A DNA stretch of 64,000 nt. Origin: an uncultured Candidatus Entotheonella sp. Its GTDB lineage: Bacteria > Tectomicrobia > Entotheonellia > Entotheonellales > Entotheonellaceae. The notes below the pieces were generated by a model. That model saw only the letters and a program-made list of their open reading frames with translations, did no database searches and was not told where the DNA came from. Below are positions 1 to 64,000 of this stretch, piece after piece. The DNA lies in contig OX639990.1 of NCBI GenBank assembly GCA_951828535.1, positions 979,300-1,043,299 on the forward strand, given 5' to 3'. Positions within the stretch are counted from its first letter, which is position 1. Every line of letters begins with the position of its first letter. The translations under genes were made by a program, and so were the position numbers.

Positions 1-912
1 ACGGCGCGTATGGGCCTGGGACCGGACACATTGCGGGAATTGAACCCGCGCCTGATCGAAACGCACGTGACCGGATTCGGCGCCACGGGTCCCTATGCCC
101 ATCGGCCCGGCATCGATCCGCTGTCGCAAGCCCTCATGGGCCTGTCGCGCGCCCAGGGCGGCGCGGAAAACCCGCCCGTTTTCCCGGCCCAACTGGCACC
201 CACCGATTACACCGCCGGCGCGATGGGGGCGTATGGAACCGTTCTAGCCCTGTTCGTCCGCCAGCGCACCGGCCGAGTGCAACGCGTCGATACCAACCTG
301 CTCAACGGCGGCATCATGCTCACGTCCGAGTGGTTCACGCGCTACGAGGGCAAACCCGCGCGCCCGCTGGCTGACAAGGGCCAGTACGGCCTGACGGCGT
401 TTCATCGCCTGTATGAGGTAAAGGATGGCTGGCTGTACGTTGCCGCGGATGCACCCGCCGCCCGGCAAGCTTTGTGCGAAGCCTTGGGTTGCGAGGCGAG
501 CACGGAGCAACCAAGCGGTTTGACAGGGGGAGGGGAGGGGCATCCCAGCGTGGCCCCGCCGGCCGACGCCCTGGCCCAGTGTTTCGCTGACCTGTGCCTG
601 ACGGAGGCCGTGAAGCGGCTAGAATCCGCAAACATCCCTTGCTCGCCCGTTGTCGGCGGCGGCAGCGAAGTTTTTCTCGACGACCCGCATGCCACCGACA
701 ACCGCATGGTTTTGGCATACGACCATCCCGTTGTTGGCCACATGATGGTTGCGGGGCATTACGTGCAATTCGGCAACACCCCCGTCGTGCCCGGCAAACC
801 CACCCCCCTGCTGGGCCAGCACACGCGGGACATGCTTCGGGAAGTTGGCTATACTGAGGACGCCATTGCCGACCTCTACGGCAAGGCAGTGGTCAAAACG
901 GAAGACGTGTAG
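1..912 (+). CDS. CaiB/BaiF family CoA-transferase, 5'-truncated by window edge
   Basis: The reading frame is open from base 1, so the gene begins upstream and about the last 303 residues are visible. Family III CoA-transferases move CoA between carboxylic acids in the cytoplasm. The stretch VTGFGATGPYAHRPGIDP and the following APTDYTAGAMGAYG fit the core of the family. The Asp in APTDYTAG probably corresponds to the conserved catalytic Asp of this fold, an assignment made by eye. A Gly/Pro-rich linker near visible residues 160-180 is encoded by a G-rich run and looks unstructured. Substrates cannot be read from the sequence. The next gene follows after 30 bases on the same strand. Confidence 0.85.
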   Translation, partial: TARMGLGPDTLRELNPRLIETHVTGFGATGPYAHRPGIDPLSQALMGLSRAQGGAENPPVFPAQLAPTDYTAGAMGAYGTVLALFVRQRTGRVQRVDTNLLNGGIMLTSEWFTRYEGKPARPLADKGQYGLTAFHRLYEVKDGWLYVAADAPAARQALCEALGCEASTEQPSGLTGGGEGHPSVAPPADALAQCFADLCLTEAVKRLESANIPCSPVVGGGSEVFLDDPHATDNRMVLAYDHPVVGHMMVAGHYVQFGNTPVVPGKPTPLLGQHTRDMLREVGYTEDAIADLYGKAVVKTEDV

Positions 913-942
913 CCGCCAACCCATTCTCGAAGAAGAAACCCG

Positions 943-2076
943 ATGCCACCCATTCACTACCGGCCAGGGGCTTTTCCGCCTCAAGATTGCCTGGATTGGG
1001 CACAGTTGATCCCGCTCATCGGCCCTGCATCCGCTTCTGTGGCACGCTATGATGGATTGCTTGCCGCTTTTCCGGATCCCGACAATCTACTGACCCTTCT
1101 ATCGCTCCGGGAAGCTGTTATCTCCTCACGCATGGATGGCGGACGAGCGACTCTGGGTGAGGTGCTCGAATTCGAAGCCGGGCAGAAAGTCGATTCGCCG
1201 GCATTGCGGCGCGACGTTGAACAGACGCTGAATTATCACTTGGCACTACACCGGGCGGAACAAATGCTGGCGGAGTTGCCACTCTGCTTGGGTGTCATCC
1301 GGGCGGCGCACCGAACGCTGCTGCGTGGCACCCAACGAACCGAACCAGCGCCCGGCGAGCTGCGACGTGGTCCTGGCCGAGTCGGACGTCCCGGCACCTC
1401 GGCCGAGAGGGACGCCTACGTCCCCATCGACGCATTCGAGTTGCCGGATGGTGTTGCCAGATGGGAGCGCTACATTCACCAAGCGGTGCCGGATCGTCTG
1501 ATTCAGCTTGCCATTTTGCACGCGGAATTCGAGGCCTTGCATCCGTTTGCAGAAGGCAACGGACGCCTTGGGCGCATGCTTGTGCCCCTGTTTCTGTGGC
1601 ATGAGGGGATGATTCGGCGGCCGGTCTTCTATATCAGCGCCTACCTCGAGGAACGACGCGACCTGTATTACGACGGATTGTTGGCGATTTTCCGCGACGG
1701 CGACTGGACAACCTGGTGCCGCTATTTTCTCGAAGCATTACGAATGCAGGCGGAAGACAACTTGGCAAAGGCACAGGAGATCTTTGATCTCTATGATCGG
1801 ACCACCCGCCACTTCTCCGTTATCACCCGTTCTCCAAATACCGTTGATGCCCTGACATGGTTATTCGGCCACCCGGTCGTGCGCAGCTCGGACTTCACCA
1901 CCGCAGCGGGGGTACCCAAGCGGACTGCGCACCGGTTACTCGGCACGCTGATGGAGGAAGGGATTCTGCAGGAGATCCGAGCCGCCAATGGACGCCGGCC
2001 AGCGTTGCTCGGCTTTCCCGGCCTGCTCAGCCTTGCAGAAAAGGATTCAGATATTCGATCATTATATGACACATAA
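943..2076 (+). CDS. Fic family protein (putative AMP-transferase) with winged-helix C-terminus
   Basis: This 377-residue protein has the Fic core motif HPFAEGNGRLGR near residue 199. That motif catalyses transfer of AMP or a related nucleotide group from a nucleotide to a protein hydroxyl. An N-terminal Fic_N region (residues 1-110) carries the place of the inhibitory helix, SSRMDGG at 61-67. Here the usual (S/T)xxxE(G/N) Glu is replaced by Asp65. The C-terminal 75 residues (VDALTWLFGHPVV...KRTAHRLLGTLMEEG) look like a winged helix-turn-helix, as in many stand-alone Fic proteins. It sits 30 bases after the CoA-transferase. The target protein is unknown, and no antitoxin partner gene lies next to it. 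Confidence 0.9.
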   Translation: MPPIHYRPGAFPPQDCLDWAQLIPLIGPASASVARYDGLLAAFPDPDNLLTLLSLREAVISSRMDGGRATLGEVLEFEAGQKVDSPALRRDVEQTLNYHLALHRAEQMLAELPLCLGVIRAAHRTLLRGTQRTEPAPGELRRGPGRVGRPGTSAERDAYVPIDAFELPDGVARWERYIHQAVPDRLIQLAILHAEFEALHPFAEGNGRLGRMLVPLFLWHEGMIRRPVFYISAYLEERRDLYYDGLLAIFRDGDWTTWCRYFLEALRMQAEDNLAKAQEIFDLYDRTTRHFSVITRSPNTVDALTWLFGHPVVRSSDFTTAAGVPKRTAHRLLGTLMEEGILQEIRAANGRRPALLGFPGLLSLAEKDSDIRSLYDT

Positions 2077-2287
2077 ATTGATATTATAGGCTATATACGG
2101 CACATTAATACCTTCCACGCCTACGTCACTTTCCAGCTATCCACTCCTTACCGCCGCGCAACGATTGTTCAAATTCTTTCCCGAGGCGCTCCATCGTGTC
2201 AGCAAACCGGTCTCCGGAGGCACTGTTAGGGAATTAGAACATTCCGTACCTAATCGGAAAGGACGGCGTGGCCAATGCCTTCAAGTC

Positions 2288-2383
2288 GTCATTCCGGCAC
2301 ACGACGGAATCCACTGCCTCCGAGGACGGGACGGACCCCTGGCTGCCGAAGAACCTGGACCCTGGCTCCCGCTGGGGTGACGG
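2288..2383. repeat. Intergenic REP/MITE-like repeat, copy 1
   Basis: The segment begins GTCATTCCGGC and ends GGGGTGACGG, with an inner hairpin ATTCCG/CGGAAT. A second, diverged copy of the same architecture lies at 6461-6562. Both copies sit between convergent genes. Such TCATTCCGGC...GGGGTGACG elements are common dispersed intergenic repeats in environmental bacteria. No coding capacity is evident. Confidence 0.55.
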
Positions 2384-2553
2384 ATCGCCTACTCATCATT
2401 CCAAAGATACGGCTTGATGAACTGTATGCCTTTTGTGCGTGGCCACCGGCAAAGCCGTCAGCGATTACTGCGACAGGAGACCCTTCGCTCCCACCAAACA
2501 AAGGCGGCGAGGGTCCTATCTGAACGTCGGCATACAAGGCGCGAGTTGTTTGC

Positions 2554-2590
2554 CATACTATGGCTCATATTTCGCTATAGCCATCGTATG
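2554..2590. repeat. Imperfect 12-bp inverted repeat
   Basis: CATACTATGGCT (2554-2565) and AGCCATCGTATG (2579-2590) pair over 12 positions with one mismatch around a 13-base AT-rich loop. It could be a terminator-like hairpin or a protein-binding site. There is no T-run directly after it. Confidence 0.4.
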
Positions 2591-2684
2591 ACACGCAACT
2601 TATTATTTTGTGCCATATAGAGAAATTAAGGTAAATGCCTACAGCGGCAGGTCGCGCAGGGGACAGGATTTCGTAACGGCCGGA

Positions 2685-3623
2685 TCACGCCGTTACGGTT
2701 GGCATCACACGGTCGGCGACCTGCTCGATAATGGCGATCTGCTGCGCCACGTCGTCGCTGCGAAAATCGTAGGTGAGTTGGTGAATGCCCATGTCCTGGC
2801 AGCGGCGGGCGTCGTCGATGATGTCCTGCGTGGTGCCAATCAAGGCGTTGCCGGAGCGGAAGACGGCCTCGCCGGTCAGGCCAATGTCGGTGATGTGCAG
2901 GCTGCGCTTGAGGGAAATGGTAATGCTGTCGGGGTCGCGGCCGGCCCGTTCCGCCTCCTCGCGCAGATAGGGGAGGTATTCCAGGACGTAGGCGGGCGTT
3001 TGGCGCGTCGGGTGCCAAGCCTGGCCGTAGGCAATGGTGCGCCGGATGGCGCGCCGGCTGTGGCCGCCGACCCAGATGGGCAGCGGGTTCTGGATGGGTT
3101 TGGGCTGAAACTGCATACCATCGAACTGGTAAAACTGGCCGTGAAATTCCGGGTGCTCGTCGTACCATAGCGTGCGGAATATGCGGAGGAACTCGTCGCT
3201 CATGGGTCCGCGCTCGGCGTACGGGACGCCGAGGCTTTGGAATTCCTTTTCAAGCCAGCCAACGCCGACCCCGCAGATCGCCCGGCCACCGCTCAGAAAG
3301 TCCAGGGTGGCAAATACCTTGGCCTGCACGATGGGGTTGCGGTAGGGCAGAATGATGACCGTGCTGCCCAAGCGAATGCGTTCGGTGACCGCGGCCACGT
3401 AGCACAGCACGCTGAGTGTTTCCAGGAAACCAACGCGCGCGTCCCGGGGAAAGGAACCGTCAGCCGTGTAGGGATACTGGTTGGTACCGGCGGTGGGCAG
3501 CAGAATGTGGTCGCCGCACCACAGCGACTCAAAGCCAAGCGCCTCCGCGCGTTGGGCAAATTCGATGATACTGGCTCCCTGCACGCCGTCCCCGCTGTGG
3601 GGCAGTCCCAGGCCAAACCGCAT
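2685..3623 (-). CDS. LLM class (luciferase-like) flavin/F420-dependent oxidoreductase
   Basis: This 312-residue TIM-barrel protein of the bacterial luciferase-like superfamily starts MRFGLGLPHSGDG. It has LGFESLWCGDHILLP, RIRLGSTVIILPYRNP and GRAICGVGVGWLEKEF, which match the TIGR03619-type F420-dependent subgroup. These enzymes use reduced F420 or FMN in redox steps on varied substrates. The cofactor and substrate cannot be decided here. The gene stands alone on the minus strand, convergent with the Fic gene and divergent from clpS. Confidence 0.85.
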   Translation of the reverse strand: MRFGLGLPHSGDGVQGASIIEFAQRAEALGFESLWCGDHILLPTAGTNQYPYTADGSFPRDARVGFLETLSVLCYVAAVTERIRLGSTVIILPYRNPIVQAKVFATLDFLSGGRAICGVGVGWLEKEFQSLGVPYAERGPMSDEFLRIFRTLWYDEHPEFHGQFYQFDGMQFQPKPIQNPLPIWVGGHSRRAIRRTIAYGQAWHPTRQTPAYVLEYLPYLREEAERAGRDPDSITISLKRSLHITDIGLTGEAVFRSGNALIGTTQDIIDDARRCQDMGIHQLTYDFRSDDVAQQIAIIEQVADRVMPTVTA

Positions 3624-3755
3624 TGTCGCGCCTCCTTCAATTGACGGGTTTCGATGGCAAGCGCGGCATCATAGCATGGGGTGCCGGCGGTTGAAATTTT
3701 GCTCCACGCCTGCAAGAATTTCCGTCGTCGATCGCCAAGACCTGGAGGTTTGATC

Positions 3756-4082
3756 ATGCCGGACTGGGAAGAAGACAACACGCCCGGCCACGGCGTCGGG
3801 ACGCTCGCCGAGACCGCCAAGCAGATCGAAAAACCGCCCTTGTTCAAGGTCCTGCTGCACAACGACGACTTCACAACCATGGAGTTCGTGGTCGACATTC
3901 TGCTCCAGGTGTTTCACCGCCCGGAGCCGGAGGCCCTGCAAATCATGCTAGCGGTGCATCATCAGGGTGTCGGCGTGGCGGGTGTCTACACGTATGAAAT
4001 CGCCGAGGCCAAGGTCAACAAGGTGGCAGAACTCGCCGGAGCAGAGGATTTCCCCCTGCTGTGCACCCTCGAACAGGAGTAG
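3756..4082 (+). CDS. clpS: ATP-dependent Clp protease adaptor ClpS
   Basis: The 108-residue adaptor binds N-degron substrates and hands them to ClpA for degradation by ClpAP. The ATG at 3756 is chosen over upstream in-frame starts because GGAGG (3744-3748) lies 7 bases before it. The following region, PPLFKVLLHNDDFTTMEFVV, is the family hallmark; its NDDFTTMEFV segment forms part of the N-degron pocket. VHHQGVGVAGVYTYEIAE and KVNKV complete the fold. clpA follows after 37 bases, the usual partnership. No clpP is in the window. Confidence 0.95.
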   Translation: MPDWEEDNTPGHGVGTLAETAKQIEKPPLFKVLLHNDDFTTMEFVVDILLQVFHRPEPEALQIMLAVHHQGVGVAGVYTYEIAEAKVNKVAELAGAEDFPLLCTLEQE

Positions 4083-4119
4083 CCATGATGGCAGTTAACG
4101 GCGCACGGGCGGTCACGCC

Positions 4120-6405
4120 ATGCTGACACGAGACTTGCAACGGTCGCTCAGCGAGGCCAGCCGTGCGGCCGCGCACCAGCGCCACGAATACATCACGCTG
4201 GAACACGTCCTGCACGCGCTGCTGGATGATCCAACCAGCAACGACGTGATCCACAACTGCGGCGGCGACATCGCGCAGATCAGGAGCGCCCTGGACGCGT
4301 TCATGGCCGAGCACCTGCAAGCGCTGCCGCGCGGGGTGAATGCGGCGCCGCAGCCGACAGCGTCATTCGAGCGCGTTTTGCAGCGCGCGCTGCTGCAAGC
4401 GCAGGGTTCCGGCCAACCGGCAATCGATGGCGGCAACGTGCTGGCGGCGATGTTTCAAGAGACACGCTCGCACGCCGTTTACCTGCTGGCCAACCAGGGC
4501 ATCAGCAAGTTGGACGTTCTGAATTACATTTCGCACGGCATTTCCAAACGCGACGTCGAGGAAGAGAACGACGCAGCGGAGCCCGCAACTCCCGGCGGCC
4601 AAGCCGGCGCCGAACGCCCGGCGCCTGATCCGTTGGCCGCCTTTACGGTCAATCTGATCGAGCTGGCCGAGAAGAACGGCATCGATCCGCTAATCGGGCG
4701 CGAGGCAGAAATCAAACGCACCATCCAGGTCCTGTGCCGCCGCCGCAAGAACAACCCGGTGTACGTCGGCGAGCCGGGCGTCGGCAAAACAGCCGTCGCC
4801 GAGGGCCTGGCGCTCAAGATCCAGCGCGGCGAGGTGCCGGGAGCGCTGCGTAACACCGAGGTTTACGCCCTGGATTTGGGCGCGCTCATCGCGGGCGCCC
4901 AGTACCGCGGCCAGTTCGAACAGCGCCTCAAGGCCGTCCTCAAAGCGCTGCGCGACAAGCCAGGCGCCATCCTGTTCATCGACGAAATCCACACCATCGT
5001 GCGCGCCGGCGCGGTGGAGGGCGGCATGATGGACGCCTCGAACCTGCTCAAGCCCGCCTTGGCCGGCGGCGAATTGCGGTGCATCGGCTCGACCACCTTT
5101 CCCGAATACAAAGCCTCATTTGAACGCGACAAGGCCCTCGGCCGGCGGTTTCAAAAGATCGACATTGACGAACCTTCCGTGGCGGACACCAAACGCATCC
5201 TGCAAGGGCTGCGGGGCTATTACGAAAGCCATCACGGCATCACGTACAGCGATGAGGCCCTGGCAGCGGCGGCTGAGCTGTCCGCCCAACACATCAGCGA
5301 CCGCTTTCTGCCGGACAAGGCCATCGACGTGATTGACGAAGCGGGCGCCGCGGTGAAGCTCCTGCCTGATGGCGAACGGGTTGGCAAACAAATCACCGTG
5401 TCCGACGTCGAAGGCGTGGTGGCCGGCATGGCCAGAATTCCCGCCCGCTCCGTGTCGGGTTCGGACAAGGACCGTCTGGCCAATTTGGAAAAGGGGCTGA
5501 AGGCCGTCATTTACGGGCAAGACCACGCCATTGAGCGGGTCGTCAGGGCGGTGAAGCTGTCGCGCTCCGGGCTGGGCGCGGCCACGAAACCGATCGGCTC
5601 GTTTCTGTTTGCCGGCCCCACCGGGGTGGGCAAGACCGAGCTCGCCAGACAACTCGCCAGTGTGCTGGGTGTCAGCTTCATTCGTTTCGACATGAGCGAA
5701 TACATGGAGAAACACACGGTGTCGCGTCTGATCGGGGCGCCGCCGGGTTACGTCGGCTTCGACCAAGGCGGCCTGTTGACCGACGCCGCCGCGAAAACAC
5801 CGCACGCCGTTCTGGTGCTGGACGAAATCGAGAAGGCGCATCCTGACGTGTTCAACCTGCTGTTGCAGGTGATGGACCACGCCACCCTGACGGACAACAA
5901 TGGCAAGAAGGCGGACTTCCGCAACGTCGTCGTCGTCATGACCACGAACGCCGGAGCGCGTGAAATCGCCAGTGAGGACATCGGCTTTCGCGCCGCCGGC
6001 ACGAAACGCGGCGACAGCGATCCGGGCCCAGCGGCGGCGAAAGCCAAGACCGCCATCGAGCGCGCCTTCAGCCCCGAGTTTCGCAATCGCCTTGATGCCT
6101 GGATTCAGTTCAACGCACTTACCGTGGCGGATGTGGAGCGGGTGGTGGACAAATTTATTGGCGAGCTGCAAGGAAAGCTTGTCGAGAAGCAGGTCAGCCT
6201 GGCCCTGACGGATGCGGCGCGGCGCTGGCTGGCGCAGGAAGGTTTCGACCGCTTTCACGGCGCCCGCCCGATGGCCCGCTTGATCCAGCAGCGCATCACG
6301 GAGCCGTTGTCCGAAGCGATTCTGTTCGGGAACCTGCAAGAGGGAGGCCGAGCGGTCGTCAAGGTCAGGAAGAACGATCTGGTGCTGGCGTTTCGTGTGT
6401 CGTAG
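4120..6405 (+). CDS. clpA: ATP-dependent Clp protease ATP-binding subunit ClpA
   Basis: This 761-residue hexameric AAA+ unfoldase feeds substrates to ClpP. Two Clp_N repeats (about 1-145) are followed by AAA-1 with Walker A GEPGVGKT and Walker [13 protein letters not shown]-2 has [10 protein letters not shown] and [11 protein letters not shown], and a D2-small C-terminal domain closes the protein. The loop that docks into ClpP carries IGF near residue 620 ([14 protein letters not shown]), consistent with ClpP binding. There is no ClpB/ClpC middle domain, which supports ClpA. It lies directly downstream of clpS. Confidence 0.96.
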
Positions 6406-6460
6406 GGCCCAGCTTGGTCAGCGTAGAATCTGAACGGTATGGCGTCGAGGCATGCTGTTG

Positions 6461-6562
6461 ATCATTCCGGCGAATGCCGGAAACCAGCGACCTTTCGGCG
6501 ATCGAAAACCTGCACCCCGGATCAAAGCCTGCCCCGGATTTGATCCGAAGTCCGGGGTGACG
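6461..6562. repeat. Intergenic REP/MITE-like repeat, copy 2
   Basis: Between the convergent clpA and asnS lies ATCATTCCGGCGAATGCCGG, forming a hairpin TTCCGGC/GCCGGAA. A second stem GGATCAAA/TTTGATCC follows, then the closing TCCGGGGTGACG. The outline matches copy 1 at 2288-2383. It may act as a bidirectional terminator. The rest of 6406-6608 holds no gene. Confidence 0.6.
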
Positions 6563-6608
6563 TTCTTTCGCCGGAGCGACGAAAGCTGCGCCGCTTGCCG
6601 CGGTCGAA

Positions 6609-7994
6609 TTAAAACTCCAGATGCTTGGGCGTGCGGGGGAAGGGGATGACGTCGCGGATGTTTGTAACGCCGGTGACCATCATCAGAAAACGCTCAAAGC
6701 CCAGCCCGAAACCGGCATGCGGGGCCGTGCCGAAACGTCGTATGTCCAGATACCACCAATAATCCTGCGGCCGCAGGTCAAACTCGCCGAGGCGCCGTTC
6801 GAGCACCCCCAGACGCTCCTCACGCTGACTCCCGCCGATAAGCTCACCGATGCGCGGCACCAGCAGGTCCATGGCCGCCACCGTCTGGCCGTCGTCGTTC
6901 AGCCGCATATAAAAGGATTTAATTTCCTTGGGGTAGTTGTACACCATGACCGGCTTCTTGCAGTGTTCCTCCGTCAGATAGCGCTCGTGCTCGGTTTGCA
7001 GGTCCACCCCATAGGCGACCGGAAACTGGAACGCCTTCCCCGAACGTTGCAGGACGGCGATAGCCTCGGTGTACGGCATGCGCACGTAGGACTCCTCGGC
7101 GATGGTGCGCAGGTTCGCCATCAGGTCAGGATCGACAAAGCGGGCGAACAACTCCAGGTCAGCGGCGCAATGCTCCAGGACGTGGTTCACCAGACCCCGC
7201 ACCAAGTCCTCGCCCAGGTCCATATCGTCTTGCAAATCGGCGAACGCCATCTCCGGCTCGATCATCCAGAACTCGGCGGCGTGCCGCGGGGTGTTGGAAT
7301 TTTCCGCCCGGAACGTCGGTCCGAAGGTGTAGACGTTGCCCAATGAGCAGGCGAACAGCTCAGCCTCCAGTTGTCCGGACACGGTGAGATTGGCTTCCTT
7401 GCCGAAAAAGTCGTCCGCCGCGCCGGCCCGCTCGGGGGTGCCGGGCGGCGGCGAAACGGGCAGGGTGGTGACGCGAAACATCTCGCCGGCCCCCTCGCAG
7501 TCCGAGCCGGTAATGATGGGGGCGTGCAGGTGGTGAAAGCCGCGTTGGCGGAAAAACTGGTGCACGGCGAAGGCCGCTTCGGAGCGGATACGGAACAGAG
7601 CGCCGTACTTGTTGGTGCGCGGGCGAAGATGCGCGATAGAGCGCAGAAATTCGTCGGTGTGGCGCTTTTTCTGCAGCGGGTAGGAATCCGGGTCGGCGCC
7701 GCCCAGCAGCTGAAGGGCATTGGCGTGCACTTCCCACTGTTGGTTTTTGCCGGGTGATGCGACCAGCGCGCCCTCAACCTCAACCGCGGCGCCGGTGGTA
7801 ATCGTGTCCAGAGCGGCGGCAGCGGGCGTGGCGGCGTCGACGATGACCTGCAGATTCTTCAGGCACGAGCCGTCATTGATTTCCAGAAACGACAGACCCT
7901 TGGCGTCACGCCGGGTGCGCACCCAGCCCTTGACGAGAATGGCATCCCTTGCCTGCGTACTGCTCAGCGCTTCGAGAACCCGTGTGCGTCTCAT
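6609..7994 (-). CDS. asnS: Asparagine--tRNA ligase
   Basis: The 461-residue class IIb synthetase charges tRNA-Asn with asparagine. It has an N-terminal OB-fold anticodon-binding domain (ILVKGWVRTRRDAKGLSFL) and a class II core. Core landmarks are FRIRSEAAFAVHQFFRQRGF, GPTFRAENSNTPRHAAEFWM (motif 2) and GFGLGFERFLMMVTG (motif 3). Its ATG overlaps the lysJ stop codon (ATGA, 7991-7994), so it is the last gene of the LysW operon and translationally coupled to it, an uncommon arrangement. Confidence 0.95.
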   Translation of the reverse strand: MRRTRVLEALSSTQARDAILVKGWVRTRRDAKGLSFLEINDGSCLKNLQVIVDAATPAAAALDTITTGAAVEVEGALVASPGKNQQWEVHANALQLLGGADPDSYPLQKKRHTDEFLRSIAHLRPRTNKYGALFRIRSEAAFAVHQFFRQRGFHHLHAPIITGSDCEGAGEMFRVTTLPVSPPPGTPERAGAADDFFGKEANLTVSGQLEAELFACSLGNVYTFGPTFRAENSNTPRHAAEFWMIEPEMAFADLQDDMDLGEDLVRGLVNHVLEHCAADLELFARFVDPDLMANLRTIAEESYVRMPYTEAIAVLQRSGKAFQFPVAYGVDLQTEHERYLTEEHCKKPVMVYNYPKEIKSFYMRLNDDGQTVAAMDLLVPRIGELIGGSQREERLGVLERRLGEFDLRPQDYWWYLDIRRFGTAPHAGFGLGFERFLMMVTGVTNIRDVIPFPRTPKHLEF

Positions 7995-9169
7995 GCTTTA
8001 CCCTTTCCAGCGCCGAGAACCTCTGCCACCTGCGTTACCACCCGGTCGACCTCGTCCCGGCTAATCGTCAGAGGCGGCAGAAAACGCAACACCGTGGCCC
8101 CAGCCGCCAGAGCCAGCACGCGGCGCTCCATCAAGGCCCGCAAATGCGGCGCGACTTTCTCTTTCAGTTCCATGCCAATCATGAGGCCAAGGCCGCGCAC
8201 GTCGCGCACCTGCGGTGCCTGCAAGGCGCGCAGGCTGGCTGCAAAGTATCGACCGGTCTCCGCGGCGTGCTCGGGCAGGCGCTGCTCCTGCAGGATGTCG
8301 ATCACGGTGGCAGCGACGGCGCAGGCGAGCGGATTGCCGCCGAACGTCGAGCTGTGCAGCCCCTTTGGGATGGGCCCGACCCGTTCACTGATTGCGAAGG
8401 CCCCCATGGGGAGCCCGCCGGCCATCGCTTTGGCCATGGCGAGAATATCCGGTTCCAGGCCGTAATGGTCGCAGGCGAAAAACTTGCCGGTGCGCCCGAA
8501 GCCCGTCTGGACTTCGTCGATAATCAGCAGAACACCCCGGTGACGACAAAGCGCCTGGGCGCCCTGCAAATAGTCCGCACTCGCCGGACGCACGCCGCCC
8601 TCGCCCTGCACGATCTCCAGGATGACCGCGGCAGTATCGTCGTCGAGTGCCTCTTCGAGCGCCGACAGCTTGTCGTAGGGCACGTGCCGGTAGCCCTCGG
8701 GCAGCAGGCCGGCAATCTCACGATGCTTCGGGTCCCAGGTCGCCGCCAAGGCGCCCAGAGTGCGGCCGTGATAACCCCGGGTGGCGGCCACAACACCGTT
8801 CTTTCCAGTGCTGGCGCGTGCGAACTTCAGCGCGCCTTCAATCGCCTCGGTTCCGGAGTTGCACAAAAAGACGCGGTCGAGGCCGGGCGGCGTGACGGCA
8901 GCGAGCTTTTCCAGCAGGGCGGCGCGTCGGTCGTTGTAAAACAGTTCGGGGCAAGTGATGAGCGTCCGGGCCTGTTCGGCGAGCGTTTCCGCGACCCTGG
9001 GATGCGCATGCCCGACACTGGCCACGCCCATGCCGCTGGCACAGTCGATGTATTCGGTGCCCTCGGCGTCCCATAAGCGGGTGCCCTCGCCGCGCACGAT
9101 CGTCACGCCGCGCTTGGCGTACACGCCGGTTGAGTAGCGTTCTTCGATGTCCTGCACCCGGTCCATCAT
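7991..9169 (-). CDS. lysJ: LysJ-type [LysW]-aminoadipate/glutamate semialdehyde aminotransferase
   Basis: This PLP-dependent class III aminotransferase of the acetylornithine aminotransferase family has 392 residues. It should aminate the LysW-bound semialdehyde made by LysY. The pyridoxal-phosphate Lys lies in LAMAKAMAGGLPMGAF, and VLLIIDEVQTGFGRTGKFF is the family Asp region. The start at 9169 is preferred because GAGGGG lies 7 bases upstream; 9175 and 9202 are other in-frame starts. Context (lysW, X, Y, Z) favours the LysW-carried pathway over classical N-acetylornithine synthesis. The end overlaps the asnS start. Confidence 0.88.
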   Translation of the reverse strand: MMDRVQDIEERYSTGVYAKRGVTIVRGEGTRLWDAEGTEYIDCASGMGVASVGHAHPRVAETLAEQARTLITCPELFYNDRRAALLEKLAAVTPPGLDRVFLCNSGTEAIEGALKFARASTGKNGVVAATRGYHGRTLGALAATWDPKHREIAGLLPEGYRHVPYDKLSALEEALDDDTAAVILEIVQGEGGVRPASADYLQGAQALCRHRGVLLIIDEVQTGFGRTGKFFACDHYGLEPDILAMAKAMAGGLPMGAFAISERVGPIPKGLHSSTFGGNPLACAVAATVIDILQEQRLPEHAAETGRYFAASLRALQAPQVRDVRGLGLMIGMELKEKVAPHLRALMERRVLALAAGATVLRFLPPLTISRDEVDRVVTQVAEVLGAGKGKA

Positions 9170-9180
9170 GTCCATTCCCC

Positions 9181-9984
9181 TCAACGCAATACCGTGCCGC
9201 ACCCTTGCAGCGCCCGCCGGATGGGTTGTTCCAAGCGGGCGTCGCCCAGGATGACCGTGCCGACCCCGCCTTCCAGCGCCTCCCGCGCGCCCATGACCTT
9301 CTTTTTCATGCGCCCCTGGGCGATGTCCATGGCGGCGTCAAGCTGGTCGCGTTCAACGCACCGGACGAGCGAATCGGTGTCGTCGAGGTCGCGCAGCAGA
9401 CCCGGCACGTTCGACAGCATCACCAGGGTTTCGGCCTTGCAGGCAACCGCCAAGACAGCGGCGGCGCGGTCACCGTCCACGTTGATGATCTCGCTTTCGT
9501 AACTCAGCGCGGGCGGGCACAGGACCGGCGTGTAGCCGTTGTCCAGGAGCAGGGTGAGCAGGCCCATGTTGACGCGTTCGACGCGCCCCGTGAAGTCATC
9601 GCGCAGCACCCGGCGCTTACCGTCTTCGACAACCTTGATAGCCGCCTTACGCGTGCCTTCCATGCTGCGGCCATCAGCCCCGCACAGCCCGACGGCGTTG
9701 ACCCCGAGCTGTTGCAGGCGCTCGACGAACAGCTTGTTCAGCTTGCCAACGTAGGCCATGCAGAACAGCATCAGCGTCTCGCGGTCGGTGTATCGGCTCT
9801 GCATGCCCGACACCGAGGTGACGAAGCGCGGCGGTTTGCCCAGCGCCTCGGAGAGCACGTTCGTCTCATGGCTGGCACCATGCACGAGAATCAGCCGTTC
9901 ACCCTGTTGCGTGAGGTCCCGCACATCCTGGCAAACGGCGTCGATGGGAATACCCTCACCGCCGCCGACTTTTACGACGAGCAT
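9181..9984 (-). CDS. lysZ: LysZ-type [LysW]-aminoadipate/glutamate kinase
   Basis: The 267-residue amino-acid kinase fold protein resembles acetylglutamate kinase and phosphorylates the side-chain carboxylate of LysW-linked aminoadipate or glutamate. It starts MLVVKVGGGEG and contains LILVHGASHETN and the C-terminal GRMKKKVMGAREAL. The form without an N-acetylglutamate-type extension and the lysW/lysX neighbours indicate LysZ. GGAG lies 5 bases before the ATG. lysJ follows after a short gap. Whether the product is lysine, ornithine or both cannot be told from this gene. Confidence 0.88.
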   Translation of the reverse strand: MLVVKVGGGEGIPIDAVCQDVRDLTQQGERLILVHGASHETNVLSEALGKPPRFVTSVSGMQSRYTDRETLMLFCMAYVGKLNKLFVERLQQLGVNAVGLCGADGRSMEGTRKAAIKVVEDGKRRVLRDDFTGRVERVNMGLLTLLLDNGYTPVLCPPALSYESEIINVDGDRAAAVLAVACKAETLVMLSNVPGLLRDLDDTDSLVRCVERDQLDAAMDIAQGRMKKKVMGAREALEGGVGTVILGDARLEQPIRRALQGCGTVLR

Positions 9985-10139
9985 GACAACTCCATTGAGC
10001 GCAAATGTGGGTGTGCGTGCATCACGTCTTTATGGTGTTGCTGTATATCCCTTATTGTAGACGTCGTTCGGCAGTGAAGCTTATGTGCCCGCTGTAGCCG
10101 GTCAAATCCGACGCTGCGTTGGGTTAAGGGATACTCCTC

Positions 10140-10436
10140 TCAGGCCTCTTTCTTCCATGTTTTCAATTCTTCCTCAATAAAGTAGTTCACAAGGTCGCTG
10201 TACATTTTTTCGATGGCACCTGGAGCGAGACCTTCTTCTTCCGCCCAGCGTCTGCGTTGCTGTAGCATCGCCTGGAGGCGTTCCGGAGCCCGTACGGTCG
10301 CTGCGCTCGTTTTGAAGGGTGCCGCAGCCTGCACATACTGAAAGCGCTGGCCAAGCAGTGCAATGACCTCTCTATCAATTCTGTCAATCTCCGTGCGAAT
10401 GTCCTCCATGTGGCTGCATTCATTCGGCCGTTTCAC
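10140..10436 (-). CDS. PchB-like chorismate mutase / isochorismate pyruvate-lyase family protein
   Basis: This 98-residue all-alpha AroQ-fold protein resembles PchB: IRTEIDRIDREVIALLGQR, then FKTSAATVRAPERLQAML, RRRWAEEEGL and a C-terminal YFIEEEL helix. PchB cleaves isochorismate to salicylate and pyruvate and has weak chorismate mutase activity. Which reaction applies here is unknown. The GTG at 10436 is chosen because AAGGAG lies 7 bases upstream; an internal ATG at 10409 lacks such a site. It sits inside the LysW operon, between the broken toxin gene and lysZ. No salicylate or siderophore genes are nearby. Confidence 0.8.
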   Translation of the reverse strand: MKRPNECSHMEDIRTEIDRIDREVIALLGQRFQYVQAAAPFKTSAATVRAPERLQAMLQQRRRWAEEEGLAPGAIEKMYSDLVNYFIEEELKTWKKEA

Positions 10437-10477
10437 TCTTGTACTCCTTCTTAACGGTTTACAGCTGCGACCGATTG

Positions 10478-10771
10478 TCAGAGCCTATTAAGCCAATACA
10501 ATGGTTGACGGCGATGGTGAGCAACCGCGAGGATTTGAACCGTTCCTTCGGATTCCCGGAAAAGAATCGTGAACGGAAATCGTCCCAATCTGATGCGGCG
10601 GATGTCTGGTTGACGATCGATTGGGTAACGGTGCGGGGTCTCGCAGGCCTGCGTCAAAGCAGATTCGAACTCGGCGAGTTAGAACGCCCCAAGCCCTGGG
10701 TGGCGCTCCCCATAATATGCAACAGCTTCAAGATGCTCGGCTTCTGCCTCCGGATGGAACTGGTAATTCAC
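10478..10771 (-). pseudogene. RelE/ParE-type toxin with in-frame stop
   Basis: Translated on the minus strand from GTG at 10771, the frame reads YQFHPEAEAEHLEAVAYYGE, then PGLGAF-stop-LAEFESALTQACE. It continues to RRIRLGRFPFTILFRE and ends VAHHRRQPLYWLNRL. This is a complete 97-codon RelE/ParE toxin except for one TAA after GAF, near codon 33. A single base change, for example from TAC, explains it. The start overlaps the antitoxin stop (GTGA), as in a working pair. The toxin, an mRNA nuclease or gyrase inhibitor by family, is probably dead. Confidence 0.82.
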
Positions 10772-10992
10772 CTCAACAGCATCCTCGCTTTCCGCCGCAC
10801 CTCATCGGCAGAAACGGGCCGGACTTCCCCACGGTCAAGCTCGCGTGCTCGGCGGCTGGCCTCCGTCGACCATACGTCGTCTCGCTCCTCTTCAGATAGC
10901 GCATCAAGGCTCAACAGCAGCTTTTGAGCGAGTTGCGCACGATCTTCCAAGGACAGACGAAGCGCCTCCTGTTCAATAACTTTAGGATCCAA
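10768..10992 (-). CDS. Addiction-module antitoxin component (short helical family)
   Basis: The 74-residue protein starts MDPKVIEQEALRLSLEDRAQ and continues LAQKLLLSLDALSEEE. This pattern is typical of the putative addiction-module component family found before RelE/ParE toxins. It would bind and neutralise the toxin encoded immediately downstream with a 4-base overlap. That toxin carries a stop codon, so this looks like an orphaned antitoxin still read intact. No DNA-binding domain is obvious in this short protein. Confidence 0.8.
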   Translation of the reverse strand: MDPKVIEQEALRLSLEDRAQLAQKLLLSLDALSEEERDDVWSTEASRRARELDRGEVRPVSADEVRRKARMLLR

Positions 10993-11034
10993 ATCATCGC
11001 CTCCCTGCTTTTCGACTTTGTAGACTCCAACGCC

Positions 11035-11262
11035 TCACGAGCGGCCCTTATACAACAAACAGGTGCGAGATTGAACACACAGCATATTTTGCGGCGGTCT
11101 TAACGTCACCCTGGCGCAGCGCCTCCCGCCCATCGTCGATACGACACCCGGCCTCAAGAAACCGGTGCGGCGACCATTCTCCAGGCTGTTCCAGCAATTC
11201 CGCGTCAGCCTCTGGGACGTAGTTCCTTCATAAACCAGCTTCGTCCGTTTTCTCCTGCTCAT
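11035..11262 (-). pseudogene. Frameshifted small hypothetical gene
   Basis: Minus-strand frames can be joined into one small protein. MSRRKRTKLVYEG starts at 11262. A second frame gives YVPEADAELLEQPGEWSP, then CRIDDGREALRQGDVKTAAK and YA. A third gives VFNLAPV. At least two indels break it. I recognise the general look of a small uncharacterised protein often seen among toxin-antitoxin genes, but I have no family name. It lies between the hicBA remnant and the RelE/ParE-type pair. Confidence 0.55.
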
Positions 11263-11269
11263 TTCGCCG

Positions 11270-11341
11270 TTATAACGATTTAACACCCTCATAGGGAATA
11301 CCGCCGTGGGGAATTGTTCTGATCAGATCGACTCGCTTCAT
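11270..11341 (-). pseudogene. Truncated HicA-like toxin remnant
   Basis: The frame starts with an ATG that overlaps the hicB stop (ATGA), reads MKRVDLIRTI as HicA toxins do, then PHGGIPYEGVKSL and stops after 23 codons. HicA is normally about 60 residues with a catalytic His in a dsRBD-like fold. Most of it is therefore missing, and the gene is probably inactive. Confidence 0.6.
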
Positions 11342-11529
11342 GGCACGACCAGTTCATCAACTTTGTGGATGCCAAACAATTCCCCATTGGTCACGTCGCC
11401 ATAAATGTCTCGCAGGTGCTCTCGGAGGTCATCAAGCGTCTCGCCTTGCGTCCAATAGTCGGGATAGTCTTGGAGATAGCCAATCCACGCTCCATCTTCT
11501 TCCCAATAAACAAACTTTACGGTTTGCAT
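11338..11529 (-). CDS. HicB-like antitoxin
   Basis: The 63-residue protein has a HicB-like fold: MQTVKFVYWEEDGAWIGYLQ, YPDYWTQGETLDDLREHLRD, then IYGDVTNGEL. HicB proteins bind and inhibit the HicA RNase. The ATG at 11529 has GAGAGGGG 7 bases upstream and is better than the longer start at 11604. Order is hicB then a hicA remnant, with a 4-base overlap. The short form lacks the C-terminal DNA-binding domain of larger HicBs. It lies directly downstream of lysY in the LysW operon. Confidence 0.78.
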   Translation of the reverse strand: MQTVKFVYWEEDGAWIGYLQDYPDYWTQGETLDDLREHLRDIYGDVTNGELFGIHKVDELVVP

Positions 11530-11632
11530 TGCGGGACCCCTCTCGTGGTCCCTATGCGCTTGGATGTGAGTCAACATCGGAAACCAATCTCGTTGCTGTC
11601 GCAAAAAACCGGTCGGCCCGTTCCGCCACCCC

Positions 11633-12682
11633 TCACACCGGATGCAGGCCGGGGAAGGTCAGCCCAGTGGTTTCGTCAAGGCCCAGCATGCAGTTCATGG
11701 CCTGCACACCATTACCAGCGCCGCCTTTGACGAGATTATCCAGGGCACAGAGGACAACCACGCGACCACTGTGCGGGTCGCTCTCAAAGCCGACGTCGCA
11801 GAAATTGGAGCCGCTGAGAATTTTAGGTTCCGGGTAGCGGTACGCCCCCTGTTTCTCCTTCACGAGGCGCATGAACGGCTCGTCCTTGTAGGCCTCGCGG
11901 TACAGGCTGCGGATGTCGTTCTCGCGCAGGGGCGGGTCCAGGAAAACGTGTGAGGTGGTCAGTACGCCGCGCACCATCTCAATGGCGGTGGCCGAGAAGT
12001 GCACCGACAGCGACGTGTTGCCGCTCAACTCCTGGATGACCTCTGCGGTGTGGCGGTGACCCGTGGGCTTGAAGGAACGCACGGCGCCGTGGCGTTCCGG
12101 GTGATGCGAGGCGAGGCTGGGCTTGTTGCCGGAGGCCGAGGAGCCGACCTTGGCTTCGACGACAATCGGCGCCTCCGGGGCCAGGAGGCCGGCGCGAGCC
12201 AGGGGATAAAGGCCGAGCAACGTGGCGGTGGCCAGGCAGCCGGCGCCGCTGACATGGGTCGCGAAGGCCAGGGCGTCGCGGTGCAATTCGGGAATACCGT
12301 AGACGAATGAGGACAGTCGTTCCGGACAGACGTGATCGTGCCCGTACCAAGTCTTGTACAGGAGTGGGTCCCGTAGCCGGAAATCGCTGCTCAGATCGAT
12401 GATCCGTTCACTCAGGGCTTGCAGCGCTTCCAAACGGCTTTGGGTCATGCCGTGGGGGAGGGCGAGGAAGAGAATGTCGCAATCCTGCAACTCGTCCATG
12501 CGGACGAATTTGAGGCGCGTCTGGCGGCGCAGGTTGGGATGCACCTGGTGCAGGAATTTACCCCGGTTGCTTTCCGAGGTGACCTGCGTCAGCTCCACCG
12601 CCGGATGCTGCAGGAGCAGCCGCACCAACTCGCCGCCGATGTAGCCCGAGCCTCCCGCCACGGCAACCGTGAGGCGGCTCAT
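11633..12682 (-). CDS. lysY: LysY-type [LysW]-aminoadipate/glutamate phosphate reductase
   Basis: This 349-residue ArgC-like NADPH-dependent semialdehyde dehydrogenase reduces the LysW-linked acyl phosphate. The N-terminal Rossmann motif [18 protein letters not shown] is clear. The catalytic Cys is in [20 protein letters not shown], and a downstream His lies in the [12 protein letters not shown] region. The ATG at 12682 overlaps the lysX stop (ATGA), which rules out the longer upstream start. The protein ends [20 protein letters not shown], typical of the family. Downstream the operon is interrupted by the hicB locus. Confidence 0.9.
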
Positions 12683-13524
12683 GCCGACGCCTCTTGGCGA
12701 ATATATTCGACCATCTTGCGCGGGATATCGACGCCGGTCGTGTCGATGCTGTTGCGAAACTCCATGGTGTAATTGACCTCGTTCACCCACAGGCCGTCTG
12801 GTTTTTCCAGCAGGTCGACCGCCAGTATGCCGCCGCCGACGGCCTTGGCCGCGGCACGCGACAGGGCATCAATCTCCGGCGTGACGGGGCAGTTCGACGC
12901 CTTGCCGCCCAGGGCCGTGTTGGTGATCCAGTGGTCGGAGGTGCGGTAGATGGCGCAGATCGTTTCGTCGCCGACAACGAAGGAGCGTATGTCGTAGCCC
13001 GGTTTGTCGATGTATTCCTGTATGTAATAAATGGAATGGTGATACGACCCCAGGATCTGCTTGTGCTCGAGCACCGCCTCAGCCGCCTGGCGGTCGTTGA
13101 TCTTCGCCACCAAGCGGCCCCACGAACCGACGCAGGGCTTGAGAACGACGGGATAGCCGAGTTGCTCGATGGCCTCCAGGGCGGACTCCGGGGTAAAGGC
13201 GACCAGGTTGCGGGGCACCGGCAGGTTATGCTGCCGCAGCGCCTGCGTGGTAAGGAGCTTGTCGCCGCAGACGTGGGCAGTGTGGGCGGTGTTGACGGTC
13301 TTGATGCCCCAGTCGTTGAGTATGTGGAGGGCGTATTGGGCGCGCGAGTGGTTGATGGCGCGTTCGAGGATGAGGTCGTATTTGCGGAACGGGGCGGGGT
13401 CGTGCAGGTCGAAAATCAACGTCCGATCATCGAGTTTTTCGTAGGCCGTGCCATGGGCTTTGAGCGCCTCAAACAAGAGCTTTTCCTCAACCCGGATGCG
13501 AGAACACAGTATCCCAACAAGCAT
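12679..13524 (-). CDS. lysX: LysX-type LysW--amino acid ligase (ATP-grasp)
   Basis: The 281-residue RimK-like ATP-grasp ligase joins the alpha-amino group of 2-aminoadipate (LysX) or glutamate (ArgX) to the C-terminal Glu of LysW. ATP-grasp landmarks include [19 protein letters not shown] and [20 protein letters not shown], close to the Thermus LysX pattern. The substrate-selecting loop reads [16 protein letters not shown], but I cannot assign lysine versus arginine use with certainty. It lies 9 bases after lysW and overlaps lysY by 4 bases. Confidence 0.92.
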
Positions 13525-13533
13525 GTGTGCGTC

Positions 13534-13698
13534 CTATTCTCCCCAGTCCTCTTCTTCGTCAGGCGCCAGGGCCAATTTCAGCGGGTCTTCGCTGATCACT
13601 TCCAGCTCGGCGCCACACTCCTCGCACAAGATGATTTCGCCTGTCTCAAGATCGTTATCCACTGGGACATCCGCTTCACATTCCGGGCACGATGTCAT
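13534..13698 (-). CDS. lysW: Amino-group carrier protein LysW
   Basis: This 54-residue acidic protein has the sequence start MTSCPECEADVPVD, a second CxxC in ILCEECGAELEV, and the C-terminus DEEEDWGE. The two CxxC pairs form a zinc site. The EDWGE tail, with its terminal Glu, is the hallmark of LysW, which carries and protects the amino group of pathway intermediates. GAGGGAG lies about 8 bases before the ATG. It is the first gene of the operon and identifies the whole cluster as a LysW-dependent pathway. Confidence 0.95.
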   Translation of the reverse strand: MTSCPECEADVPVDNDLETGEIILCEECGAELEVISEDPLKLALAPDEEEDWGE

Positions 13699-13837
13699 TT
13701 TTTTTCTCCCTCAACAATATGCTATGGTTCAGATTCTGCGCCCAAAGGCGACGAAAATCCTACGGCATGCCTATTCGACTTGCAACCGCCCAGGACGCGC
13801 TGATCGACAACGCATTTTATCGCGAGGACAGAGGGAT

Positions 13838-16708
13838 ATGGACGACTTACGCCGGGACTTGGAGAAACACATCGACGGGCAGGTGCGTTTCGACACGTTC
13901 ACCCGCCTGTTGTACAGCACCGACGCCAGCATTTACCAGATCGAGCCGTTGGGCGTGGTGATACCCCGCCACGCCGATGACGTCGAGGCGACGGTGCGAG
14001 TGGCCCGGCAGCATGGCGTTCCGGTGTTGCCGCGCGGCGGCGGCACGGCGCTGGCTGGGCAGAGCGTGGGCCGGGCGGTCATTCTCGACATGTCCAATTA
14101 CATGCACCAAGTGCTGGAGCTGAACACCGAGGAGCAGTGGGCGTGGGTGCAACCGGGTGTGGTGCAGGATCAGCTCAATGCCTACCTGCGGCCGCACGGG
14201 TTCCTGTTCGGGCCCGATACCTCGACCAGCAGCCGCGCCACGATAGGCGGCATGATCGGCAATAACTCGGCCGGCGCGCGTTCCATTCTCTACGGCAAGA
14301 CAATCGACCACGTCCTCGAACTCAAGGTGGTGCTTTCGGATGGCAGCACGGCGCTATTCAAACCCATGGAGAAGCCGGAGGTCGAGCAGATTATCCGCGA
14401 CGACACGCTGGAGGCCGGTATCTACCGCGACGTGCTACGGGTCGCTCAAGACAACCGCGATGAGGTTCTGGAGCGCTATCCGAAGCTGCTGCGCCGGGTG
14501 AGCGGCTACAACCTGGAGGAGTTCATCACCGACGAGCCGACGAATCTTGCCAAAATGGTGGTCGGCTCGGAAGGCACGCTTGCCGCGGTCACGGCAGCCA
14601 AGGTGCGCATCATGCCCCGTCCGCAGGCCACGGCCGTATTGGTCACCCATTTCGACGACCTGATTGCGGCGGTCGAAGCCACCGAAGCGATTCTGCCTTA
14701 CGAGCCCTCGGCCATTGAGATGGTCGACCGCAAGATCGTCGAGGGCGCCCGCGCCGCCAAGGAATTCGCCGGGCGGCTGCCTTTCCTGCAGGGAGAGCCG
14801 GATGCTTTGGTCGTCTCGGAGTTTTATGGGGACTCGCCGCAAGAGGTCGCCGACAAGGTCGAACAACTGGAAGCAAGTCTGCGGCGGCAGAAGTGGGGCT
14901 ACGCCTACTCCCCGGCCTTGACGGCGCCGGCGCAGGCCGACGTCTGGAAAATGCGCAAGGCGGGCCTGGGTATTCTGATGGGCACCCGCGACGCCCGCAA
15001 GCCGGTCGCGTTCGTCGAGGACACCGCGGTCGATCCGGCCAAGCTGCCGGAATTCCTGCGGCGCTTCCGCCAGGTCATCGCCGACCACGACACCACTGCC
15101 GGCTATTACGGCCATTCCAGCGTCGGTTGCCTGCACATCCGGCCCGGCATTGACCTCAAGAACCAGGCCGGCGTTGACAAGATGGTCGACATGATGCGGG
15201 AGATCAGCGACCTCGTCGTCGAATTCGGCGGCTGCATGAGCGGCGAGCACGGCGACGGCCTGGCCCGCAGCTGGCTCAACGAGAAGCATTTCGGCCCCAC
15301 GCTCTACCAAGCGTTCAAAGACGTGAAACGCGCCTTTGACCCCGATAACCGCATGAATCCCGGCAAGGTGGTGGACGGACCCGCGCCGACAGAGAACCTG
15401 CGCCACGGGCCGACGTACCGCGCGATTGATTTCAAGACCAACCTCGACTTCACCCGTGACGGCGGTTTTGCCACCGCCATCGACATGTGCAACGGCAACG
15501 GCGCCTGCCGCAAGCTCAGCGAAGGAACGATGTGCCCGTCGTACATGGCCACGCGCGACGAGACGCACTCGACCCGCGGGCGCGCCAACGCCCTGCGGGC
15601 GGTGCTTTCCGGCCGCGTGCCGCAGGAAGCGTTCACCAGCAAGGCCATGTACGACACCCTCGACCTGTGTCTCGAATGCAAGGCGTGCAAGACGGAATGC
15701 CCTTCGAACGTGGACATGGCCAAGCTGAAATATGAGATGTTGAGCCACTATTACGCCCGCCACGGCATGCCGCTGCGGTCAAGGATTTTCGCCAACATCG
15801 CGACGGTCAACCGGCTGGGGCACCTCTTGGCGCCCATCTCTAACCGGCTAGCCCGACAGCCGTTGGCCAAATGGCTGCAAGGGCGTCTCGGGTTGGCTGC
15901 GCAGAGGACGCTGCCGGCATTCGCGTCCGAGACGTTCAGTAACTGGTTCCATGCTCAGCGGCCCCCAATCCGGAATGGCAAGCGGGGCACGGTCGTGCTG
16001 TTTCACGACACCTTCATGGAATACAACCAGCCCGAGGTTGGCCAAGCCACCGCCAAGCTGTTGCAGGCTGCCGGTTACGAGGTCACGTTGGTCGCCCGGA
16101 AATGCTGTGGCCGCCCGGCAATTTCCAAAGGCAGCCTGGAGCAGGCGCGCGAATACGCCCGCTACAACATCGCCCTGCTGGCGCCGTATGCGCGTCAGGG
16201 CATGCCGATCATCGGCGTCGAACCCAGTTGCATTCTGACGCTGCGGGACGACTACCTGGATCTGGTACCCGGACCTGATGCCCAACGGGTGGCGGATCAC
16301 GCCATCAGCATCGACGAGTTTCTCCATCAGCTTCAGCAACGCGATGAACTGGACCTGACGTTCACCGATGCCCCCAAGCGTCTGTTGTTGCATGGCCATT
16401 GTCATCAGAAAGCGCTGGTCGGCACCGCGCCGACGCTGGCCCTGTTGCGGCTGCCGTCGGGCTACGAGGTGGAAGAAATCGCCTCGGGCTGCTGCGGCAT
16501 GGCCGGCTCGTTTGGCTACGAGGCGGAGCATTACGACCTGTCGATGGACATCGGCAGGCAGCGCCTGTTCCCGGCGGTAGAGGGCGCCGAGCCTGACGTG
16601 GAGATCGTGGCAGACGGCATTTCCTGCCGGCAGCAAATCCAACATGCGACCGGCCGGACGGCACGTCATCTGGTAGAGGTGCTGTGGGAGGCCGTCGCGT
16701 CTGAATAG
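13838..16708 (+). CDS. FAD-binding and Fe-S D-2-hydroxyacid dehydrogenase/oxidase (GlcD-GlcF type fusion)
   Basis: The 956-residue protein fuses several domains. They are a PCMH-type FAD domain (PRGGGTALAGQSVG, TIGGMIGNNSAGARS), an FAD-oxidase C-terminal domain, a [4Fe-4S] ferredoxin part (CxxCxxxCP in CLECKACKTECPSN, plus CNGNGACRK...CP), and two CCG domains (CCGRPAISKG, CCGMAGSFGYEAEH). This layout is used to oxidise D-lactate, glycolate or D-2-hydroxyglutarate and pass electrons to quinones or cytochromes. The substrate is undetermined. The start at 13838 is chosen where homology begins. The gene is divergent from lysW. Confidence 0.9.
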   Translation: MDDLRRDLEKHIDGQVRFDTFTRLLYSTDASIYQIEPLGVVIPRHADDVEATVRVARQHGVPVLPRGGGTALAGQSVGRAVILDMSNYMHQVLELNTEEQWAWVQPGVVQDQLNAYLRPHGFLFGPDTSTSSRATIGGMIGNNSAGARSILYGKTIDHVLELKVVLSDGSTALFKPMEKPEVEQIIRDDTLEAGIYRDVLRVAQDNRDEVLERYPKLLRRVSGYNLEEFITDEPTNLAKMVVGSEGTLAAVTAAKVRIMPRPQATAVLVTHFDDLIAAVEATEAILPYEPSAIEMVDRKIVEGARAAKEFAGRLPFLQGEPDALVVSEFYGDSPQEVADKVEQLEASLRRQKWGYAYSPALTAPAQADVWKMRKAGLGILMGTRDARKPVAFVEDTAVDPAKLPEFLRRFRQVIADHDTTAGYYGHSSVGCLHIRPGIDLKNQAGVDKMVDMMREISDLVVEFGGCMSGEHGDGLARSWLNEKHFGPTLYQAFKDVKRAFDPDNRMNPGKVVDGPAPTENLRHGPTYRAIDFKTNLDFTRDGGFATAIDMCNGNGACRKLSEGTMCPSYMATRDETHSTRGRANALRAVLSGRVPQEAFTSKAMYDTLDLCLECKACKTECPSNVDMAKLKYEMLSHYYARHGMPLRSRIFANIATVNRLGHLLAPISNRLARQPLAKWLQGRLGLAAQRTLPAFASETFSNWFHAQRPPIRNGKRGTVVLFHDTFMEYNQPEVGQATAKLLQAAGYEVTLVARKCCGRPAISKGSLEQAREYARYNIALLAPYARQGMPIIGVEPSCILTLRDDYLDLVPGPDAQRVADHAISIDEFLHQLQQRDELDLTFTDAPKRLLLHGHCHQKALVGTAPTLALLRLPSGYEVEEIASGCCGMAGSFGYEAEHYDLSMDIGRQRLFPAVEGAEPDVEIVADGISCRQQIQHATGRTARHLVEVLWEAVASE

Positions 16709-16809
16709 CCAGTCAAAGCCGTCTGCGGCGGCACCTTTTTTGTTACAATTGCGCTATCCATTTGGGGAAAGGTATGTTGATGTCAACCGTGGGTTTAGAG
16801 GGGAATTTG

Positions 16810-17202
16810 ATGGCTGATTTCGACGACGTTAAAGCGTTCGTGCAGGAGCTTCAGCTTTCCATCGTGAACGAGGATCCGCCGGAGGGCATTCTCGTGGTCG
16901 ATGACGAAGAACGCGGCATCAAGAACCTGGTGATCGACTGCGATGACCCCGTGTTGATTTTTGAGCAGATGATCATGGAAGTCCCGGGGCGCCCTGGCGA
17001 CATGTTCAAGCGCTTGCTGCAAATGAATCGCACCCTGGTCCATGGGGCGTTTGTCCTGGACGAAGAGGGCAGGCGGGTTCTTTTTCGCGATACGTTGCAA
17101 CTTGCCAATCTCGATCTGAATGAAGTGGAAGGGACGGTTGAGGCCCTGAGTCTGGCCTTGGCTGAAAACGCCGCGGAACTGATTGCGTTCAGCCATCAGT
17201 AG
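16810..17202 (+). CDS. YbjN-like / type III secretion chaperone-fold protein
   Basis: The 130-residue protein begins MADFDDVKAFVQELQL and continues EDPPEGILVVDDEERGIKNL, FEQMIMEVPGRPGDMFKRLL and LNEVEGTVEALSLALAENA. This is a YbjN/CesT-like fold of unknown biochemical role. GAGGGG lies 6 bases before the ATG at 16810; an ATG at 16780 with GGGGAAAGG upstream is also possible. It stands 23 bases before pspA, a pairing seen in several lineages, so it probably works with PspA in envelope stress. Confidence 0.7.
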   Translation: MADFDDVKAFVQELQLSIVNEDPPEGILVVDDEERGIKNLVIDCDDPVLIFEQMIMEVPGRPGDMFKRLLQMNRTLVHGAFVLDEEGRRVLFRDTLQLANLDLNEVEGTVEALSLALAENAAELIAFSHQ

Positions 17203-17225
17203 CGTCAACACAGGGAGATCACGTC

Positions 17226-17942
17226 ATGAGTATTTTCGCCAGGCTGTTCAAGGTGGGGCAGGCGCAGGCCCATAACATCGTTGACAAGCTCGAAGACCCG
17301 ATCAAACTGACGGAGCAGGGCATCCGCGACCTCAAAACAGACCTGCAAGGGGCCATGCAGGGGTTGGCGGAGGTCAAAGGGATTGCGATTCGCTTGGGCA
17401 AGGAGTCGGAAGACGCCCAACGGCAGGCCGGAGAGTACGAGCGCAAAGCCATGCTGCTGTTGCAACGGGGCAGCGACGGGCACCTCGACGCGGCCGAGGC
17501 GGAACGTTTGGCAACGCAGGCCCTGACGCAACGGGAGACGGCCAGTGAACGCGCCGCGGCATTGTCCAAGGACGCCGAACATCAAAACAACATGGTCATC
17601 CAGTTGCAAGGAAAGGTGCAGCAACTCAAGTCGGCCATTACCACGTACGAGAATGAATTGGTGACGCTGAGGGCACGCGCCAAGACGGCCGCCTCCACCA
17701 AGAAGATCAATCAGCAACTGGCGAATGTGGATTCGTCGAGCACGATTGCCATGCTGGAACGAATGAAGGAGAAGGTGGAAGAGGATGAAGCCCTAGCTCA
17801 GGCGTACGGGGAAGTCGGGCAGGCCGAGTTGTCAACCGACACCGAAATCGACCGCGCTTTGGCGGGCGCCCAACCTGCGGCGGCACAGGATAAATTGCAG
17901 GAACTGAAGGCCCGTATGGGGATCGGCCCCGGCAGCAATTAA
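17226..17942 (+). CDS. pspA: PspA/IM30 (ESCRT-III-like) family protein
   Basis: The 238-residue coiled-coil protein has an amphipathic N-terminus MSIFARLFKVGQAQAHNIVD followed by KLEDPIKLTEQGIRDLKTDL and long heptad helices. PspA polymers remodel and protect the inner membrane under stress. The C-terminal part has the family KINQQLANVDSSSTIAMLER and a Gly-rich tail. There is no pspF or pspBC nearby. Its likely partner is the upstream YbjN-like gene. Confidence 0.9.
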   Translation: MSIFARLFKVGQAQAHNIVDKLEDPIKLTEQGIRDLKTDLQGAMQGLAEVKGIAIRLGKESEDAQRQAGEYERKAMLLLQRGSDGHLDAAEAERLATQALTQRETASERAAALSKDAEHQNNMVIQLQGKVQQLKSAITTYENELVTLRARAKTAASTKKINQQLANVDSSSTIAMLERMKEKVEEDEALAQAYGEVGQAELSTDTEIDRALAGAQPAAAQDKLQELKARMGIGPGSN

Positions 17943-17957
17943 GTGGACAGCCGATGC

Positions 17958-18584
17958 TCAATCGCTGATATCGTAGCTGTGCCAAGCGTCGATGAGCCAT
18001 CGTGCGTCGGGGGAGCGGACGACAGAAAATTCTTCCAGTTGCGGTTGTTGAACCCCGTCAACGCGAATCTGTGAGCGGACGTACACGGTGGCCGTGGCGT
18101 TACCTGTTTCGACCTTGTCGATTTGCCAAGCGAGTCGGGGACGGCGGGTGTCGGGATTGGTTATCAGGTGATTGACCCAGTCCGCGGGAGGCATGTCACT
18201 GCGGAAACGTGAGGTGACGTGTAGCGCCACACGGGCCGGCTGCGAGTCGTAAAAGCGCAAGTATTCCAGCACCGGCCGCCAGGGGGATGAAGCGGGCAGG
18301 AGCGAAGGTTCCCTCTCGACCTCGGCTTGCGGAAGTCCGGCGGCGAGCCCGAGGGCGCGCAAGGTCGCCGTATCGAGTTCCCCGGTGACGGCCAGCCGGC
18401 GGGTTCGCTGAAAGCCTTCCAGCGCCTTGATGATGCGCGGATCAAGGACGTCATCCGCATCGCCCACCTCGAACCCCAATGCCCGGAGCCTCTCCTGCAC
18501 TTGCCCGATTGGCGGCTGCGGCAGTTCTTGCCCCCAGGCACAACTCAACAGCAGAAACAGGAGGGTCCAGGCAAGATGCCTCAT
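17958..18584 (-). CDS. Secreted protein with peptidoglycan-binding domain
   Basis: The 208-residue protein has a signal peptide (MRHLAWTLLFLLLSCAWG). Next comes a PG_binding_1-like helical domain (VQERLRALGFEVGDADDVLD, IIKALEGFQRTRRLAVTGEL). Residues about 105-208 look like an SnoaL/NTF2-like or L,D-transpeptidase-associated module (LEYLRFYDSQPARVALHV ... RWLIDAWHSYDISD) that I cannot name. It is probably periplasmic and bound to cell wall. It is convergent with pspA and divergent from thrS. Confidence 0.72.
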   Translation of the reverse strand: MRHLAWTLLFLLLSCAWGQELPQPPIGQVQERLRALGFEVGDADDVLDPRIIKALEGFQRTRRLAVTGELDTATLRALGLAAGLPQAEVEREPSLLPASSPWRPVLEYLRFYDSQPARVALHVTSRFRSDMPPADWVNHLITNPDTRRPRLAWQIDKVETGNATATVYVRSQIRVDGVQQPQLEEFSVVRSPDARWLIDAWHSYDISD

Positions 18585-18765
18585 GATCCGCGATGCCTCC
18601 CTGTTGCCGTCTGCATGCTTACTTACCCCAATTCAGGTAGGACCGATTCACCCCGAAAAACCAGCCATTTGATCCTGAACGCTGAATTTACCCCCAGGGA
18701 TCGGAACCTGCAATTTGCGGCGCTCTTGTAAGGCTGTCCGGAAGCAGATTTGAAGGAGACTCAAC

Positions 18766-20613
18766 GTGAGCGATGAAGAACGGTTGAAGGCAGATGCTGA
18801 GCAATACATTCCCTCCGGCTATGAACCGGAGTTGTACAAGCTGCGGCACTCGACGGCCCACATTATGGCGCAGGCAGTGATCGAGAGCTTTCCCGAGGCC
18901 AAGGTGGCCATCGGTCCGCCCATTGAAAACGGCTTCTATTACGATTTCGATCTGTCCCGTGTCCCGAACGAAGAGGACTTGGCAATAATCGAGGACCGCA
19001 TGAAGGCGCTCATTCGGCAAAGACATGCCTTTCACGTGCGCGAGGTGTCCCTTGCGGAGGCCCGCGACCTGTTTCGTGATCAGCCCTACAAGCTGGAATT
19101 GATCGAAGGCATGGCGGAAGGGCAATATGACGATTACGGCAACGAGATGCCCTCGGAAGCGGGCAATCGGATCACCGTTTATCAACATGACGCATTCGTC
19201 GACCTGTGCCGCGGCCCCCACGTGACGCATGGGGGCAGGATCAAGGCGAATGCCGTCAAGGTGATGCGCACCGCCGGGGCGTATTGGCGCGGCAACGAGC
19301 GCAACCCGATGCTGACGCGTATTTATGGCACGGTGTTCGAGAACAAAGCCGGCCTCGACGATTACCTGCGGCGGCTGGAGCAGGCCCGTCAACGCGACCA
19401 CCGCCGCCTGGGCCGCGAGTTGGAGTTGTTCACCAGCCACGAGCTCATCGGCGCCGGCCTGCCGCTATGGCTGCCGAAAGGCGCCACCATACGCCGGGAG
19501 CTCGAAGCGTACATCACCGAAGAAGAACGGCGGGACGGGTACCAACACGTGTATACCCCCCACTTGGCCAAGCAGGAGTTGTACGAAACCTCCGGTCACT
19601 GGTCGCATTACAAAGACGACATGTTCCCGCCCATGGAGCTGGAGTACGAAAACCTCGTGCTGCGGCCCATGAACTGCCCGCACCACATCCTCATCTATGC
19701 CTCAAAGCGGCATAGCTACCGCGACCTGCCCATCCGCATCGCCGAATTGGGAACGATGTACCGCTACGAGAAGTCGGGTGTCGTGGGCGGGCTCAGCCGG
19801 GTGCGCACGATGACGCTGAACGACGCGCATATTTTTTGCACGCAGGCTCAGATCAAGGAGGAATTTTCCAACGTCATGCGCCTCGTCGAGCGCGCCTACG
19901 CAACGTTGGGCATCCAGGAATACACCTACCGTCTGTCGCTGCGTGATCAGGCCAACACCGAAAAGTACGTGGCCAACGACGCCATGTGGGACATGGCCGA
20001 GAACGTGCTGCACGAGGCCATGGACGCGCTCGGGCTGCCCTACACGGAAGCGGCGGGCGAGGCGGCGTTTTACGGGCCGAAGCTGGACATTCAGTTGCGG
20101 GACATTCTCGGCCGCGAAGAAACGATCTCGACCATCCAGATAGACTTCCATTTGCCGAACCAGTTTGACCTGATCTACATCGGCGAGGATGGCCAAGAGC
20201 ATCAGCCGGTGATGATCCACCGCGGCGTGGTCAGCACCATGGAACGCATGACTGCCTATCTGATCGAGATGTACGGCGGCGCCTTCCCGGTCTGGCTGGC
20301 CCCCACGCAAGCCGTCGTGATTCCCATCGCCGACCGCCACGTGGACTACGCCCAAGAAGTGGTGAAACGGCTGTTCGACCTTGACTTCCGCGTGCAGGCT
20401 GACGTCAGCGACAAGCGCATGAACGCCAAGATCCGCGAGGCGAAATTGCAGAAGGTTCCGTACATGCTGGTGGTAGGGGATCAGGAGGTGGCGGATCAAA
20501 CGGTGTCCGTGCGCCTGCGCAGTGACGAAAACCTGGGGCCGGTGACGCTCGACGAGTTTGAGGAGATGATTAGCCAAGTGGTGAAACGGCGCTCGCTGGC
20601 GCTCACGGCGTAG
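18766..20613 (+). CDS. thrS: Threonine--tRNA ligase lacking the TGS domain
   Basis: The 615-residue class II synthetase has its editing HxxxH already at residues 28-32 (KLRHSTAHIMAQA). In Escherichia coli this lies near 73-77, so the N-terminal TGS (N1) domain is absent. The N2 editing domain, catalytic core (PMNCPHHILIYA with the zinc Cys, GLSRVRTMTLNDAHIFC) and anticodon domain (PTQAVVIPIADRHVDYA) are complete. The GTG at 18766 has AAGGAG 8 bases upstream. The usual downstream infC-rpmI-rplT cluster is missing; an accessory gene follows instead. Confidence 0.94.
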   Translation: MSDEERLKADAEQYIPSGYEPELYKLRHSTAHIMAQAVIESFPEAKVAIGPPIENGFYYDFDLSRVPNEEDLAIIEDRMKALIRQRHAFHVREVSLAEARDLFRDQPYKLELIEGMAEGQYDDYGNEMPSEAGNRITVYQHDAFVDLCRGPHVTHGGRIKANAVKVMRTAGAYWRGNERNPMLTRIYGTVFENKAGLDDYLRRLEQARQRDHRRLGRELELFTSHELIGAGLPLWLPKGATIRRELEAYITEEERRDGYQHVYTPHLAKQELYETSGHWSHYKDDMFPPMELEYENLVLRPMNCPHHILIYASKRHSYRDLPIRIAELGTMYRYEKSGVVGGLSRVRTMTLNDAHIFCTQAQIKEEFSNVMRLVERAYATLGIQEYTYRLSLRDQANTEKYVANDAMWDMAENVLHEAMDALGLPYTEAAGEAAFYGPKLDIQLRDILGREETISTIQIDFHLPNQFDLIYIGEDGQEHQPVMIHRGVVSTMERMTAYLIEMYGGAFPVWLAPTQAVVIPIADRHVDYAQEVVKRLFDLDFRVQADVSDKRMNAKIREAKLQKVPYMLVVGDQEVADQTVSVRLRSDENLGPVTLDEFEEMISQVVKRRSLALTA

Positions 20614-20687
20614 GGCTGGGCTCTGGCGGTAACCAGACAGACAGCGGTTCTGACCTCAGGTTTCATCCATCGACGGGAGTTCAAATA

Positions 20688-23600
20688 ATGGATCAAATCA
20701 ACCTCTTTACACGCAACGGGCCTATACCAGACGATCAAGAACGACCCGCTCAACTCAAGTTGATTCGTCCTCCCGGTACACAGGGTTTGCCGAACGTCTA
20801 CGAGCGGACGCTGCAAAATCAGATCAACCTGGGCTTGTCCGCCAATGCTGACCTTAGCGATACCTTCATCGCCGCGCTGCAAGAACTGATTCGCGAAATC
20901 AGAATAACCGGAACCGGCCAGAAACGTTATGAACTTGAGAAGGGTCGTCGCGGTGAGCCAGCGGGAGATGACATTCTCTACCACTTCCCATTTACCGACG
21001 AGGCAGAGCTATTCGAGGAAGCCCAAGTTGAAATCCAGGTCGAAGGTCAGCGCGTCGGAGGGACAATCGTGTCGATTGGAGATGGTCATTTAACTTTGGC
21101 CCTCAAAGAAAACATCGGCGACGAGGTGCGCTTTGCCGTACTCCTGATTGACACGACCGCTTTACTGGAGGTACTCAAGGAAAAAATAGAAGCAGTAAAA
21201 AATGGGGGAATCACGCTCAACCGCGCGCTTGCCGATGCAGTGGTTCGGCCAGGTCAGTTACCGAAACCGCCTGACACTCCAATCCGGGAAGGACTCCCAA
21301 TCGACTCCGACTTGAATGACAATCAGCGAGAAGTGTACGGCAATGCGCTTCGAGAGGCAGTTACCTTTGTTTGGGGTCCCCCAGGCACAGGAAAAACCAA
21401 GACCCTGGGTGAAATCGTACGCTCGGCGTTTGAAGGCCAAGAGCGAACATTGATCTGTTCCAACACGAACAAGGCCGTCGATCAAGTGCTTTATCAAATT
21501 TGTACGGCGCTCGGCCGTGAACATCCGGCCATGGAAGAAGGCAAAGTCGTACGTTTGGGTCGAATTACCGATGATAAGCTCGAGTCAGAATTTCACGATT
21601 ACGTGACGGTTGATGGGATTGTTGAACGTCGCTCGGCTGATCTGAAGTCGCAAAAGCAGACCATTGAGACAGAGATCGCCAAACTCGACGCTGGTACGCT
21701 GAAGGCACGACAAATTCTTGCAAAATTCGCTTCTCTTGACCAAGCGAAACAAAAGCTCATAGCGGAAAAGGAAAACGTTAATCGTATAGAAGGTGACGAC
21801 AGAGATTTGAACGAAGAACTTCTTCGCAATGGTGCGCGTCGGGACCAACTAGCCAAGGAACTGCAACGCCGTCGTAATGCGATTTTCGGGTTCTTTCGCC
21901 GTAAGGTAGAAGAAATCGAGGTCGACCTTGACCACGTCGCCGCTGAGCGCAAACGAATCGAAGACAAAATCGGAGATTTGAAGACACAGTATGCAGCGGT
22001 TCACCGGCGCTTCGAGCAGGCTCAGCGAACCCGCGATGATTGCCAATCCGCGGTCGCTGGCGAAAACAGAACGAACGCACAAACCGTTGTTGATAATGCT
22101 GACCAGCAACGTGCCAATCTGGTGGCTAAATTGAGCGAGGTGGAAGCCAAGATCACAGCACTTCGCCAGACGGTGACAAGGGAGGCTAGAGTTGTCGGGG
22201 CCACCTGTACCAAGACGTATCTTTCCCAGAAGGATATCGGGCATGTTGATCTGGTCATCATTGATGAAGCGTCAATGGTTATGCGACCGATGGCATGGTT
22301 CTCAGCTGGATTGGCGGCGAAACGCGTGGTGGTTTCCGGTGATTTCCGTCAAATTCCGCCCATCGTACAAACCGAAGAGCAAGCCATCTTCGACGCTTTG
22401 GGACGTGATCCGTTTACGGCGGCGGAAAGGGCGGAACCCCATGCTCCGGACCTGATGATACTGACTGAGCAACATAGAATGAGACCGGAGATTTGCAATC
22501 TCATCTCTAAGCCGATGTATGAAAGCAGGCTTGTCACGGCAGCGGGGAGAAAAACAGAACCCGGGCGATTACCTCCAGCGCCGTTTGATAGATCTCTCAC
22601 AATCATTGACACCTCGGCGCTTTCCCCTTTCGAGAGTCAGAATGCCTTCTTTTCGAGATTTAACATGCTCCATGCATTACTCGCGCGAAACCTTGTGTGG
22701 CATTTCCAACAAGAAGCCGTAATAGGCAGTCCCCGTGACCTCAGCATTTGCACACCTTATGCCGCGCAGGCGCGTTTGATCCAGAAACTCCTTGAGGGAG
22801 ATGGCCTCGACGAGTTTGTTCACGCTGGCACAGTACATCGCTTCCAGGGCGACGAACGTCGAATGGTGTTGCTGGAAATTCCCGAAAGCCCTGGTGGATT
22901 TTGGGCGTTAGGCCAGTTCGTTCAAGGCGTGCCACCAACCCATATCGGTGCGCGCCTGATTAACGTTGCCGTTAGCAGAGCACAGGAACATTTGATAGTG
23001 CTTGCTAATTTGACCTACCTCGACAAGCGGTTACCATCATCCTCTCTATTGAGAATCATCCTGCATGATATGGAACAGCATGGTCGCGTTGTTCCGGGGG
23101 AAGAGCTTCTCAAGCTGCGTCCGATTGCAAGCGACTTGGCTGGCTTGGTCGACCAGACAGGCTTTGATGACATAGCCAACAGTCTTGGTATCTTCGATGA
23201 AACGCAGTTCGAGAGGGGACTTGTACACGATATTCAATCCGCCAAAGGAACTGTCGTATTGTTTTCCGGGTACATAACTCCAATGCGCGTCGCCAAGTTG
23301 GGTGACCTCTTGCGTTCAAGAATCTTGAATGGCGTTAAAGTGAGATGCGTTACTCGACCGCCGAGATCAAATGGCACAATCCCGGAAACGGCCGGCCGTG
23401 AGGCAGTCGAGATGCTGAGCAACATCGGAGCTGTTGTCGATTTTCGGGCCAACATCCATCAGAAAGTATGTCTGATCGACAACAGAGTTGTGTGGTGGGG
23501 CTCTCTCAATGCGCTCAGCCATGGGGGGCATGCCGACGAGATGATGACCCGGGCCGTCAACGAGGGATTCGCAAAGACGGTCGCGGCCCACATGTCTAAA

Positions 23601-23771
23601 CGTCCGGTTTCAGCTGAGAGGGCTCAGGCGACCGTGGCGGAGCGAGAGAATCCACTTTGCGAGGATTGTAAGGCGCATTCAGTGTTCAAGGAAGGCCGGT
23701 ACGGACCGTACTTCGAATGCGAGGCACTTTGCGATTGGAGGCGAAGCATGAGAGTGGTGATGAGGCAGTAG
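20688..23771 (+). CDS. SF1 helicase (COG1112/Upf1-like) fused to PLD nuclease; candidate Mokosh type II MkoC
   Basis: This 1027-residue protein has an N-terminal region of about 220 residues. Walker A GPPGTGKT lies near 230, and a long coiled-coil insertion occupies about 310-500. Walker B VIIDEAS is near 525, followed by GDFRQIPPIV, LTEQHRM, TVHRFQGDERR and VAVSRAQEHLIV, a full set of SF1 helicase motifs. Near 922 lies one phospholipase-D motif NIHQKVCLIDNRVVWWGSLN (HxKxxxxD). A Cys-rich end (CEDCKAH ... FECEALCDW) looks like a zinc ribbon. A single protein joining a COG1112 helicase and a PLD domain is the definition of Mokosh type II. Defence function is inferred from architecture and mobile surroundings. 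Base composition looks lower in GC than thrS. Confidence 0.72.
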   Translation: MDQINLFTRNGPIPDDQERPAQLKLIRPPGTQGLPNVYERTLQNQINLGLSANADLSDTFIAALQELIREIRITGTGQKRYELEKGRRGEPAGDDILYHFPFTDEAELFEEAQVEIQVEGQRVGGTIVSIGDGHLTLALKENIGDEVRFAVLLIDTTALLEVLKEKIEAVKNGGITLNRALADAVVRPGQLPKPPDTPIREGLPIDSDLNDNQREVYGNALREAVTFVWGPPGTGKTKTLGEIVRSAFEGQERTLICSNTNKAVDQVLYQICTALGREHPAMEEGKVVRLGRITDDKLESEFHDYVTVDGIVERRSADLKSQKQTIETEIAKLDAGTLKARQILAKFASLDQAKQKLIAEKENVNRIEGDDRDLNEELLRNGARRDQLAKELQRRRNAIFGFFRRKVEEIEVDLDHVAAERKRIEDKIGDLKTQYAAVHRRFEQAQRTRDDCQSAVAGENRTNAQTVVDNADQQRANLVAKLSEVEAKITALRQTVTREARVVGATCTKTYLSQKDIGHVDLVIIDEASMVMRPMAWFSAGLAAKRVVVSGDFRQIPPIVQTEEQAIFDALGRDPFTAAERAEPHAPDLMILTEQHRMRPEICNLISKPMYESRLVTAAGRKTEPGRLPPAPFDRSLTIIDTSALSPFESQNAFFSRFNMLHALLARNLVWHFQQEAVIGSPRDLSICTPYAAQARLIQKLLEGDGLDEFVHAGTVHRFQGDERRMVLLEIPESPGGFWALGQFVQGVPPTHIGARLINVAVSRAQEHLIVLANLTYLDKRLPSSSLLRIILHDMEQHGRVVPGEELLKLRPIASDLAGLVDQTGFDDIANSLGIFDETQFERGLVHDIQSAKGTVVLFSGYITPMRVAKLGDLLRSRILNGVKVRCVTRPPRSNGTIPETAGREAVEMLSNIGAVVDFRANIHQKVCLIDNRVVWWGSLNALSHGGHADEMMTRAVNEGFAKTVAAHMSKRPVSAERAQATVAERENPLCEDCKAHSVFKEGRYGPYFECEALCDWRRSMRVVMRQ

Positions 23772-23935
23772 ACGAACTCTCGCGGACCTTCAGATAAAGG
23801 GCTTCGGCGAACGGGATTTGGCCGAAGAAGGTACACTGTTTGATACTTGTCACGCCATGCTTCTGGCCGTGCCGAGGTGACTGCGACACGCCTTGCCTGG
23901 GACATGAGGCTTTGGTAGAGCACAAGGAGGGAGTC

Positions 23936-24181
23936 ATGGTCCGTACCTATCACGCAGCGATGTCGTGGGATGAGGAAGTGGGAGTCTGGTACGTGTCGGA
24001 CACCGACTTTCCGGGTCTGGTCGCCGAAGCCGGCACGCAGCTAGAATTGGTGTGCAAGATTCACCAACTTGTCCCGGAGTTGTTCGAGGCCAACCGTCAC
24101 CTGTTCGATAAAGCCATACCCGAAACCATACCGTTGCAGTTGACTTCGAGTCGGCTTGAGGCGATCAAATTGGTGGATTGA
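23936..24181 (+). CDS. HicB-like antitoxin (DUF1902 type)
   Basis: The 81-residue protein reads VRTYHAAMSWDEEVGVWYVS, DTDFPGLVAEAGTQLELVCK and FEANRHLFDKAIPE, matching the DUF1902/HicB-like antitoxins. AAGGAGG (23924-23930) lies 5 bases before the ATG. A hicA-like gene begins at its stop codon (TGATG) but is frameshifted and cut short. This protein would be an orphan antitoxin, and it lies 165 bases after the helicase-PLD gene. Confidence 0.78.
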   Translation: MVRTYHAAMSWDEEVGVWYVSDTDFPGLVAEAGTQLELVCKIHQLVPELFEANRHLFDKAIPETIPLQLTSSRLEAIKLVD

Positions 24182-24257
24182 TGGCGAGTTATACGCGCTC
24201 CGTGAAACGGTGTTGAGGAAATCGGGCTGCTACTTCCTTCGCCAGGGACAGTGTTGC
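24181..24257 (+). pseudogene. Frameshifted, truncated hicA toxin remnant
   Basis: From ATG 24181 the frame reads MASYTRSVKRC and stops. The next frame continues with ETVLRKSGCYFLRQGQ, which is the HicA pattern of a helix followed by GCYFxRQGxG. The catalytic His region that should follow is missing, and a transposase fragment begins instead. An indel and a truncation have therefore destroyed the toxin. Confidence 0.6.
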
Positions 24258-24261
24258 CTAT

Positions 24262-24340
24262 GCTGACGGCAACACTCATACCAACACGATTGAGGGTTTC
24301 TGGAGCCTGCTCAAGCGGGCATTGAACGATGTCTACCCAA
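24262..24340 (+). mobile_element. IS1595/ISXO2-like transposase fragment
   Basis: About 26 codons read ADGNTHTNTIEGFWSLLKRA followed by LNDVYP. This matches the end of the DDE domain of IS1595-family transposases, where HTNTIEGFW..LKR is characteristic. No start, no upstream catalytic residues and no terminal repeats are visible, so it is a relic. Confidence 0.65.
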
Positions 24341-24349
24341 GAAACCGCG

Positions 24350-24604
24350 TTACCCCATCTGGAGGAACGCATTGCGCAGTCTTTCAAACGCCTGAGTGAT
24401 CAGCGTAGCTTGGCCTCCGAAAGTCTTCAAAGATTCGTCGCTCAAAGCCGCTTGGCTCGCGGCGTCAAGTCCGGCGAGCATTCCCTCTCTCACACCGCAA
24501 GTGGTGAGGGCGACCACGTCAACACTGACAAGAGCGAGGGAACGAAGCGCAATTAGCTCTGCTTCCATTTTGAGAAGCGCCTGTTCAAGTTCTTCCATGT
24601 TCAT
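24350..24604 (-). CDS. Hypothetical small helical protein
   Basis: An 84-residue protein of unknown family starts MNMEELEQALLKMEAELIAL and continues LKTFGGQATLITQAFERLRN. The composition and a heptad-like pattern suggest helices. AAGGGA lies about 8 bases before the ATG. The IS3 element ends only 15 bases upstream, so its native promoter has probably been displaced. It could be a chance frame, but the codon pattern looks genuine. Confidence 0.45.
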   Translation of the reverse strand: MNMEELEQALLKMEAELIALRSLALVSVDVVALTTCGVREGMLAGLDAASQAALSDESLKTFGGQATLITQAFERLRNAFLQMG

Positions 24605-24660
24605 ACAGACTTCCCTTTCTGGAGTTGCCCCGTTTCCGTGGACAGTTGATAGCTTGGCAT

Positions 24661-25509
24661 TTAAGCAGCTTGTTGATGGCTCCTCTCGAAGTTTAGTGGC
24701 GACAGGTAGCCGAGGCCAGAGTGACGACGGTGTGGGTTGTACCAGCCTTCTATGTATTCGAAGATCGCCATGCGGGCCTCAGCTTGGGTACGGAATACGC
24801 GCCGGTCAATGAATTCGCATTCAAGGGTGGCGAAGAAACTTTCCGCCATAGCGTTGTCAAAACAGTCACCTACCGAACCCATGGACGGCGCGACGCCCAT
24901 CTCTCGGCAGCGTTTCCCGAACGCGTAGGACGTATATTGGCTACCTTGATCGCTGTGATGAACGACGCTGCCTGGACGGCGTTGCCACAGCGCCATGTTC
25001 AGCGCCTCGAGCACCAGCTCGGTGCGCAGGTGATTGGCCATCGACCAGCCCACAACCCGCCGGCTGAAGGCGTCGACGACGACCGCCAGAAACAGGAATC
25101 CGGCCCAGGTCGGCACGTAGGTGATATCGGCCACCCACAGAAGGTCAGGTGCATCGGCTTCGAACCTGCGCTCAACGAGGTCTGGAGCTGGACGAAGCCT
25201 GTGGTCGCGGCGCGTGGTGCGTGTTCCCTTGCGTCTGGATACCCCGACCAGGCTCATCTCTCGCATCAACCTGGCCACGCGCTTGCGACCGATATGGATA
25301 CCGTCGGCGGCAAGCTCGGCGTGAATTCGAGGTGCTCCGTAAGTGCCGCGGCTGCGATGATGGATGTTGCTGATGCAAGCCTTGAGGACAGCATCGTATT
25401 GCTGGCGAGGCGACAACTCACGGTCTCGCCAGGCGTAGTACCCGCTCGGGGAGACGCCGAGCAAACGGGCCACCTTGGCGATGGGGTAACGGGCCTGATT
25501 CGCTCTCAT
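24661..25509 (-). CDS. IS3-family transposase OrfB
   Basis: The 282-residue DDE integrase-core transposase contains an HTH_21 region (RYPIAKVARLLGVSPSGYYA, GTYGAPRIHAELAADGIHIG). The catalytic domain has DLLWVADITYVPTWAGFLFL (first Asp), HHSDQGSQYTS (second Asp) and DNAMAESFFATLECEFI (Glu). It ends in the usual YNPHRRHSGLGYLSP. The start overlaps the orfA stop (ATGA). A fused OrfAB could form by minus-one slippage near GCAAAG upstream of the overlap. Confidence 0.95.
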   Translation of the reverse strand: MRANQARYPIAKVARLLGVSPSGYYAWRDRELSPRQQYDAVLKACISNIHHRSRGTYGAPRIHAELAADGIHIGRKRVARLMREMSLVGVSRRKGTRTTRRDHRLRPAPDLVERRFEADAPDLLWVADITYVPTWAGFLFLAVVVDAFSRRVVGWSMANHLRTELVLEALNMALWQRRPGSVVHHSDQGSQYTSYAFGKRCREMGVAPSMGSVGDCFDNAMAESFFATLECEFIDRRVFRTQAEARMAIFEYIEGWYNPHRRHSGLGYLSPLNFERSHQQAA

Positions 25510-25820
25510 GAACTCGAAGGCTTTGCGGGTACCGAGCCGGTCTCCCGAGCAAACCAGGCCGTGGCTTTTGCCAGTATCTCGCGCTCAAGACGCAACTGAC
25601 GGTTTTCACGGCGTAGGCGGCGAAGCTCATCGCGATCGTCGCTCATCAGGCCGTCGTCACGGCGGCCTTCGTCGAGGTCGGCCTGGCGGACCCACTTGCG
25701 GATGGTCTCCGCACAGCATTCGAAGTCGCGGGCCAGTTCCGTAGCAGATCTACCTGAGCGAACCAGCTCCACCATCTGGTGGCGAAACTCAGGCGGGTAT
25801 GCGGGACGTGTTCGTGGCAT
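25506..25820 (-). CDS. IS3-family transposase OrfA
   Basis: The 104-residue protein carries the helix-turn-helix of IS3 OrfA (PPEFRHQMVELVRSGRSATE, LARDFECCAETIRKWVRQAD). A Leu-zipper-like helix, ELRRLRRENRQLRLEREILA, ends in KATAWFA. It binds the element ends and regulates OrfB. The stop overlaps the OrfB start by 4 bases. Confidence 0.93.
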   Translation of the reverse strand: MPRTRPAYPPEFRHQMVELVRSGRSATELARDFECCAETIRKWVRQADLDEGRRDDGLMSDDRDELRRLRRENRQLRLEREILAKATAWFARETGSVPAKPSSS

Positions 25821-25922
25821 CGTGGATTCCTCCTCCCAAAAGGATTAGGTATCCACGAAAGCGGGTCAACTCCATTCATCAATGGGGATGCCCGTGCAAC
25901 GAGCATCCCCTAGCGAATTTGC

Positions 25923-26309
25923 TTACTGCCCCAGGGACTCCAGCATGTTGGAGCAAAAGCGGTTGTACTTCGCGCAGTTCGCCCAGTAGTTGCGCTCGAT
26001 GGCACGATTGCCGCGCTCAATCTCCCTCACCTTCCACTCCGGCATGTGAAAATCTCGCGTGTAATCCCGCCAGTCCACGGGGGGCCGCTGCGGCGGCTGT
26101 GTCCTGTAGGACGGCATCAGCACCTGATAGGACGGTGGCGGTGGGGTGTACGACGGGATAGTGGGCAGGCTGTATGTTGGCACCGGCGTATAGTGCGGTA
26201 CTGCTGGCATCAGTCCCGTGTTGTTGGGGTCATACTGGCTTTGCGACAAGCCGAGAGCGGGAAAAACCACGCCAACAGCCATTGCGAAAATGAGGACGTT
26301 ACGCTTCAT
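25923..26309 (-). CDS. Hypothetical secreted Pro/Tyr-rich protein
   Basis: This 128-residue protein starts MKRNVLIFAMAVGVVFPALG, a Sec signal peptide. A low-complexity segment rich in Pro, Tyr, Ser and Thr follows (VPTYSLPTIPSYTPPPPSYQ), then a charged C-terminal part with two Cys (YWANCAKYNRFCSNMLESL). The ATG at 26309 has GAGGAG about 6 bases upstream, so it replaces the longer start at 26339. The family is unknown. It is probably periplasmic or surface-exposed and lies just beyond the IS3 element. Confidence 0.6.
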   Translation of the reverse strand: MKRNVLIFAMAVGVVFPALGLSQSQYDPNNTGLMPAVPHYTPVPTYSLPTIPSYTPPPPSYQVLMPSYRTQPPQRPPVDWRDYTRDFHMPEWKVREIERGNRAIERNYWANCAKYNRFCSNMLESLGQ

Positions 26310-26686
26310 GGGCTTCTCCTCGTTTGCAATGAGAGTCATTCAAGGTGTGGATATTCGCAACGACCGGACCATCTACGTTCTCCATAGAGCGGTTTTCGTA
26401 TGACTATATGGGATGCCCGCAATAGGCAAACCAAATCCGACTTATCCGATGCCGTAACAAACCGGACATGCGAATGTAAACCGCTATAAGGACAGCCGCG
26501 TTACGCTTAACGGCGTCTCTGCCGAGAGCTGGGTCGCCTTGACATCCGCATCGTACGGGAAAGGTACGCGCCGCTTAATCTTGGCAGCCGTGAGAGGGAG
26601 ATACATCGGCGAAATTTCCACTTTGGACAGAGACCGGATAAGGAGTCGACCGCCTCAAAAGTCAAATGGATTCTCCCGTGAGGCCC
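26310..26686. other. 377-bp intergenic region without a recognised gene
   Basis: The region lies between the atpB stop and the start of the secreted hypothetical gene, both on the minus strand. Frames here are short and show no family resemblance. In particular there is no atpE (c-subunit) gene, although atpE normally follows atpB. Confidence 0.55.
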
Positions 26687-27514
26687 TTAATGCTGCGGAT
26701 GGATAGACATGCCCATGAACAGGGACGTAAGCAGGGTGAAAATATAGGCTTGCAGGAAGGCGATGAACACTTCCAGCAGGTTGATGAACAGGGCAAAGCC
26801 GACGGCGACGGGGGAGATCAGGAAGCTTTCGAAAATAAAGATCATGCTGATAAAGGAGAGGATGACGATGTGCCCCGCCGTCATATTGGCATAGAGACGA
26901 ACGCACAGGGCAAAGGGCTTGGTGAACTGGCCGAGAATCTCGACCGGGAGCATGATGGGCAGGAGCCACACGGGCAGGCCGTGCGGCACCAAGTTCTGCA
27001 GGTGGTGCTTGAGGCCGTGCTCTTTAATGCCGCTTAATTGAATCATGGTCAGCGCGATGAGCGCCAGCGCCGCGGTGACGGTGATGTTACCGGTGGCCGT
27101 GGCGCCGTAGGGAATGAGCCCTAAGAGATTGCAGAACAGAATGAAGAAGAACGTTGTCAACAGGAAAGGCAGGTAACGCCGACCGGCCTCGCCTGTATTC
27201 GGCAAGATGACCTCATCCCGCAGGTAAACCACGAGAGCCTCTAGCATGTTGGCGATGCCACTGGGCACCGCGGCCTGACGGCGGAAAGCGAGCCGAAACA
27301 CGGCAACTAGCAAGACCGAAGCAATCCACATCATGACAAGATGCTTGGTAATTGAAAAATCGATTCCAAAGAGATGTATTTCCGGCAATGGCAAGTGCCC
27401 CAGAGGCCACAGATCGAATTCGTGCGAGTCCTGCACGTGGTGCAGGATCGTTTCGCCGATGCTGTGCTCCTCGCCGTGGCCGCCGCCTTCGGTGGCAGCG
27501 TAAGCAATTCCCAT
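26687..27514 (-). CDS. atpB: F0F1 ATP synthase subunit a
   Basis: The 275-residue integral membrane protein forms the proton half-channels beside the c-ring. The essential Arg lies in KPFALCVRLYANMTAGH near residue 205, and several hydrophobic helices are visible. The N-terminal extension is His-rich (GGGHGEEHSIGETILHHVQD). The ATG at 27514 has GAGGAG 8 bases upstream and is preferred to GTG at 27520. atpI precedes it by 12 bases. The c, b, delta and F1 genes are not in the window. Confidence 0.95.
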   Translation of the reverse strand: MGIAYAATEGGGHGEEHSIGETILHHVQDSHEFDLWPLGHLPLPEIHLFGIDFSITKHLVMMWIASVLLVAVFRLAFRRQAAVPSGIANMLEALVVYLRDEVILPNTGEAGRRYLPFLLTTFFFILFCNLLGLIPYGATATGNITVTAALALIALTMIQLSGIKEHGLKHHLQNLVPHGLPVWLLPIMLPVEILGQFTKPFALCVRLYANMTAGHIVILSFISMIFIFESFLISPVAVGFALFINLLEVFIAFLQAYIFTLLTSLFMGMSIHPQH

Positions 27515-27526
27515 CGTCACGTCTCC

Positions 27527-27904
27527 TCAAGCGTGTTGTCGTGATCCCTTGACAACGAAGTACAACTCAATAATCAGGTAGAGCATGTAGAAACCAAAAA
27601 GAGAAAATACGAAGCTTGTTAGATGGACATTCGTGAACTTGATCAGCAGGAAAATAATCACGCCAACGACGAGCAGCCTTACAATCATACCGCCCAAGAA
27701 GGCCTGCATGAACAAAATCAGGTCTTGGTGGTCGGCTCTGCTAAGCGTGTAAAACTCATAAATGAAGAACAGAACGGCGGGAAGGCATCCTGCTGCGGCC
27801 CACCACAGGACATCCGGGGTGGTGAAAACGTACAGCAGCGGCGCCAGAAGGAGCCAAGCCAGCACGGTTGCCAAACCGGCAACCTTCAGAAAACCGTTGA
27901 ACAT
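27527..27904 (-). CDS. atpI: ATP synthase subunit I
   Basis: This 125-residue protein has four hydrophobic segments, for example LATVLAWLLLAPLLYVF and LLVVGVIIFLLIKFTNVHLT. It is placed directly before atpB in the same direction. AtpI proteins help assemble the c-ring or bind Mg2+. Sequence conservation in this family is low, so the call rests on topology, length and position. Confidence 0.78.
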   Translation of the reverse strand: MFNGFLKVAGLATVLAWLLLAPLLYVFTTPDVLWWAAAGCLPAVLFFIYEFYTLSRADHQDLILFMQAFLGGMIVRLLVVGVIIFLLIKFTNVHLTSFVFSLFGFYMLYLIIELYFVVKGSRQHA

Positions 27905-28120
27905 GTGTGAGGCTCATGGAGAAAACGAGGACTGCGATGACGCTGCCATTGCTTTGCCGAGGGTCGTGTCGAGGATCTTCCCACCAGCACGAGCATGATG
28001 GTAGCACAACGCCTTTCCGAGTCACAAGGCGCCGCGTCGTGGTTGTGCTGTCAGAACCATCTGGACTATACTTGCCTCCCGCAGGCAACCTGTAAAGCGG
28101 TGTGAAGAGGGGCGAAACCT

Positions 28121-28420
28121 ATGGATCTTGACCAATTGCGCTTGCGTCTCGATGCCATCGACGCTCAGGTTCTCGCGTTGCTTTCGGAGCGCGCTGGAGC
28201 GGTTCTGGACATCGGCGATTACAAGCGTAAGCAGGGTCTCCCCATCCACGTGCCGGAGCGTGAGAACAATGTTGTCAAACGCCTGCAGACGGATAATCCC
28301 GGGCCACTTCCCGGAGGAGCCATTGAACGCATTTTCCGCGCGATTATCGAGGAAATGCGCAAGCTTGAAGAAGAGCATGTAGGGCGTGTAGACGAATCCG
28401 GCAAGATCAAGACAACCTAG
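28121..28420 (+). CDS. Chorismate mutase (AroQ class), stand-alone
   Basis: The 99-residue all-alpha protein begins MDLDQLRLRLDAIDAQVLAL and continues LSERAGAVLDIGDYKRKQGL and PIHVPERENNVVKRL. It carries the Arg, Lys and Glu residues typical of AroQ. It converts chorismate to prephenate for Phe and Tyr synthesis. In many relatives this domain is fused to prephenate dehydratase; here it ends after the mutase. ccmE follows in 23 bases, so it may lead the ccm operon, although the functions are unrelated. Confidence 0.85.
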   Translation: MDLDQLRLRLDAIDAQVLALLSERAGAVLDIGDYKRKQGLPIHVPERENNVVKRLQTDNPGPLPGGAIERIFRAIIEEMRKLEEEHVGRVDESGKIKTT

Positions 28421-28443
28421 AGACAAAAGGGAAGGTGCGGAGG

Positions 28444-28845
28444 ATGTCGAAACAACACGTCAAACTGTCAATCGGGGCCGCCATTGTCGTGGCGTCGATG
28501 GTCTATCTGATGTTTTCCGGCGCGACGGGAAGCACCATGTATTACATGACGGTTCCCGAACTGCACCAACAGGTCGCCGCCATGCAGGGTGAAGCCATCA
28601 GGGTGTCTGGAAAGGTAACAGCGGATCCGATTCACTGGGACGTGCGCAATTTGCAGCTCACCTTCACGATGGGAGAAGGGGAGGCAAGCGTGCCCGTGTC
28701 GTACAAGGGCGTCAAGCCGGACATGTTTCAGATAGGCGCGGACGTTATTGTGGAAGGGCAGATCGGTCAGGACGGCACCCTGATTGCTTCCCACCTAATG
28801 ACCAGTTGCCCGTCAAAGTACGAAGAAGAAAAACCCACGTCATAA
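28444..28845 (+). CDS. ccmE: Cytochrome c maturation heme chaperone CcmE, Cys variant
   Basis: The 133-residue protein has one N-terminal membrane anchor (IGAAIVVASMVYLMFSG) and an OB-fold domain (GEAIRVSGKVTADPIHWDVR, LTFTMGEGEASVPVSYKGVK, PDMFQIGADVIVEGQIGQDG). Near the end lies TSCPSKYEE, with Cys122 and Tyr126 as a CxxxY motif. Most CcmE proteins have HxxxY, where His binds heme covalently. The Cys form is known from System I* in archaea and sulfate reducers. The ATG at 28444 has AGGGAAGG 8 bases upstream. Confidence 0.92.
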   Translation: MSKQHVKLSIGAAIVVASMVYLMFSGATGSTMYYMTVPELHQQVAAMQGEAIRVSGKVTADPIHWDVRNLQLTFTMGEGEASVPVSYKGVKPDMFQIGADVIVEGQIGQDGTLIASHLMTSCPSKYEEEKPTS

Positions 28846-28883
28846 TGCGGTAGGAACCTGTCGCGAAAACATGAGGACCGGTC

Positions 28884-30878
28884 ATGAACGATGTCGGCGG
28901 CGCGGCCTTGCAATTTGCTTTTGTCGCGGCCCTCTATGCGATCGCCACGGCTTTAATTGGGGTTCGAACCGGCCGGCAGGAGTTGATTCGCAGCGCTGAA
29001 CGGGCAACGTTCGGTGTTTTTGCTCTGGTTTCCGTCGCGATGATCGCGCTGCTTTTTGCCATACTGACCCACGACTTCCGCGTCCAGTACGTCACCAGTG
29101 TTTCAAACCTTTCCATGCCCATCTTTTACCTCATTGCCTCCCTGTGGGGCGGGCAAGAGGGTTCCATGCTGTTGTGGCTGTGGGTTCTGACCCTGTACGG
29201 CGCCATCGCCGTGGCGCAGAACCTGCACCGCAATCGGGAACTGATGCCTTACGTCGTTCCCACCCTCATGGCCACGTCGATCCTATTTCTGGCCATTCTC
29301 ATCTTCGCAGAAAATCCCTTCCACGAATTGGCCCAAGCACCCCTCGACGGCCAAGGGCTGAACCCGCTGTTGCAAAATCCCCTGATGGTGATCCATCCGC
29401 CCAACCTCTATTTGGGCTTTGTCGGGTTTGCCGTGCCGTTCAGTTTTGCCATCGGCGCTTTGGCGAGCGGGCGTCTGGACAGCCAGTGGATACGCAGCAT
29501 CCGGCGCTGGACGCTCATCCCTTGGCTCTTTCTGACCGTCGGCATTTTGCTGGGTGGGCAGTGGGCCTACGTGGAATTAGGGTGGGGCGGCTATTGGGCC
29601 TGGGACCCGGTCGAAAATGCCTCGCTGCTGCCGTGGCTCACCGCAACCGCGTTCCTTCATTCGGTGATGATCCAGGAAAAAAAGGGCATGCTGAAAGTAT
29701 GGAACATGTCCCTTGTGATTCTGACGTACGGGCTGTCGATTTTTGGCACGTTTCTGACACGTAGCGGTGTCATCTCCTCCGTCCATGCGTTTGCCGAATC
29801 GTCCCTGGGCGTGTATTTCCTGATCTATCTGGCGATCGCGCTGACGATTGCCGTGGCCCTGCTGGTGTGGCGTCTTCCTGAGTTGCGCAGCGACCATCGT
29901 CTGGAGTCTGTCCTGTCGCGTGAAAGCAGCTTCTTATTCAACAACCTGTTCTTCGTCGGCATCATGTTCTCGGTACTTTGGGGCACCATGTTCCCAATCA
30001 TTTCCGAGGCGGTTCGAGGTGTCAAGATCAGCGTTGCAGCGCCGTTCTTCAATCAGGTCAACGTGCCTTTGGGCCTCGCCCTGCTTCTGCTTTCGGGCGT
30101 GTGCCCGCTGATTGCGTGGCGCAGGGGCAGCGTCCGCAACTTCCAGCGCAATTTTCTCAATCCGCTTGTCGTGTCCCTCCTGGGCGTGGCCGTCCTCTAC
30201 GGCAGCGGCATCCGACACGTGGTCGCCTTGATTTCCCTGTCCATCTGTCTGTTCACCTTCTCAACGATCGTGCTGGAATTTTATCGCGGCACGCGGGCTC
30301 GGCGCGCGTCGACGGGGGGAACCGCCTGGCAGGCATTCTTCTCCCTGATGACCCGGAATCGGCGCCGTTACGGGGGCTACACCATTCACTTTGGGGTGGT
30401 TCTGATCTTCGTGGGGATCACCGGCTCCTCAGCCTACAAGATCGAACGCGACATTGTTCTGGACCCCATGGAGCAGACGACGGTAGGGGACTTTGCGCTG
30501 CGGTACGAAACGCTCGAGAGCGACCTGCAGCCGACCCATGAATCGATACGGGCCAGGGTGGAGGTGAGCCGGAACGGGCGGTATGTGACGACGTTGTTCC
30601 CGGAAAGGCGTTTCTATTTCGCGCAGAATCAACCGACAACGGAAGTCGCCCTGCGGACGTCGCTGCTCGAAGATCTCTACATCATCCTGGCGGGTTTTGA
30701 ACCCTCGGGCACCGCCACCTTCAAGGTATTTGTCAACCCATTAATGGTGTGGCTGTGGCTCGGCGGCCTCGTGATGATCATTGGCACGCTCATTGCGATC
30801 TGGCCCGAGCGCGGGCAGTCCGCACGGATTGGCGCGCCTGGAACACCAACGACCGAGACAGCCGCGGAACAGGGGTGA
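28884..30878 (+). CDS. ccmF: Heme lyase CcmF/NrfE family
   Basis: The 664-residue polytopic protein carries the WWD-type heme-handling domain (GWGGYWAWDPVENASLLPWL) and the His-bearing MVIHPPNLYLGFVGF. Further helices include FFVGIMFSVLWGTMFPIISE. A large periplasmic loop near the C-terminus is followed by a last helix, MVWLWLGGLVMIIGTLIAIW. CcmF takes heme from CcmE and attaches it to apocytochrome c. It follows ccmE after 38 bases. Confidence 0.95.
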   Translation: MNDVGGAALQFAFVAALYAIATALIGVRTGRQELIRSAERATFGVFALVSVAMIALLFAILTHDFRVQYVTSVSNLSMPIFYLIASLWGGQEGSMLLWLWVLTLYGAIAVAQNLHRNRELMPYVVPTLMATSILFLAILIFAENPFHELAQAPLDGQGLNPLLQNPLMVIHPPNLYLGFVGFAVPFSFAIGALASGRLDSQWIRSIRRWTLIPWLFLTVGILLGGQWAYVELGWGGYWAWDPVENASLLPWLTATAFLHSVMIQEKKGMLKVWNMSLVILTYGLSIFGTFLTRSGVISSVHAFAESSLGVYFLIYLAIALTIAVALLVWRLPELRSDHRLESVLSRESSFLFNNLFFVGIMFSVLWGTMFPIISEAVRGVKISVAAPFFNQVNVPLGLALLLLSGVCPLIAWRRGSVRNFQRNFLNPLVVSLLGVAVLYGSGIRHVVALISLSICLFTFSTIVLEFYRGTRARRASTGGTAWQAFFSLMTRNRRRYGGYTIHFGVVLIFVGITGSSAYKIERDIVLDPMEQTTVGDFALRYETLESDLQPTHESIRARVEVSRNGRYVTTLFPERRFYFAQNQPTTEVALRTSLLEDLYIILAGFEPSGTATFKVFVNPLMVWLWLGGLVMIIGTLIAIWPERGQSARIGAPGTPTTETAAEQG

Positions 30879-30884
30879 GGCGTT

Positions 30885-31331
30885 GTGAACACGGCCGACA
30901 TCGTCGTCATCGTCGTCATGGCTATTGGGCTTGTCGCCTGGATCGGAGAGCCTGTTGTCCGCCGAGGTCGCATGCAGGAAGCTGCGGCGGATGCACACGA
31001 CGATGCCATTGAGCGCCTGATCCTGCAAAAGGAAACGCTGTACACAGCCATTCGAGATCTGGATTTTGATCATCAGACCGGCAAGGTGGATGCCGAGGAC
31101 CATGTCGCGCTACGCCGCCAGATGGAGGCAGAGGCCGCAGACATCCTGCGGCAATTGGACCTGGCTGATCCGCTGGCTGACCTGGATCTCGTCGCGGAGC
31201 GAGAAATTCTGGCCTATCGCCGAAAGGAAGACGCCGCTTCCGAGGACACGTGCCCGACTTGCGGAACCGACTTGGCGGCCGACGCAACCTATTGTCCCAT
31301 CTGCGGTCAGCTACTCAAGCCAGCCGTGTAA
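30885..31331 (+). CDS. Membrane-anchored zinc-ribbon protein in the ccm operon
   Basis: The 148-residue protein has an N-terminal helix (IVVIVVMAIGLVAWIGEPVV). A helical segment, AIERLILQKETLYTAIRDLD FDHQTGKVDAEDHVALRRQM, follows, and it ends in a zinc ribbon with two CxxC (DTCPTCGTDL, TYCPICGQLL). The helical segment follows the pattern seen at the N-terminus of CcmI (helix, G-x-(I/V)D, acidic, R). It lies between ccmF and the next accessory gene and starts with GTG after GAGG. It may substitute for a CcmI/CcmH part, which is an inference. Confidence 0.72.
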   Translation: MNTADIVVIVVMAIGLVAWIGEPVVRRGRMQEAAADAHDDAIERLILQKETLYTAIRDLDFDHQTGKVDAEDHVALRRQMEAEAADILRQLDLADPLADLDLVAEREILAYRRKEDAASEDTCPTCGTDLAADATYCPICGQLLKPAV

Positions 31332-31394
31332 GACGTGACGGCGCGCTTCTGCTTCTGCTGCTCGACCCCGCCTACACTTTCCCGGTGCCTTCCA

Positions 31395-32624
31395 ATGCCG
31401 CACAACAACATCTCACAATTTATGAGCTGCGCCGCTCTCGTGTGCGGCCTGCTCCTGCTCAGCGCCTTGTCAACCTCGGTCAGGGCGGAGGACGGCAGTA
31501 TTGGCGGTGTCATTCGATCCGGCGGGGAAGTGGTGGGTGCGCACCGCATCATGCTCATCCGGTTTGGACCCGACAACGACGTACAGCGCACGCCAGGCGA
31601 GACCAACGCTGAGGGGGAGTTTCTGTTCGAGAATCTGTCAACCGGCGGGAGCTTCACGTACTTCGTCGGTATTCGCTACCAGGACCAATTGCACCGAAGC
31701 GAGCCAATTTCCCTCCAAGATTCGCCACACCGGGCGGATCTTGTCCTGAACCTGGACGACCCGTCCGCGCAAGCCTTGCCGGCGCAGCCCGTTGCGCCAA
31801 CGTTGCAGGTCATGAGTCACCTGATGGTGATCGTCAAGCGCAATGAACAGCTGGAAGTACGCGAGATCGTGAAAATCGTTAACCGCGGCACGACAGCGTT
31901 CGCCGGTTCTGGAGACGCCGACTCGGGCAGTCCCCACGGTTCCTTCCATCTTTCCCTGCCTAAAGGCTACGACGAACTGCAAGGGATTGAGGGGCTGGAC
32001 CCGTCCCTGATCCGGCAACACGCTACCGGCCTGATTTACACGGCCCCATTGGAACCTGGCGAACACAACTTGATGTTTACCTATGCGCTTCCTTTGCAGG
32101 GCAAGGTGATGGTGATCCTGCCCCGGCGCACCCTGCCAACGGACGTGCTCGACGTTCTTGTCGAGGAAGAGTCCCTCGCGGCAACCAGTGATTTATCGTT
32201 CGCCGGCCGCGTGTCCGTTGAGCCCCATGTATTCACTCATTTCCGCGGCATTGATTTGCCGGATCGCTCGCGCTCCTGGTTGCAACTGGCGCAACGAACA
32301 ACAGCGTTGCCAGCCCTGCGCGTGGGGGTTTACGGTCTGGTCGTGGTTCTTTCATTGACAGGCATGGCGGCGCCCTACGCACGGGGGCGGCGTGCCAAGC
32401 CAATTGCCGCGCCGCAGTTGCAGGCGACACCGCAACAGATACACGACTTGCGCGCGGCCGAGCAATTGTTGCTGCAACGCATCTCGCAGATTGACAGGCG
32501 ATGGGAAGCCGGCGCGATTGACGACATGGATTATCATCCCCGCCGCCGCGATTACAAGACCCAGCTCTGCAGTCTCTTGCGGCAACTCCAGCAAATTGGG
32601 GAGCATCAGAACCAACGTGTCTAG
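31395..32624 (+). CDS. Exported carboxypeptidase-regulatory-like domain protein in the ccm operon
   Basis: This 409-residue protein has a signal peptide (MSCAALVCGLLLLSALSTSV RA). A beta-sandwich follows (IGGVIRSGGEVVGAHRIMLI, TNAEGEFLFENLSTGGSFTY), then a middle periplasmic part. A membrane helix near 335 (VGVYGLVVVLSLTGMAAP) leads to a cytoplasmic tail. That tail (RAAEQLLLQRISQIDRRWEA GAIDDMDYHPRR) repeats the CcmI-like pattern of the preceding protein. The start is uncertain (31335 GTG, 31395 ATG or 31422 ATG). Its role in cytochrome c assembly is inferred from position only. Confidence 0.65.
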   Translation: MPHNNISQFMSCAALVCGLLLLSALSTSVRAEDGSIGGVIRSGGEVVGAHRIMLIRFGPDNDVQRTPGETNAEGEFLFENLSTGGSFTYFVGIRYQDQLHRSEPISLQDSPHRADLVLNLDDPSAQALPAQPVAPTLQVMSHLMVIVKRNEQLEVREIVKIVNRGTTAFAGSGDADSGSPHGSFHLSLPKGYDELQGIEGLDPSLIRQHATGLIYTAPLEPGEHNLMFTYALPLQGKVMVILPRRTLPTDVLDVLVEEESLAATSDLSFAGRVSVEPHVFTHFRGIDLPDRSRSWLQLAQRTTALPALRVGVYGLVVVLSLTGMAAPYARGRRAKPIAAPQLQATPQQIHDLRAAEQLLLQRISQIDRRWEAGAIDDMDYHPRRRDYKTQLCSLLRQLQQIGEHQNQRV

Positions 32625-32658
32625 CCGCGTCCAAGACCCGCCGGAAGGTCAGCCATTG

Positions 32659-33354
32659 ATGGTCCATCTGGACCGCGTCACCAAACACTTCGGCGCCTCT
32701 CTCGCTCTGCAGGGCGTCGATTTGCAACTCCAGTCCGGCAAGTGCCTGGGCCTTGTCGGTCCGAATGGGGCCGGTAAGACCACCTTGCTGAAAATCCTTT
32801 CCACCCTGACGCTGCCCTCCAGCGGCGCGGTGACCATTGCCGGCCACGATGCGTCACGCGCTGCGGAACGCATCCGCCCGCTCTTGGGCGTCTTGAGTCA
32901 CCGCACCTTTCTTTATGGCCACCTCACGGCATTTGAGAATCTTCATTTTTACGGACGTATGTTGGGGGTCCCCCACCTCGGCGAGCGCATCCGCGAAGTG
33001 CTGGAGACCGTCGGGCTGGAGTCGCTTACACGCCAATTCGTTCGCACCTATTCGCGCGGCATGCAGCAGCGTTTGGCCATTGCGCGAGCCATTTTGCACC
33101 ACCCCAGGCTGCTCCTTCTCGATGAACCGTACAACGCCCTCGATCAACAAGCCGCAGCGCGGTTGCAGAACCTCCTGCGGCAACTGTGCTCAGAAGGCCG
33201 CACCATCATTATCAGCACACACGATTTGCCCCGCGGGTTTGAATTGTGCGACGAAATTGCCATCCAACGCCGCGGCAAAATCGTGCACCACGTTTCGACG
33301 TCACAGGACACCCTGCACTCCTTTTCGCAACTGTACAGTCATCATGTCGGTTAA
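32659..33354 (+). CDS. ccmA: Heme exporter ATP-binding protein CcmA
   Basis: The 231-residue ABC ATPase powers release of holo-CcmE together with CcmB and CcmC. It has Walker [18 protein letters not shown], signature YSRGMQQRLAIARAIL, Walker B LLLLDEPYNALD and the switch His in IIISTHDLPRG. The ATG at 32659 matches the usual N-terminus. A GTG at 32617 overlapping the previous stop is possible and would add 14 residues. The end overlaps ccmB by 11 bases. Confidence 0.93.
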   Translation: MVHLDRVTKHFGASLALQGVDLQLQSGKCLGLVGPNGAGKTTLLKILSTLTLPSSGAVTIAGHDASRAAERIRPLLGVLSHRTFLYGHLTAFENLHFYGRMLGVPHLGERIREVLETVGLESLTRQFVRTYSRGMQQRLAIARAILHHPRLLLLDEPYNALDQQAAARLQNLLRQLCSEGRTIIISTHDLPRGFELCDEIAIQRRGKIVHHVSTSQDTLHSFSQLYSHHVG

Positions 33355-34033
33355 CGGTGCCTTCGTGCGGCAAGCGGGCGCTATTCTGGCCAAGGACCTG
33401 AAGACCGAATGGCGGGCGCGCGAAATCTTTACGTCCATGTTCGTGTTCACGGTGTTGGTCGTGGTGGTATTCCAGTTCACCATCGGCTCCAATCCGGCTC
33501 TGATCCGCGAGGTGGCCGCCGGCGTGCTGTGGGTCGCGCTCCTGTTCGCCACCGTGATAGGGCTGCAACGAGCCGTACAAATGGAAGGCGAGGAGGACTG
33601 CCTGCAGGGCGTGTTGTTAGCCGTGCAGGACCGCTCGGCACTGTTCCTGGCGAAGGCACTGGCCAACATGATCTATCTGCTCGTCGTATCCGGTTGCATC
33701 TTGCCCCTCTTCGCGCTCTGGTTCCGCGTCGACCTGACGGCCAGCCTGCCCGCACTCGGTGTCATCCTGGCGTTGGGAATCGTGGGACTGAGCGTTCTGG
33801 GGACATTGTTTTCCCTCATTGTATTGAACATCCGAATGCGGGAGGTCATGCTGCCGCTGCTGTTTCTTCCGGTGTCGGTGCCGTTGCTGATCGCCTCCGT
33901 GTATGCCACCGGAGACCTCATTGACGGCAAGACATTGGCGGACCTCCGGGACTACGTTATCCTGATAACCGTCTTTGACGTTGTTTTCCTGGTGCTGGCG
34001 GTGCTGATTTTTGATTACGTCGTGGAGGAGTAA
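33344..34033 (+). CDS. ccmB: Heme exporter membrane protein CcmB
   Basis: The 229-residue six-helix membrane protein starts MSVNGAFVRQAGAILAKDLK and has TEWRAREIFTSMFVFTVLVV, LALGIVGLSVLGTLFSLIVL and MREVMLPLLFLPVSVPLLIA. This is the standard CcmB pattern. It pairs with CcmA. The ATG lies inside the end of ccmA, so translation is coupled. The upstream continuation of the frame to 32915 is spurious. Confidence 0.93.
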   Translation: MSVNGAFVRQAGAILAKDLKTEWRAREIFTSMFVFTVLVVVVFQFTIGSNPALIREVAAGVLWVALLFATVIGLQRAVQMEGEEDCLQGVLLAVQDRSALFLAKALANMIYLLVVSGCILPLFALWFRVDLTASLPALGVILALGIVGLSVLGTLFSLIVLNIRMREVMLPLLFLPVSVPLLIASVYATGDLIDGKTLADLRDYVILITVFDVVFLVLAVLIFDYVVEE

Positions 34034-34037
34034 CACG

Positions 34038-34757
34038 GTGGCCGGTGGAGAAAAGAAGAGACACCCACTCAGCCTGTGGCCGGGCTGGTACGCAACGCTG
34101 ACGTACGTGGCAATGGTGGCCGCGCTCTGGTGCATCTTTGTCTATGCTCCTACGGAAAAGGCGCAGGGTATTGTGCAGCGCATCTTCTATTTTCACGTGT
34201 CTTCGGCGATGACCATGTTTGTAGCCTTCTTCGTGGTATTTGTCGCCAGTATCATTTACTTGTGGAAACACGCCGACTGGTGGGATCAGACAGCCATGAG
34301 TGCCGCCGAGCTCGGCGTGCTTTTCTGCACCCTTGTGCTCATAACGGGCCCGATTTGGGGACGTCCGATTTGGGGCGTCTGGTGGACCTGGGATCCGACC
34401 CTCACACTGACCCTGGTGCTGTGGCTGATTTACGTGGCTTATCTCATGCTGCGGGCGGATGCGACGGATCCGAGGCGAGCCCGGTTTGCGGCAGTCCTGG
34501 GCATTGTCGGCTTCATCGACGTGCCGCTGATTCGCTGGAGCATCGAAAAGTGGCGCAATCTCCACCCCGAGCCGGTGGTTGTTCAATCGGGGGGAACAAC
34601 CGGGCTACCACCTGCCATGATGTTGACCTTTTTGGTATCCTTGGCGGCCTTTCTGCTCCTGTTTGTCTTTCTCCTGCGCCAACGTATGGCGGTCGCGCGC
34701 AGACGACACGAACTTGAAGTCCTGCGGCACAAGGTCGACGAGGCATTGTTTGGATAG
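34038..34757 (+). CDS. ccmC: Heme exporter protein CcmC
   Basis: The 239-residue polytopic protein contains the tryptophan-rich heme-presentation segment WGRPIWGVWWTWDPTLT and flanking helices with FYFHVSSAMTMFVA (His ligand). CcmC delivers heme to CcmE. The GTG at 34038 has GGAGGAG 7 bases upstream and is preferred to the longer start at 34011. A Gly/Pro loop with HPEPVV near residue 180 carries the second His region. Confidence 0.94.
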   Translation: MAGGEKKRHPLSLWPGWYATLTYVAMVAALWCIFVYAPTEKAQGIVQRIFYFHVSSAMTMFVAFFVVFVASIIYLWKHADWWDQTAMSAAELGVLFCTLVLITGPIWGRPIWGVWWTWDPTLTLTLVLWLIYVAYLMLRADATDPRRARFAAVLGIVGFIDVPLIRWSIEKWRNLHPEPVVVQSGGTTGLPPAMMLTFLVSLAAFLLLFVFLLRQRMAVARRRHELEVLRHKVDEALFG

Positions 34758-34772
34758 GGAAGGGCAGACAGC

Positions 34773-34949
34773 GTGAAGAATTTCTGGTATCTGTTTTCCG
34801 CGTATACGATCATCTGGACCGCCCTGTGGGCTTACGTCGTCTACCTGTCGCAGGCTAACCGTGCGCTGAAACAGGATATCGAAGCCCTACGGGCGCAGTT
34901 GGACAACGCTATCGCCGCTAACGATGCCTCCAAAAAGGGCAGCGTCTAG
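34773..34949 (+). CDS. ccmD: CcmD-like small membrane protein
   Basis: A 58-residue protein with one helix (FWYLFSAYTIIWTALWAYVV) is followed by a charged helical tail (LSQANRALKQDIEALRAQLD). Size, topology and place after ccmC match CcmD, which helps release holo-CcmE from CcmABC. It starts with GTG after an AAGGG run. It is too small for routine gene callers to be sure of. Confidence 0.8.
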   Translation: MKNFWYLFSAYTIIWTALWAYVVYLSQANRALKQDIEALRAQLDNAIAANDASKKGSV

Positions 34950-34976
34950 TTGGAGGGCAAGGGAAGGGAATCTACC

Positions 34977-36653
<1,677 letters not shown>

Positions 36654-36787
36654 CAATATCGACAGGCGGATTTTCACTGTGTTTATGATATTTCAAACGA
36701 AAGATGAATCATAATTCCTATATCATTTCATTCTTCACAAACAGAAATAATTCATCTGATTTCTTAAAAAACTCCTATGTCGGATGA

Positions 36788-36813
36788 CCCTTGGGCTTTC
36801 AGAAACCAAAGGG
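36788..36813 (+). terminator. Possible hairpin upstream of the tRNA promoter
   Basis: CCCTTGG and CCAAAGGG can pair around a short loop. There is no T-run after it, so termination is uncertain. The surrounding 36654-36911 has no gene and is AT-rich. Confidence 0.25.
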
Positions 36814-36822
36814 CTCAGCGAG

Positions 36823-36851
36823 TTGACGTTGTAGGGACAGTGGACTATAGT
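36823..36851 (+). promoter_or_regulatory. Sigma-70-type promoter for the CAU tRNA
   Basis: TTGACG (36823-36828) and TATAGT (36846-36851) are separated by 17 bases. The expected start lies about 55 bases before the tRNA gene. Confidence 0.6.
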
Positions 36852-36911
36852 TTCCGCGCTTTTCCCATCCTTTACCCTCTTCTGGCTTGTAGGATTCATT
36901 AGCCCTTTCTC

Positions 36912-36985
36912 GGCGGTGTAGCTCAGCTGGTTAGAGCATGCGGCTCATATCCGCAGTGTCCGGGGTTCAAGTCCCTGCACCGCCA
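36912..36985 (+). tRNA. tRNA with CAU anticodon (Met elongator, or Ile2)
   Basis: The 74-base cloverleaf has acceptor GGCGGTG/CACCGCC and discriminator A. The D-loop is AGCTCAGCTGGTTAGAGC, and the anticodon arm TGCGG-CTCATAT-CCGCA gives anticodon CAT. The T-arm contains GGGGTTCAAGTCCCT. CCA is not encoded. It is not an initiator because the 1-72 pair is G-C. tilS, whose product converts CAU tRNA-Ile2 to read AUA, lies 69 bases downstream, so Ile2 is possible, though the body resembles elongator Met. Confidence 0.93.
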
Positions 36986-37054
36986 TCCTTCCTCTTGACC
37001 CTCCCTCACATCGGTTCCAAGGCGTCGTCACAGGCGTGAATTGGCGGGTCAGTT

Positions 37055-38452
37055 ATGCTTGTCGCTGAAATTCAGAGGTTTGTCGAGGCACACGAGTTGT
37101 TATGCCCTGGAGCCAAGGTCATTGTGTCAGTCTCTGGCGGTGCAGACTCCATGGCTCTGCTTTCCTTGCTGCACAGGCTTGAATCGACTTACCGCCTGAC
37201 GTTAATCGTGGCCCACGTCGACCATCAGCTTCGAGGCAAGGAGGCCGATCGAGATGCCCGGTTTGTCCAACGCTACGCAGATAAGCTAGGCTTGCCCTTC
37301 CACAAAACAAACGTTGACGTCAAAGCCCTGAAGCGACGCACCGGCTTGTCGCCGCAGCACGCCGCCCGTCAGTTACGATATGGCGCTCTACAGTCGCTGT
37401 TCCGTTCGCTTTCAGCCACCCATATTGCCTTAGGCCATACAGCCGACGACCAAGCCGAAACTCTGCTCATGCGGCTGCTGCGGGGGGGCGGTCCTGCGGG
37501 ATTGTCTGGCATTCCGGCTAAGCGGATGCCGTTTATTCGTCCTCTGCTTGAGGTGCATCGGCATTCCATCCTGGCGTATCTCCGGGCCGCCGGCATTCCG
37601 TGGGTGGAGGACAGTTCAAATATGAGCCGAAATTATTTGCGGAGTCGGATTCGCCTCGACCTGATGCCCACGTTGCGGGCATATCACCCAAACATTGCCC
37701 AGCGGCTGCATCATGTGGCCGACATGCTGCGCGCCGACAACGATGTGCTCGGGCAGCAAACCGAGGATTTGGCAAAGCAGGTGCTGAGTTGGAGAGTCGG
37801 CAATGCGATGCTAGCCATAAGGCGCGCGCCATTTGCCGCTGCCCCCCTGGCGATGCAACGTCGCCTCCTGCGATATGCCATAGACCGGTTGCCCAGCTCG
37901 GTCAATGCGGCGGGCTTTCGTGATATAGAAGCATTGTGGTGGTTTGCTGTTAACAACGGCAAAGTTGGACGGCGCTTAACGCTTACGGGTCAGTTGATAG
38001 CCGAACGGCACAGTGATGTCGTCTTGTTATGGCAGGCAAAGGCGCTGCCGCCGACTTCTTTATCCGTGCTCCTGCCACTCCCCGGCACGCTGACCCTGCA
38101 CGGTCTTGCCTTGTCACTCACCGCCAGAGCGCTTGGCCTCACCCAAGGGTGGCAGGACCAAGTGGAACCTCGCCGTGTTTTCGTGGACTTTGACGCGGCT
38201 GCCTCCCCGCTGTCCATACGATTTCCTCAGCCCGGCGATCGCTTTCATCCCCTCGGAGCGCCAGGCTCCCAAAAGCTGCAGGACTTCTTTGTCAACAATA
38301 AGGTGCCCAAGGCCATGCGGCAGTATGTCCCTCTGGTATTGGCTGGAGCGGAAGTCCTGTGGGTCGTTGGATATCGGATCGCAGAGCCCTTCAAGGTCCG
38401 TCCGGGAACGCGGCAGGTGTTGGAATTGGCGTGCTCTGAAATAACGCATTAG
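37055..38452 (+). CDS. tilS: tRNA(Ile)-lysidine synthetase
   Basis: The 465-residue N-type ATP pyrophosphatase has P-loop VSVSGGADSMALLSLLHRLE and the motifs VAHVDHQLRGKEADRD and ALGHTADDQAETLLMRLLRG. TilS-specific substrate domains follow, ending with the C-terminal region PGDRFHPLGAPGSQKLQDFF. TilS attaches lysine to C34 of CAU tRNA-Ile2 so that it reads AUA. ftsH follows after a promoter-bearing gap, a standard neighbourhood. Confidence 0.95.
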   Translation: MLVAEIQRFVEAHELLCPGAKVIVSVSGGADSMALLSLLHRLESTYRLTLIVAHVDHQLRGKEADRDARFVQRYADKLGLPFHKTNVDVKALKRRTGLSPQHAARQLRYGALQSLFRSLSATHIALGHTADDQAETLLMRLLRGGGPAGLSGIPAKRMPFIRPLLEVHRHSILAYLRAAGIPWVEDSSNMSRNYLRSRIRLDLMPTLRAYHPNIAQRLHHVADMLRADNDVLGQQTEDLAKQVLSWRVGNAMLAIRRAPFAAAPLAMQRRLLRYAIDRLPSSVNAAGFRDIEALWWFAVNNGKVGRRLTLTGQLIAERHSDVVLLWQAKALPPTSLSVLLPLPGTLTLHGLALSLTARALGLTQGWQDQVEPRRVFVDFDAAASPLSIRFPQPGDRFHPLGAPGSQKLQDFFVNNKVPKAMRQYVPLVLAGAEVLWVVGYRIAEPFKVRPGTRQVLELACSEITH

Positions 38453-38487
38453 GGCAGGACAGGGCATACGGAACCACCCGCCGTTGT

Positions 38488-38517
38488 TTGTCAAGGAAAA
38501 GACCGGTGTGTTATGAT
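38488..38517 (+). promoter_or_regulatory. Putative sigma-70 promoter for ftsH
   Basis: TTGTCA (38488-38493) and TATGAT (38512-38517) are 18 bases apart. The ftsH TTG start lies 63 bases downstream, after GGAG. Confidence 0.5.
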
Positions 38518-38580
38518 GCGCGCATTGTAAAATGCTGATTAGCCACGGCTTAATTCATCCCGGCTGTTAAGGAGCCTCTC

Positions 38581-40446
38581 TTGAGCCAATTCTATCAGAA
38601 ACTTGCTTTGTGGTTGGTTTTTGGCCTCATCCTTGTCTTCACCTGGAGTTACTTCAATACAGCGAGTCAGCCCATACAAGAAATCTCATACAGCGATTTT
38701 GTCGAGAGCGTACGGCAGAATCATGTCCGTACGGTACACATCCAGGGTGAGGAAATCACCGGTGAGTACGTCGGCGGCGAGGGTGCTGACGGCCAGTTCA
38801 AAACGTATGCCCCGGACGATCCCGACCTGATTCCCTTTCTCCGCGACAGCCAAGTCGTCATCGAAGTCGAACCCCCGGAAAAGAACTCTTACCTTGTACA
38901 GTTTCTCCTGTCCTGGGCACCGGTCATGTTATTGATCGGTCTATGGGTATTCTTCATGCGGCAAATGCAGAGTGGGGGCAGCAAGGCCCTGTCATTCGGA
39001 AAAAGCCGCGCCCGCTTGCTTTCCGAGCAGAAGAAAAAAGCCACCTTTTCTGACGTCGCGGGGGCCGATGAAGCGAAAGCTGAATTGGAAGAGATCATTG
39101 AGTTTCTGAAAGATCCGCAACGTTTCCAGAAACTGGGCGGGAAAATTCCCAAAGGTGTTCTGTTGATGGGCCCCCCAGGGACGGGTAAGACGTTGCTGGC
39201 CCGGGCGATTGCGGGTGAGTCGAATGTGCCGTTTTTCAGCATCAGCGGCTCGGATTTTGTCGAAATGTTTGTGGGCGTGGGCGCGTCTCGCGTGCGGGAC
39301 CTGTTCGAACAAGGCAAGAAACACGCACCCTGCATCGTGTTTATTGACGAAATCGACGCGGTTGGGCGTCATCGGGGCGCCGGCTTGGGCGGCGGACACG
39401 ATGAACGCGAACAGACCCTGAATCAACTCTTGGTGGAAATGGATGGCTTCGAGTCAAACGACGGCGTCATTCTGATCGCCGCGACAAACCGCCCGGATGT
39501 CCTTGACCCGGCTCTTTTGCGCCCCGGACGATTTGACCGACAGGTGGTGGTATCCCGACCCGATGTGCGCGGTCGGGCCGGCATTCTGACTGTGCACACG
39601 CAGGACATCCCACTCGCCAGCGACGTCGATTTGGCGATCTTGGCACGCGGCACGCCGGGATTCTCGGGGGCGGATCTGTCCAACCTTGCCAACGAAGCGG
39701 CGCTATTCGCTGCTCGGCATCACAAAGCTCAGGTTGACATGGGAGATTTTGAAAACGCCAAGGACAAAGTCATGATGGGCGCCGAACGCCGCAGCATGGT
39801 CATCAGCGATGAGGAAAAGAAGGTCACCGCCTATCATGAGGCCGGCCATGCGCTGGTGGCGAAACTCCTGCCCGGCACCGACCCCATTCACAAGGTGACA
39901 ATTATTCCCCGAGGCATGGCCCTAGGTGTTACGCAGCAACTCCCTGTGGAGGAAAAACACGCCTACCCACGCGAATACCTGGTGAACAACCTTCACATAT
40001 ACATGGGAGGCAGGGCCGCGGAGGAAATCATCTTCAAAGACCCGACGACGGGCGCCGGCAATGACATTGAGCGGGCCACCGAACTTGCCCGCAAGATGGT
40101 CTGCGAGTGGGGCATGAGCGACCGCATGGGCCCTCTGGCCTTTGGAGTGAAGGAGGAACAGATTTTCCTCGGGCGTGAGATTACCCAGCACAAGGACTAC
40201 AGCGAGGTCACGGCCATTGCCATCGATGAAGAAGTAAAACGGCTTGTGAACAATGGTTATGAAGGGGCGAAATCCATTCTTTCTACCAATATCCACATCC
40301 TGCACGCCCTTGCCCAAGCCCTCGTTGAGCGCGAAGAACTGAATGCCGACGAGATCGCCACACTTGTCGCGGAGTGCAGCAAGTCAAACAACGGTAACGG
40401 CGTCGTTCCTTCCATGTTGCCCAATGACTCCAATACGGTTTCGTGA
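38581..40446 (+). CDS. ftsH: ATP-dependent zinc metalloprotease FtsH
   Basis: This 621-residue membrane-anchored AAA+ protease has two N-terminal helices around a periplasmic FtsH_ext domain ([20 protein letters not shown]). Walker A is [19 protein letters not shown], Walker [13 protein letters not shown], and SRH and [16 protein letters not shown] follow. The zinc site is [13 protein letters not shown] (HEAGH). FtsH degrades membrane and regulatory proteins, often controlling LpxC, which is also encoded in this window. The start is TTG with GGAG about 7 bases upstream. Confidence 0.96.
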
Positions 40447-40506
40447 GAAGACAGGGGAAGCCTTTTGGGTTGATCTGCCCGTGGCGGGGGAGACGAGAGG
40501 CGCCTT

Positions 40507-41886
40507 ATGGCTAACCTGTTTGGCACAGATGGCGTTCGGGGCGTTGCGAACGTTGAGCCGATGTCACCGGAAGCGGCCTTGGCCATCGGCCGGGCGGCGG
40601 CTGAAATTCTGACGACTCCGGGTTATGAAGCGAGACCGCGCTTCGTCATCGGGCGAGACACCCGTTTATCGGGGACAATGCTCGAAGCCGCTCTGACTGC
40701 TGGTCTATGTTCGGCTGGCGTTGACGTACTTCAACTTGGCGTGATTCCATCGGGCGGCGTGGCGCACTTGACCCGGCAGTTAAAAGCAGTTGCCGGCGTC
40801 ATGGTTTCGGCCTCTCACAATCCCTATGCCGACAACGGGATCAAATTTTTCTCGCCGCCAGGAGCCAAGATCGAAACGGGCCTTGAGGAGGAAATCGAGG
40901 CTCGCCTTCAAGACTCACCAGATACCCTCCCACGCCCGACCGGCAAAGCGGTTGGCCGTTCCCAACCCTATTCAACTGCGGCACAACGCTACGTCGACTT
41001 TCTGAAATCCACCTTCCGCGGTACATGCCCGGTACAGTTGCGCATCGGCCTAGATTGTGCGAACGGCGCTGCGTCCCAGATCGCTCCCGCGTTGTTTGAA
41101 AAGCTAGGAGCTGAGGTTTGGGCACTGCACACGGCACCAAACGGGACCAACATCAATCAGCAGTGCGGCTCATTGCATCCGGAATCTCTCCAGCAGCACG
41201 TGGTTGCGCACAAGCTGGACGTCGGATTTGCCTTTGATGGTGACGCCGACCGACTCACCGTGGTGGATCACACGGGCCAGGTGCTCGACGGTGACAATAT
41301 CCTCGCCATCTGCGCCGAGATGCTCTCGAAGGTTGGTGACCTTGCGCCCCAGGCCGTCGTGAGCACCGTGATGGCCAACTGGGGTTTGAAGCAGGCCCTG
41401 CAGCGTTTGGATTGCACCCTGCATACCGTACAAGTTGGTGATAAACATGTCGTGCAGGGGATGCGGCAGACGGGAGCCGTTGTAGGAGGGGAACCCTCCG
41501 GACACATTATCTTTTCCGAATATCTCGAAACGAGTGATGGATTGCTTACGGCTTTACAACTCTTGCAGGCCATGCAAATGGGTCAGACCTCTATGATTGA
41601 CCTCGCCCGCAGCTTTCACAGGTCTCCCCAAGTGTTAACCAACGTCAGGCTTTCCGAGCGCCGTGATCCCCTCAGCTTTCCGAGTATTCGGCTTGCCATA
41701 GACAGCGCCGAGCGGACACTTGGCGATACCGGTCGCGTGCTCGTCCGACTATCCGGAACGGAACCTGTGGCTCGTGTTTTACTAGAGGGCCTGGAGGTTT
41801 CTACACTCACGCCCCTAGCCAGCACCATTTGCCAGGCTATTGAGGCCGAACTGGGCACGCCACAGAACCCCTCGGAAAATTGTTGA
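40507..41886 (+). CDS. glmM: Phosphoglucosamine mutase
   Basis: The 459-residue alpha-D-phosphohexomutase starts MANLFGTDGVRGVANVEPMS. The phosphoserine loop is VMVSASHNPYADNGIKFF, the metal loop FAFDGDADRLTVVD, and the sugar-binding loop GGEPSGHIIF. It interconverts glucosamine-6-phosphate and glucosamine-1-phosphate for UDP-GlcNAc, the precursor for peptidoglycan and lipid A. folP, often between ftsH and glmM, is absent. tsaE follows after 6 bases. Confidence 0.96.
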   Translation: MANLFGTDGVRGVANVEPMSPEAALAIGRAAAEILTTPGYEARPRFVIGRDTRLSGTMLEAALTAGLCSAGVDVLQLGVIPSGGVAHLTRQLKAVAGVMVSASHNPYADNGIKFFSPPGAKIETGLEEEIEARLQDSPDTLPRPTGKAVGRSQPYSTAAQRYVDFLKSTFRGTCPVQLRIGLDCANGAASQIAPALFEKLGAEVWALHTAPNGTNINQQCGSLHPESLQQHVVAHKLDVGFAFDGDADRLTVVDHTGQVLDGDNILAICAEMLSKVGDLAPQAVVSTVMANWGLKQALQRLDCTLHTVQVGDKHVVQGMRQTGAVVGGEPSGHIIFSEYLETSDGLLTALQLLQAMQMGQTSMIDLARSFHRSPQVLTNVRLSERRDPLSFPSIRLAIDSAERTLGDTGRVLVRLSGTEPVARVLLEGLEVSTLTPLASTICQAIEAELGTPQNPSENC

Positions 41887-41892
41887 GCCATT

Positions 41893-42438
41893 ATGCCGAC
41901 TACCCTCGAACAACACTGGCACACATCATGTGCTGAAGAAACCAAGGCGGTAGGTGTTTACTTGGGGAGTCAAGCCCGCGGCGGCGATGTCATTACATGC
42001 TGCGGCCCGCTGGGTGCAGGCAAGACGACGCTTGTGCAAGGATTTGCCGAAGGTTTGGGCATCAGTTCTGCCGCCTACGTGCGCAGCCCGACATTTACCT
42101 TGGTGAATGAATATCAAGGGTCTGTCCCCCTTTATCATTTCGACTTCTACCGGCTTACAAGCCCTGACGATGTTTGGGACCTCGGCTTTGAAGAATATGT
42201 CGAATCGGAAGGCGTCGTGATTGTTGAATGGGCCGATAAATTTCCATCTCTTTTCTCCGCATCACCGCTCCAGGTCCGCATTGAGATCGCACCTTCCGAA
42301 CGCCGCACCGTGCGATGCACGTCACACGACACTACCTATGCGAGATATTTCAATCCTCCTGTTGAGGGGTTGCGCCAGGATGAAATGGTATTTTTTTGTG
42401 GGCGCCTTATGCGTAGTGGCGGCCCTACTAACCCTTGA
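41893..42438 (+). CDS. tsaE: tRNA threonylcarbamoyladenosine synthesis ATPase TsaE
   Basis: The 181-residue ATPase has P-loop CCGPLGAGKTTLVQGFAEGL, then RSPTFTLVNEYQG and the Walker-B-like LYHFDFYRL, ending the core with VVIVEWADKFPSLF. TsaE works with TsaB and TsaD to modify A37 of ANN-reading tRNAs. About 25 residues after the usual end (GLRQDEMVFFCGRLMRSGGP) are unusual, because this part overlaps the start of lptC by 59 bases. Confidence 0.92.
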   Translation: MPTTLEQHWHTSCAEETKAVGVYLGSQARGGDVITCCGPLGAGKTTLVQGFAEGLGISSAAYVRSPTFTLVNEYQGSVPLYHFDFYRLTSPDDVWDLGFEEYVESEGVVIVEWADKFPSLFSASPLQVRIEIAPSERRTVRCTSHDTTYARYFNPPVEGLRQDEMVFFCGRLMRSGGPTNP

Positions 42439-42949
42439 GAGTCTCCAGTTCTTGTTTCTCGGTCGCTCCGAGAAGTCTGAGTATGCGGATCCATTGCTGA
42501 ACGACGATACGCCGGGGATGTGGGTGCAGGATGTTTTCGTTATTGAACAGACGACTGCCAAGCAGTCAAAGTCATGGGAGTTGTTTGCGAAGGAAATTGC
42601 ATTTTACGACGCCAGGCGGCTAGCCCTTGCGAAACAATTGCAAGCCGAATTCTTTCCGCATGACGTTGAAACGTTGCATTTGACGGCTGAACGCGGCCAG
42701 ATTAATAGTTCCACCGGAGACATGACCGTTGAAGGTCGCGTTCTGCTTCGTCCCATTTGGGGATATGACCTTGAAACCGCGGTACTCCATTGGGACGCGG
42801 CAAATCGCACGTTGCGCACGGATGCGGAAGTGAGGATAAGCGCCGAAGCGATTGATATCGTGGGTACAGGTTTTTCCGGCAGTGTGGATCAGCAGCGCTT
42901 TGCCCTGCAACGACAAGTCAGGGTCTCTTTTCATCAACCGAAGCCTTGA
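42380..42949 (+). CDS. lptC: LPS export ABC transporter periplasmic protein LptC
   Basis: The 189-residue protein has an N-terminal membrane anchor (MKWYFFVGALCVVAALLTLE). An OstA/LptC beta-jellyroll follows: FAKEIAFYDARRLALAKQLQ, LTAERGQINSSTGDMTVEGR, VLLRPIWGYDLETAVLHWDA, ISAEAIDIVGTGFSGSVDQQ. It links LptBFG to LptA in the periplasmic LPS bridge. The ATG at 42380 gives a proper anchor; upstream extensions are not credible. Place before lptA-lptB supports the call. Confidence 0.88.
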   Translation: MKWYFFVGALCVVAALLTLESLQFLFLGRSEKSEYADPLLNDDTPGMWVQDVFVIEQTTAKQSKSWELFAKEIAFYDARRLALAKQLQAEFFPHDVETLHLTAERGQINSSTGDMTVEGRVLLRPIWGYDLETAVLHWDAANRTLRTDAEVRISAEAIDIVGTGFSGSVDQQRFALQRQVRVSFHQPKP

Positions 42950-42970
42950 GGTGGGTGAGAGGTTAGGGTG

Positions 42971-43501
42971 ATGCCCTTGCAACAGATTGCCATCGTGGTC
43001 GCGGCGGTGCTGGCGCTGCCTGTTTACATCGCAAGTCAGCCGCAATCTGATAAACCAGCCATTTCGGAGCGTTTGCAGCAGTCGGATTGCGAAGGATCCG
43101 AAGCGACATTGGACGTAACTTCGGAGCAGATGACGTTTGACCAAGATACTAACACGTTCATATTCAAGGAAAGGGTCCGCGTAACGCGATGCAGCCTCAT
43201 CATCGACTGCGATCATTTGCGCGTTGTCCGAGACGCCGATGACAACAGGATCAAGCACATTATTGCTACCGGCAATGTACGATTTCAGGATGGCACCCGA
43301 CACGCCGTCGCCGAACGGGCCGATTATTATGAGGCTGATCAAAAGCTTGTTCTGGTGGGCAACCCCCGTGCTTGGGACAGCGCCGAACAGAATGAATTGA
43401 TTGGCGATGAGATTATCGTCTTCCTTGAAGAAGAAAGAATTCTCGTCAAGGGAGCCCGTGTACGCTTCCATGAAAACCAATCACCCGGCAGCGAACCATG
43501 A
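42971..43501 (+). CDS. lptA: LPS transport periplasmic protein LptA
   Basis: The 176-residue protein has a signal peptide ([20 protein letters not shown]). OstA-type repeats follow: [74 protein letters not shown]. LptA polymers carry LPS across the periplasm. GTG 42968 directly before the ATG is another start. The stop overlaps the lptB ATG (ATGA). Confidence 0.88.
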
Positions 43502-44247
43502 AACCTTCGCAAGGACATCTGACAACGCACGCAATTTGGAAAACGTACCGGGGCCGGGCGGTTGTGCAGGACGTCAGTATCGACGTAAAGGCCGGGGAGA
43601 TCGTCGGCCTGTTGGGACCCAACGGCGCTGGCAAGACGACCACGTTTTACATGGTCGTGGGCTTGATTCGCCCGGACAAAGGAACCGTGTGTTTGGAGGG
43701 AAGGGCGCTGACGCATCTGCCGATGCATCAGAGGGCCCGCTTGGGGATCGGCTATCTACCGCAGGAAGCCTCCATTTTTCGCAAAATGACGGTCGGCGAG
43801 AATATCCTCGCCATTCTCGAAACGGTTTCCGGCAATCGCGCTGAACGTCTCCGACGCTTGAAGGAACTTTTAACGGAGTTTCGCTTAACAGCCCTGCGAG
43901 ACGCGCCCGGGCAATCGTTATCGGGCGGCGAACGGCGCCGGGTGGAGCTGGCCCGCCTGCTTGCCACATCGCCCCGCTTTGTCCTGCTGGACGAACCCTT
44001 TACCGGTATTGATCCGATTATGGTAAATGACATTCAGACCTTTGTTTGCTCTTTGAAGGAGAAGGGGATTGGCATCCTAATTACGGATCATCGGGTACAA
44101 GAAACGCTCAAGATTACCGACAGGGCCTACATCCTACACGACGGCTGTGTGTTGTATGACGGTACCCCTGAAGAACTGGTAGAAAATGCTGAGGTCAAGC
44201 AGATATATCTCGGGGAAGGATTTAATCTGTCTTATGACCCGTCATGA
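43498..44247 (+). CDS. lptB: LPS export ABC transporter ATP-binding protein LptB
   Basis: The 249-residue ABC ATPase has [20 protein letters not shown] (Walker A), [20 protein letters not shown] (LptB Q-loop), [20 protein letters not shown] (signature), [20 protein letters not shown] and [20 protein letters not shown], all typical of LptB. It drives LPS extraction from the inner membrane with LptFG, which are not in the window. rpoN follows, a conserved arrangement. Confidence 0.95.
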
Positions 44248-44266
44248 GACGGTTTGAGGTCAGACC

Positions 44267-45685
44267 GTGGCACTTGAAGCAAAGCTATCGCTGAGAACGG
44301 CGCAACGGCTGGTCATGACGGCCGCGCTGCAGCAGGCGATCAAACTCTTGCCGCTGTCCCGCCTGGAATTGGTAGAGAGAATCCAACAAGAAATGCTTGA
44401 GAATCCGTTTCTTGAGGAGGTTCCGACCACCGAGGAATCTGACAACGACCTGGCACAAAAGGAAACTGCCGAAACACCCCTCGATGATGGACGCCAAGAT
44501 TTTGAAACGGGCTGGGAGGCCTATCTGCAAGAAGAGGGAAGTTATGAGAATTTCCCCACCGAGAGTGGCAGGGAGGTGCCCTCCCTCGAATCCACCATAA
44601 GCAACGAAACCTCGCTAACAGAATACCTTTTATGGCAACTTTCCCTGGCGGTGCAAAGCGGCCAGGGAAAGCAGATTGGCATTTATCTTATTGGCAACAT
44701 CGACGACAACGGCTACCTGAGCTGCCAAACCGAAGAAGTGTCGGAAATTTTCGCGGTGCCATGCGCCGAGGTCGAAGGTGTCTTGGAGGTCATTCAAGGC
44801 TTCGACCCTGCCGGGGTAGGCGCGCGAGACTTGCGCGAATGCCTGCTCATCCAACTCCAACAGCTTGATTTGGATGCTTCCCTGGCATCCTGCATCATCC
44901 GCTATCATCTCGATCAGATTGACGAACGCAACTTCAGAAAGATCGCCAGAACTCTCCATGCCCCGCTTGAGGATGTGCTCGCCGCAGTCAGGGTCATCCG
45001 CGAGCTGGAACCCAAACCCGGCAATCGATACGTCTCCAGTCGGGTCGAGTACATTGTGCCGGATGTATACGTCGTAAAGGTTGGAGACGACTACCAGATC
45101 ATGCTCAACGACGACGATGTGCCGAAGCTAAACATTAACGCGCAATACCAGCGACTGCTACGCCGCGGCATTGGGCTGCAAGAGGACGCGAAGGATTATC
45201 TGGAAGAGAAGTTTCGGTCGGCGGTATGGCTAGTCAAGGGTATCGAGCAGCGCAGGCAGACGCTTATGAAGGTCTCCAAGAGCTTGTGCATGTTTCAACG
45301 GGAATTTCTCGACAAAGGCCTGGCGTATCTGAATCCGTTGGTCTTGAAAGATGTGGCGGACGACATCGGCATGCATGAATCAACGGTTAGCCGGGTGACG
45401 ACGAACAAATACATCCATACGCCCCAAGGCGTCTTCGAGCTCAAGTTCTTCTTCCACAGCGGCTTGAAATCTTTCCAGGGGGACGCGATGTCCTCCGTCA
45501 GTGTCAAGGATACAATTCGCAAGATGGTGGGGGCAGAGGATACCCGTAAGCCCTTGACGGACCAACAGCTCGTGGCCCTGTTGGAAGATAAGAACATCAA
45601 TATCGCCCGGCGCACGGTTGCAAAATACCGCCAGGAGCTGCACATTCCGCCCGCCAGTCGCCGCAGGCGGCTTTTTGATGCCTAG
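44267..45685 (+). CDS. rpoN: RNA polymerase sigma-54 factor
   Basis: The 472-residue factor has the Gln-rich activator-interacting region I (LRTAQRLVMTAALQQAIKLL PLSRLELVERIQQE), an acidic region II, and core-binding and HTH regions (LKDVADDIGMHESTVSRVTT). The RpoN box reads ARRTVAKYRQELHIPPASRR. It directs polymerase to -24/-12 promoters and needs enhancer-binding activators. It starts with GTG. The usual downstream hpf gene is replaced by der. Confidence 0.96.
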   Translation: MALEAKLSLRTAQRLVMTAALQQAIKLLPLSRLELVERIQQEMLENPFLEEVPTTEESDNDLAQKETAETPLDDGRQDFETGWEAYLQEEGSYENFPTESGREVPSLESTISNETSLTEYLLWQLSLAVQSGQGKQIGIYLIGNIDDNGYLSCQTEEVSEIFAVPCAEVEGVLEVIQGFDPAGVGARDLRECLLIQLQQLDLDASLASCIIRYHLDQIDERNFRKIARTLHAPLEDVLAAVRVIRELEPKPGNRYVSSRVEYIVPDVYVVKVGDDYQIMLNDDDVPKLNINAQYQRLLRRGIGLQEDAKDYLEEKFRSAVWLVKGIEQRRQTLMKVSKSLCMFQREFLDKGLAYLNPLVLKDVADDIGMHESTVSRVTTNKYIHTPQGVFELKFFFHSGLKSFQGDAMSSVSVKDTIRKMVGAEDTRKPLTDQQLVALLEDKNINIARRTVAKYRQELHIPPASRRRRLFDA

Positions 45686-45724
45686 GTTCTGCCGCCCAAG
45701 TGCTCTAACTCAGGTAAACGTTCA

Positions 45725-47035
45725 ATGTCACTGCCTACCGTTGCCATCGTCGGACGCCCCAATGTGGGGAAATCCACTCTGTTTAACCGCATCATTGGCC
45801 GACACACTGCACTGGTGGATAAGACCGCTGGAGTTACGCGAGACCGCCATTATGGCGTGGCGGAATGGCTTGGGTGTTCCTTCCATCTGATTGATACGGG
45901 CGGCATCATGCCCACCGAGGCGAGCCGCCTGTTGGAAGCCGTTCACGATCAAACCCTGCAAGCTATTGGCGAGGCCGACGTTGTCCTCTTCGTGCTCGAT
46001 AGTCGGGAGGAAATCACCGCCGCAGATCAGGATATTGCGTTGCAACTGCATAAAGCCGGCAAGACCGTGCTTCTCGTCGGCAATAAAGCTGAAAGAGCAA
46101 CCGCAGATGCGGAACTGACGGCCCTCCATCGCCTGGGTTTCGGCGCCCCGCATTGGATTTCCGCCGAACATGGTCAGGGTGTAGGCGATTTGCTCGACGC
46201 GATCTTGACGGTTTTGCCTGCCGTCTCGGACCCTGAGGCCGAATCTACCGGGGTGTCGGTTGCCATCGTTGGCAGGCCAAATGTTGGCAAGTCTTCGCTG
46301 GTCAACTGCATACTGCGGGAAGACCGCCTGTTGGTGGATGATGCGCCGGGCACCACACGAGACGCGATACATACTCAAGTTCGCGCCAATTCGCAGTTCT
46401 ATAACCTGGTTGACACAGCCGGCATGCGAAAGCCGCGTCGCATCGGCGCCGTGCTCGAAAAAGCAACCGTGGCAGTTACCCTGAACCGCATTCAGCGTAG
46501 CCAAGTCGCCGTTCTGATGCTAGACGCCACGACAGAGGTGGGCGAGCAGGATGTCCGAATTGCCAGCTACATTGAGCGGCAGGGCAAGGCATGCGTCATC
46601 GTCATCAACAAGTGGGATGCCATCGACAAGACATCCCAGACGTATGACGCTTCCGTACGTGCCATTCGTGAGGCCGTACCCTTCATGTCGCACGCGCCGG
46701 TCGTAACCATCTCAGCCCTTAACGGCATGCGGGTCGTCAAGCTGTTTCCCCTGATTGATACGGTTGTTGAGGCGTCAAAGCGTCGCATACCAACAGCCGC
46801 CCTGAACGAATGCATAAAGGCTATTACCCGTCAGCATCCGCCGGCGGCGTATCGCGGGAAGTTTGTGAAATTCTCCTTTGCCGTGCAGACAGCAATCCAA
46901 CCTCCGACTTTTCTATGTTTCGTGAATTACCCTCAGGGCATCAAAGGTAATTACCAACGGTACTTAGAAAATCAACTTCGACAACGCTTTACATTTGCGG
47001 GCACCCCGATTCGCTTGCATCTAAGGCACAAATGA
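45725..47035 (+). CDS. der: Ribosome-biogenesis GTPase Der
   Basis: The 436-residue protein has two tandem GTPase domains and a C-terminal KH-like domain. P-loops are VAIVGRPNVGKSTLFNRIIG and VAIVGRPNVGKSSLVNCILR, with DTGG and DTAG switches, and guanine motifs NKAE and NKWD. The first guanine motif (NKAE) deviates from NKxD as in many Der proteins. It acts in 50S subunit assembly. It follows rpoN by 39 bases. Confidence 0.96.
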   Translation: MSLPTVAIVGRPNVGKSTLFNRIIGRHTALVDKTAGVTRDRHYGVAEWLGCSFHLIDTGGIMPTEASRLLEAVHDQTLQAIGEADVVLFVLDSREEITAADQDIALQLHKAGKTVLLVGNKAERATADAELTALHRLGFGAPHWISAEHGQGVGDLLDAILTVLPAVSDPEAESTGVSVAIVGRPNVGKSSLVNCILREDRLLVDDAPGTTRDAIHTQVRANSQFYNLVDTAGMRKPRRIGAVLEKATVAVTLNRIQRSQVAVLMLDATTEVGEQDVRIASYIERQGKACVIVINKWDAIDKTSQTYDASVRAIREAVPFMSHAPVVTISALNGMRVVKLFPLIDTVVEASKRRIPTAALNECIKAITRQHPPAAYRGKFVKFSFAVQTAIQPPTFLCFVNYPQGIKGNYQRYLENQLRQRFTFAGTPIRLHLRHK

Positions 47036-47080
47036 GACTTCGGCCGGCCACGCCCACAGATTTGTAAGGGCCTTGCCAAA

Positions 47081-47107
47081 TTGACAGAATCGGGGGCAGG
47101 TGATAAG
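47081..47107 (+). promoter_or_regulatory. Weak putative promoter upstream of merR
   Basis: TTGACA (47081-47086) is a perfect -35 hexamer. At a spacing near 17 the -10 is only a partial match (TAAGGT or GATAAG). The 132-base gap 47036-47167 otherwise holds no gene. Confidence 0.35.
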
Positions 47108-47167
47108 GTCCCTCGCACCTCGAGCGAGACAATAAGACAGCCAAATCTTCGGGGCAGGTAACAACGT

Positions 47168-47605
47168 TTGGCAACAAAACCCTTTTTCAAAATTGGCGAA
47201 GTCGCAAAATTGCTTGGCGTAAAGCCGCATGTGTTGAGGTATTGGGAATCGGAGTTTCCCTGCCTAAAGCCAAAAAAGAATCCCTCCGGGCAACGGTTGT
47301 ATGCCAAAGCGGATATCGATACGCTTATGGAGATCAAGAATCTCCTTTACACGGATTGCTACACAATTTCCGGGGCGAGGCAATTGTTGGCCTATCAACG
47401 CAGTTCGCCCCGCGATGCCCAAAAGGGAATTTCTGGGATTCTTCATGAAACAGACAACGGCTCGTCAGATCACCAGGGAAGGGATGAGGCTGACAGCTTT
47501 GCTGCTGGCACGCCGGCACCTTCGGACCTCAGAGCAACACTTGCATTGTTGAAGAAAAACATCCACGAAATGATGACCTTATTGCAAAAGAAACATCCCA
47601 TATAA
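47168..47605 (+). CDS. MerR family transcriptional regulator
   Basis: The 145-residue protein has a winged-HTH MerR domain: [25 protein letters not shown], then [20 protein letters not shown] and ISGARQLL. The C-terminus is a variable linker and a helix, [17 protein letters not shown]. The start is TTG. A MerR gene directly before a proline tRNA is a common context in deltaproteobacteria-like genomes. Its regulatory target is unknown. Confidence 0.88.
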
Positions 47606-47606
47606 T

Positions 47607-47680
47607 CGGGGCGTGGCGCAGCCTGGTAGCGCACTTGCATGGGGTGCAAGGAGTCGGAGGTTCAAATCCTCTCGCCCCGA
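47607..47680 (+). tRNA. tRNA-Pro (GGG)
   Basis: A 74-base cloverleaf has acceptor CGGGGCG/CGCCCCG and discriminator A. The anticodon arm CTTGC-ATGGGGT-GCAAG gives anticodon GGG, and the T-arm is GGAGGTTCAAATCCTCT. It begins one base after the merR stop, so it is probably transcribed with it. ACTCTTTTT follows, a possible terminator-like run. Confidence 0.95.
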
Positions 47681-47722
47681 CTCTTTTTGGAATGTATGAA
47701 TTTATTTTTGAAGCACATGAAT

Positions 47723-47796
47723 CGGGGCGTAGCGCAGCTTGGTAGCGCGCCTGCTTCGGGAGCAGGAGGTCGGAAGTTCAAATCTTCTCGCCCCGA
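47723..47796 (+). tRNA. tRNA-Pro (CGG)
   Basis: A 74-base cloverleaf has the same acceptor stem as the preceding tRNA. The anticodon arm CCTGC-TTCGGGA-GCAGG gives anticodon CGG, and the T-arm is GGAAGTTCAAATCTTCT. The two genes are close paralogues about 42 bases apart. CCA is not encoded. Confidence 0.95.
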
Positions 47797-47957
47797 TCAT
47801 GCCTTGGTATTGCACAAAATGCCTTTCAACGCCGTGATGGTATTAACATTACGAGTCCAGTAGACGCGCCCACCCGGGATTTTCCTGCCCTCTCAGGTTC
47901 GAGAGACCGCTTCCGTTCCGTGCTGCTAAAACACATCGTCCAGATTCAAAAGGGGAG

Positions 47958-48482
47958 ATGCTTGTGCTGGATACATTGCGAGAGAAAATTCGAGTGGTTC
48001 CCGATTTCCCCAAAGAGGGCATTGCCTTTAAGGACATTACCCCACTCTTGGCCAGCCCCGACGCTTTTCATGCAATAGTCAATTCCTTTGCAGACCGCTA
48101 TGCCGGACAAGGCGTTGACCAAGTTGTCGGCATTGAGGCCCGCGGGTTCGTTCTTGCGGCAGCTCTGGCCTATAAACTCAAGGCCGGTCTCACGTTGGTA
48201 CGCAAACCAGGCAAATTACCTGCCGAGACACTGAAAGCCTCTTACGAACTCGAGTACGGCGTGGGCGAATTGGAAGTACATCGCGATGCGGCTATGCCAG
48301 GCTCGCGCGTCGTTCTAATGGACGACGTTCTCGCCACGGGTGGAACCATTTGCGCAACGCTCGGCTTGCTTCAAAGACTCCAATGCAAGATCATCGAAGT
48401 TGCTGTTCTCATTGAATTGTGTGACCTGAATGGTCGTGAACGCTTGCAGGACCACCAAGTCTTTTCACTTTTACAAGATTGA
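47958..48482 (+). CDS. apt: Adenine phosphoribosyltransferase
   Basis: The 174-residue purine-salvage enzyme converts adenine and PRPP to AMP. It contains RVVPDFPKEGIAFKDITPLL, VVGIEARGFVLAAALAYKLK, LVRKPGKLPAETLKASYELE and the PRPP loop VVLMDDVLATGGTICATLGL, all diagnostic for Apt. The 161-base leader 47797-47957 has a small CTCTC/GAGAG hairpin but no recognised riboswitch. Confidence 0.95.
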   Translation: MLVLDTLREKIRVVPDFPKEGIAFKDITPLLASPDAFHAIVNSFADRYAGQGVDQVVGIEARGFVLAAALAYKLKAGLTLVRKPGKLPAETLKASYELEYGVGELEVHRDAAMPGSRVVLMDDVLATGGTICATLGLLQRLQCKIIEVAVLIELCDLNGRERLQDHQVFSLLQD

Positions 48483-48510
48483 AATCGACTGATTTCGCCG
48501 AGAATCCTCC

Positions 48511-49620
48511 ATGCTGGCTTCCACATGGTTGCAAGGACGCAGAAAGAACCGACCTGAGGAAGCCGTCTTAATCCGCAATATCCTTAAGAAAGTTTCCCGG
48601 TCATTCTACTTAAGCCTGATTGTTCTTCCGAGACCCGTCCGGGGACAGATGGGCTTGGCTTATCTGTTTTGCCGTGCGGCTGATACCATCGCTGACACGC
48701 GCATTCTGCCGTACCACGAACGTCTACCCGCCCTTCATGCTTTCCGCGCGCTATTCCAGGAAGATTCGCCCTCACGGATTGGCATCGACCAGTTGCAGCA
48801 GATGATGCAACACCACCTGTCACAAGCCTACGAGGGTGAGCACCAACTCCTGCTGCATCTGCATGACTGTTTTCGGATATACGGCCGTCTGTCCTCTGGC
48901 GACCAATATCTCGTAAAGAATCTCGTATTGACCCTCACGCGAGGCATGGAGATGGATCTGACCTGTTTTCCAGGGGATACGCCCGCGGACTTACGCGCTC
49001 TGCCGGATATGGCTTCACTCGACCAGTATACGTATTACGTAGCCGGGGTTGTGGGCGAATTCTGGACAATGCTTTGCAACGCCAATCTGCCTGCCTTACG
49101 GATTCACCGTAACAACCAACAGCTCAGCACCTTAGCCATGCGTTTCGGTCAAGGGTTACAACTGACGAATATTCTTAGAGACGTGGGCAAAGACCTGCAA
49201 TGTGGGCGCTGCTACGTCCCTGCAGACGAACTCCAACGGCTCGGCTTGCAAGCACATGACCTACTCGACCCAACGCTACTGCCTCAGGTTCGGCCTTTGG
49301 TAATCCGCTTGACTGATTACACTTTGCAACATCTTGATCACGCCAATTGCTATGTGCGGCTGTTGCCGCACAGGGCGCTGCGCGTTCGACTGAGTTGTAT
49401 GTGGCCGTTGTTATTTGCGGTCCAAACGTTAGAAGAGGTCTGCCAGTCAGAGGGCTTATTATCCCATCAGGAACGGGTAAAAATCTCTCGTCAGGCTGTC
49501 TACTGCACGATACTGCGTTCGCTCTGGTGCTTGGTATTTCCTACTAGTTTTCCACGTTACTACGCCAGCCAGCGTCAGCGCCTCAAACGCGCTTTGTCTC
49601 AACATGCTCAGCAAGATTGA
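48511..49620 (+). CDS. Squalene/phytoene synthase family protein
   Basis: The 369-residue all-alpha prenyltransferase has SFYLSLIVLPRPVRGQMGLA, YLFCRAADTIADT (first Asp-rich motif, DTIAD), YTYYVAGVVGEFWTMLC and GLQLTNILRDVGKDLQCGRC (second motif, DVGKD). It joins two prenyl diphosphates head to head. The extra C-terminal helix region (LRSLWCLVFPTSFPRYY) resembles squalene synthases more than phytoene synthases. It may feed hopanoid or sterol synthesis. No cyclase is nearby, so the product is inferred. Confidence 0.85.
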   Translation: MLASTWLQGRRKNRPEEAVLIRNILKKVSRSFYLSLIVLPRPVRGQMGLAYLFCRAADTIADTRILPYHERLPALHAFRALFQEDSPSRIGIDQLQQMMQHHLSQAYEGEHQLLLHLHDCFRIYGRLSSGDQYLVKNLVLTLTRGMEMDLTCFPGDTPADLRALPDMASLDQYTYYVAGVVGEFWTMLCNANLPALRIHRNNQQLSTLAMRFGQGLQLTNILRDVGKDLQCGRCYVPADELQRLGLQAHDLLDPTLLPQVRPLVIRLTDYTLQHLDHANCYVRLLPHRALRVRLSCMWPLLFAVQTLEEVCQSEGLLSHQERVKISRQAVYCTILRSLWCLVFPTSFPRYYASQRQRLKRALSQHAQQD

Positions 49621-49644
49621 CCATACGCTAGACGATGATAGAAT
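49617..49644 (+). promoter_or_regulatory. Putative promoter for tRNA-Arg
   Basis: TTGACC (49617-49622) and TAGAAT (49639-49644) are 16 bases apart, each with five of six consensus bases. The -35 overlaps the stop of the preceding gene. The tRNA begins about 50 bases after the expected start point. Confidence 0.45.
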
Positions 49645-49702
49645 AAGCGGCTTTGCTCCACAGGAAACCGGTTCAAATCCCTGAATGCGGGAAGATAAGC
49701 CT

Positions 49703-49776
49703 GCTCTCGTAGCTCAGCAGGATAGAGCGGCGGATTCCTAATCCGCAGGTCGCAGGTTCGAATCCTGCCGGGGGCA
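49703..49776 (+). tRNA. tRNA-Arg (CCU)
   Basis: A 74-base cloverleaf has acceptor GCTCTCG/CGGGGGC (with two G-U pairs) and discriminator A. The anticodon arm GCGGA-TTCCTAA-TCCGC gives anticodon CCT, and the T-arm is GCAGGTTCGAATCCTGC. It decodes AGG. CCA is not encoded. Confidence 0.94.
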
Positions 49777-49883
49777 TTCGCTACGTGCAGAAGTCGTAGG
49801 GGTGAGTCGAGACAGAAGCCTGATTTGGGATCGTTTCGTAGTTCCTCAGGGACAGTCATTTCGGAACATGGAAGGAGAGAACG

Positions 49884-51908
49884 GTGACTGAGAATAACGC
49901 GCAGAAAATCCGCAACGTGGCTCTTGTCGGGCACTCAGGCAATGGAAAAACCATGTTGAGTGAAGCGATGCTTTTGAAAGGCGGGGAGATTAACCGTCTT
50001 GGCAGGATAAGTGACGGAACGACTGCGAGTGACTTCGATGCAGACGAGAAAGAAGGCCAGAAATCCGTTCATTCCTCCGTGCTTCACACCACGTGGAAAG
50101 GTCGGGATATCAATATCATTGACACCCCCGGAGCGGCCGACTACGTAGGAGAGGTGTACGGTGCGCTCTCGGTCGTCGAGCTTGCCGTTATCACGGTTAA
50201 CGCCGCCTCGGGCATCGAAGTCGGTACCCGCAAAGCATGGGACCTGGCACAGCAACAAGGCTGCGCGTGCATGTTTGTGATAACGCGAATGGATGCCGAC
50301 AACGCTCAATATGACGAGGTGGTAGCGTCCCTGCGGGAAAATTTCGGTTCGGCCTGCACGCCTTTGATGCTTCCTGTCGGCAGTGGCAGCTCCTTCTCGG
50401 GGGTCGTCAATTTACTCCATCCCGATGACATCCCTTCCAATTTGGCCGACACCGCCGAAGAACTGCGCGGCGTACTCATGGAATCAGTAATTTCTGGCGA
50501 CGACGCCCTACTGGAGCGTTATCTGGAAGGTGAAACCATCCCTCAAGAGGAATTGGAGCGCGTATTTGTCCAAGTTTTGGTTGATCGCTCGATCGTTCCC
50601 ATTCTTTGCTGCGCCGCCGAGTCGGACCAGGGAATTACCGAAATCATGGACTTTATTGCCAGCTATGCGCCGTCTCCGGACTATGCGACGAAAGAAGTCT
50701 CGGGTGATAGCGGGACGGAAGCACATAGCCTTGATCCTGAAGGCCCCCTTAAGGGGCAGGTTTTTAAAATCATATCGGATGAATTTGTGGGCAAAGTCAG
50801 CTTTTTCCGCGTCTATTCGGGACTCGTACGCGCAGGAGACACCGTCACCTTGGCCCATTCCGGTAGACCGGTCAAAATCCCCAAGCTCTTCCGTCCCCAG
50901 GGTAAAGACCAGCGGGAAGTAAACGAGGCAGGCCCTGGGGCCGTTGTCGCCACCGCAAAAGTTGAGGAGTTCCGGGTCGGCGACACCTTGGCAGCGAGCA
51001 AAGACCAGAAGCCGTTTGTTGTACCACGTTACCCAATACCCATGGTTTCGCGATCCGTAGAACCCAAGAGTCGCGGCGACGAGGCAAAGATTTCGGAAAA
51101 TTTGCGGCGTCTCGCCGAGGCCGATCCAACCTTTCAGGTGGAAATGAATTCCCAAACCAAGGAGCTCGTCATATTGGGAATCGGTGAGCAACATATCGGC
51201 TTGATGCTGAATCGGTTGAAGCGCCGCGGGGTGGAAGTAACGACGAAACTTCCAAAAATTGCTTATCGCGAGACAATAAGCAGCAAGGCCGACATTCGCT
51301 ACCGCCACAAGAAACAGACGGGCGGTGCCGGGCAGTTCGCGGAGTGCGCAATACGGGTCGAACCAACCCCTCGCGGAACCGGATACGAGTTTGTCGACAA
51401 AATCTTTGGCGGCGTGATCAGTCAGCCATTTCGGCAGAGTGTTGACAAAGGTATCCAGGACAAGATGGCGGAAGGTGTGCTGACGGATTATCCCGTGGTG
51501 GACATCAAGGTCGAGCTCTACGACGGCAAAGAGCACCCTGTGGACAGTAAAGACATCGCGTTTCAGATCGCCGGCCGCGAGGCAATAAAGGAAGCCGTTC
51601 AGCAAGCCATTCCTGTTTTGCTGGAACCCATTGTCAAACTTGAGGTTACGGTGCCATCCAAGTATATGGGCGACATTACCGGCGACATCAGCAGCCGACG
51701 TGGCCGGGTCAGCGGCATTGATAGCATCGGCAACCTGCAGGTTGTTCAGTCGGAGGTGCCTCTAGCCGAAGTGCAACAGTACAGCGCTTTTCTGCAGTCG
51801 GTAACGGGAGGGGAGGGCTCATACGCCATCGAATTTTTGCGTTACGAAGTTCTTCCGCAGCATTTGATGCAAACGGTTGTCACAGCTGCGAAAACTGCGG
51901 AGTCGTAA
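49884..51908 (+). CDS. EF-G-like translational GTPase (EF-G2 type)
   Basis: The 674-residue protein has all five EF-G domains but clear deviations from canonical EF-G. The P-loop is GHSGNGKT (16-23) in place of GHIDAGKT, the switch II motif is DTPGAADYV near 81 in place of DTPGHVDF, and the guanine motif is ITRMDADN near 133 in place of NKMD. Domain IV (KKQTGGAGQFAECAIRVEPT) and domain V are present. This matches the EF-G-like paralogue group rather than the main fusA product. It starts with GTG after AAGGAG. Its cellular role is not settled. Confidence 0.88.
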   Translation: MTENNAQKIRNVALVGHSGNGKTMLSEAMLLKGGEINRLGRISDGTTASDFDADEKEGQKSVHSSVLHTTWKGRDINIIDTPGAADYVGEVYGALSVVELAVITVNAASGIEVGTRKAWDLAQQQGCACMFVITRMDADNAQYDEVVASLRENFGSACTPLMLPVGSGSSFSGVVNLLHPDDIPSNLADTAEELRGVLMESVISGDDALLERYLEGETIPQEELERVFVQVLVDRSIVPILCCAAESDQGITEIMDFIASYAPSPDYATKEVSGDSGTEAHSLDPEGPLKGQVFKIISDEFVGKVSFFRVYSGLVRAGDTVTLAHSGRPVKIPKLFRPQGKDQREVNEAGPGAVVATAKVEEFRVGDTLAASKDQKPFVVPRYPIPMVSRSVEPKSRGDEAKISENLRRLAEADPTFQVEMNSQTKELVILGIGEQHIGLMLNRLKRRGVEVTTKLPKIAYRETISSKADIRYRHKKQTGGAGQFAECAIRVEPTPRGTGYEFVDKIFGGVISQPFRQSVDKGIQDKMAEGVLTDYPVVDIKVELYDGKEHPVDSKDIAFQIAGREAIKEAVQQAIPVLLEPIVKLEVTVPSKYMGDITGDISSRRGRVSGIDSIGNLQVVQSEVPLAEVQQYSAFLQSVTGGEGSYAIEFLRYEVLPQHLMQTVVTAAKTAES

Positions 51909-51949
51909 TTGCCGAGTTGCACATTTGCGAAAAATGAAAGGCTCTTGTT

Positions 51950-52663
51950 GTGGCAAGACAGCGTATAACACGCAAGGAACTACTGCGTCAGCCAGACCAA
52001 TTTATTTCGCGCAGCGCACGGATAATCGAGTGGGCGGAAGCGAATGCGTCATCCATCCTTTATGGTACCGGGGCTGTCATACTTGCTGGGGCTCTGGTTG
52101 GGGGATGGTTTGTGTGGCAGGCAAACCGGCATCATCACGCCGAGGCGCTACTGTACGAAGCAATCAATGCAGGCGACAACAGCGATACGTTGCAAAACAC
52201 CTCACAGCCTAATCCAATGGTGGAGGCGTTGCAGACTCTTGTGCGCGACTATGATCGCACGCCCGCGGCGGCTCAGGCCTATTGGCATCTCGGGCGCCTT
52301 TATTTTGTCCGCGCTGATTACGTGGCCGCGGTGGAGGCGTACGAGCAGGCCCGGCAGCGGCTGTCAGACAACAATCAATCCGCTTTGATGCGTGCTTTGA
52401 TATCGCTGAATATGGCCTACGCTGAAGAAGCGCAAGGCGCCTGCGCACGGGCTCTGGAGAATTTTCAGGCCGTGCTACAGGCTCCAACGGAGACGTGGTT
52501 GCGAGGTGAGGCCTATTTGGGGATGGGTCGTTGCCACGAGCAATCTAATGCTCCGGAGATGGCGGCTGAAGTTTATAACCGCGCCTTGGCTGATGCCGAG
52601 GTTAACGAACTCACACGCCAGATCGTGGAAGAACGCCTCGCAAATATCGACCATGTTCTATAA
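51950..52663 (+). CDS. Membrane-anchored tetratricopeptide repeat protein
   Basis: The 237-residue protein has one helix near 35-55 (SILYGTGAVILAGALVGGWF) and then TPR-like repeats: AAQAYWHLGRLYFVRADYVA AVEAYEQARQ and GEAYLGMGRCHEQSNAPEMA AEVYNRALADAE. The layout resembles YfgM/BamB-associated TPR proteins of the periplasmic face. It starts with GTG. It probably acts as an envelope chaperone or scaffold, which is inferred from fold only. Confidence 0.7.
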   Translation: MARQRITRKELLRQPDQFISRSARIIEWAEANASSILYGTGAVILAGALVGGWFVWQANRHHHAEALLYEAINAGDNSDTLQNTSQPNPMVEALQTLVRDYDRTPAAAQAYWHLGRLYFVRADYVAAVEAYEQARQRLSDNNQSALMRALISLNMAYAEEAQGACARALENFQAVLQAPTETWLRGEAYLGMGRCHEQSNAPEMAAEVYNRALADAEVNELTRQIVEERLANIDHVL

Positions 52664-52679
52664 CTTCTGATAAGTTATA
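52659..52679. terminator. Putative bidirectional hairpin between convergent genes
   Basis: TATAACTT and AAGTTATA form a perfect 8-bp stem with a 5-base CTGAT loop. It overlaps the stop of the TPR gene and lies before the 3' end of pnp on the other strand. It is AT-rich, without a strong U-run, so termination strength is uncertain. Confidence 0.5.
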
Positions 52680-52713
52680 TTATGTAAACTTTTGATTGCA
52701 TAGGCTCCAAAAG

Positions 52714-54828
52714 TCAGCCAATTTCAGCCGCTTCTTGGTCTCGTATGGCTTCTTTATGGCTGAGCTTGATACGGCCGTTCCGGTCGACCTCCAGCACCTT
52801 CACCACAATCTGATCCCCTTCCTGAACCTCGTCGCTTACCTTGTTCACTCGCTTCTCTGATATCTGCGAGATATGCAGCAAACCATCAGTGCCGGGGAAA
52901 ATTTCCACGAATGCGCCGAAGTCCATGATCTTCCTGACAGTCCCCATGTAGATCTGGCCGATCTCAGCCTCCTTGGTTAAATCCCGGACCATCTGGACCG
53001 CCTCCTGCGAGGCCATTTCATTGACTGACGCGATCAAAACAGTTCCATCGTCTTCGATGTCGATGGAAACACCGGTCGCTTCAATGATGCCCCGTATCGT
53101 CTTGCCACCCGGTCCAATGACCTCGCGTACCTTATCCTTCTTAACCTTCAAGGTGACAATTCGCGGCGCATAAGCTGAAGTTTCGACTCTCGGCACACCC
53201 AAGATGCTATGCATCTCTTGCAAGATATGCATGCGGCCTTGCCGCGCCTGTTCCAAAGCCTGAGCCATAATCTCGCGGGACACGCCTGTGGTCTTGATGT
53301 CCATCTGGATAGCCGTGATACCCTCAGCCGTTCCGGCAATTTTGAAATCCATATCGCCCAGATGATCTTCCACCCCGAGGATATCCGACAATATTGCTAC
53401 ACCCTCCCCTTCCGCGATCAGTCCCATGGCAATACCGGCAACCGGCGCTTTGATGGGCACTCCCGCATCCATAAGGGCAAGCGCACTGCCGCACACCGTC
53501 GCCATGGATGAAGAGCCGTTGGACTCCATAATGTCCGAAACCACCCGCAACGTGTATGGAAAGGTTTCATGGGGCGGAAGGACGGGTCGTATGGCGCGTT
53601 CAGCCAAAGCCCCATGACCGATTTCGCGCCGCCCAGGACCGCGCAAGGGCCGCACCTCACCGACGCTGTAAGATGGGAAATTGTAGTGGAGCATGAAGCG
53701 CTTCGAGGTCCTGCCCCCTAGGTCGTCTATGATCTGCTCATCACTCTGCGTCCCCAACGTTGCGGCCACAAGGGCTTGCGTTTCGCCACGGGTAAACAAC
53801 GCCGAACCGTGCGTGCGCGGCAACATGGACACACGGCCACTGATCGGCCGAATATCAGCAAGACCGCGACCATCGGCACGACGTCCCCCATCGAGAATCT
53901 GCCGACGCATCTCCGCACTTTCCATATCGTGCAGAAAGGCCTTGATTGTCTTGACACTGGGCGCTGTGCCCGATTCGTCTGAATCCTCGAACGCTTTCAC
54001 CACCTCCTGCTCAAGCGTGGCTACCGCTTCCTGACGCTCCAATTTCCCCGGAATTGCCAAAGCGGTTTTAAGCCGCACATGGGCCATCGCATGGACATTT
54101 TGCTGCAACGTCTCATCGACGACCGGAGGACCAACCGGCAGCTTGGCTTTGCCTACCCTCTGCTGCAATTGAAGCTGTATATCAATACAGGCCTTCAAGG
54201 CTTGATGAGCCGTCTCCAGAGCCGACAAGACGATGGTTTCGGGGAGCTCCAACGCCCCACCTTCCACCATGACGATGGCTTCCTGGCTTCCGGCCACCAC
54301 CATATTCAATTGACCACGTTCGAGTTCTTCACTGGTTGGATTGATGACGATCTGGTGATCCGTGTACCCCACGCGCACGGCCCCAACAGGTCCTAGGAAC
54401 GGCACGTCGGAAACGGTCAGCGCGGCCGAAGCCGCAATAAGGGCCACGACGTCTGGATCATTCTCGTTGTCCACGGAGAGTACGGTGCAGAGAATCTGCG
54501 TTTCCTTGTTATAACCACTGGGGAAAAGCGGTCGCAGCGGCCGGTCGATGATACGCGAGGTTAACGTCTCCTTCTCCCCTGGCCGTCCTTCACGTTTGAA
54601 AAAACCGCCGGGGATTTTTCCAGCCGCGTAAGTCCTTTCGCGGTAGTCAACAGTCAAGGGGAAGAAATCCAAATCGCCGCGGTCATCCGCAGCGGCGGTA
54701 ACGGCAGCCAATACAACCGTATCCCCATACCTCACCAAGGCAGAGCCATTTGCCTGCTTGGCGATTTCGCCCGTTTCAATGGTTAATGTGCGACCGTTAA
54801 TCACGCAACTTGCTGTTTGATGATCCAA
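52714..54828 (-). CDS. pnp: Polyribonucleotide nucleotidyltransferase (PNPase)
   Basis: The 704-residue 3'-to-5' phosphorolytic exoribonuclease has two RNase PH domains ([20 protein letters not shown] and [20 protein letters not shown]). A KH domain ([20 protein letters not shown]) and an S1 domain ([20 protein letters not shown]) close the protein. The TTG start has GGAGGCG 6 bases upstream. It follows rpsO, the classical pair, and ends the minus-strand operon that starts near lpxC. Confidence 0.96.
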
Positions 54829-54884
54829 TGTTTCGCCTCCAAGCGTAATAACATCTATGACTTAGACAGATGATCCCAAAAACT

Positions 54885-55154
54885 CTAGCGCCGAATTCCC
54901 AGTCTGCCGATCACGTCCTGATAACGGGCAAAATCGTGCCTCTTGACATAATCCAGCAAACGACGACGGCGACCCACGAGCTTGCGCAAGCCCCGCCTGG
55001 AATGATGATCTTTCTTATGCGTCCTGAAATGCTCGGTCAGATACGTAATACGTGCACTCAAGATAGCGATCTGCACCTCCGACGAACCGGAGTCGGTCTG
55101 GTGCATGCGAAAATCACTCATGACCGCCTCTTTTTCCTCTTTCAACAAAGCCAT
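54885..55154 (-). CDS. rpsO: Small ribosomal subunit protein S15
   Basis: The 89-residue protein is read from ATG 55154 ([60 protein letters not shown]). It binds 16S rRNA in the central domain. The start is preceded by AAGGAAG; the upstream in-frame start would add MKGSV. The gene lies between truB and pnp. Confidence 0.96.
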
Positions 55155-55187
55155 AACGCTTCCTTTCACGCTACGAATACAACCATT

Positions 55188-56093
55188 TCATGGAATAAGG
55201 AGCTTCCATTTCGCCGAGTCGCTTGTTCGACGTTGTATTACCGCCACAGTGTTATCTGGTGAAGTACAGAGCCGGTATTGTGGAGAGGATAACCGACCAG
55301 GACACGCTTCGCTCAAAATAGCAGGCAGAACTGCGCCGCGTTGCTTTTGCAAGTCGCCGAATTGTTGCGCGGAAAGAGACAGAGAAGGGAGAAACGCCAC
55401 CGCCTGAGCGGTCGGAATTAGAAACGAGTTCAGAGCCTGCCCTCGTATATGCCGCCCTACGCCTGTGAGCGAGTAGGCATTCCGCAAAGCGTAAGCGCCG
55501 ACGCGACAGCGCTGCAAGTGAGTCACATAAGCGCCATAACCCAATGCCAAGCCGATATCTTCGCCCAACGTACGGACATAGGTTCCTTTGGAACACGTAA
55601 CGGCCAGCGTCACTTTCGTCCCCCGCACCTCCAGCAACTGCAGCCGCCGCACGAAAATGTCGCGCGCCGGTCGGTCAACGGTATACCCCTGTCGGGCCAG
55701 ACGATAAAGACGCTGCCCACCCTGCTTGAGGGCAGAGTACATGGGTGGCGTTTGCTTAAGACAACCTGTGAACTGCGGCAGTACCGATTCAACCTCCCCA
55801 TGCGAAAGCGACGCTGGCACGGTTCGGATGCGAACAACCTTGCCTGCGGCGTCCTGCGTGTCCGTGCAGGCACCCAATTGCAAGACCACCCAATACGTTT
55901 TTTCCAACATTTCAAAGACCTTGGCAAACTTTGTCGCCCGGCCAAGGCACAAAAGGAGTACGCCATTGGCCTCTGGATCCAGTGTTCCGGTGTGTCCCAC
56001 GGCGCGGATACCCGACGCCCGCCGCACAATCTCCACGGCGTCATGGGATGTCATGCCTCGGGGTTTATCAACGCTGAGAATGCCGTCAGGCAT
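55188..56093 (-). CDS. truB: tRNA pseudouridine(55) synthase
   Basis: The 301-residue enzyme makes pseudouridine 55 in the T-loop of tRNAs. It has DGILSVDKPRGMTSHDAVEI, the catalytic-Asp motif VGHTGTLDPEANGVLLLCLG, and ACTDTQDAAGKV. The start at 56093 fits the family N-terminus and overlaps the rbfA end by 8 bases. Longer starts at 56111 and 56117 remain possible. The C-terminal PUA-like part is short and divergent. Confidence 0.94.
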   Translation of the reverse strand: MPDGILSVDKPRGMTSHDAVEIVRRASGIRAVGHTGTLDPEANGVLLLCLGRATKFAKVFEMLEKTYWVVLQLGACTDTQDAAGKVVRIRTVPASLSHGEVESVLPQFTGCLKQTPPMYSALKQGGQRLYRLARQGYTVDRPARDIFVRRLQLLEVRGTKVTLAVTCSKGTYVRTLGEDIGLALGYGAYVTHLQRCRVGAYALRNAYSLTGVGRHIRGQALNSFLIPTAQAVAFLPSLSLSAQQFGDLQKQRGAVLPAILSEACPGRLSSPQYRLCTSPDNTVAVIQRRTSDSAKWKLLIP

Positions 56094-56469
56094 GCGGCAG
56101 ATCGCTTTCATCGGCATCTGTGACTGAAGCAGAGCTCAAGTCGTGCAAAAGCCGCGATATCCTAACGCCATCGGCGATCGCCGTATCTAATATGAAGGTC
56201 AGATTGGGCGTATAGCGCAACCTTACGCGTTTGCCCAATTGACTCCGAATGAATCCCACGGCGCGTGCGAACCCTTCCATGGCTTCCTTCTGCTCGTTTT
56301 CGTCGCCTACCCTGCTGACGTACACGCGAGCCTCGCGCAAATCCGGCGACACATCGACACGCGAAATCGTCGCCATACTCAGACGCGGGTCCTTGAGCTG
56401 ACGCAACAGGAGGTCAGCGATTTCTGATTGTAATAATTCCGCCACGCGCGTTGGACGATAATTTTGCAT
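56086..56469 (-). CDS. rbfA: 30S ribosome-binding factor RbfA
   Basis: The 127-residue KH-fold protein reads RPTRVAELLQSEIADLLLRQ, DPRLSMATISRVDVSPDLRE, ARVYVSRVGD and the end LRYTPNLTFILDTAIADGVR. RbfA helps mature the 5' end of 16S rRNA. It follows ylxP after 6 bases and overlaps truB. Confidence 0.95.
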   Translation of the reverse strand: MQNYRPTRVAELLQSEIADLLLRQLKDPRLSMATISRVDVSPDLREARVYVSRVGDENEQKEAMEGFARAVGFIRSQLGKRVRLRYTPNLTFILDTAIADGVRISRLLHDLSSASVTDADESDLPHA

Positions 56470-56475
56470 CGGGGG

Positions 56476-56757
56476 TTACCAGAACTCGATATGATAATCC
56501 AGCATTTCAGCCAAATACATCGACTCGACGAAATTGACGACTTTGCTCAGAATGCCGTTTGCGTGATCGTGCGCCGTACTCACCACGGCAACACCCAATA
56601 AGGCGCGCTGCCATTTGTCCTGATAATCAACCTCGGCAATCGCCACATTGAAATTATTTTTGACGCGCGTCGTAATGCTTTTCAATATCTGTCTCTTACC
56701 CTTGAGGGATCGCGTCTCCCGCAAGCGTAATTCAATCGTACACACACCTACAATCAT
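56476..56757 (-). CDS. ylxP: DUF503 (YlxP-like) protein
   Basis: The 93-residue protein reads MIVGVCTIELRLRETRSLKG KRQILKSITTR, NVAIAEVDYQDKWQRALLGV and ends with VNFVESMYLAEML. This matches DUF503, regularly found between infB and rbfA. Its molecular role is poorly known; it is thought to act in ribosome or RNA biology because of its constant neighbours. Confidence 0.93.
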   Translation of the reverse strand: MIVGVCTIELRLRETRSLKGKRQILKSITTRVKNNFNVAIAEVDYQDKWQRALLGVAVVSTAHDHANGILSKVVNFVESMYLAEMLDYHIEFW

Positions 56758-56786
56758 GATCGTAAATGCCTCGGAGGCCGCCGGTG

Positions 56787-58805
56787 TTAAAGGTGTGGCG
56801 CGATCTCCTCGAACATAAAGGACTCAATCGTGTCGCCCTCCTTGATGTCCTGATAGCGCCCTAAACCGACACCGCATTCGAATCCCACCGGAACCTCCTC
56901 GATATCGTCCTTGACACGGCGGAGTGAAGCGATCCGTCCCTCATGGATCACCACACTATCCCGGATAATACGCGCCATCGCATTGCGCCGCATGACGCCC
57001 TCCTGCACGTAGCATCCCGCCACCGCCCCTACACGCGTGATGCGAAAGATCGCTCGGACCTCCGCGCGTCCAAGCGTTTTTTCGTTGTACGTGGGAGCCA
57101 GCAATCCGAGCATCGCCTTCTCGACATCGGAGATCGCCTCATAGATGACTGTATAGAGACGAACATCGACTTGCTCGTGTTCAGCTAGTTCCGCAACCTT
57201 TGGTATCGGACGAACATTGAAGCCAATTACGATGGCATTCGAGGCTGACGCGAGCATGATATCCGATTCCGTAATGCCGCCTGTTGAACCATGAATCAAA
57301 CGCAACCGGACCTTCTCGCTCTCCAACTTGGCAAGTGAATCCCACAGGGCCTGGATTGAACCATGAACATCGCCCTTGATCACCAAATTCAGATCTTTGA
57401 CTTCACCGGCCGAGATACGGCGATACAGATCGTCCAGCGTCACCCTGCCACTTTGGGAAAGCTGTTTTGTGCGCTGTTTCTCCTGCCTCACACTACTTAT
57501 CTGACGCGCTCGCCGTTCATCTTTAACAACCGTGAAAGCGTCGCCGGCAGACGGCACGGCGGCAAACCCCAGCACTTCCACGGGCGTTGAAGGACCTGCC
57601 TCCTTGATCTTCCGCCCCAGATCATCTTTCATCGCCCGCACACGGCCGTAATGGTTACCGGCCACATATGCCTCACTGACCCCTAACGTGCCCTTCTGGA
57701 TGAGCACGGTGGCAACGGGACCTTGCGTCTTGTCGAGCCTGGCCTCAATAATCGTTCCCTTTGCCATCTGATGCGGATCGGCGCGCAATTCCAGTATCTC
57801 CGCTTGGAGCAAAATCATTTCCTGCAGGTCATCCAATCCATATTCCTGCTTGGCGGAAACTTCCACAAAAATGGTATGACCGCCCCACTCCTCGGGAATC
57901 AAATCCAATTCGGTGAGTTGTTGCTTGATACGATCTGGATTTGCTTCCTCCAGATCAATCTTGTTAATCGCAACTACAATAGGTACGTTCGCCGCCTGCG
58001 CATGGGCAACAGCCTCGCGCGTCTGCGGCATCACACCATCATTCGCCGCCACCACCAACACAACTATGTCGGTAATTTGGGCACCGCGTGCACGCATGGC
58101 CGTGAAGGCTTCGTGGCCTGGAGTGTCTAGGAAAATAATCTTGCCTTTAGCCGTCTCAACCTCGTAGGCGCCGATATGCTGCGTGATGCCGCCAGCTTCG
58201 GTGGCCTGGATATTCGCCGCCCGGATGGCGTCGAGTAGTGAGGTCTTACCGTGGTCGACGTGCCCCATAATTGTTACGACAGGCGCACGCGGCTCCAGGG
58301 CTTCCGATGCAGAAGGATCGCCCACGGATTCAAGTGTTTCGCCCTGCTCCGAAACAAGCGTGATATTCTTGCCCATATTCAGTAAGACGTTGTTGGCAAT
58401 ATCGATGTCGATAACTGTGTTGATGGAAGGAAGCGTTCCGAAGCTCATCAACTGCAAGAATACGTCTTTCGCCTTGACTTGGGCAGTGTCGACCAAGTCC
58501 TTCACGGTCAAGGCTTCGGGTACCCTTACGACAGTTGTTCCGTTCGGCTCCGCCGGCTTGAGGGTTGCGGGAACCGATGACGGGGCCTCGACCTCCGCGG
58601 TCAAGTCATCACTGGCAGGAGGAACGTCTGCCTCGTCAGATGTTTCTCGTTCACGGTACAACTCAGATACAAGGCCGGCTGTCTCCTCGTCGAGCCCGCT
58701 CATATGGCTTTTGACTTCAATACCCTGGGATCGTAGTTCTTCAACAAAATCCTTGCTTGGAATGCCCAAATTCCGTGCTAATTCGTAGACTCTCACACTC
58801 GGCAT
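56787..58805 (-). CDS. infB: Translation initiation factor IF-2
   Basis: The 672-residue GTPase brings initiator tRNA to the 30S subunit. It begins with the IF2_N domain ([31 protein letters not shown]). A shorter linker than in enteric IF-2 follows. The G domain is [40 protein letters not shown], and domains II-IV follow. GGGGGGA lies 7 bases before the ATG. A gap of 74 bases separates it from the ylxR-type gene. Confidence 0.96.
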
Positions 58806-58879
58806 GCATATCCCCCCGCAATAAAAAATCTTTTGTCCTTAAGCCGCCTGTTTCAATTGCGGCAAACGTCACCCTTAAC

Positions 58880-59467
58880 CTAAAGAAAATCCAGTGACGC
58901 CTCAAATGTCTGCAATAAGGTCAGCGTCGCGCAAAAGGAAACGCGGAAATGTGGATTCAACAAACCGACCGCGCTTCGACTCGTCTTACCGATGCGCCGC
59001 CCCAATTCCTCTTTCGTAAACAGTGTAATGTACGGAATTTCCTGCTCCGCACACCACACCCGATATTCCGCAGCACGCTGGGCAGCGGCATCTTCCGCCA
59101 CAACCATGTACACGACCCGGCTCCGGCTGCACGCCCGACGCAGCGACATGTAGCCCGAGACCAACCCACCGGCTCTTTGCGCAATACTGAGGCAGCCACC
59201 GAGACGGTCGTAGAGAGATGACAGGATTGTTCCACATGCAGCGTCAAGCGTCGGCACGACAACGGCCCGCTGGAACACGGAAGTCAGCCGTGGGGACTTG
59301 AAGGCCCTACGAAAGCACCGCGCGTCACAGCAGACGTAAGTCCCTCTCCCTGGAGCACGCCCTGTGTGGTCAAACACCACTTCGCCGCTAGCAGCACATA
59401 CAAGGCGAAGCAATTCGGTTTGGTCTCGCTTGGCTTTGCATCCGACACAGGTGCGTTCTGGAGGCAT
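58880..59467 (-). CDS. YlxR (DUF448) and L7Ae/YlxQ-like fusion protein
   Basis: The 195-residue protein starts with the YlxR domain (ERTCVGCKAKRDQTELLRLV, GRGTYVCCDARCFRRA). It continues from about residue 90 with an L7Ae/L30e-like segment (CLSIAQRAGGLVSGYMSLRR, VVYMVVAEDAAAQRAAEYRV, YITLFTKEELGRRIGKTSRS). In Bacillus these are two neighbouring genes, ylxR and ylxQ, between nusA and infB. Here they are one protein in the same place. YlxR binds RNA and has been linked to RNase P; the fused role is inferred. Confidence 0.85.
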   Translation of the reverse strand: MPPERTCVGCKAKRDQTELLRLVCAASGEVVFDHTGRAPGRGTYVCCDARCFRRAFKSPRLTSVFQRAVVVPTLDAACGTILSSLYDRLGGCLSIAQRAGGLVSGYMSLRRACSRSRVVYMVVAEDAAAQRAAEYRVWCAEQEIPYITLFTKEELGRRIGKTSRSAVGLLNPHFRVSFCATLTLLQTFEASLDFL

Positions 59468-59565
59468 ACGTCCTCATGCCATGATCAGAAACCGTTTGAT
59501 CGATCTCATCTTTATGCGCGACACGCCGTGCCTCTGATTTCGTATACGGCTTTGAATGTTCTTCC

Positions 59566-60747
59566 TTAGCACTCAGGAGACAACGTGCTTGCGGATGAGG
59601 CTTCGCTCTGTTCCTCTGCCGCCGAAGCATCTTCTTCGTCCACAGCCTTGGCAGGCTGGAAGACGCTTTCCGCGAGGCGTAAAGCTTCCTGACGCTGGCT
59701 GTCCGGTTCAGCCCCCTGAGCATTCCTGATATCAATTTTCCATTGTGTGAGCTTTGCTGCCAAACGAACGTTTTGGCCGCGCTTGCCGATGGCCAAAGAT
59801 AATTGGTCTTCCGCGACGAGAACCTGCATTGTTTTCTCAGCTTCGTCCGCCTCTATCCGCACCGCCTTGGCGGGGCTGAGAGCATTGTGCACGAATTGCA
59901 CGGCGTCTTCCGTCCATTGCACGATATCGATCTTTTCCCCCCGCAGTTCTTGCACAACAGACTGCACACGCATGCCCCGCATACCCACGCAGGCGCCAAT
60001 GGGGTCGATGTCCTTATCATGCGACATGACGGCGATCTTTGCCCGGCCGCTGGCATCCCTCGCGGCGGCCTTGATCTCAATGATTCCTTCGTAAATTTCT
60101 GGCACTTCCATTTCAAACAGGCGCATCAGGAAAACAGGGTGCGTACGGGAAAGAATGACCTGAGGTCCGCTTGAAGAGCGTTTCACCTCAATAATATGCG
60201 CCCGGATTCGGTCACCTCGCTTGAAGACCTCGCGAAATGATTGTTCTCGGCGCGGCAAAAGAGCTTCCGTCTTGCCGAGGTCAACCATCAAGTTACCCTC
60301 TCGCTCTACCCGCGTGACGATCCCATTCACGAGATCGTCCTGACGATGCTTGAACTCGCGATAGACCATGTCGCGTTCGGCTTCACGGACTTTCTGAATA
60401 ATCACCTGTTTTGCTGTCTGTGCTGCGATACGGCCAAAATCTTCAAGTTCATACGGGACTTCAACGGTTTCATCCAAATTCGCGTCCGGATATATCTCTC
60501 TGGCGTCTTCAAGGCTGATCTCAAGCGTGTCATCAGAACCATCCGATACTGGAACGACTTTCCTCTCAAAGTACAGGGTAATGGCACCCGTTTCCTCATC
60601 CAGGCGCACCCCCATGTTGTCAGCCGCGCCGAAGCGTTTACGACCGGCTGACAGGACGGCCGAGACGATCGCCTCAACCAGGGTCTCATTCTCTATTCCC
60701 TTTTCACGACTGATCTGATCAATGAGATGCAACAGTTCTGGATTCAC
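59566..60747 (-). CDS. nusA: Transcription termination/antitermination factor NusA
   Basis: The 393-residue protein has the NusA N-terminal domain (LLHLIDQISREKGIENETLV EAIVSAV), S1 (LVNGIVTRVEREGNLMVDLG), and tandem KH domains (PIGACVGMRGMRVQSVVQEL and LAIGKRGQNVRLAAKLTQWK). A short acidic Ala/Ser/Glu tail follows, with no C-terminal acidic repeats as in E. coli. It modulates pausing and termination. It starts with GTG; AAGGAGG lies about 12 bases upstream. Confidence 0.95.
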   Translation of the reverse strand: MNPELLHLIDQISREKGIENETLVEAIVSAVLSAGRKRFGAADNMGVRLDEETGAITLYFERKVVPVSDGSDDTLEISLEDAREIYPDANLDETVEVPYELEDFGRIAAQTAKQVIIQKVREAERDMVYREFKHRQDDLVNGIVTRVEREGNLMVDLGKTEALLPRREQSFREVFKRGDRIRAHIIEVKRSSSGPQVILSRTHPVFLMRLFEMEVPEIYEGIIEIKAAARDASGRAKIAVMSHDKDIDPIGACVGMRGMRVQSVVQELRGEKIDIVQWTEDAVQFVHNALSPAKAVRIEADEAEKTMQVLVAEDQLSLAIGKRGQNVRLAAKLTQWKIDIRNAQGAEPDSQRQEALRLAESVFQPAKAVDEEDASAAEEQSEASSASTLSPEC

Positions 60748-60811
60748 AAGCTATGTATTCCTCCTTGGCCAGGCTGCACTTTGCATGAGACCCGTTCAAT
60801 ACCGGACACGC

Positions 60812-61279
60812 TCATTTGAACTCCAATTCGACAACCCCATGGTCGATAGATTGAAATGGGATCGTAATCGGCGTTTCGGTGTCGCTGTGCAGAAAGAGAT
60901 GCGATTCCGTTACTGCGGCCACCCGGCCAGTATACTGAGCCTTATCCAGATATGGAGAATGCAAGAATACAGTCACCATACGCTGGCACTGGCGTCGGAA
61001 ATCCCGCAGATTTTTCAAGGGCCTGTCTAAACCGGGGGAAGATACTTCAAGCACGTATGATGCCGGAACCAGGTTTTCTGCATCCAATAACTGACCGATC
61101 TCAAAACTTAGAATGCGGCAATCTTCCAATGATATGCCACCGTTATTATCCACGAAGACTCGTACCAACCATCGGCCCTTATGTTGTTGAAGTTGCAATT
61201 CAACAAACTCGACACCTTGAGCATCGAGGAAAGGTTTTATCGCTTCACTAACGTGTTGAGACAGTGTTTCCCGTTGCAT
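60812..61279 (-). CDS. rimP: Ribosome maturation factor RimP
   Basis: The 155-residue protein reads FLDAQGVEFVELQLQQHKGR WLVRVFVDNNGGISLEDCRI, LVPASYVLEVSSPGLDRPLK NLRDFRRQ and GRVAAVTESHLFLHSD. This is the standard RimP pattern for 30S assembly. It precedes nusA in the operon. The 155-base gap 61280-61434 to rseP has no gene. Confidence 0.95.
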   Translation of the reverse strand: MQRETLSQHVSEAIKPFLDAQGVEFVELQLQQHKGRWLVRVFVDNNGGISLEDCRILSFEIGQLLDAENLVPASYVLEVSSPGLDRPLKNLRDFRRQCQRMVTVFLHSPYLDKAQYTGRVAAVTESHLFLHSDTETPITIPFQSIDHGVVELEFK

Positions 61280-61434
61280 GAGGGCTCATTAAGGTGATGC
61301 TATAGGGCGATATGCTGTCTAAGGTATTGAAAAAGTGGTTGGTGAGTATGGCAAATGCCTTATTCTACTGCAAGAGAAAAGTCGGCTCCGTCAAAAAATG
61401 ACTGCGTATTCGCATGCACCCGACAACAACATCA

Positions 61435-62508
61435 TCAGGAGAACAAACGCATGAGGTCGTTGTAGAAAGCAAAGAGCATCAGGCACACCAATATCACCAG
61501 CCCCACTTGGTGAGCAATCTCCCGTTTGCGCCCGCTGAGAGGCCCTCCTTGAACGATTTCGATCACGAAAAAGAGCAAGTGACCACCATCAAGGACAGGA
61601 ATGGGAAGAAGGTTCAAAATAGCCAAACTTACGCTGATGGCAGCGGTGAGAAAGACCACATTGCGCCAACCATTGTCAGCCTGTCGGTTAATTTCCTGCG
61701 CAATGCCGAGCGGACCTGCAAGACTTTCCGAAGCCGGGATGGCACCAGAGATGATCTGTCCGAGGCCTGTGAACGTCAACTGCGTTATCCGCCAAGTCCA
61801 AACGCAACCGCGAACGAGCGCCGAAAACGGATCGGTGCGCTGCAAGACGAAATCACCGGGACGCAGTTCCACGCCAATGCGCCATTCCTCAGCATCCTGA
61901 ACCTGGCGTGGGGTTATGAGAAGACTTTGCTCCTGCCCGTTTCGAGTAATTTGCATGGAAAGCGTACTACCCCTGCTTGCCACGATTTGTTGCTTCAGAT
62001 CTTCAATTCGCCTGATGACTTGGCCATTCAGGCTGATTACCTCGTCGTCCGCTTGCAATCCAGCCTCGGCCGCCGCCGAACCCTCGAGAATACGGCCGAT
62101 ATGTACCGACTGCTCCACCGGATAGCCAACCACCTGGACAAAGGCGATGAGAGCAATCGCAAAGAAAATGTTGAATGCCGGACCTGCCGCTACAATCGGA
62201 ATCCGTTTCCACACCGATTGATGTTGAAACGACCCCTCTCGTTCGCTCTCCTGGATTTCGGCATCCAAATCCTCTCCGTACATCTTGACGTAGCCACCCA
62301 GCGGGATTACCGAAAGGCGGTATTCCGTGTCACCCCATTTCTTGCGCCAGATTGGGGGCCCAAAACCAATAGAAAATCGTTCGACAAGAACGCCGGATTT
62401 CTTGGCCACGATGAAATGACCGAACTCATGCACGGCGATGAGGGCTCCAAGCACCGCAAGGAATCGCAATGCCGTAAAGATAAAAACTGCCAGTGTCGGT
62501 TCCATCAT
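61435..62508 (-). CDS. rseP: RIP metalloprotease RseP (site-2 protease family)
   Basis: The 357-residue integral membrane zinc protease has HEFGH in ALIAVHEFGHFIVAKKSG near residue 25, one PDZ domain (GRILEGSAAAEAGLQADDEV), and the third zinc-ligand region LLPIPVLDGGHLLFFVIEIV. It cleaves anti-sigma factors or signal-peptide remnants in the membrane. Only one PDZ is evident where E. coli has two. It lies between lolA and rimP. Confidence 0.94.
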   Translation of the reverse strand: MMEPTLAVFIFTALRFLAVLGALIAVHEFGHFIVAKKSGVLVERFSIGFGPPIWRKKWGDTEYRLSVIPLGGYVKMYGEDLDAEIQESEREGSFQHQSVWKRIPIVAAGPAFNIFFAIALIAFVQVVGYPVEQSVHIGRILEGSAAAEAGLQADDEVISLNGQVIRRIEDLKQQIVASRGSTLSMQITRNGQEQSLLITPRQVQDAEEWRIGVELRPGDFVLQRTDPFSALVRGCVWTWRITQLTFTGLGQIISGAIPASESLAGPLGIAQEINRQADNGWRNVVFLTAAISVSLAILNLLPIPVLDGGHLLFFVIEIVQGGPLSGRKREIAHQVGLVILVCLMLFAFYNDLMRLFS

Positions 62509-62624
62509 GTTGTCCCTTTACAAAAACCCCGCGGTCAATTTTGGCACCGCGGCCTGCAATGCCAAGGGCTGTCCGTTCGAATGGACTTATCTCGACAAAT
62601 CCGCCGAAGCCGGACGCTCATCCA

Positions 62625-63356
62625 TTACTGGGGAGATGCGAAGTCGCTGGGGCTGAGTATTTCTGTGTCTGGAGGCAGATCAAGCTCGAAGGTATGTGCA
62701 GGTAAAGTTGCGTGAAGGGTGAGCGTTGAAAGACGGATTTCCGTAAAGTTCCCAATCGGGTCATGGATCCACAGACCTTCTATAAAGTAACTCCGCGGGT
62801 TAATCGCCGCACGCAATTCGGTGAAACCAGCCAAACGTGAACGTGGCAACAAGCGGATCAGCATCTGCCCTGTCTCGGTTTCGGGCAGGGCCGTTATGGC
62901 GAAAACATCGCGGAGCTTAACGACTCCGGCAAGAAATAGAAGGGCGACACTAGAACGGGTGCTCTCATCGATGGCACTTTGCAAGAGTTGCCGCCGCTTG
63001 GGCGTGTAAATGCGCAAGGCCGAACCGTTGTAGAGGATGGTCTGTTTTTCCGGGTTGTCATATTCCCACCGAATCCAGTGAGGTTTCTCAATATACAGAC
63101 GGCCTGACGAAAACTGTTGCCGGTTGATCGATGTGAGGGTTGCAACTTGCTGAAAGTCAGCGGTCAAGGCTTGCATGCGGTCATAAGTGGCCTGGATTCT
63201 GTCAATCAACGTACCAAGTTCCAGGGCCCTGCTGTCTCCGATGAATCCCATCATGCCGATGAACACGGCCAGTAGACAACTGATCGGTAAACGAAGCTGC
63301 CTGATCTGTTGACGTCGCGAATCGCTGCACCTTACCTTCAAATGGCACTCTCCCAC
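62625..63356 (-). CDS. lolA: LolA-family outer-membrane lipoprotein carrier
   Basis: The 243-residue protein has a signal-peptide-like segment (LPISCLLAVFIGMMGFIGDS). The LolA-type domain follows: LIDRIQATYDRMQALTADFQ QVATLTSINRQQ, SSGRLYIEKPHWIRWEYDNP EKQTILYNG, RIYTPKRRQLLQ. It would move lipoproteins across the periplasm. The true start may be downstream of 63356, because residues before the signal peptide are unusually basic. It lies 9 bases after lpxC. Confidence 0.85.
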   Translation of the reverse strand: MGECHLKVRCSDSRRQQIRQLRLPISCLLAVFIGMMGFIGDSRALELGTLIDRIQATYDRMQALTADFQQVATLTSINRQQFSSGRLYIEKPHWIRWEYDNPEKQTILYNGSALRIYTPKRRQLLQSAIDESTRSSVALLFLAGVVKLRDVFAITALPETETGQMLIRLLPRSRLAGFTELRAAINPRSYFIEGLWIHDPIGNFTEIRLSTLTLHATLPAHTFELDLPPDTEILSPSDFASPQ

Positions 63357-63365
63357 CGTAAAAAC

Positions 63366-64000
63366 TCACAGGGCGTCGGAAAGCTGTTTCACCAGAGCCA
63401 CATTTTCCGTGTGCCCGGTCATATTCGCCCGCACGTACCCGCGCAAACTTTTGCCAAGCAGGTACAAATCTCCAATGAGGTCGAGTACCTTATGCCGAAC
63501 ACATTCATCAGGAAACCGCAACTGTGCGTTATTGACGATTTTTTCATCGCCCAGTAAAACGACATTATTCAGCCGCCCGCCGGCGATTAGTCCCATGTCG
63601 TGCATCTTTTCCACCTCACGTACAAACGCAAAGGTGCGCGCTGGGGCAATCTCAAAGCGATAACTCGCCCCATTACGGTGCTCATACGTGAACTCTTGAA
63701 TGCCTAACGGCTGAGGGTAATGCAAGCGGTAGGAGACCTTAAATCCATCATAAGGCTCGACCAGAATGAATTTGGATGCCGGGTCGATTTGGCCCACGTG
63801 ATAACAGCGGTCCACAACGAATTCTTCCAGTTCACCCCCCTGCTCGACGACGCCGCCCTCTTCGATAAGCTGACAGAAGGAGGTGGCTGAGCCGTCCATA
63901 ATGGGCACTTCGTCGCCAACTTGGACCAGTAAATTCGTAATGCCATAAGCGTGCAAGGCCGACATGAGATGCTCGATTGTTCTGACCGTGACACCGTTTC
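63366..64000 (-). CDS. lpxC: UDP-3-O-acyl-N-acetylglucosamine deacetylase LpxC, 5'-truncated by window edge
   Basis: The frame is open to base 64000, so the N-terminus lies outside. The visible part begins NGVTVRTIEHLMSALHAYGI, with the first zinc His in EHL. It contains FPDECVRHKVLDLIGDLYLL, with the second zinc His and Asp, and ends with RANMTGHTENVALVKQL, containing a catalytic His. LpxC commits UDP-acyl-GlcNAc to lipid A. FtsH, encoded in the same window, degrades LpxC in enteric bacteria. Confidence 0.95.
   Translation of the reverse strand, partial: NGVTVRTIEHLMSALHAYGITNLLVQVGDEVPIMDGSATSFCQLIEEGGVVEQGGELEEFVVDRCYHVGQIDPASKFILVEPYDGFKVSYRLHYPQPLGIQEFTYEHRNGASYRFEIAPARTFAFVREVEKMHDMGLIAGGRLNNVVLLGDEKIVNNAQLRFPDECVRHKVLDLIGDLYLLGKSLRGYVRANMTGHTENVALVKQLSDAL

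Follow-up and report, generated by a model that had tools for sequence, protein, structure and literature searches.

The window, a 64,000 nt stretch from an uncultured Candidatus Entotheonella sp. (contig OX639990.1, positions 979,300 to 1,043,299), carries just beyond thrS a long reading frame that joins a helicase to a phospholipase D (PLD) domain. A first-pass annotation had proposed the product as a candidate Mokosh type II anti-phage protein, and the locus raises the question of whether the gene belongs to that system, to a related one, or to something with no part in defence. The gene and the parts of its product are as follows.

20688-23771, + strand: fusion protein of 1027 aa, SF1 (UPF1-like) helicase, single-HKD PLD and Cys4 element (intact ORF, Pfam, AlphaFold, Foldseek)
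20853-21287, + strand: OB-fold with stalk, part of the UPF1-like helicase (residues 56-200) and shared across the family (AlphaFold strands 78-155, flanking helices 56-74 and 157-186; Foldseek matches to IGHMBP2/UPF1/SETX)
21372-21398, + strand: Walker A, residues 229-237 (WGPPGTGK invariant in 38 family members)
21636-22184, + strand: insertion forming a coiled coil, residues 317-499, after Walker A and before motif II (long model helices; conserved length)
22263-22274, + strand: motif II, DEAS, residues 526-529 (D and E invariant in the 38-sequence alignment)
22845-22979, + strand: helicase motifs V/VI, Q720-G721 to R764 (invariant in 38 members)
23184-23594, + strand: predicted PLD nuclease domain, residues 833-969, with HKD at 924-931 and GSxN at 938-941 (PLDc_2; each catalytic residue present in 36-38 of the 38 aligned members)
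23658-23732, + strand: C-terminal four-Cys element, zinc-ribbon-like (C991, C994, C1011 and C1015; AlphaFold model, alignment)

The ORF is uninterrupted from the ATG at 20688 to the stop at 23771, and a plausible ribosome-binding site (GGGAG) lies 8 nt 5′ of the start. Pfam models AAA_11 (117 bits), AAA_12 (77 bits) and PLDc_2 (41 bits, residues 845-970) all match above their gathering cut-offs. The SF1 motifs and the long coiled coil between Walker A and B, both noticed at first reading, are borne out by these matches, by predicted helices at 317-397, 404-455 and 461-499, and by a spacing of ~280 residues between Walker A and motif II (family median 283). The AlphaFold model (mean pLDDT 85.9, pTM 0.71) supports the layout of OB-fold, coiled coil, helicase and PLD; together with the alignment it places a disordered segment at residues 1-40, Walker A in RecA lobe 1, and RecA lobe 2 up to about residue 800. 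By Foldseek, the helicase part matches structures of SETX, IGHMBP2 and UPF1, including several with RNA bound. The single HxKxxxxD motif expected near residue 922 is HQKVCLID at 924-931, followed by GSLN at 938-941, so that H924, K926, D931, G938, S939 and N941 are all intact. The Cys-rich end was also correctly seen, its four cysteines being kept in 23-29 of 38 relatives, and the four-Cys end is missing from most actinobacterial members. The N-terminal 220 residues had been thought possibly lineage-specific. This does not hold for residues 56-200, where the OB-fold and stalk are family-wide; little conservation is seen only in the first ~50 residues, which are disordered.

The gene lies in a stretch that varies between genomes of the genus, and this stretch contains two further features.

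20622-26690, no strand: variable stretch from thrS to atpB, absent at the matching site of the congener (alignment with contig L118 of genome G001 stops at 20621 and starts again at 26691)
23840-24181, + strand: ORF with a DUF1902 (HicB-antitoxin-like) domain (PF08972, 46 bits)
24661-25820, - strand: IS3-type transposase pair (rve, HTH_21, HTH_Tnp_1)

Identity to the congener is 91% up to the first breakpoint, which falls 8 bases past the thrS stop, and ~90% again from the second, at the atpB end. The thrS-atpB interval holds unrelated DNA in the two congeners, 6.07 kb here versus ~4 kb there, and the helicase-PLD gene was not found in the second genome of the genus. The gene is on its own between thrS and mobile remnants, as first described, the latter being here the variable stretch with its IS3-type pair, and its base composition is indeed lower in GC than that of thrS (52.6%, GC3 0.545, vs 60.3%, GC3 0.804). 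From its absence at the congener's site and its lower GC, the gene is horizontally acquired. The remark that infC would be expected in its place was mistaken. In this genome infC lies ~1.5 Mb away, and in the congener it is also far from thrS, so its absence beside thrS carries no signal; a replacement of infC by the helicase-PLD gene was considered and is ruled out by the separation of the two genes in both genomes.

Within the congener's thrS-atpB interval there is a degenerate duplicate of the 3′ end of thrS (L118:9742-10012; 74% nt identity, residues 518-601, one internal stop), adjoining a ParA-like ATPase gene. Because of this copy, the end of thrS is suggested to be a repeated insertion site in the genus. 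In the window itself, inspection by eye of 24260-24330 revealed NTIEGFWSLLKRA, a remnant similar to the terminal part of an ISXO2/IS1595-type transposase, beside the IS3 pair. No HicA toxin partner was recognised for the HicB-like ORF at 23840-24181.

Relatives of the protein were sought in 84,980 species genomes, giving 538 stretches confirmed by tblastn, from which 80 loci were kept, many of them full length. They come from Thermodesulfobacteriota, Chloroflexota, Bacillota, Actinomycetota, Planctomycetota, Verrucomicrobiota, candidate phyla and one Bathyarchaeota contig. The best relative (L024) shows 43% identity across residues 550-1027, its gene being split over two frames, and the nearest intact relatives, from Geobacteraceae (L014-L016), show ~36%. 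Conservation of the predicted active site is strong: K926, G938 and N941 are invariant in 38 members, H924 and D931 are present in 37 and S939 in 36, and of 72 long family members at least 67 have the full HxKx4Dx6GSxN motif. The family is an old one, distributed over many phyla, that has retained its catalytic residues. A scan of viral contigs made with the helicase-PLD protein alone found no relative, and phage records gave partial helicase matches only.

Two plasmid-borne members differ. Those of Aulosira laxa (L011) and Cytobacillus (L108) keep the helicase and have lost the HKD, the PLD domain of the former being degraded; their sequences suggest a nuclease-dead or recruited form. The Aulosira plasmid homologues without an HKD show that members of the family can lose the nuclease site.

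Mokosh type II has been defined, as quoted in PMC11672841, as a COG1112-type helicase and a PLD domain in one protein. With AAA_11, AAA_12 and PLDc_2 in one chain, the protein satisfies this verbal definition, and like MkoC it is a single protein with an N-terminal UPF1-like SF1 helicase and a C-terminal single-HKD PLD. If it were an MkoC, then the MkoC profile of PADLOC might be expected to match it from end to end. Such a match was looked for and not found: the profile gives 150 bits in three pieces, the best stretch being profile positions 771-1104 of 1136, whereas MkoCs recognised by the PADLOC model score 698, 1240 and 1414 bits with nearly the whole profile covered, and a PLD-less IGHMBP2-type helicase already scores 126. 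All 38 family members match both the MkoA and MkoC models (best MkoC E-value 2.8e-54); in the four scanned individually the match is confined to the C-terminal half of MkoC. The proposed comparison with profiles thus divides, PLDc_2 being confirmed and MkoC membership not.

Trees were built from the helicase core, an earlier whole-protein tree having given long-branch warnings. With 32 rows, the family, MkoC and MkoA form three separate clades, each at 100/100, and a 99/95 branch puts MkoA and the IGHMBP2-type helicases on the family's side, away from MkoC. A tree constrained to unite the family with MkoC is worse by 8.2 log units (AU p 0.025), a weak rejection from a test run after the earlier tree had been seen. 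A Cytobacillus protein first taken for an IGHMBP2 outgroup falls inside the family clade, has no clean HKD, and was relabelled accordingly.

These results bear on the possibility that the protein is a divergent true MkoC, both families having descended from one ancestral helicase-PLD fusion. Their domain order is identical, the MkoC profile match spans helicase and PLD, and a profile-profile alignment of the two families is collinear over both domains, from motif II through the PLD HKD (probability 100, E 1.7e-44). Against common descent of the fusion stand the low and partial score, close to that of the PLD-less helicase, the separate clades with the 99/95 branch and the AU result, the 250-300 N-terminal residues of MkoC that find no match in the protein, and the weak cross-scoring of PLD models (12 bits on an MkoC-PLD model vs ~255 for the three MkoC rows used to train it). 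Such a descent is considered unlikely. On the evidence of sequence, the protein is Mokosh type II in layout and of a different family, with its own helicase clade and PLD family and, in the protein studied here, a Cys4 C-terminus. The proposal of a candidate Mokosh type II protein therefore stands for the architecture, and for defence as the best functional reading, but not for membership of the MkoC family.

Mokosh type I is also distinct. Its MkoA has a related helicase core (the MkoA model gives 201 bits here), but type I consists of two genes, MkoA with a kinase-like part and MkoB, and its helicase falls in a distinct clade; no separate helicase-kinase and PLD genes were found at this locus, where the PLD is in cis and the variable stretch holds no partner gene. 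Since a PLD-less IGHMBP2-type helicase reaches 298 bits on MkoA, above the score of the helicase-PLD protein, partial matches to MkoC or MkoA should not be counted as Mokosh. The family is thus separate from Mokosh type II and, as far as found, undescribed, with Mokosh providing the precedent for a helicase-PLD kind of defence. A literature search, to which subscription journals were mostly closed, found no description of it, and for the name PLuB only unrelated matches were present among those listed.

Several relatives lie beside known defence genes. L045 adjoins DISARM genes DrmA (951 bits) and DrmB (241 bits), and L046, L057 and L059 have homologous neighbours; L070 adjoins GajA of Gabija (727 bits), L076 a type III restriction enzyme of a type III RM system (633 bits), L093 BrxD (155 bits), and L037 an AriAB/OLD-type protein. 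Among the closest relatives, an Mrr-type endonuclease is encoded immediately upstream in L015 and a resolvase upstream in L016, and the neighbours of L024 include a Fic protein and one with DUF4357. Scans of neighbours at 1e-20 matched 110 defence models with 112 proteins and 78 with 127, against 23 with 93 control proteins from arbitrary stretches of other genomes, but the counts are of models, not proteins, and the control is small. Most control matches were either generic cross-matches or to CARF-type and Cas12f/TnpB-type models that had a single member apiece, and the list for the relatives is probably too long owing to RecD2- and UvrD-like neighbours (L014, L041). Given that models were counted and that many relatives' loci have ordinary neighbours, the scan is support for a defence role rather than a measured enrichment. 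In its own genome, no defence neighbour was identified beside the helicase-PLD gene.

DISARM itself has a PLD protein, DrmC, and its genes adjoin some relatives, but DrmC is a small separate protein and its model gives only 15 bits here.

The gene is best explained as encoding a stand-alone, horizontally acquired defence protein against phages or mobile elements, a reading to which a probability of about two in three is given, the activity being predicted from sequence. It draws on the helicase and the HKD/GSxN motifs, all conserved in members from many bacterial phyla and from one archaeal contig, and on the patchy distribution, the defence-gene neighbours of relatives, the absence at the congener's site and the lower GC. 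The best reading within this is of a sister kind to Mokosh type II, a helicase-nuclease that would act without a partner.

The fold also resembles that of UPF1 and IGHMBP2, ordinary PLD-less relatives are present in other genomes and several loci have ordinary neighbours, all of which would suit an accessory enzyme of repair or RNA surveillance, belonging to the host or to mobile elements, with no defence role. Although the helicase fold is held in common with IGHMBP2, UPF1 and SETX, these lack the PLD, and the IGHMBP2 model TIGR00376 gives the protein 147 bits, under its NCBIfam cut-off of 349. A DNA-repair helicase in a conserved chromosomal context was not what was found: the gene sits at a variable site, and its relatives occur in only 2 of 48 genomes of the family Geobacteraceae (that of L014) and 7 of 40 of the genus Nocardiopsis (that of L044). 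With this patchy presence, horizontal acquisition, a fused nuclease whose active-site motif is intact, and recurring defence neighbours, a role confined to repair or surveillance seems less likely still than descent from MkoC.

Comparable in design is CnuH of the type II and III CoCoNuTs, a UPF1-like helicase with an OB-fold and a coiled-coil helical insertion after Walker A, which has McrBC-like partners CnuB and CnuC and usually a separate effector, CnuE, and to which a nuclease is fused in type III-B (PMC11090510). The OB-fold and the position of the coiled coil are shared, as compared by published description, and TerY/STK_OB models match among actinobacterial neighbours. The protein could then be the helicase-effector of a larger CoCoNuT-like system, its nuclease in cis replacing CnuE. 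This is very improbable: no partners of the CnuB, CnuC or CnuE kind were found beside the gene, no McrB-like GTPase or McrC homologue was recognised in the adjacent ORFs, a Pfam scan of the variable stretch or the relatives' neighbours, which were inspected in part, and the recurrent neighbours form no single conserved operon.

A scheme can be drawn for how a defence protein of this design might work. UPF1-like SF1 helicases travel 5′ to 3′ along single-stranded RNA or DNA, and throughout the PLD superfamily catalysis requires two HKD motifs. From the fold and the intact motifs, the UPF1-like motor (OB-fold, stalk and two RecA lobes) would load on single-stranded RNA or DNA and translocate with ATP. 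The long coiled coil may serve in dimerisation, in sensing the engaged state, or both. Because PLD catalysis needs two HKD motifs, two protomers would pair their single HKDs into one PLD active site, which would then cut the phage nucleic acid held by the motor, and the Cys4 element may add grip on the substrate. Somewhat short of an even chance is the fuller proposal that this is a widespread single-protein anti-phage family, separate from Mokosh type II, whose helicase-PLD design evolved on its own and whose coiled coil links the UPF1-like motor with a PLD nuclease acting as a dimer. A confirmed defence role would add to the helicase-nuclease defences a large family that PADLOC matches only in part as MkoA/MkoC, and would indicate more than one instance of the helicase-PLD pairing arising or persisting.

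Two other loci came to light. A plasmid of Pseudorhizobium flavum (L138:1999-11470) carries a Mokosh type I-like pair, a 1607-aa AAA protein and a 496-aa protein, with genes for patatin-like phospholipase, nucleotidyltransferase and AbiH on its flanks, the whole being a dense defence island. The window's own genome encodes, at ~2.34 Mb (L121:5487-8903), a further UPF1-like helicase, this one RNase_H_2/RecB-like (TM0106-type); directly adjoining it, at L121:8934-10052, is a gene that by eye is a patatin-like phospholipase resembling CapV of CBASS.

Follow-up and report, generated by a model that had tools for sequence, protein, structure and literature searches.

A ccm-operon protein pair with CcmI-like cytoplasmic hairpins in an uncultured Candidatus Entotheonella

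Two adjoining proteins of the ccm operon of an uncultured Candidatus Entotheonella sp. each carry a short hairpin that is predicted to be cytoplasmic, and profile comparisons show that both hairpins are homologous to the cytoplasmic loop of CcmI. We regard the two proteins, here called ZR (for its zinc ribbon) and BS (for its beta-sandwich domains), as a variant of CcmI that is split in two and has a different periplasmic part. Neither protein has a family name in Pfam or NCBIfam, and no description of the pair was found in the open-access literature searched.

The window, i.e., the whole stretch of 64,000 nucleotides that was analysed, contains the operon in the order chorismate mutase, ccmE, ccmF, ZR, BS, ccmA, ccmB and ccmC (Table 1), followed at 34950-36653 by a gene that we take to encode methylmalonyl-CoA mutase. 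In two relatives (loci L016 and L017), chorismate mutase and the presumed methylmalonyl-CoA mutase keep their flanking places. There is also what we take to be an IS3-type transposase in two frames, at 24661-25820 on the minus strand and upstream of genes that are presumably those of ATP synthase. The BS reading frame opens at a GTG at 31335; the start used here is the first ATG ahead of the signal peptide, and the protein is then ~409 residues long. In searches of Pfam and NCBIfam, only zinc ribbons (Pfam) scored over their cut-offs for ZR, and nothing matched the window's BS (Pfam down to E <= 10).

Table 1. The ccm operon of the window and the domains of ZR and BS
Feature	Position	Strand	Basis
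Chorismate mutase, upstream flank of the ccm operon	28121-28420
ccmE, Cys type (CPSKY in place of HxxxY)	28444-28845	+	PF03100, E 1e-25; motif from translation
ccmF (heme lyase subunit)	28884-30878	+	PF16327, E 4e-68; PF01578, E 6e-39
ZR: membrane helix, predicted cytoplasmic hairpin, zinc ribbon; putative CcmI N-domain homologue (148 aa, GTG start to stop)	30885-31331	+
ZR hairpin (residues 36-94), with GKVDAEDHVALRRQ	30990-31166	+
ZR zinc ribbon CxxC...CxxC (residues 122-141)	31248-31307	+	PF13240, E 3.7e-6, over its cut-off
BS: predicted exported type I membrane protein	31395-32624	+	ORF; AlphaFold model; family alignment A3 (30 members)
BS outer domain, carboxypeptidase-regulatory-like beta-sandwich (residues 34-119)	31494-31751	+	family PF13620; NOMO2 profile; model
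BS inner domain, ribophorin I / M1-aminopeptidase N-domain-like beta-sandwich (residues 137-301)	31803-32297	+	Foldseek; VIA-align
BS membrane helix (residues 306-333)	32310-32393	+	model; hydropathy
BS predicted cytoplasmic hairpin (residues 346-408), with GAIDDMDYHPRRRD	32430-32618	+	alignment; profiles; model
ccmA	32656-33354	+	TIGR01189, 140 bits, over its cut-off
ccmB	33344-34033	+	PF03379, E 7.5e-35
ccmC	34011-34757	+	TIGR01191, E 6e-39; PF01578, E 3.5e-27

The shared hairpin

The initial annotation had pointed to a common pattern of helix, G-x-(I/V)D and LRQL in ZR and BS, and it is confirmed that each protein carries a helix-G-x-(I/V)-D-helix hairpin where that pattern had been placed: ZR contains TGKVDAEDHVALRRQ...ILRQLD and BS contains AGAIDDMDYHPRRRD...LLRQLQ. 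Because arginine-rich residues directly follow the membrane helix in both proteins, the hairpins are predicted to lie on the cytoplasmic side, a topology that is read from the sequence. AlphaFold models give a helix-turn-helix in each case, formed in ZR by residues 3-64 and 70-94 (pLDDT mostly 95-98 over the hairpin and 90 for the whole model) and in BS by residues 346-371 and 377-408 (pLDDT 94-98 over most of the hairpin).

The similarity proposed between the two segments is borne out statistically. Aligned locally, the cytoplasmic parts of the two proteins score 64, whereas shuffled BS tails score 27.7 on average and none of 5000 reaches 64; among the window's 256 ORFs that reach 80 aa, BS is the best match to ZR and the runner-up scores 40. 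Family profiles restricted to the hairpin, from which the membrane helix and the zinc ribbon had been excluded, align over 49 columns in hhalign with E = 2.8e-9, a value reached by 0 of 100 column shuffles (best 0.022). With a model of the ZR hairpin, 20 of 25 BS tails exceed the 99th percentile of shuffled tails, and with a model of the BS tail the same is true of 49 of 53 ZR hairpins relative to their shuffled counterparts; reversed tails score at most 3.1. A Foldseek search with the ZR model returned nothing at E <= 0.001. Matches of that model to ESCRT were set aside as short helical hairpins.

Relationship to CcmI and place in the operon

According to PMC3884852, a cytoplasmic region connects the two membrane helices of CcmI, which also has a periplasmic TPR domain and binds both apocytochrome and apoCcmE. 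The CcmI (CycH; TIGR03142) of System I resembles ZR in having a membrane helix that ends in a conserved Pro, a cytoplasmic helical hairpin with G-x-(I/L/V)-x-x-x-(D/E)-(Y/F), and a place in the operon behind ccmF/ccmH. We compared the hairpins with a profile of 30 CcmI N-domains, collected with the curated model TIGR03142 in one class. The hairpin of the ZR family alone matches the CcmI loop with E = 5.3e-8 (0 of 100 column shuffles reach this; best 0.0073) and that of the BS family with E = 1.9e-7 (again 0 of 100; best 0.003), so that the resemblance of both segments to the N-terminal cytoplasmic loop of CcmI, as originally suggested, is upheld. When the membrane helix is included, ZR matches the CcmI N-domain with E = 1.2e-12 over 79 columns.

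No other NCBIfam model matches the ZR family as often as TIGR03142, which is found at E <= 1 (best 6.4e-6) in 29 of the 34 members of alignment A4, one of which (L085) bears TPRs; it matches 3 of 30 members of the BS family. In whole-genome scans of 12 genomes with this model, the ZR gene was listed in eight and was the top match in five (G059, G035, G036, G043 and G057), and two more matches fell on BS tails (G001 and G052). Nothing in any of the 12 genomes exceeded the curated cut-off of 29.3 bits, and ZR differs from CcmI in this respect. The window genome gave no TIGR03142 match, its ZR included; because this ZR is itself too diverged for the model, its link to CcmI runs through the ZR family. 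The hairpin model in turn reaches classical CcmI in L166 (E = 6e-6) and L134 (E = 4e-4).

Unlike CcmI, the window's ZR has neither the second membrane helix (its AlphaFold model consists of one membrane helix, the hairpin, a further helix and the ribbon) nor the periplasmic TPR domain (the zinc ribbon is the only Pfam match over its cut-off), and it ends in a zinc ribbon that is predicted to be cytoplasmic. There are, however, homologues with a second membrane helix and a TPR domain in place of the ribbon. For example, L085 and L091, which adjoin ccmF, have the same hairpin with its membrane helix together with a second membrane helix and TPRs recognized by eye. Because homologues of ZR occupy the place of CcmI, some of them with the second helix and TPRs, ZR is best read as a CcmI N-domain that is without the TPR part.

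Homologues of ZR were found in 12 of 60 sampled genomes, mostly in the order E-F-ZR-BS-A-B-C; CcmF was found in 90 and CcmE in 92 of 290 genomes. The zinc-ribbon half of alignment A1 drew many unrelated weak matches, and later searches therefore used a ribbon-free core. With the ribbon-free hairpin model (56 rows), there are 62 hairpin proteins outside BS among the loci fetched. The position of CcmI in the operon, which had been proposed for ZR, is indeed the one it holds: in the window it lies directly behind ccmF, and 51 of the 62 hairpin ORFs are at most 1.5 kb behind ccmF or fused to it. A CcmH match lies no more than 800 bp upstream in 34 cases, both relations hold in 29, and neither holds in 6. 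Loci chosen by CcmF or CcmE supplied 11 of the 62; the other 51 are from loci of the hairpin search, to which the window is counted, and in 45 of these CcmF or CcmH lies just upstream. The exceptions lie on short contigs or close to the edge of one (G004 and G053), have an upstream ORF extension that hides the true start (G102), or have BS adjoining the hairpin protein (G108, G115 and G252).

A simple rule on the second membrane helix and on CxxC pairs divides the hairpin proteins into those with a ribbon (29 genomes), those with a membrane helix and hairpin only (24), those with a second membrane helix (5) and those fused to CcmF (2); the zinc ribbon is thus missing from many ZR homologues. 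An independent motif scan of named genomes gave at least 80 loci. A hairpin protein is present in 42 of the 80 loci listed, 31 of these having CcmF in the same stretch by our own count, and the remaining 38 were dropped because no hairpin protein is there. Among the loci with a hairpin protein are those of Anaerolineae, Caldilineaceae, Acidobacteria, Poribacteria, Nitrospirae, Nitrospinota and Marinimicrobia, and that of the cultured Anaerolinea thermolimosa IMO-1. In the viral contigs scanned, no relative was found.

Gene fusions tie the hairpin, CcmF and BS together. The hairpin with its zinc ribbon is fused to the C-terminal end of CcmF in G182 (L075:7150-9459; E = 2e-14), and a weaker hairpin is found at the same end in G080 (L124:4590-6992; E = 1e-5); in G121, a full membrane helix-hairpin-ribbon unit is located at the end of BS, and in G061 ZR and BS are joined in one frame. 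In a separate observation, the CcmF frames at L079:3436-6399 and L090:7287-9818 (987 and 843 aa) also hold a CcmH match, which suggests that these long frames are CcmF-CcmH fusions.

The exported partner, CcmE type and alternative explanations

The AlphaFold model of BS (pLDDT 86) comprises a signal peptide, an outer and an inner beta-sandwich, a membrane helix and the hairpin, and BS is predicted to be a type I membrane protein. For the outer domain, PF13620 is found in 19 of 30 family members, the window member excepted, and there is a profile match to NOMO2 (E = 1.6e-6). The predicted inner domain matches ribophorin I/Ost1 of the oligosaccharyltransferase in Foldseek (E = 3.6e-10) and in VIA-align (Z 12.3-13.4 over ~160 residues), and the N-domains of M1 aminopeptidases match it with Z ~12, within about 1-1.5 Z of ribophorin I. 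Ribophorin I, which functions in substrate handling, is also like BS in having a membrane helix and cytoplasmic helices after the sandwich; however, sequence similarity is undetectable (a profile search of PDB sequences with BS gave no ribophorin chain at E <= 1), the reaction is a different one, and the fold is common to peptidases. A fold match that is common to ribophorin I and M1 aminopeptidases indicates no function. In 26 of 41 BS-family ORFs the chain continues for 35 residues or more beyond the last membrane helix, and in 3 no such helix was called. The other 12 end 4-17 residues past that helix, without a hairpin, and the hairpin is therefore not essential to the BS family.

One alternative is that the shared hairpin is a common oligomerization unit of the SHOCT kind (PF09851) that was acquired independently, in which case the resemblance to CcmI would be convergence without functional meaning. 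SHOCT is likewise a short helical hairpin, often C-terminal, with a G-x-(I/L)-T/S turn, and SHOCT profiles (10 rows picked by regular expression from 26 loci) align to the ZR, BS and CcmI hairpins with E values of 1e-4, 3.6e-6 and 1.3e-5, respectively; a weak match to PF09851 is also seen at E <= 0.1 in 2 of 30 BS-family members. These alignments are nevertheless weaker than those of the three hairpins with each other, the ZR model outscores that of the 10 SHOCT rows on 23 of 25 BS tails, and the window proteins themselves do not match the family, PF09851 being absent at E <= 10 for BS and from the best 25 Pfam matches of ZR. Independent acquisition is further opposed by the TIGR03142 matches in 29 of 34 ZR-family members and by the restriction of the hairpin to ccm loci, where it stands in place of a true TPR-bearing CcmI. 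We consider it quite unlikely, and because the ZR, BS and CcmI profiles are closer to one another, a plain SHOCT domain was rejected as the main reading; a distant common origin of the ccm hairpins with SHOCT may still exist. Far less credible is a reading that the wording of the initial annotation leaves room for, namely that ZR and BS replace CcmG and CcmH as the thiol-reduction branch. Neither ccmG nor ccmH lies within the window's ccm operon, but the periplasmic part of BS is without Cys, the Cys residues of ZR belong to the predicted cytoplasmic ribbon that many homologues have lost, and ZR-type proteins adjoin CcmH in the 34 of 62 cases mentioned above. Moreover, the genome encodes a CcmH-family protein (PF03918, E = 9.8e-17; G000:C1:1236946-1237266), directly ahead of a DsbD whose C-terminal end is thioredoxin-like, ~220 kb from the ccm operon, and ZR and BS are therefore not needed as CcmH stand-ins. 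The replacement is refuted in the main, and we give it almost no credence.

A search of 290 genomes found CcmH in 71 (E <= 1e-4). The usual CcmH motif is LRCxxC; in the CcmH-family protein of the window genome (L184:7770-8372), whose gene is directly before DsbD, the cysteines are arranged as C-x7-C (CPGRTLLNC).

The CPSKY of the window's CcmE is of the CxxxY form that defines System I*, in which, according to the review PMC3601427, CcmE has a Cys, mostly as CPSKY. The presence of ccmABCEF is a further likeness to this system, which is known from Desulfovibrio, archaea and Chloroflexi. The original description of System I* also includes the absence of CcmH, whereas the window genome has the PF03918 gene; in the same review, this absence is said not to be constant, with about a third of System I* bacteria having CcmH, and Chloroflexi are among these bacteria. 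The review further states that CcmI enhances the Desulfovibrio system, whose expression in an E. coli ccm-deletion strain it reports, and is not required; in the passages considered here, no CcmI with a zinc ribbon and no exported partner with beta-sandwich domains is described (PMC3601427).

Typing of CcmE in the 95 genomes tabulated gave 73 of Cys type, 17 of His type and 5 untyped (3 without CcmE in the loci fetched, and G141 and G278 with CPSKF). In the last two (L088 and L077), Phe replaces the Tyr of the motif. The co-occurrence with Cys-type CcmE that had been anticipated for the pair stands for BS and fails for the hairpin: BS is present in 37 of 73 Cys-type versus 2 of 17 His-type genomes (Fisher p = 0.005, an optimistic value because the genomes, mostly of different families, are nevertheless related); for the hairpin, the corresponding figures are 44 of 73 and 11 of 17 (p = 0.79). 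The two His-type genomes with BS are G004, which is 8% contaminated and has the genes on separate contigs, and G154, in which the BS match is weak. In G002, a genome of the same family as the window, a Cys-type ccmE is directly beside BS and there is no ZR (L179:4388-5584 and 5612); no CcmF was detected in this genome, which is 77% complete.

It is conceivable that the role of BS lies in heme delivery and not in the handling of apocytochrome, with BS acting between CcmABC and CcmF to help Cys-type CcmE take up or release heme, and that only ZR is the equivalent of CcmI. Not only does BS track Cys-type CcmE, which the hairpin does not, but it is usually directly before ccmA, and it stays beside ccmE even in G002, G115 and G252, where ccmF was not detected or lies at a distance; these arrangements fit a link to CcmE as well as one to CcmF. 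On the other hand, 36 of the 73 Cys-type genomes are without BS, so that Cys-type CcmE does not need it, the association is weakened by the relatedness of the genomes, and the BS family alignment has no conserved Cys or His suggestive of heme binding. A role in heme delivery seems to us not very likely.

A possible role at the heme lyase

We lean towards the explanation that the CcmF heme-lyase complex has ZR and BS as accessory subunits, which jointly do the work of CcmI. Docking on CcmF, pairing of ZR with BS, and handling of apocytochrome by BS are what we infer for such a complex. ZR would be the membrane-bound half of CcmI, i.e., the membrane helix and hairpin, and would dock on the cytoplasmic side of CcmF, with the zinc ribbon as an optional cytoplasmic add-on. 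BS would attach by a hairpin of the same kind to either CcmF or ZR and would keep both of its periplasmic beta-sandwich domains above the CcmF/CcmE active site. There it would guide the unfolded apocytochrome, taking the part that the TPR domain plays in classical CcmI. Consistent with a role for the pair at CcmF, there are 19 matches to a cytochrome c family in the window genome, and hence a substrate exists; the ccmE-ZR-BS run of G115 and G252, which is far from ccmF, speaks against it.

According to PMC9084895, it is unclear whether CcmD, CcmH and CcmI were replaced in archaea, and the way in which heme lyase works in organisms that have no classical CcmI or CcmH is an open question, posed there for archaea. 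The present analysis provides named candidates for this question, in the form of a small ccmF-tracking module and of a partner that is enriched with Cys-type CcmE. Because the loop of CcmI occurs by itself, combined with a ribbon or with TPRs, and attached to CcmF or to an exported protein, the findings suggest that this short cytoplasmic loop, rather than the TPR domain, is the conserved and movable part of CcmI. Finally, we raise the tentative possibility that in several bacterial phyla CcmI was split and rebuilt as a hairpin-only membrane subunit and a ribophorin-I-like membrane protein that presents apocytochrome. If this were true, cytochrome c maturation and N-glycosylation would use the same kind of substrate-holding subunit beside a membrane enzyme.
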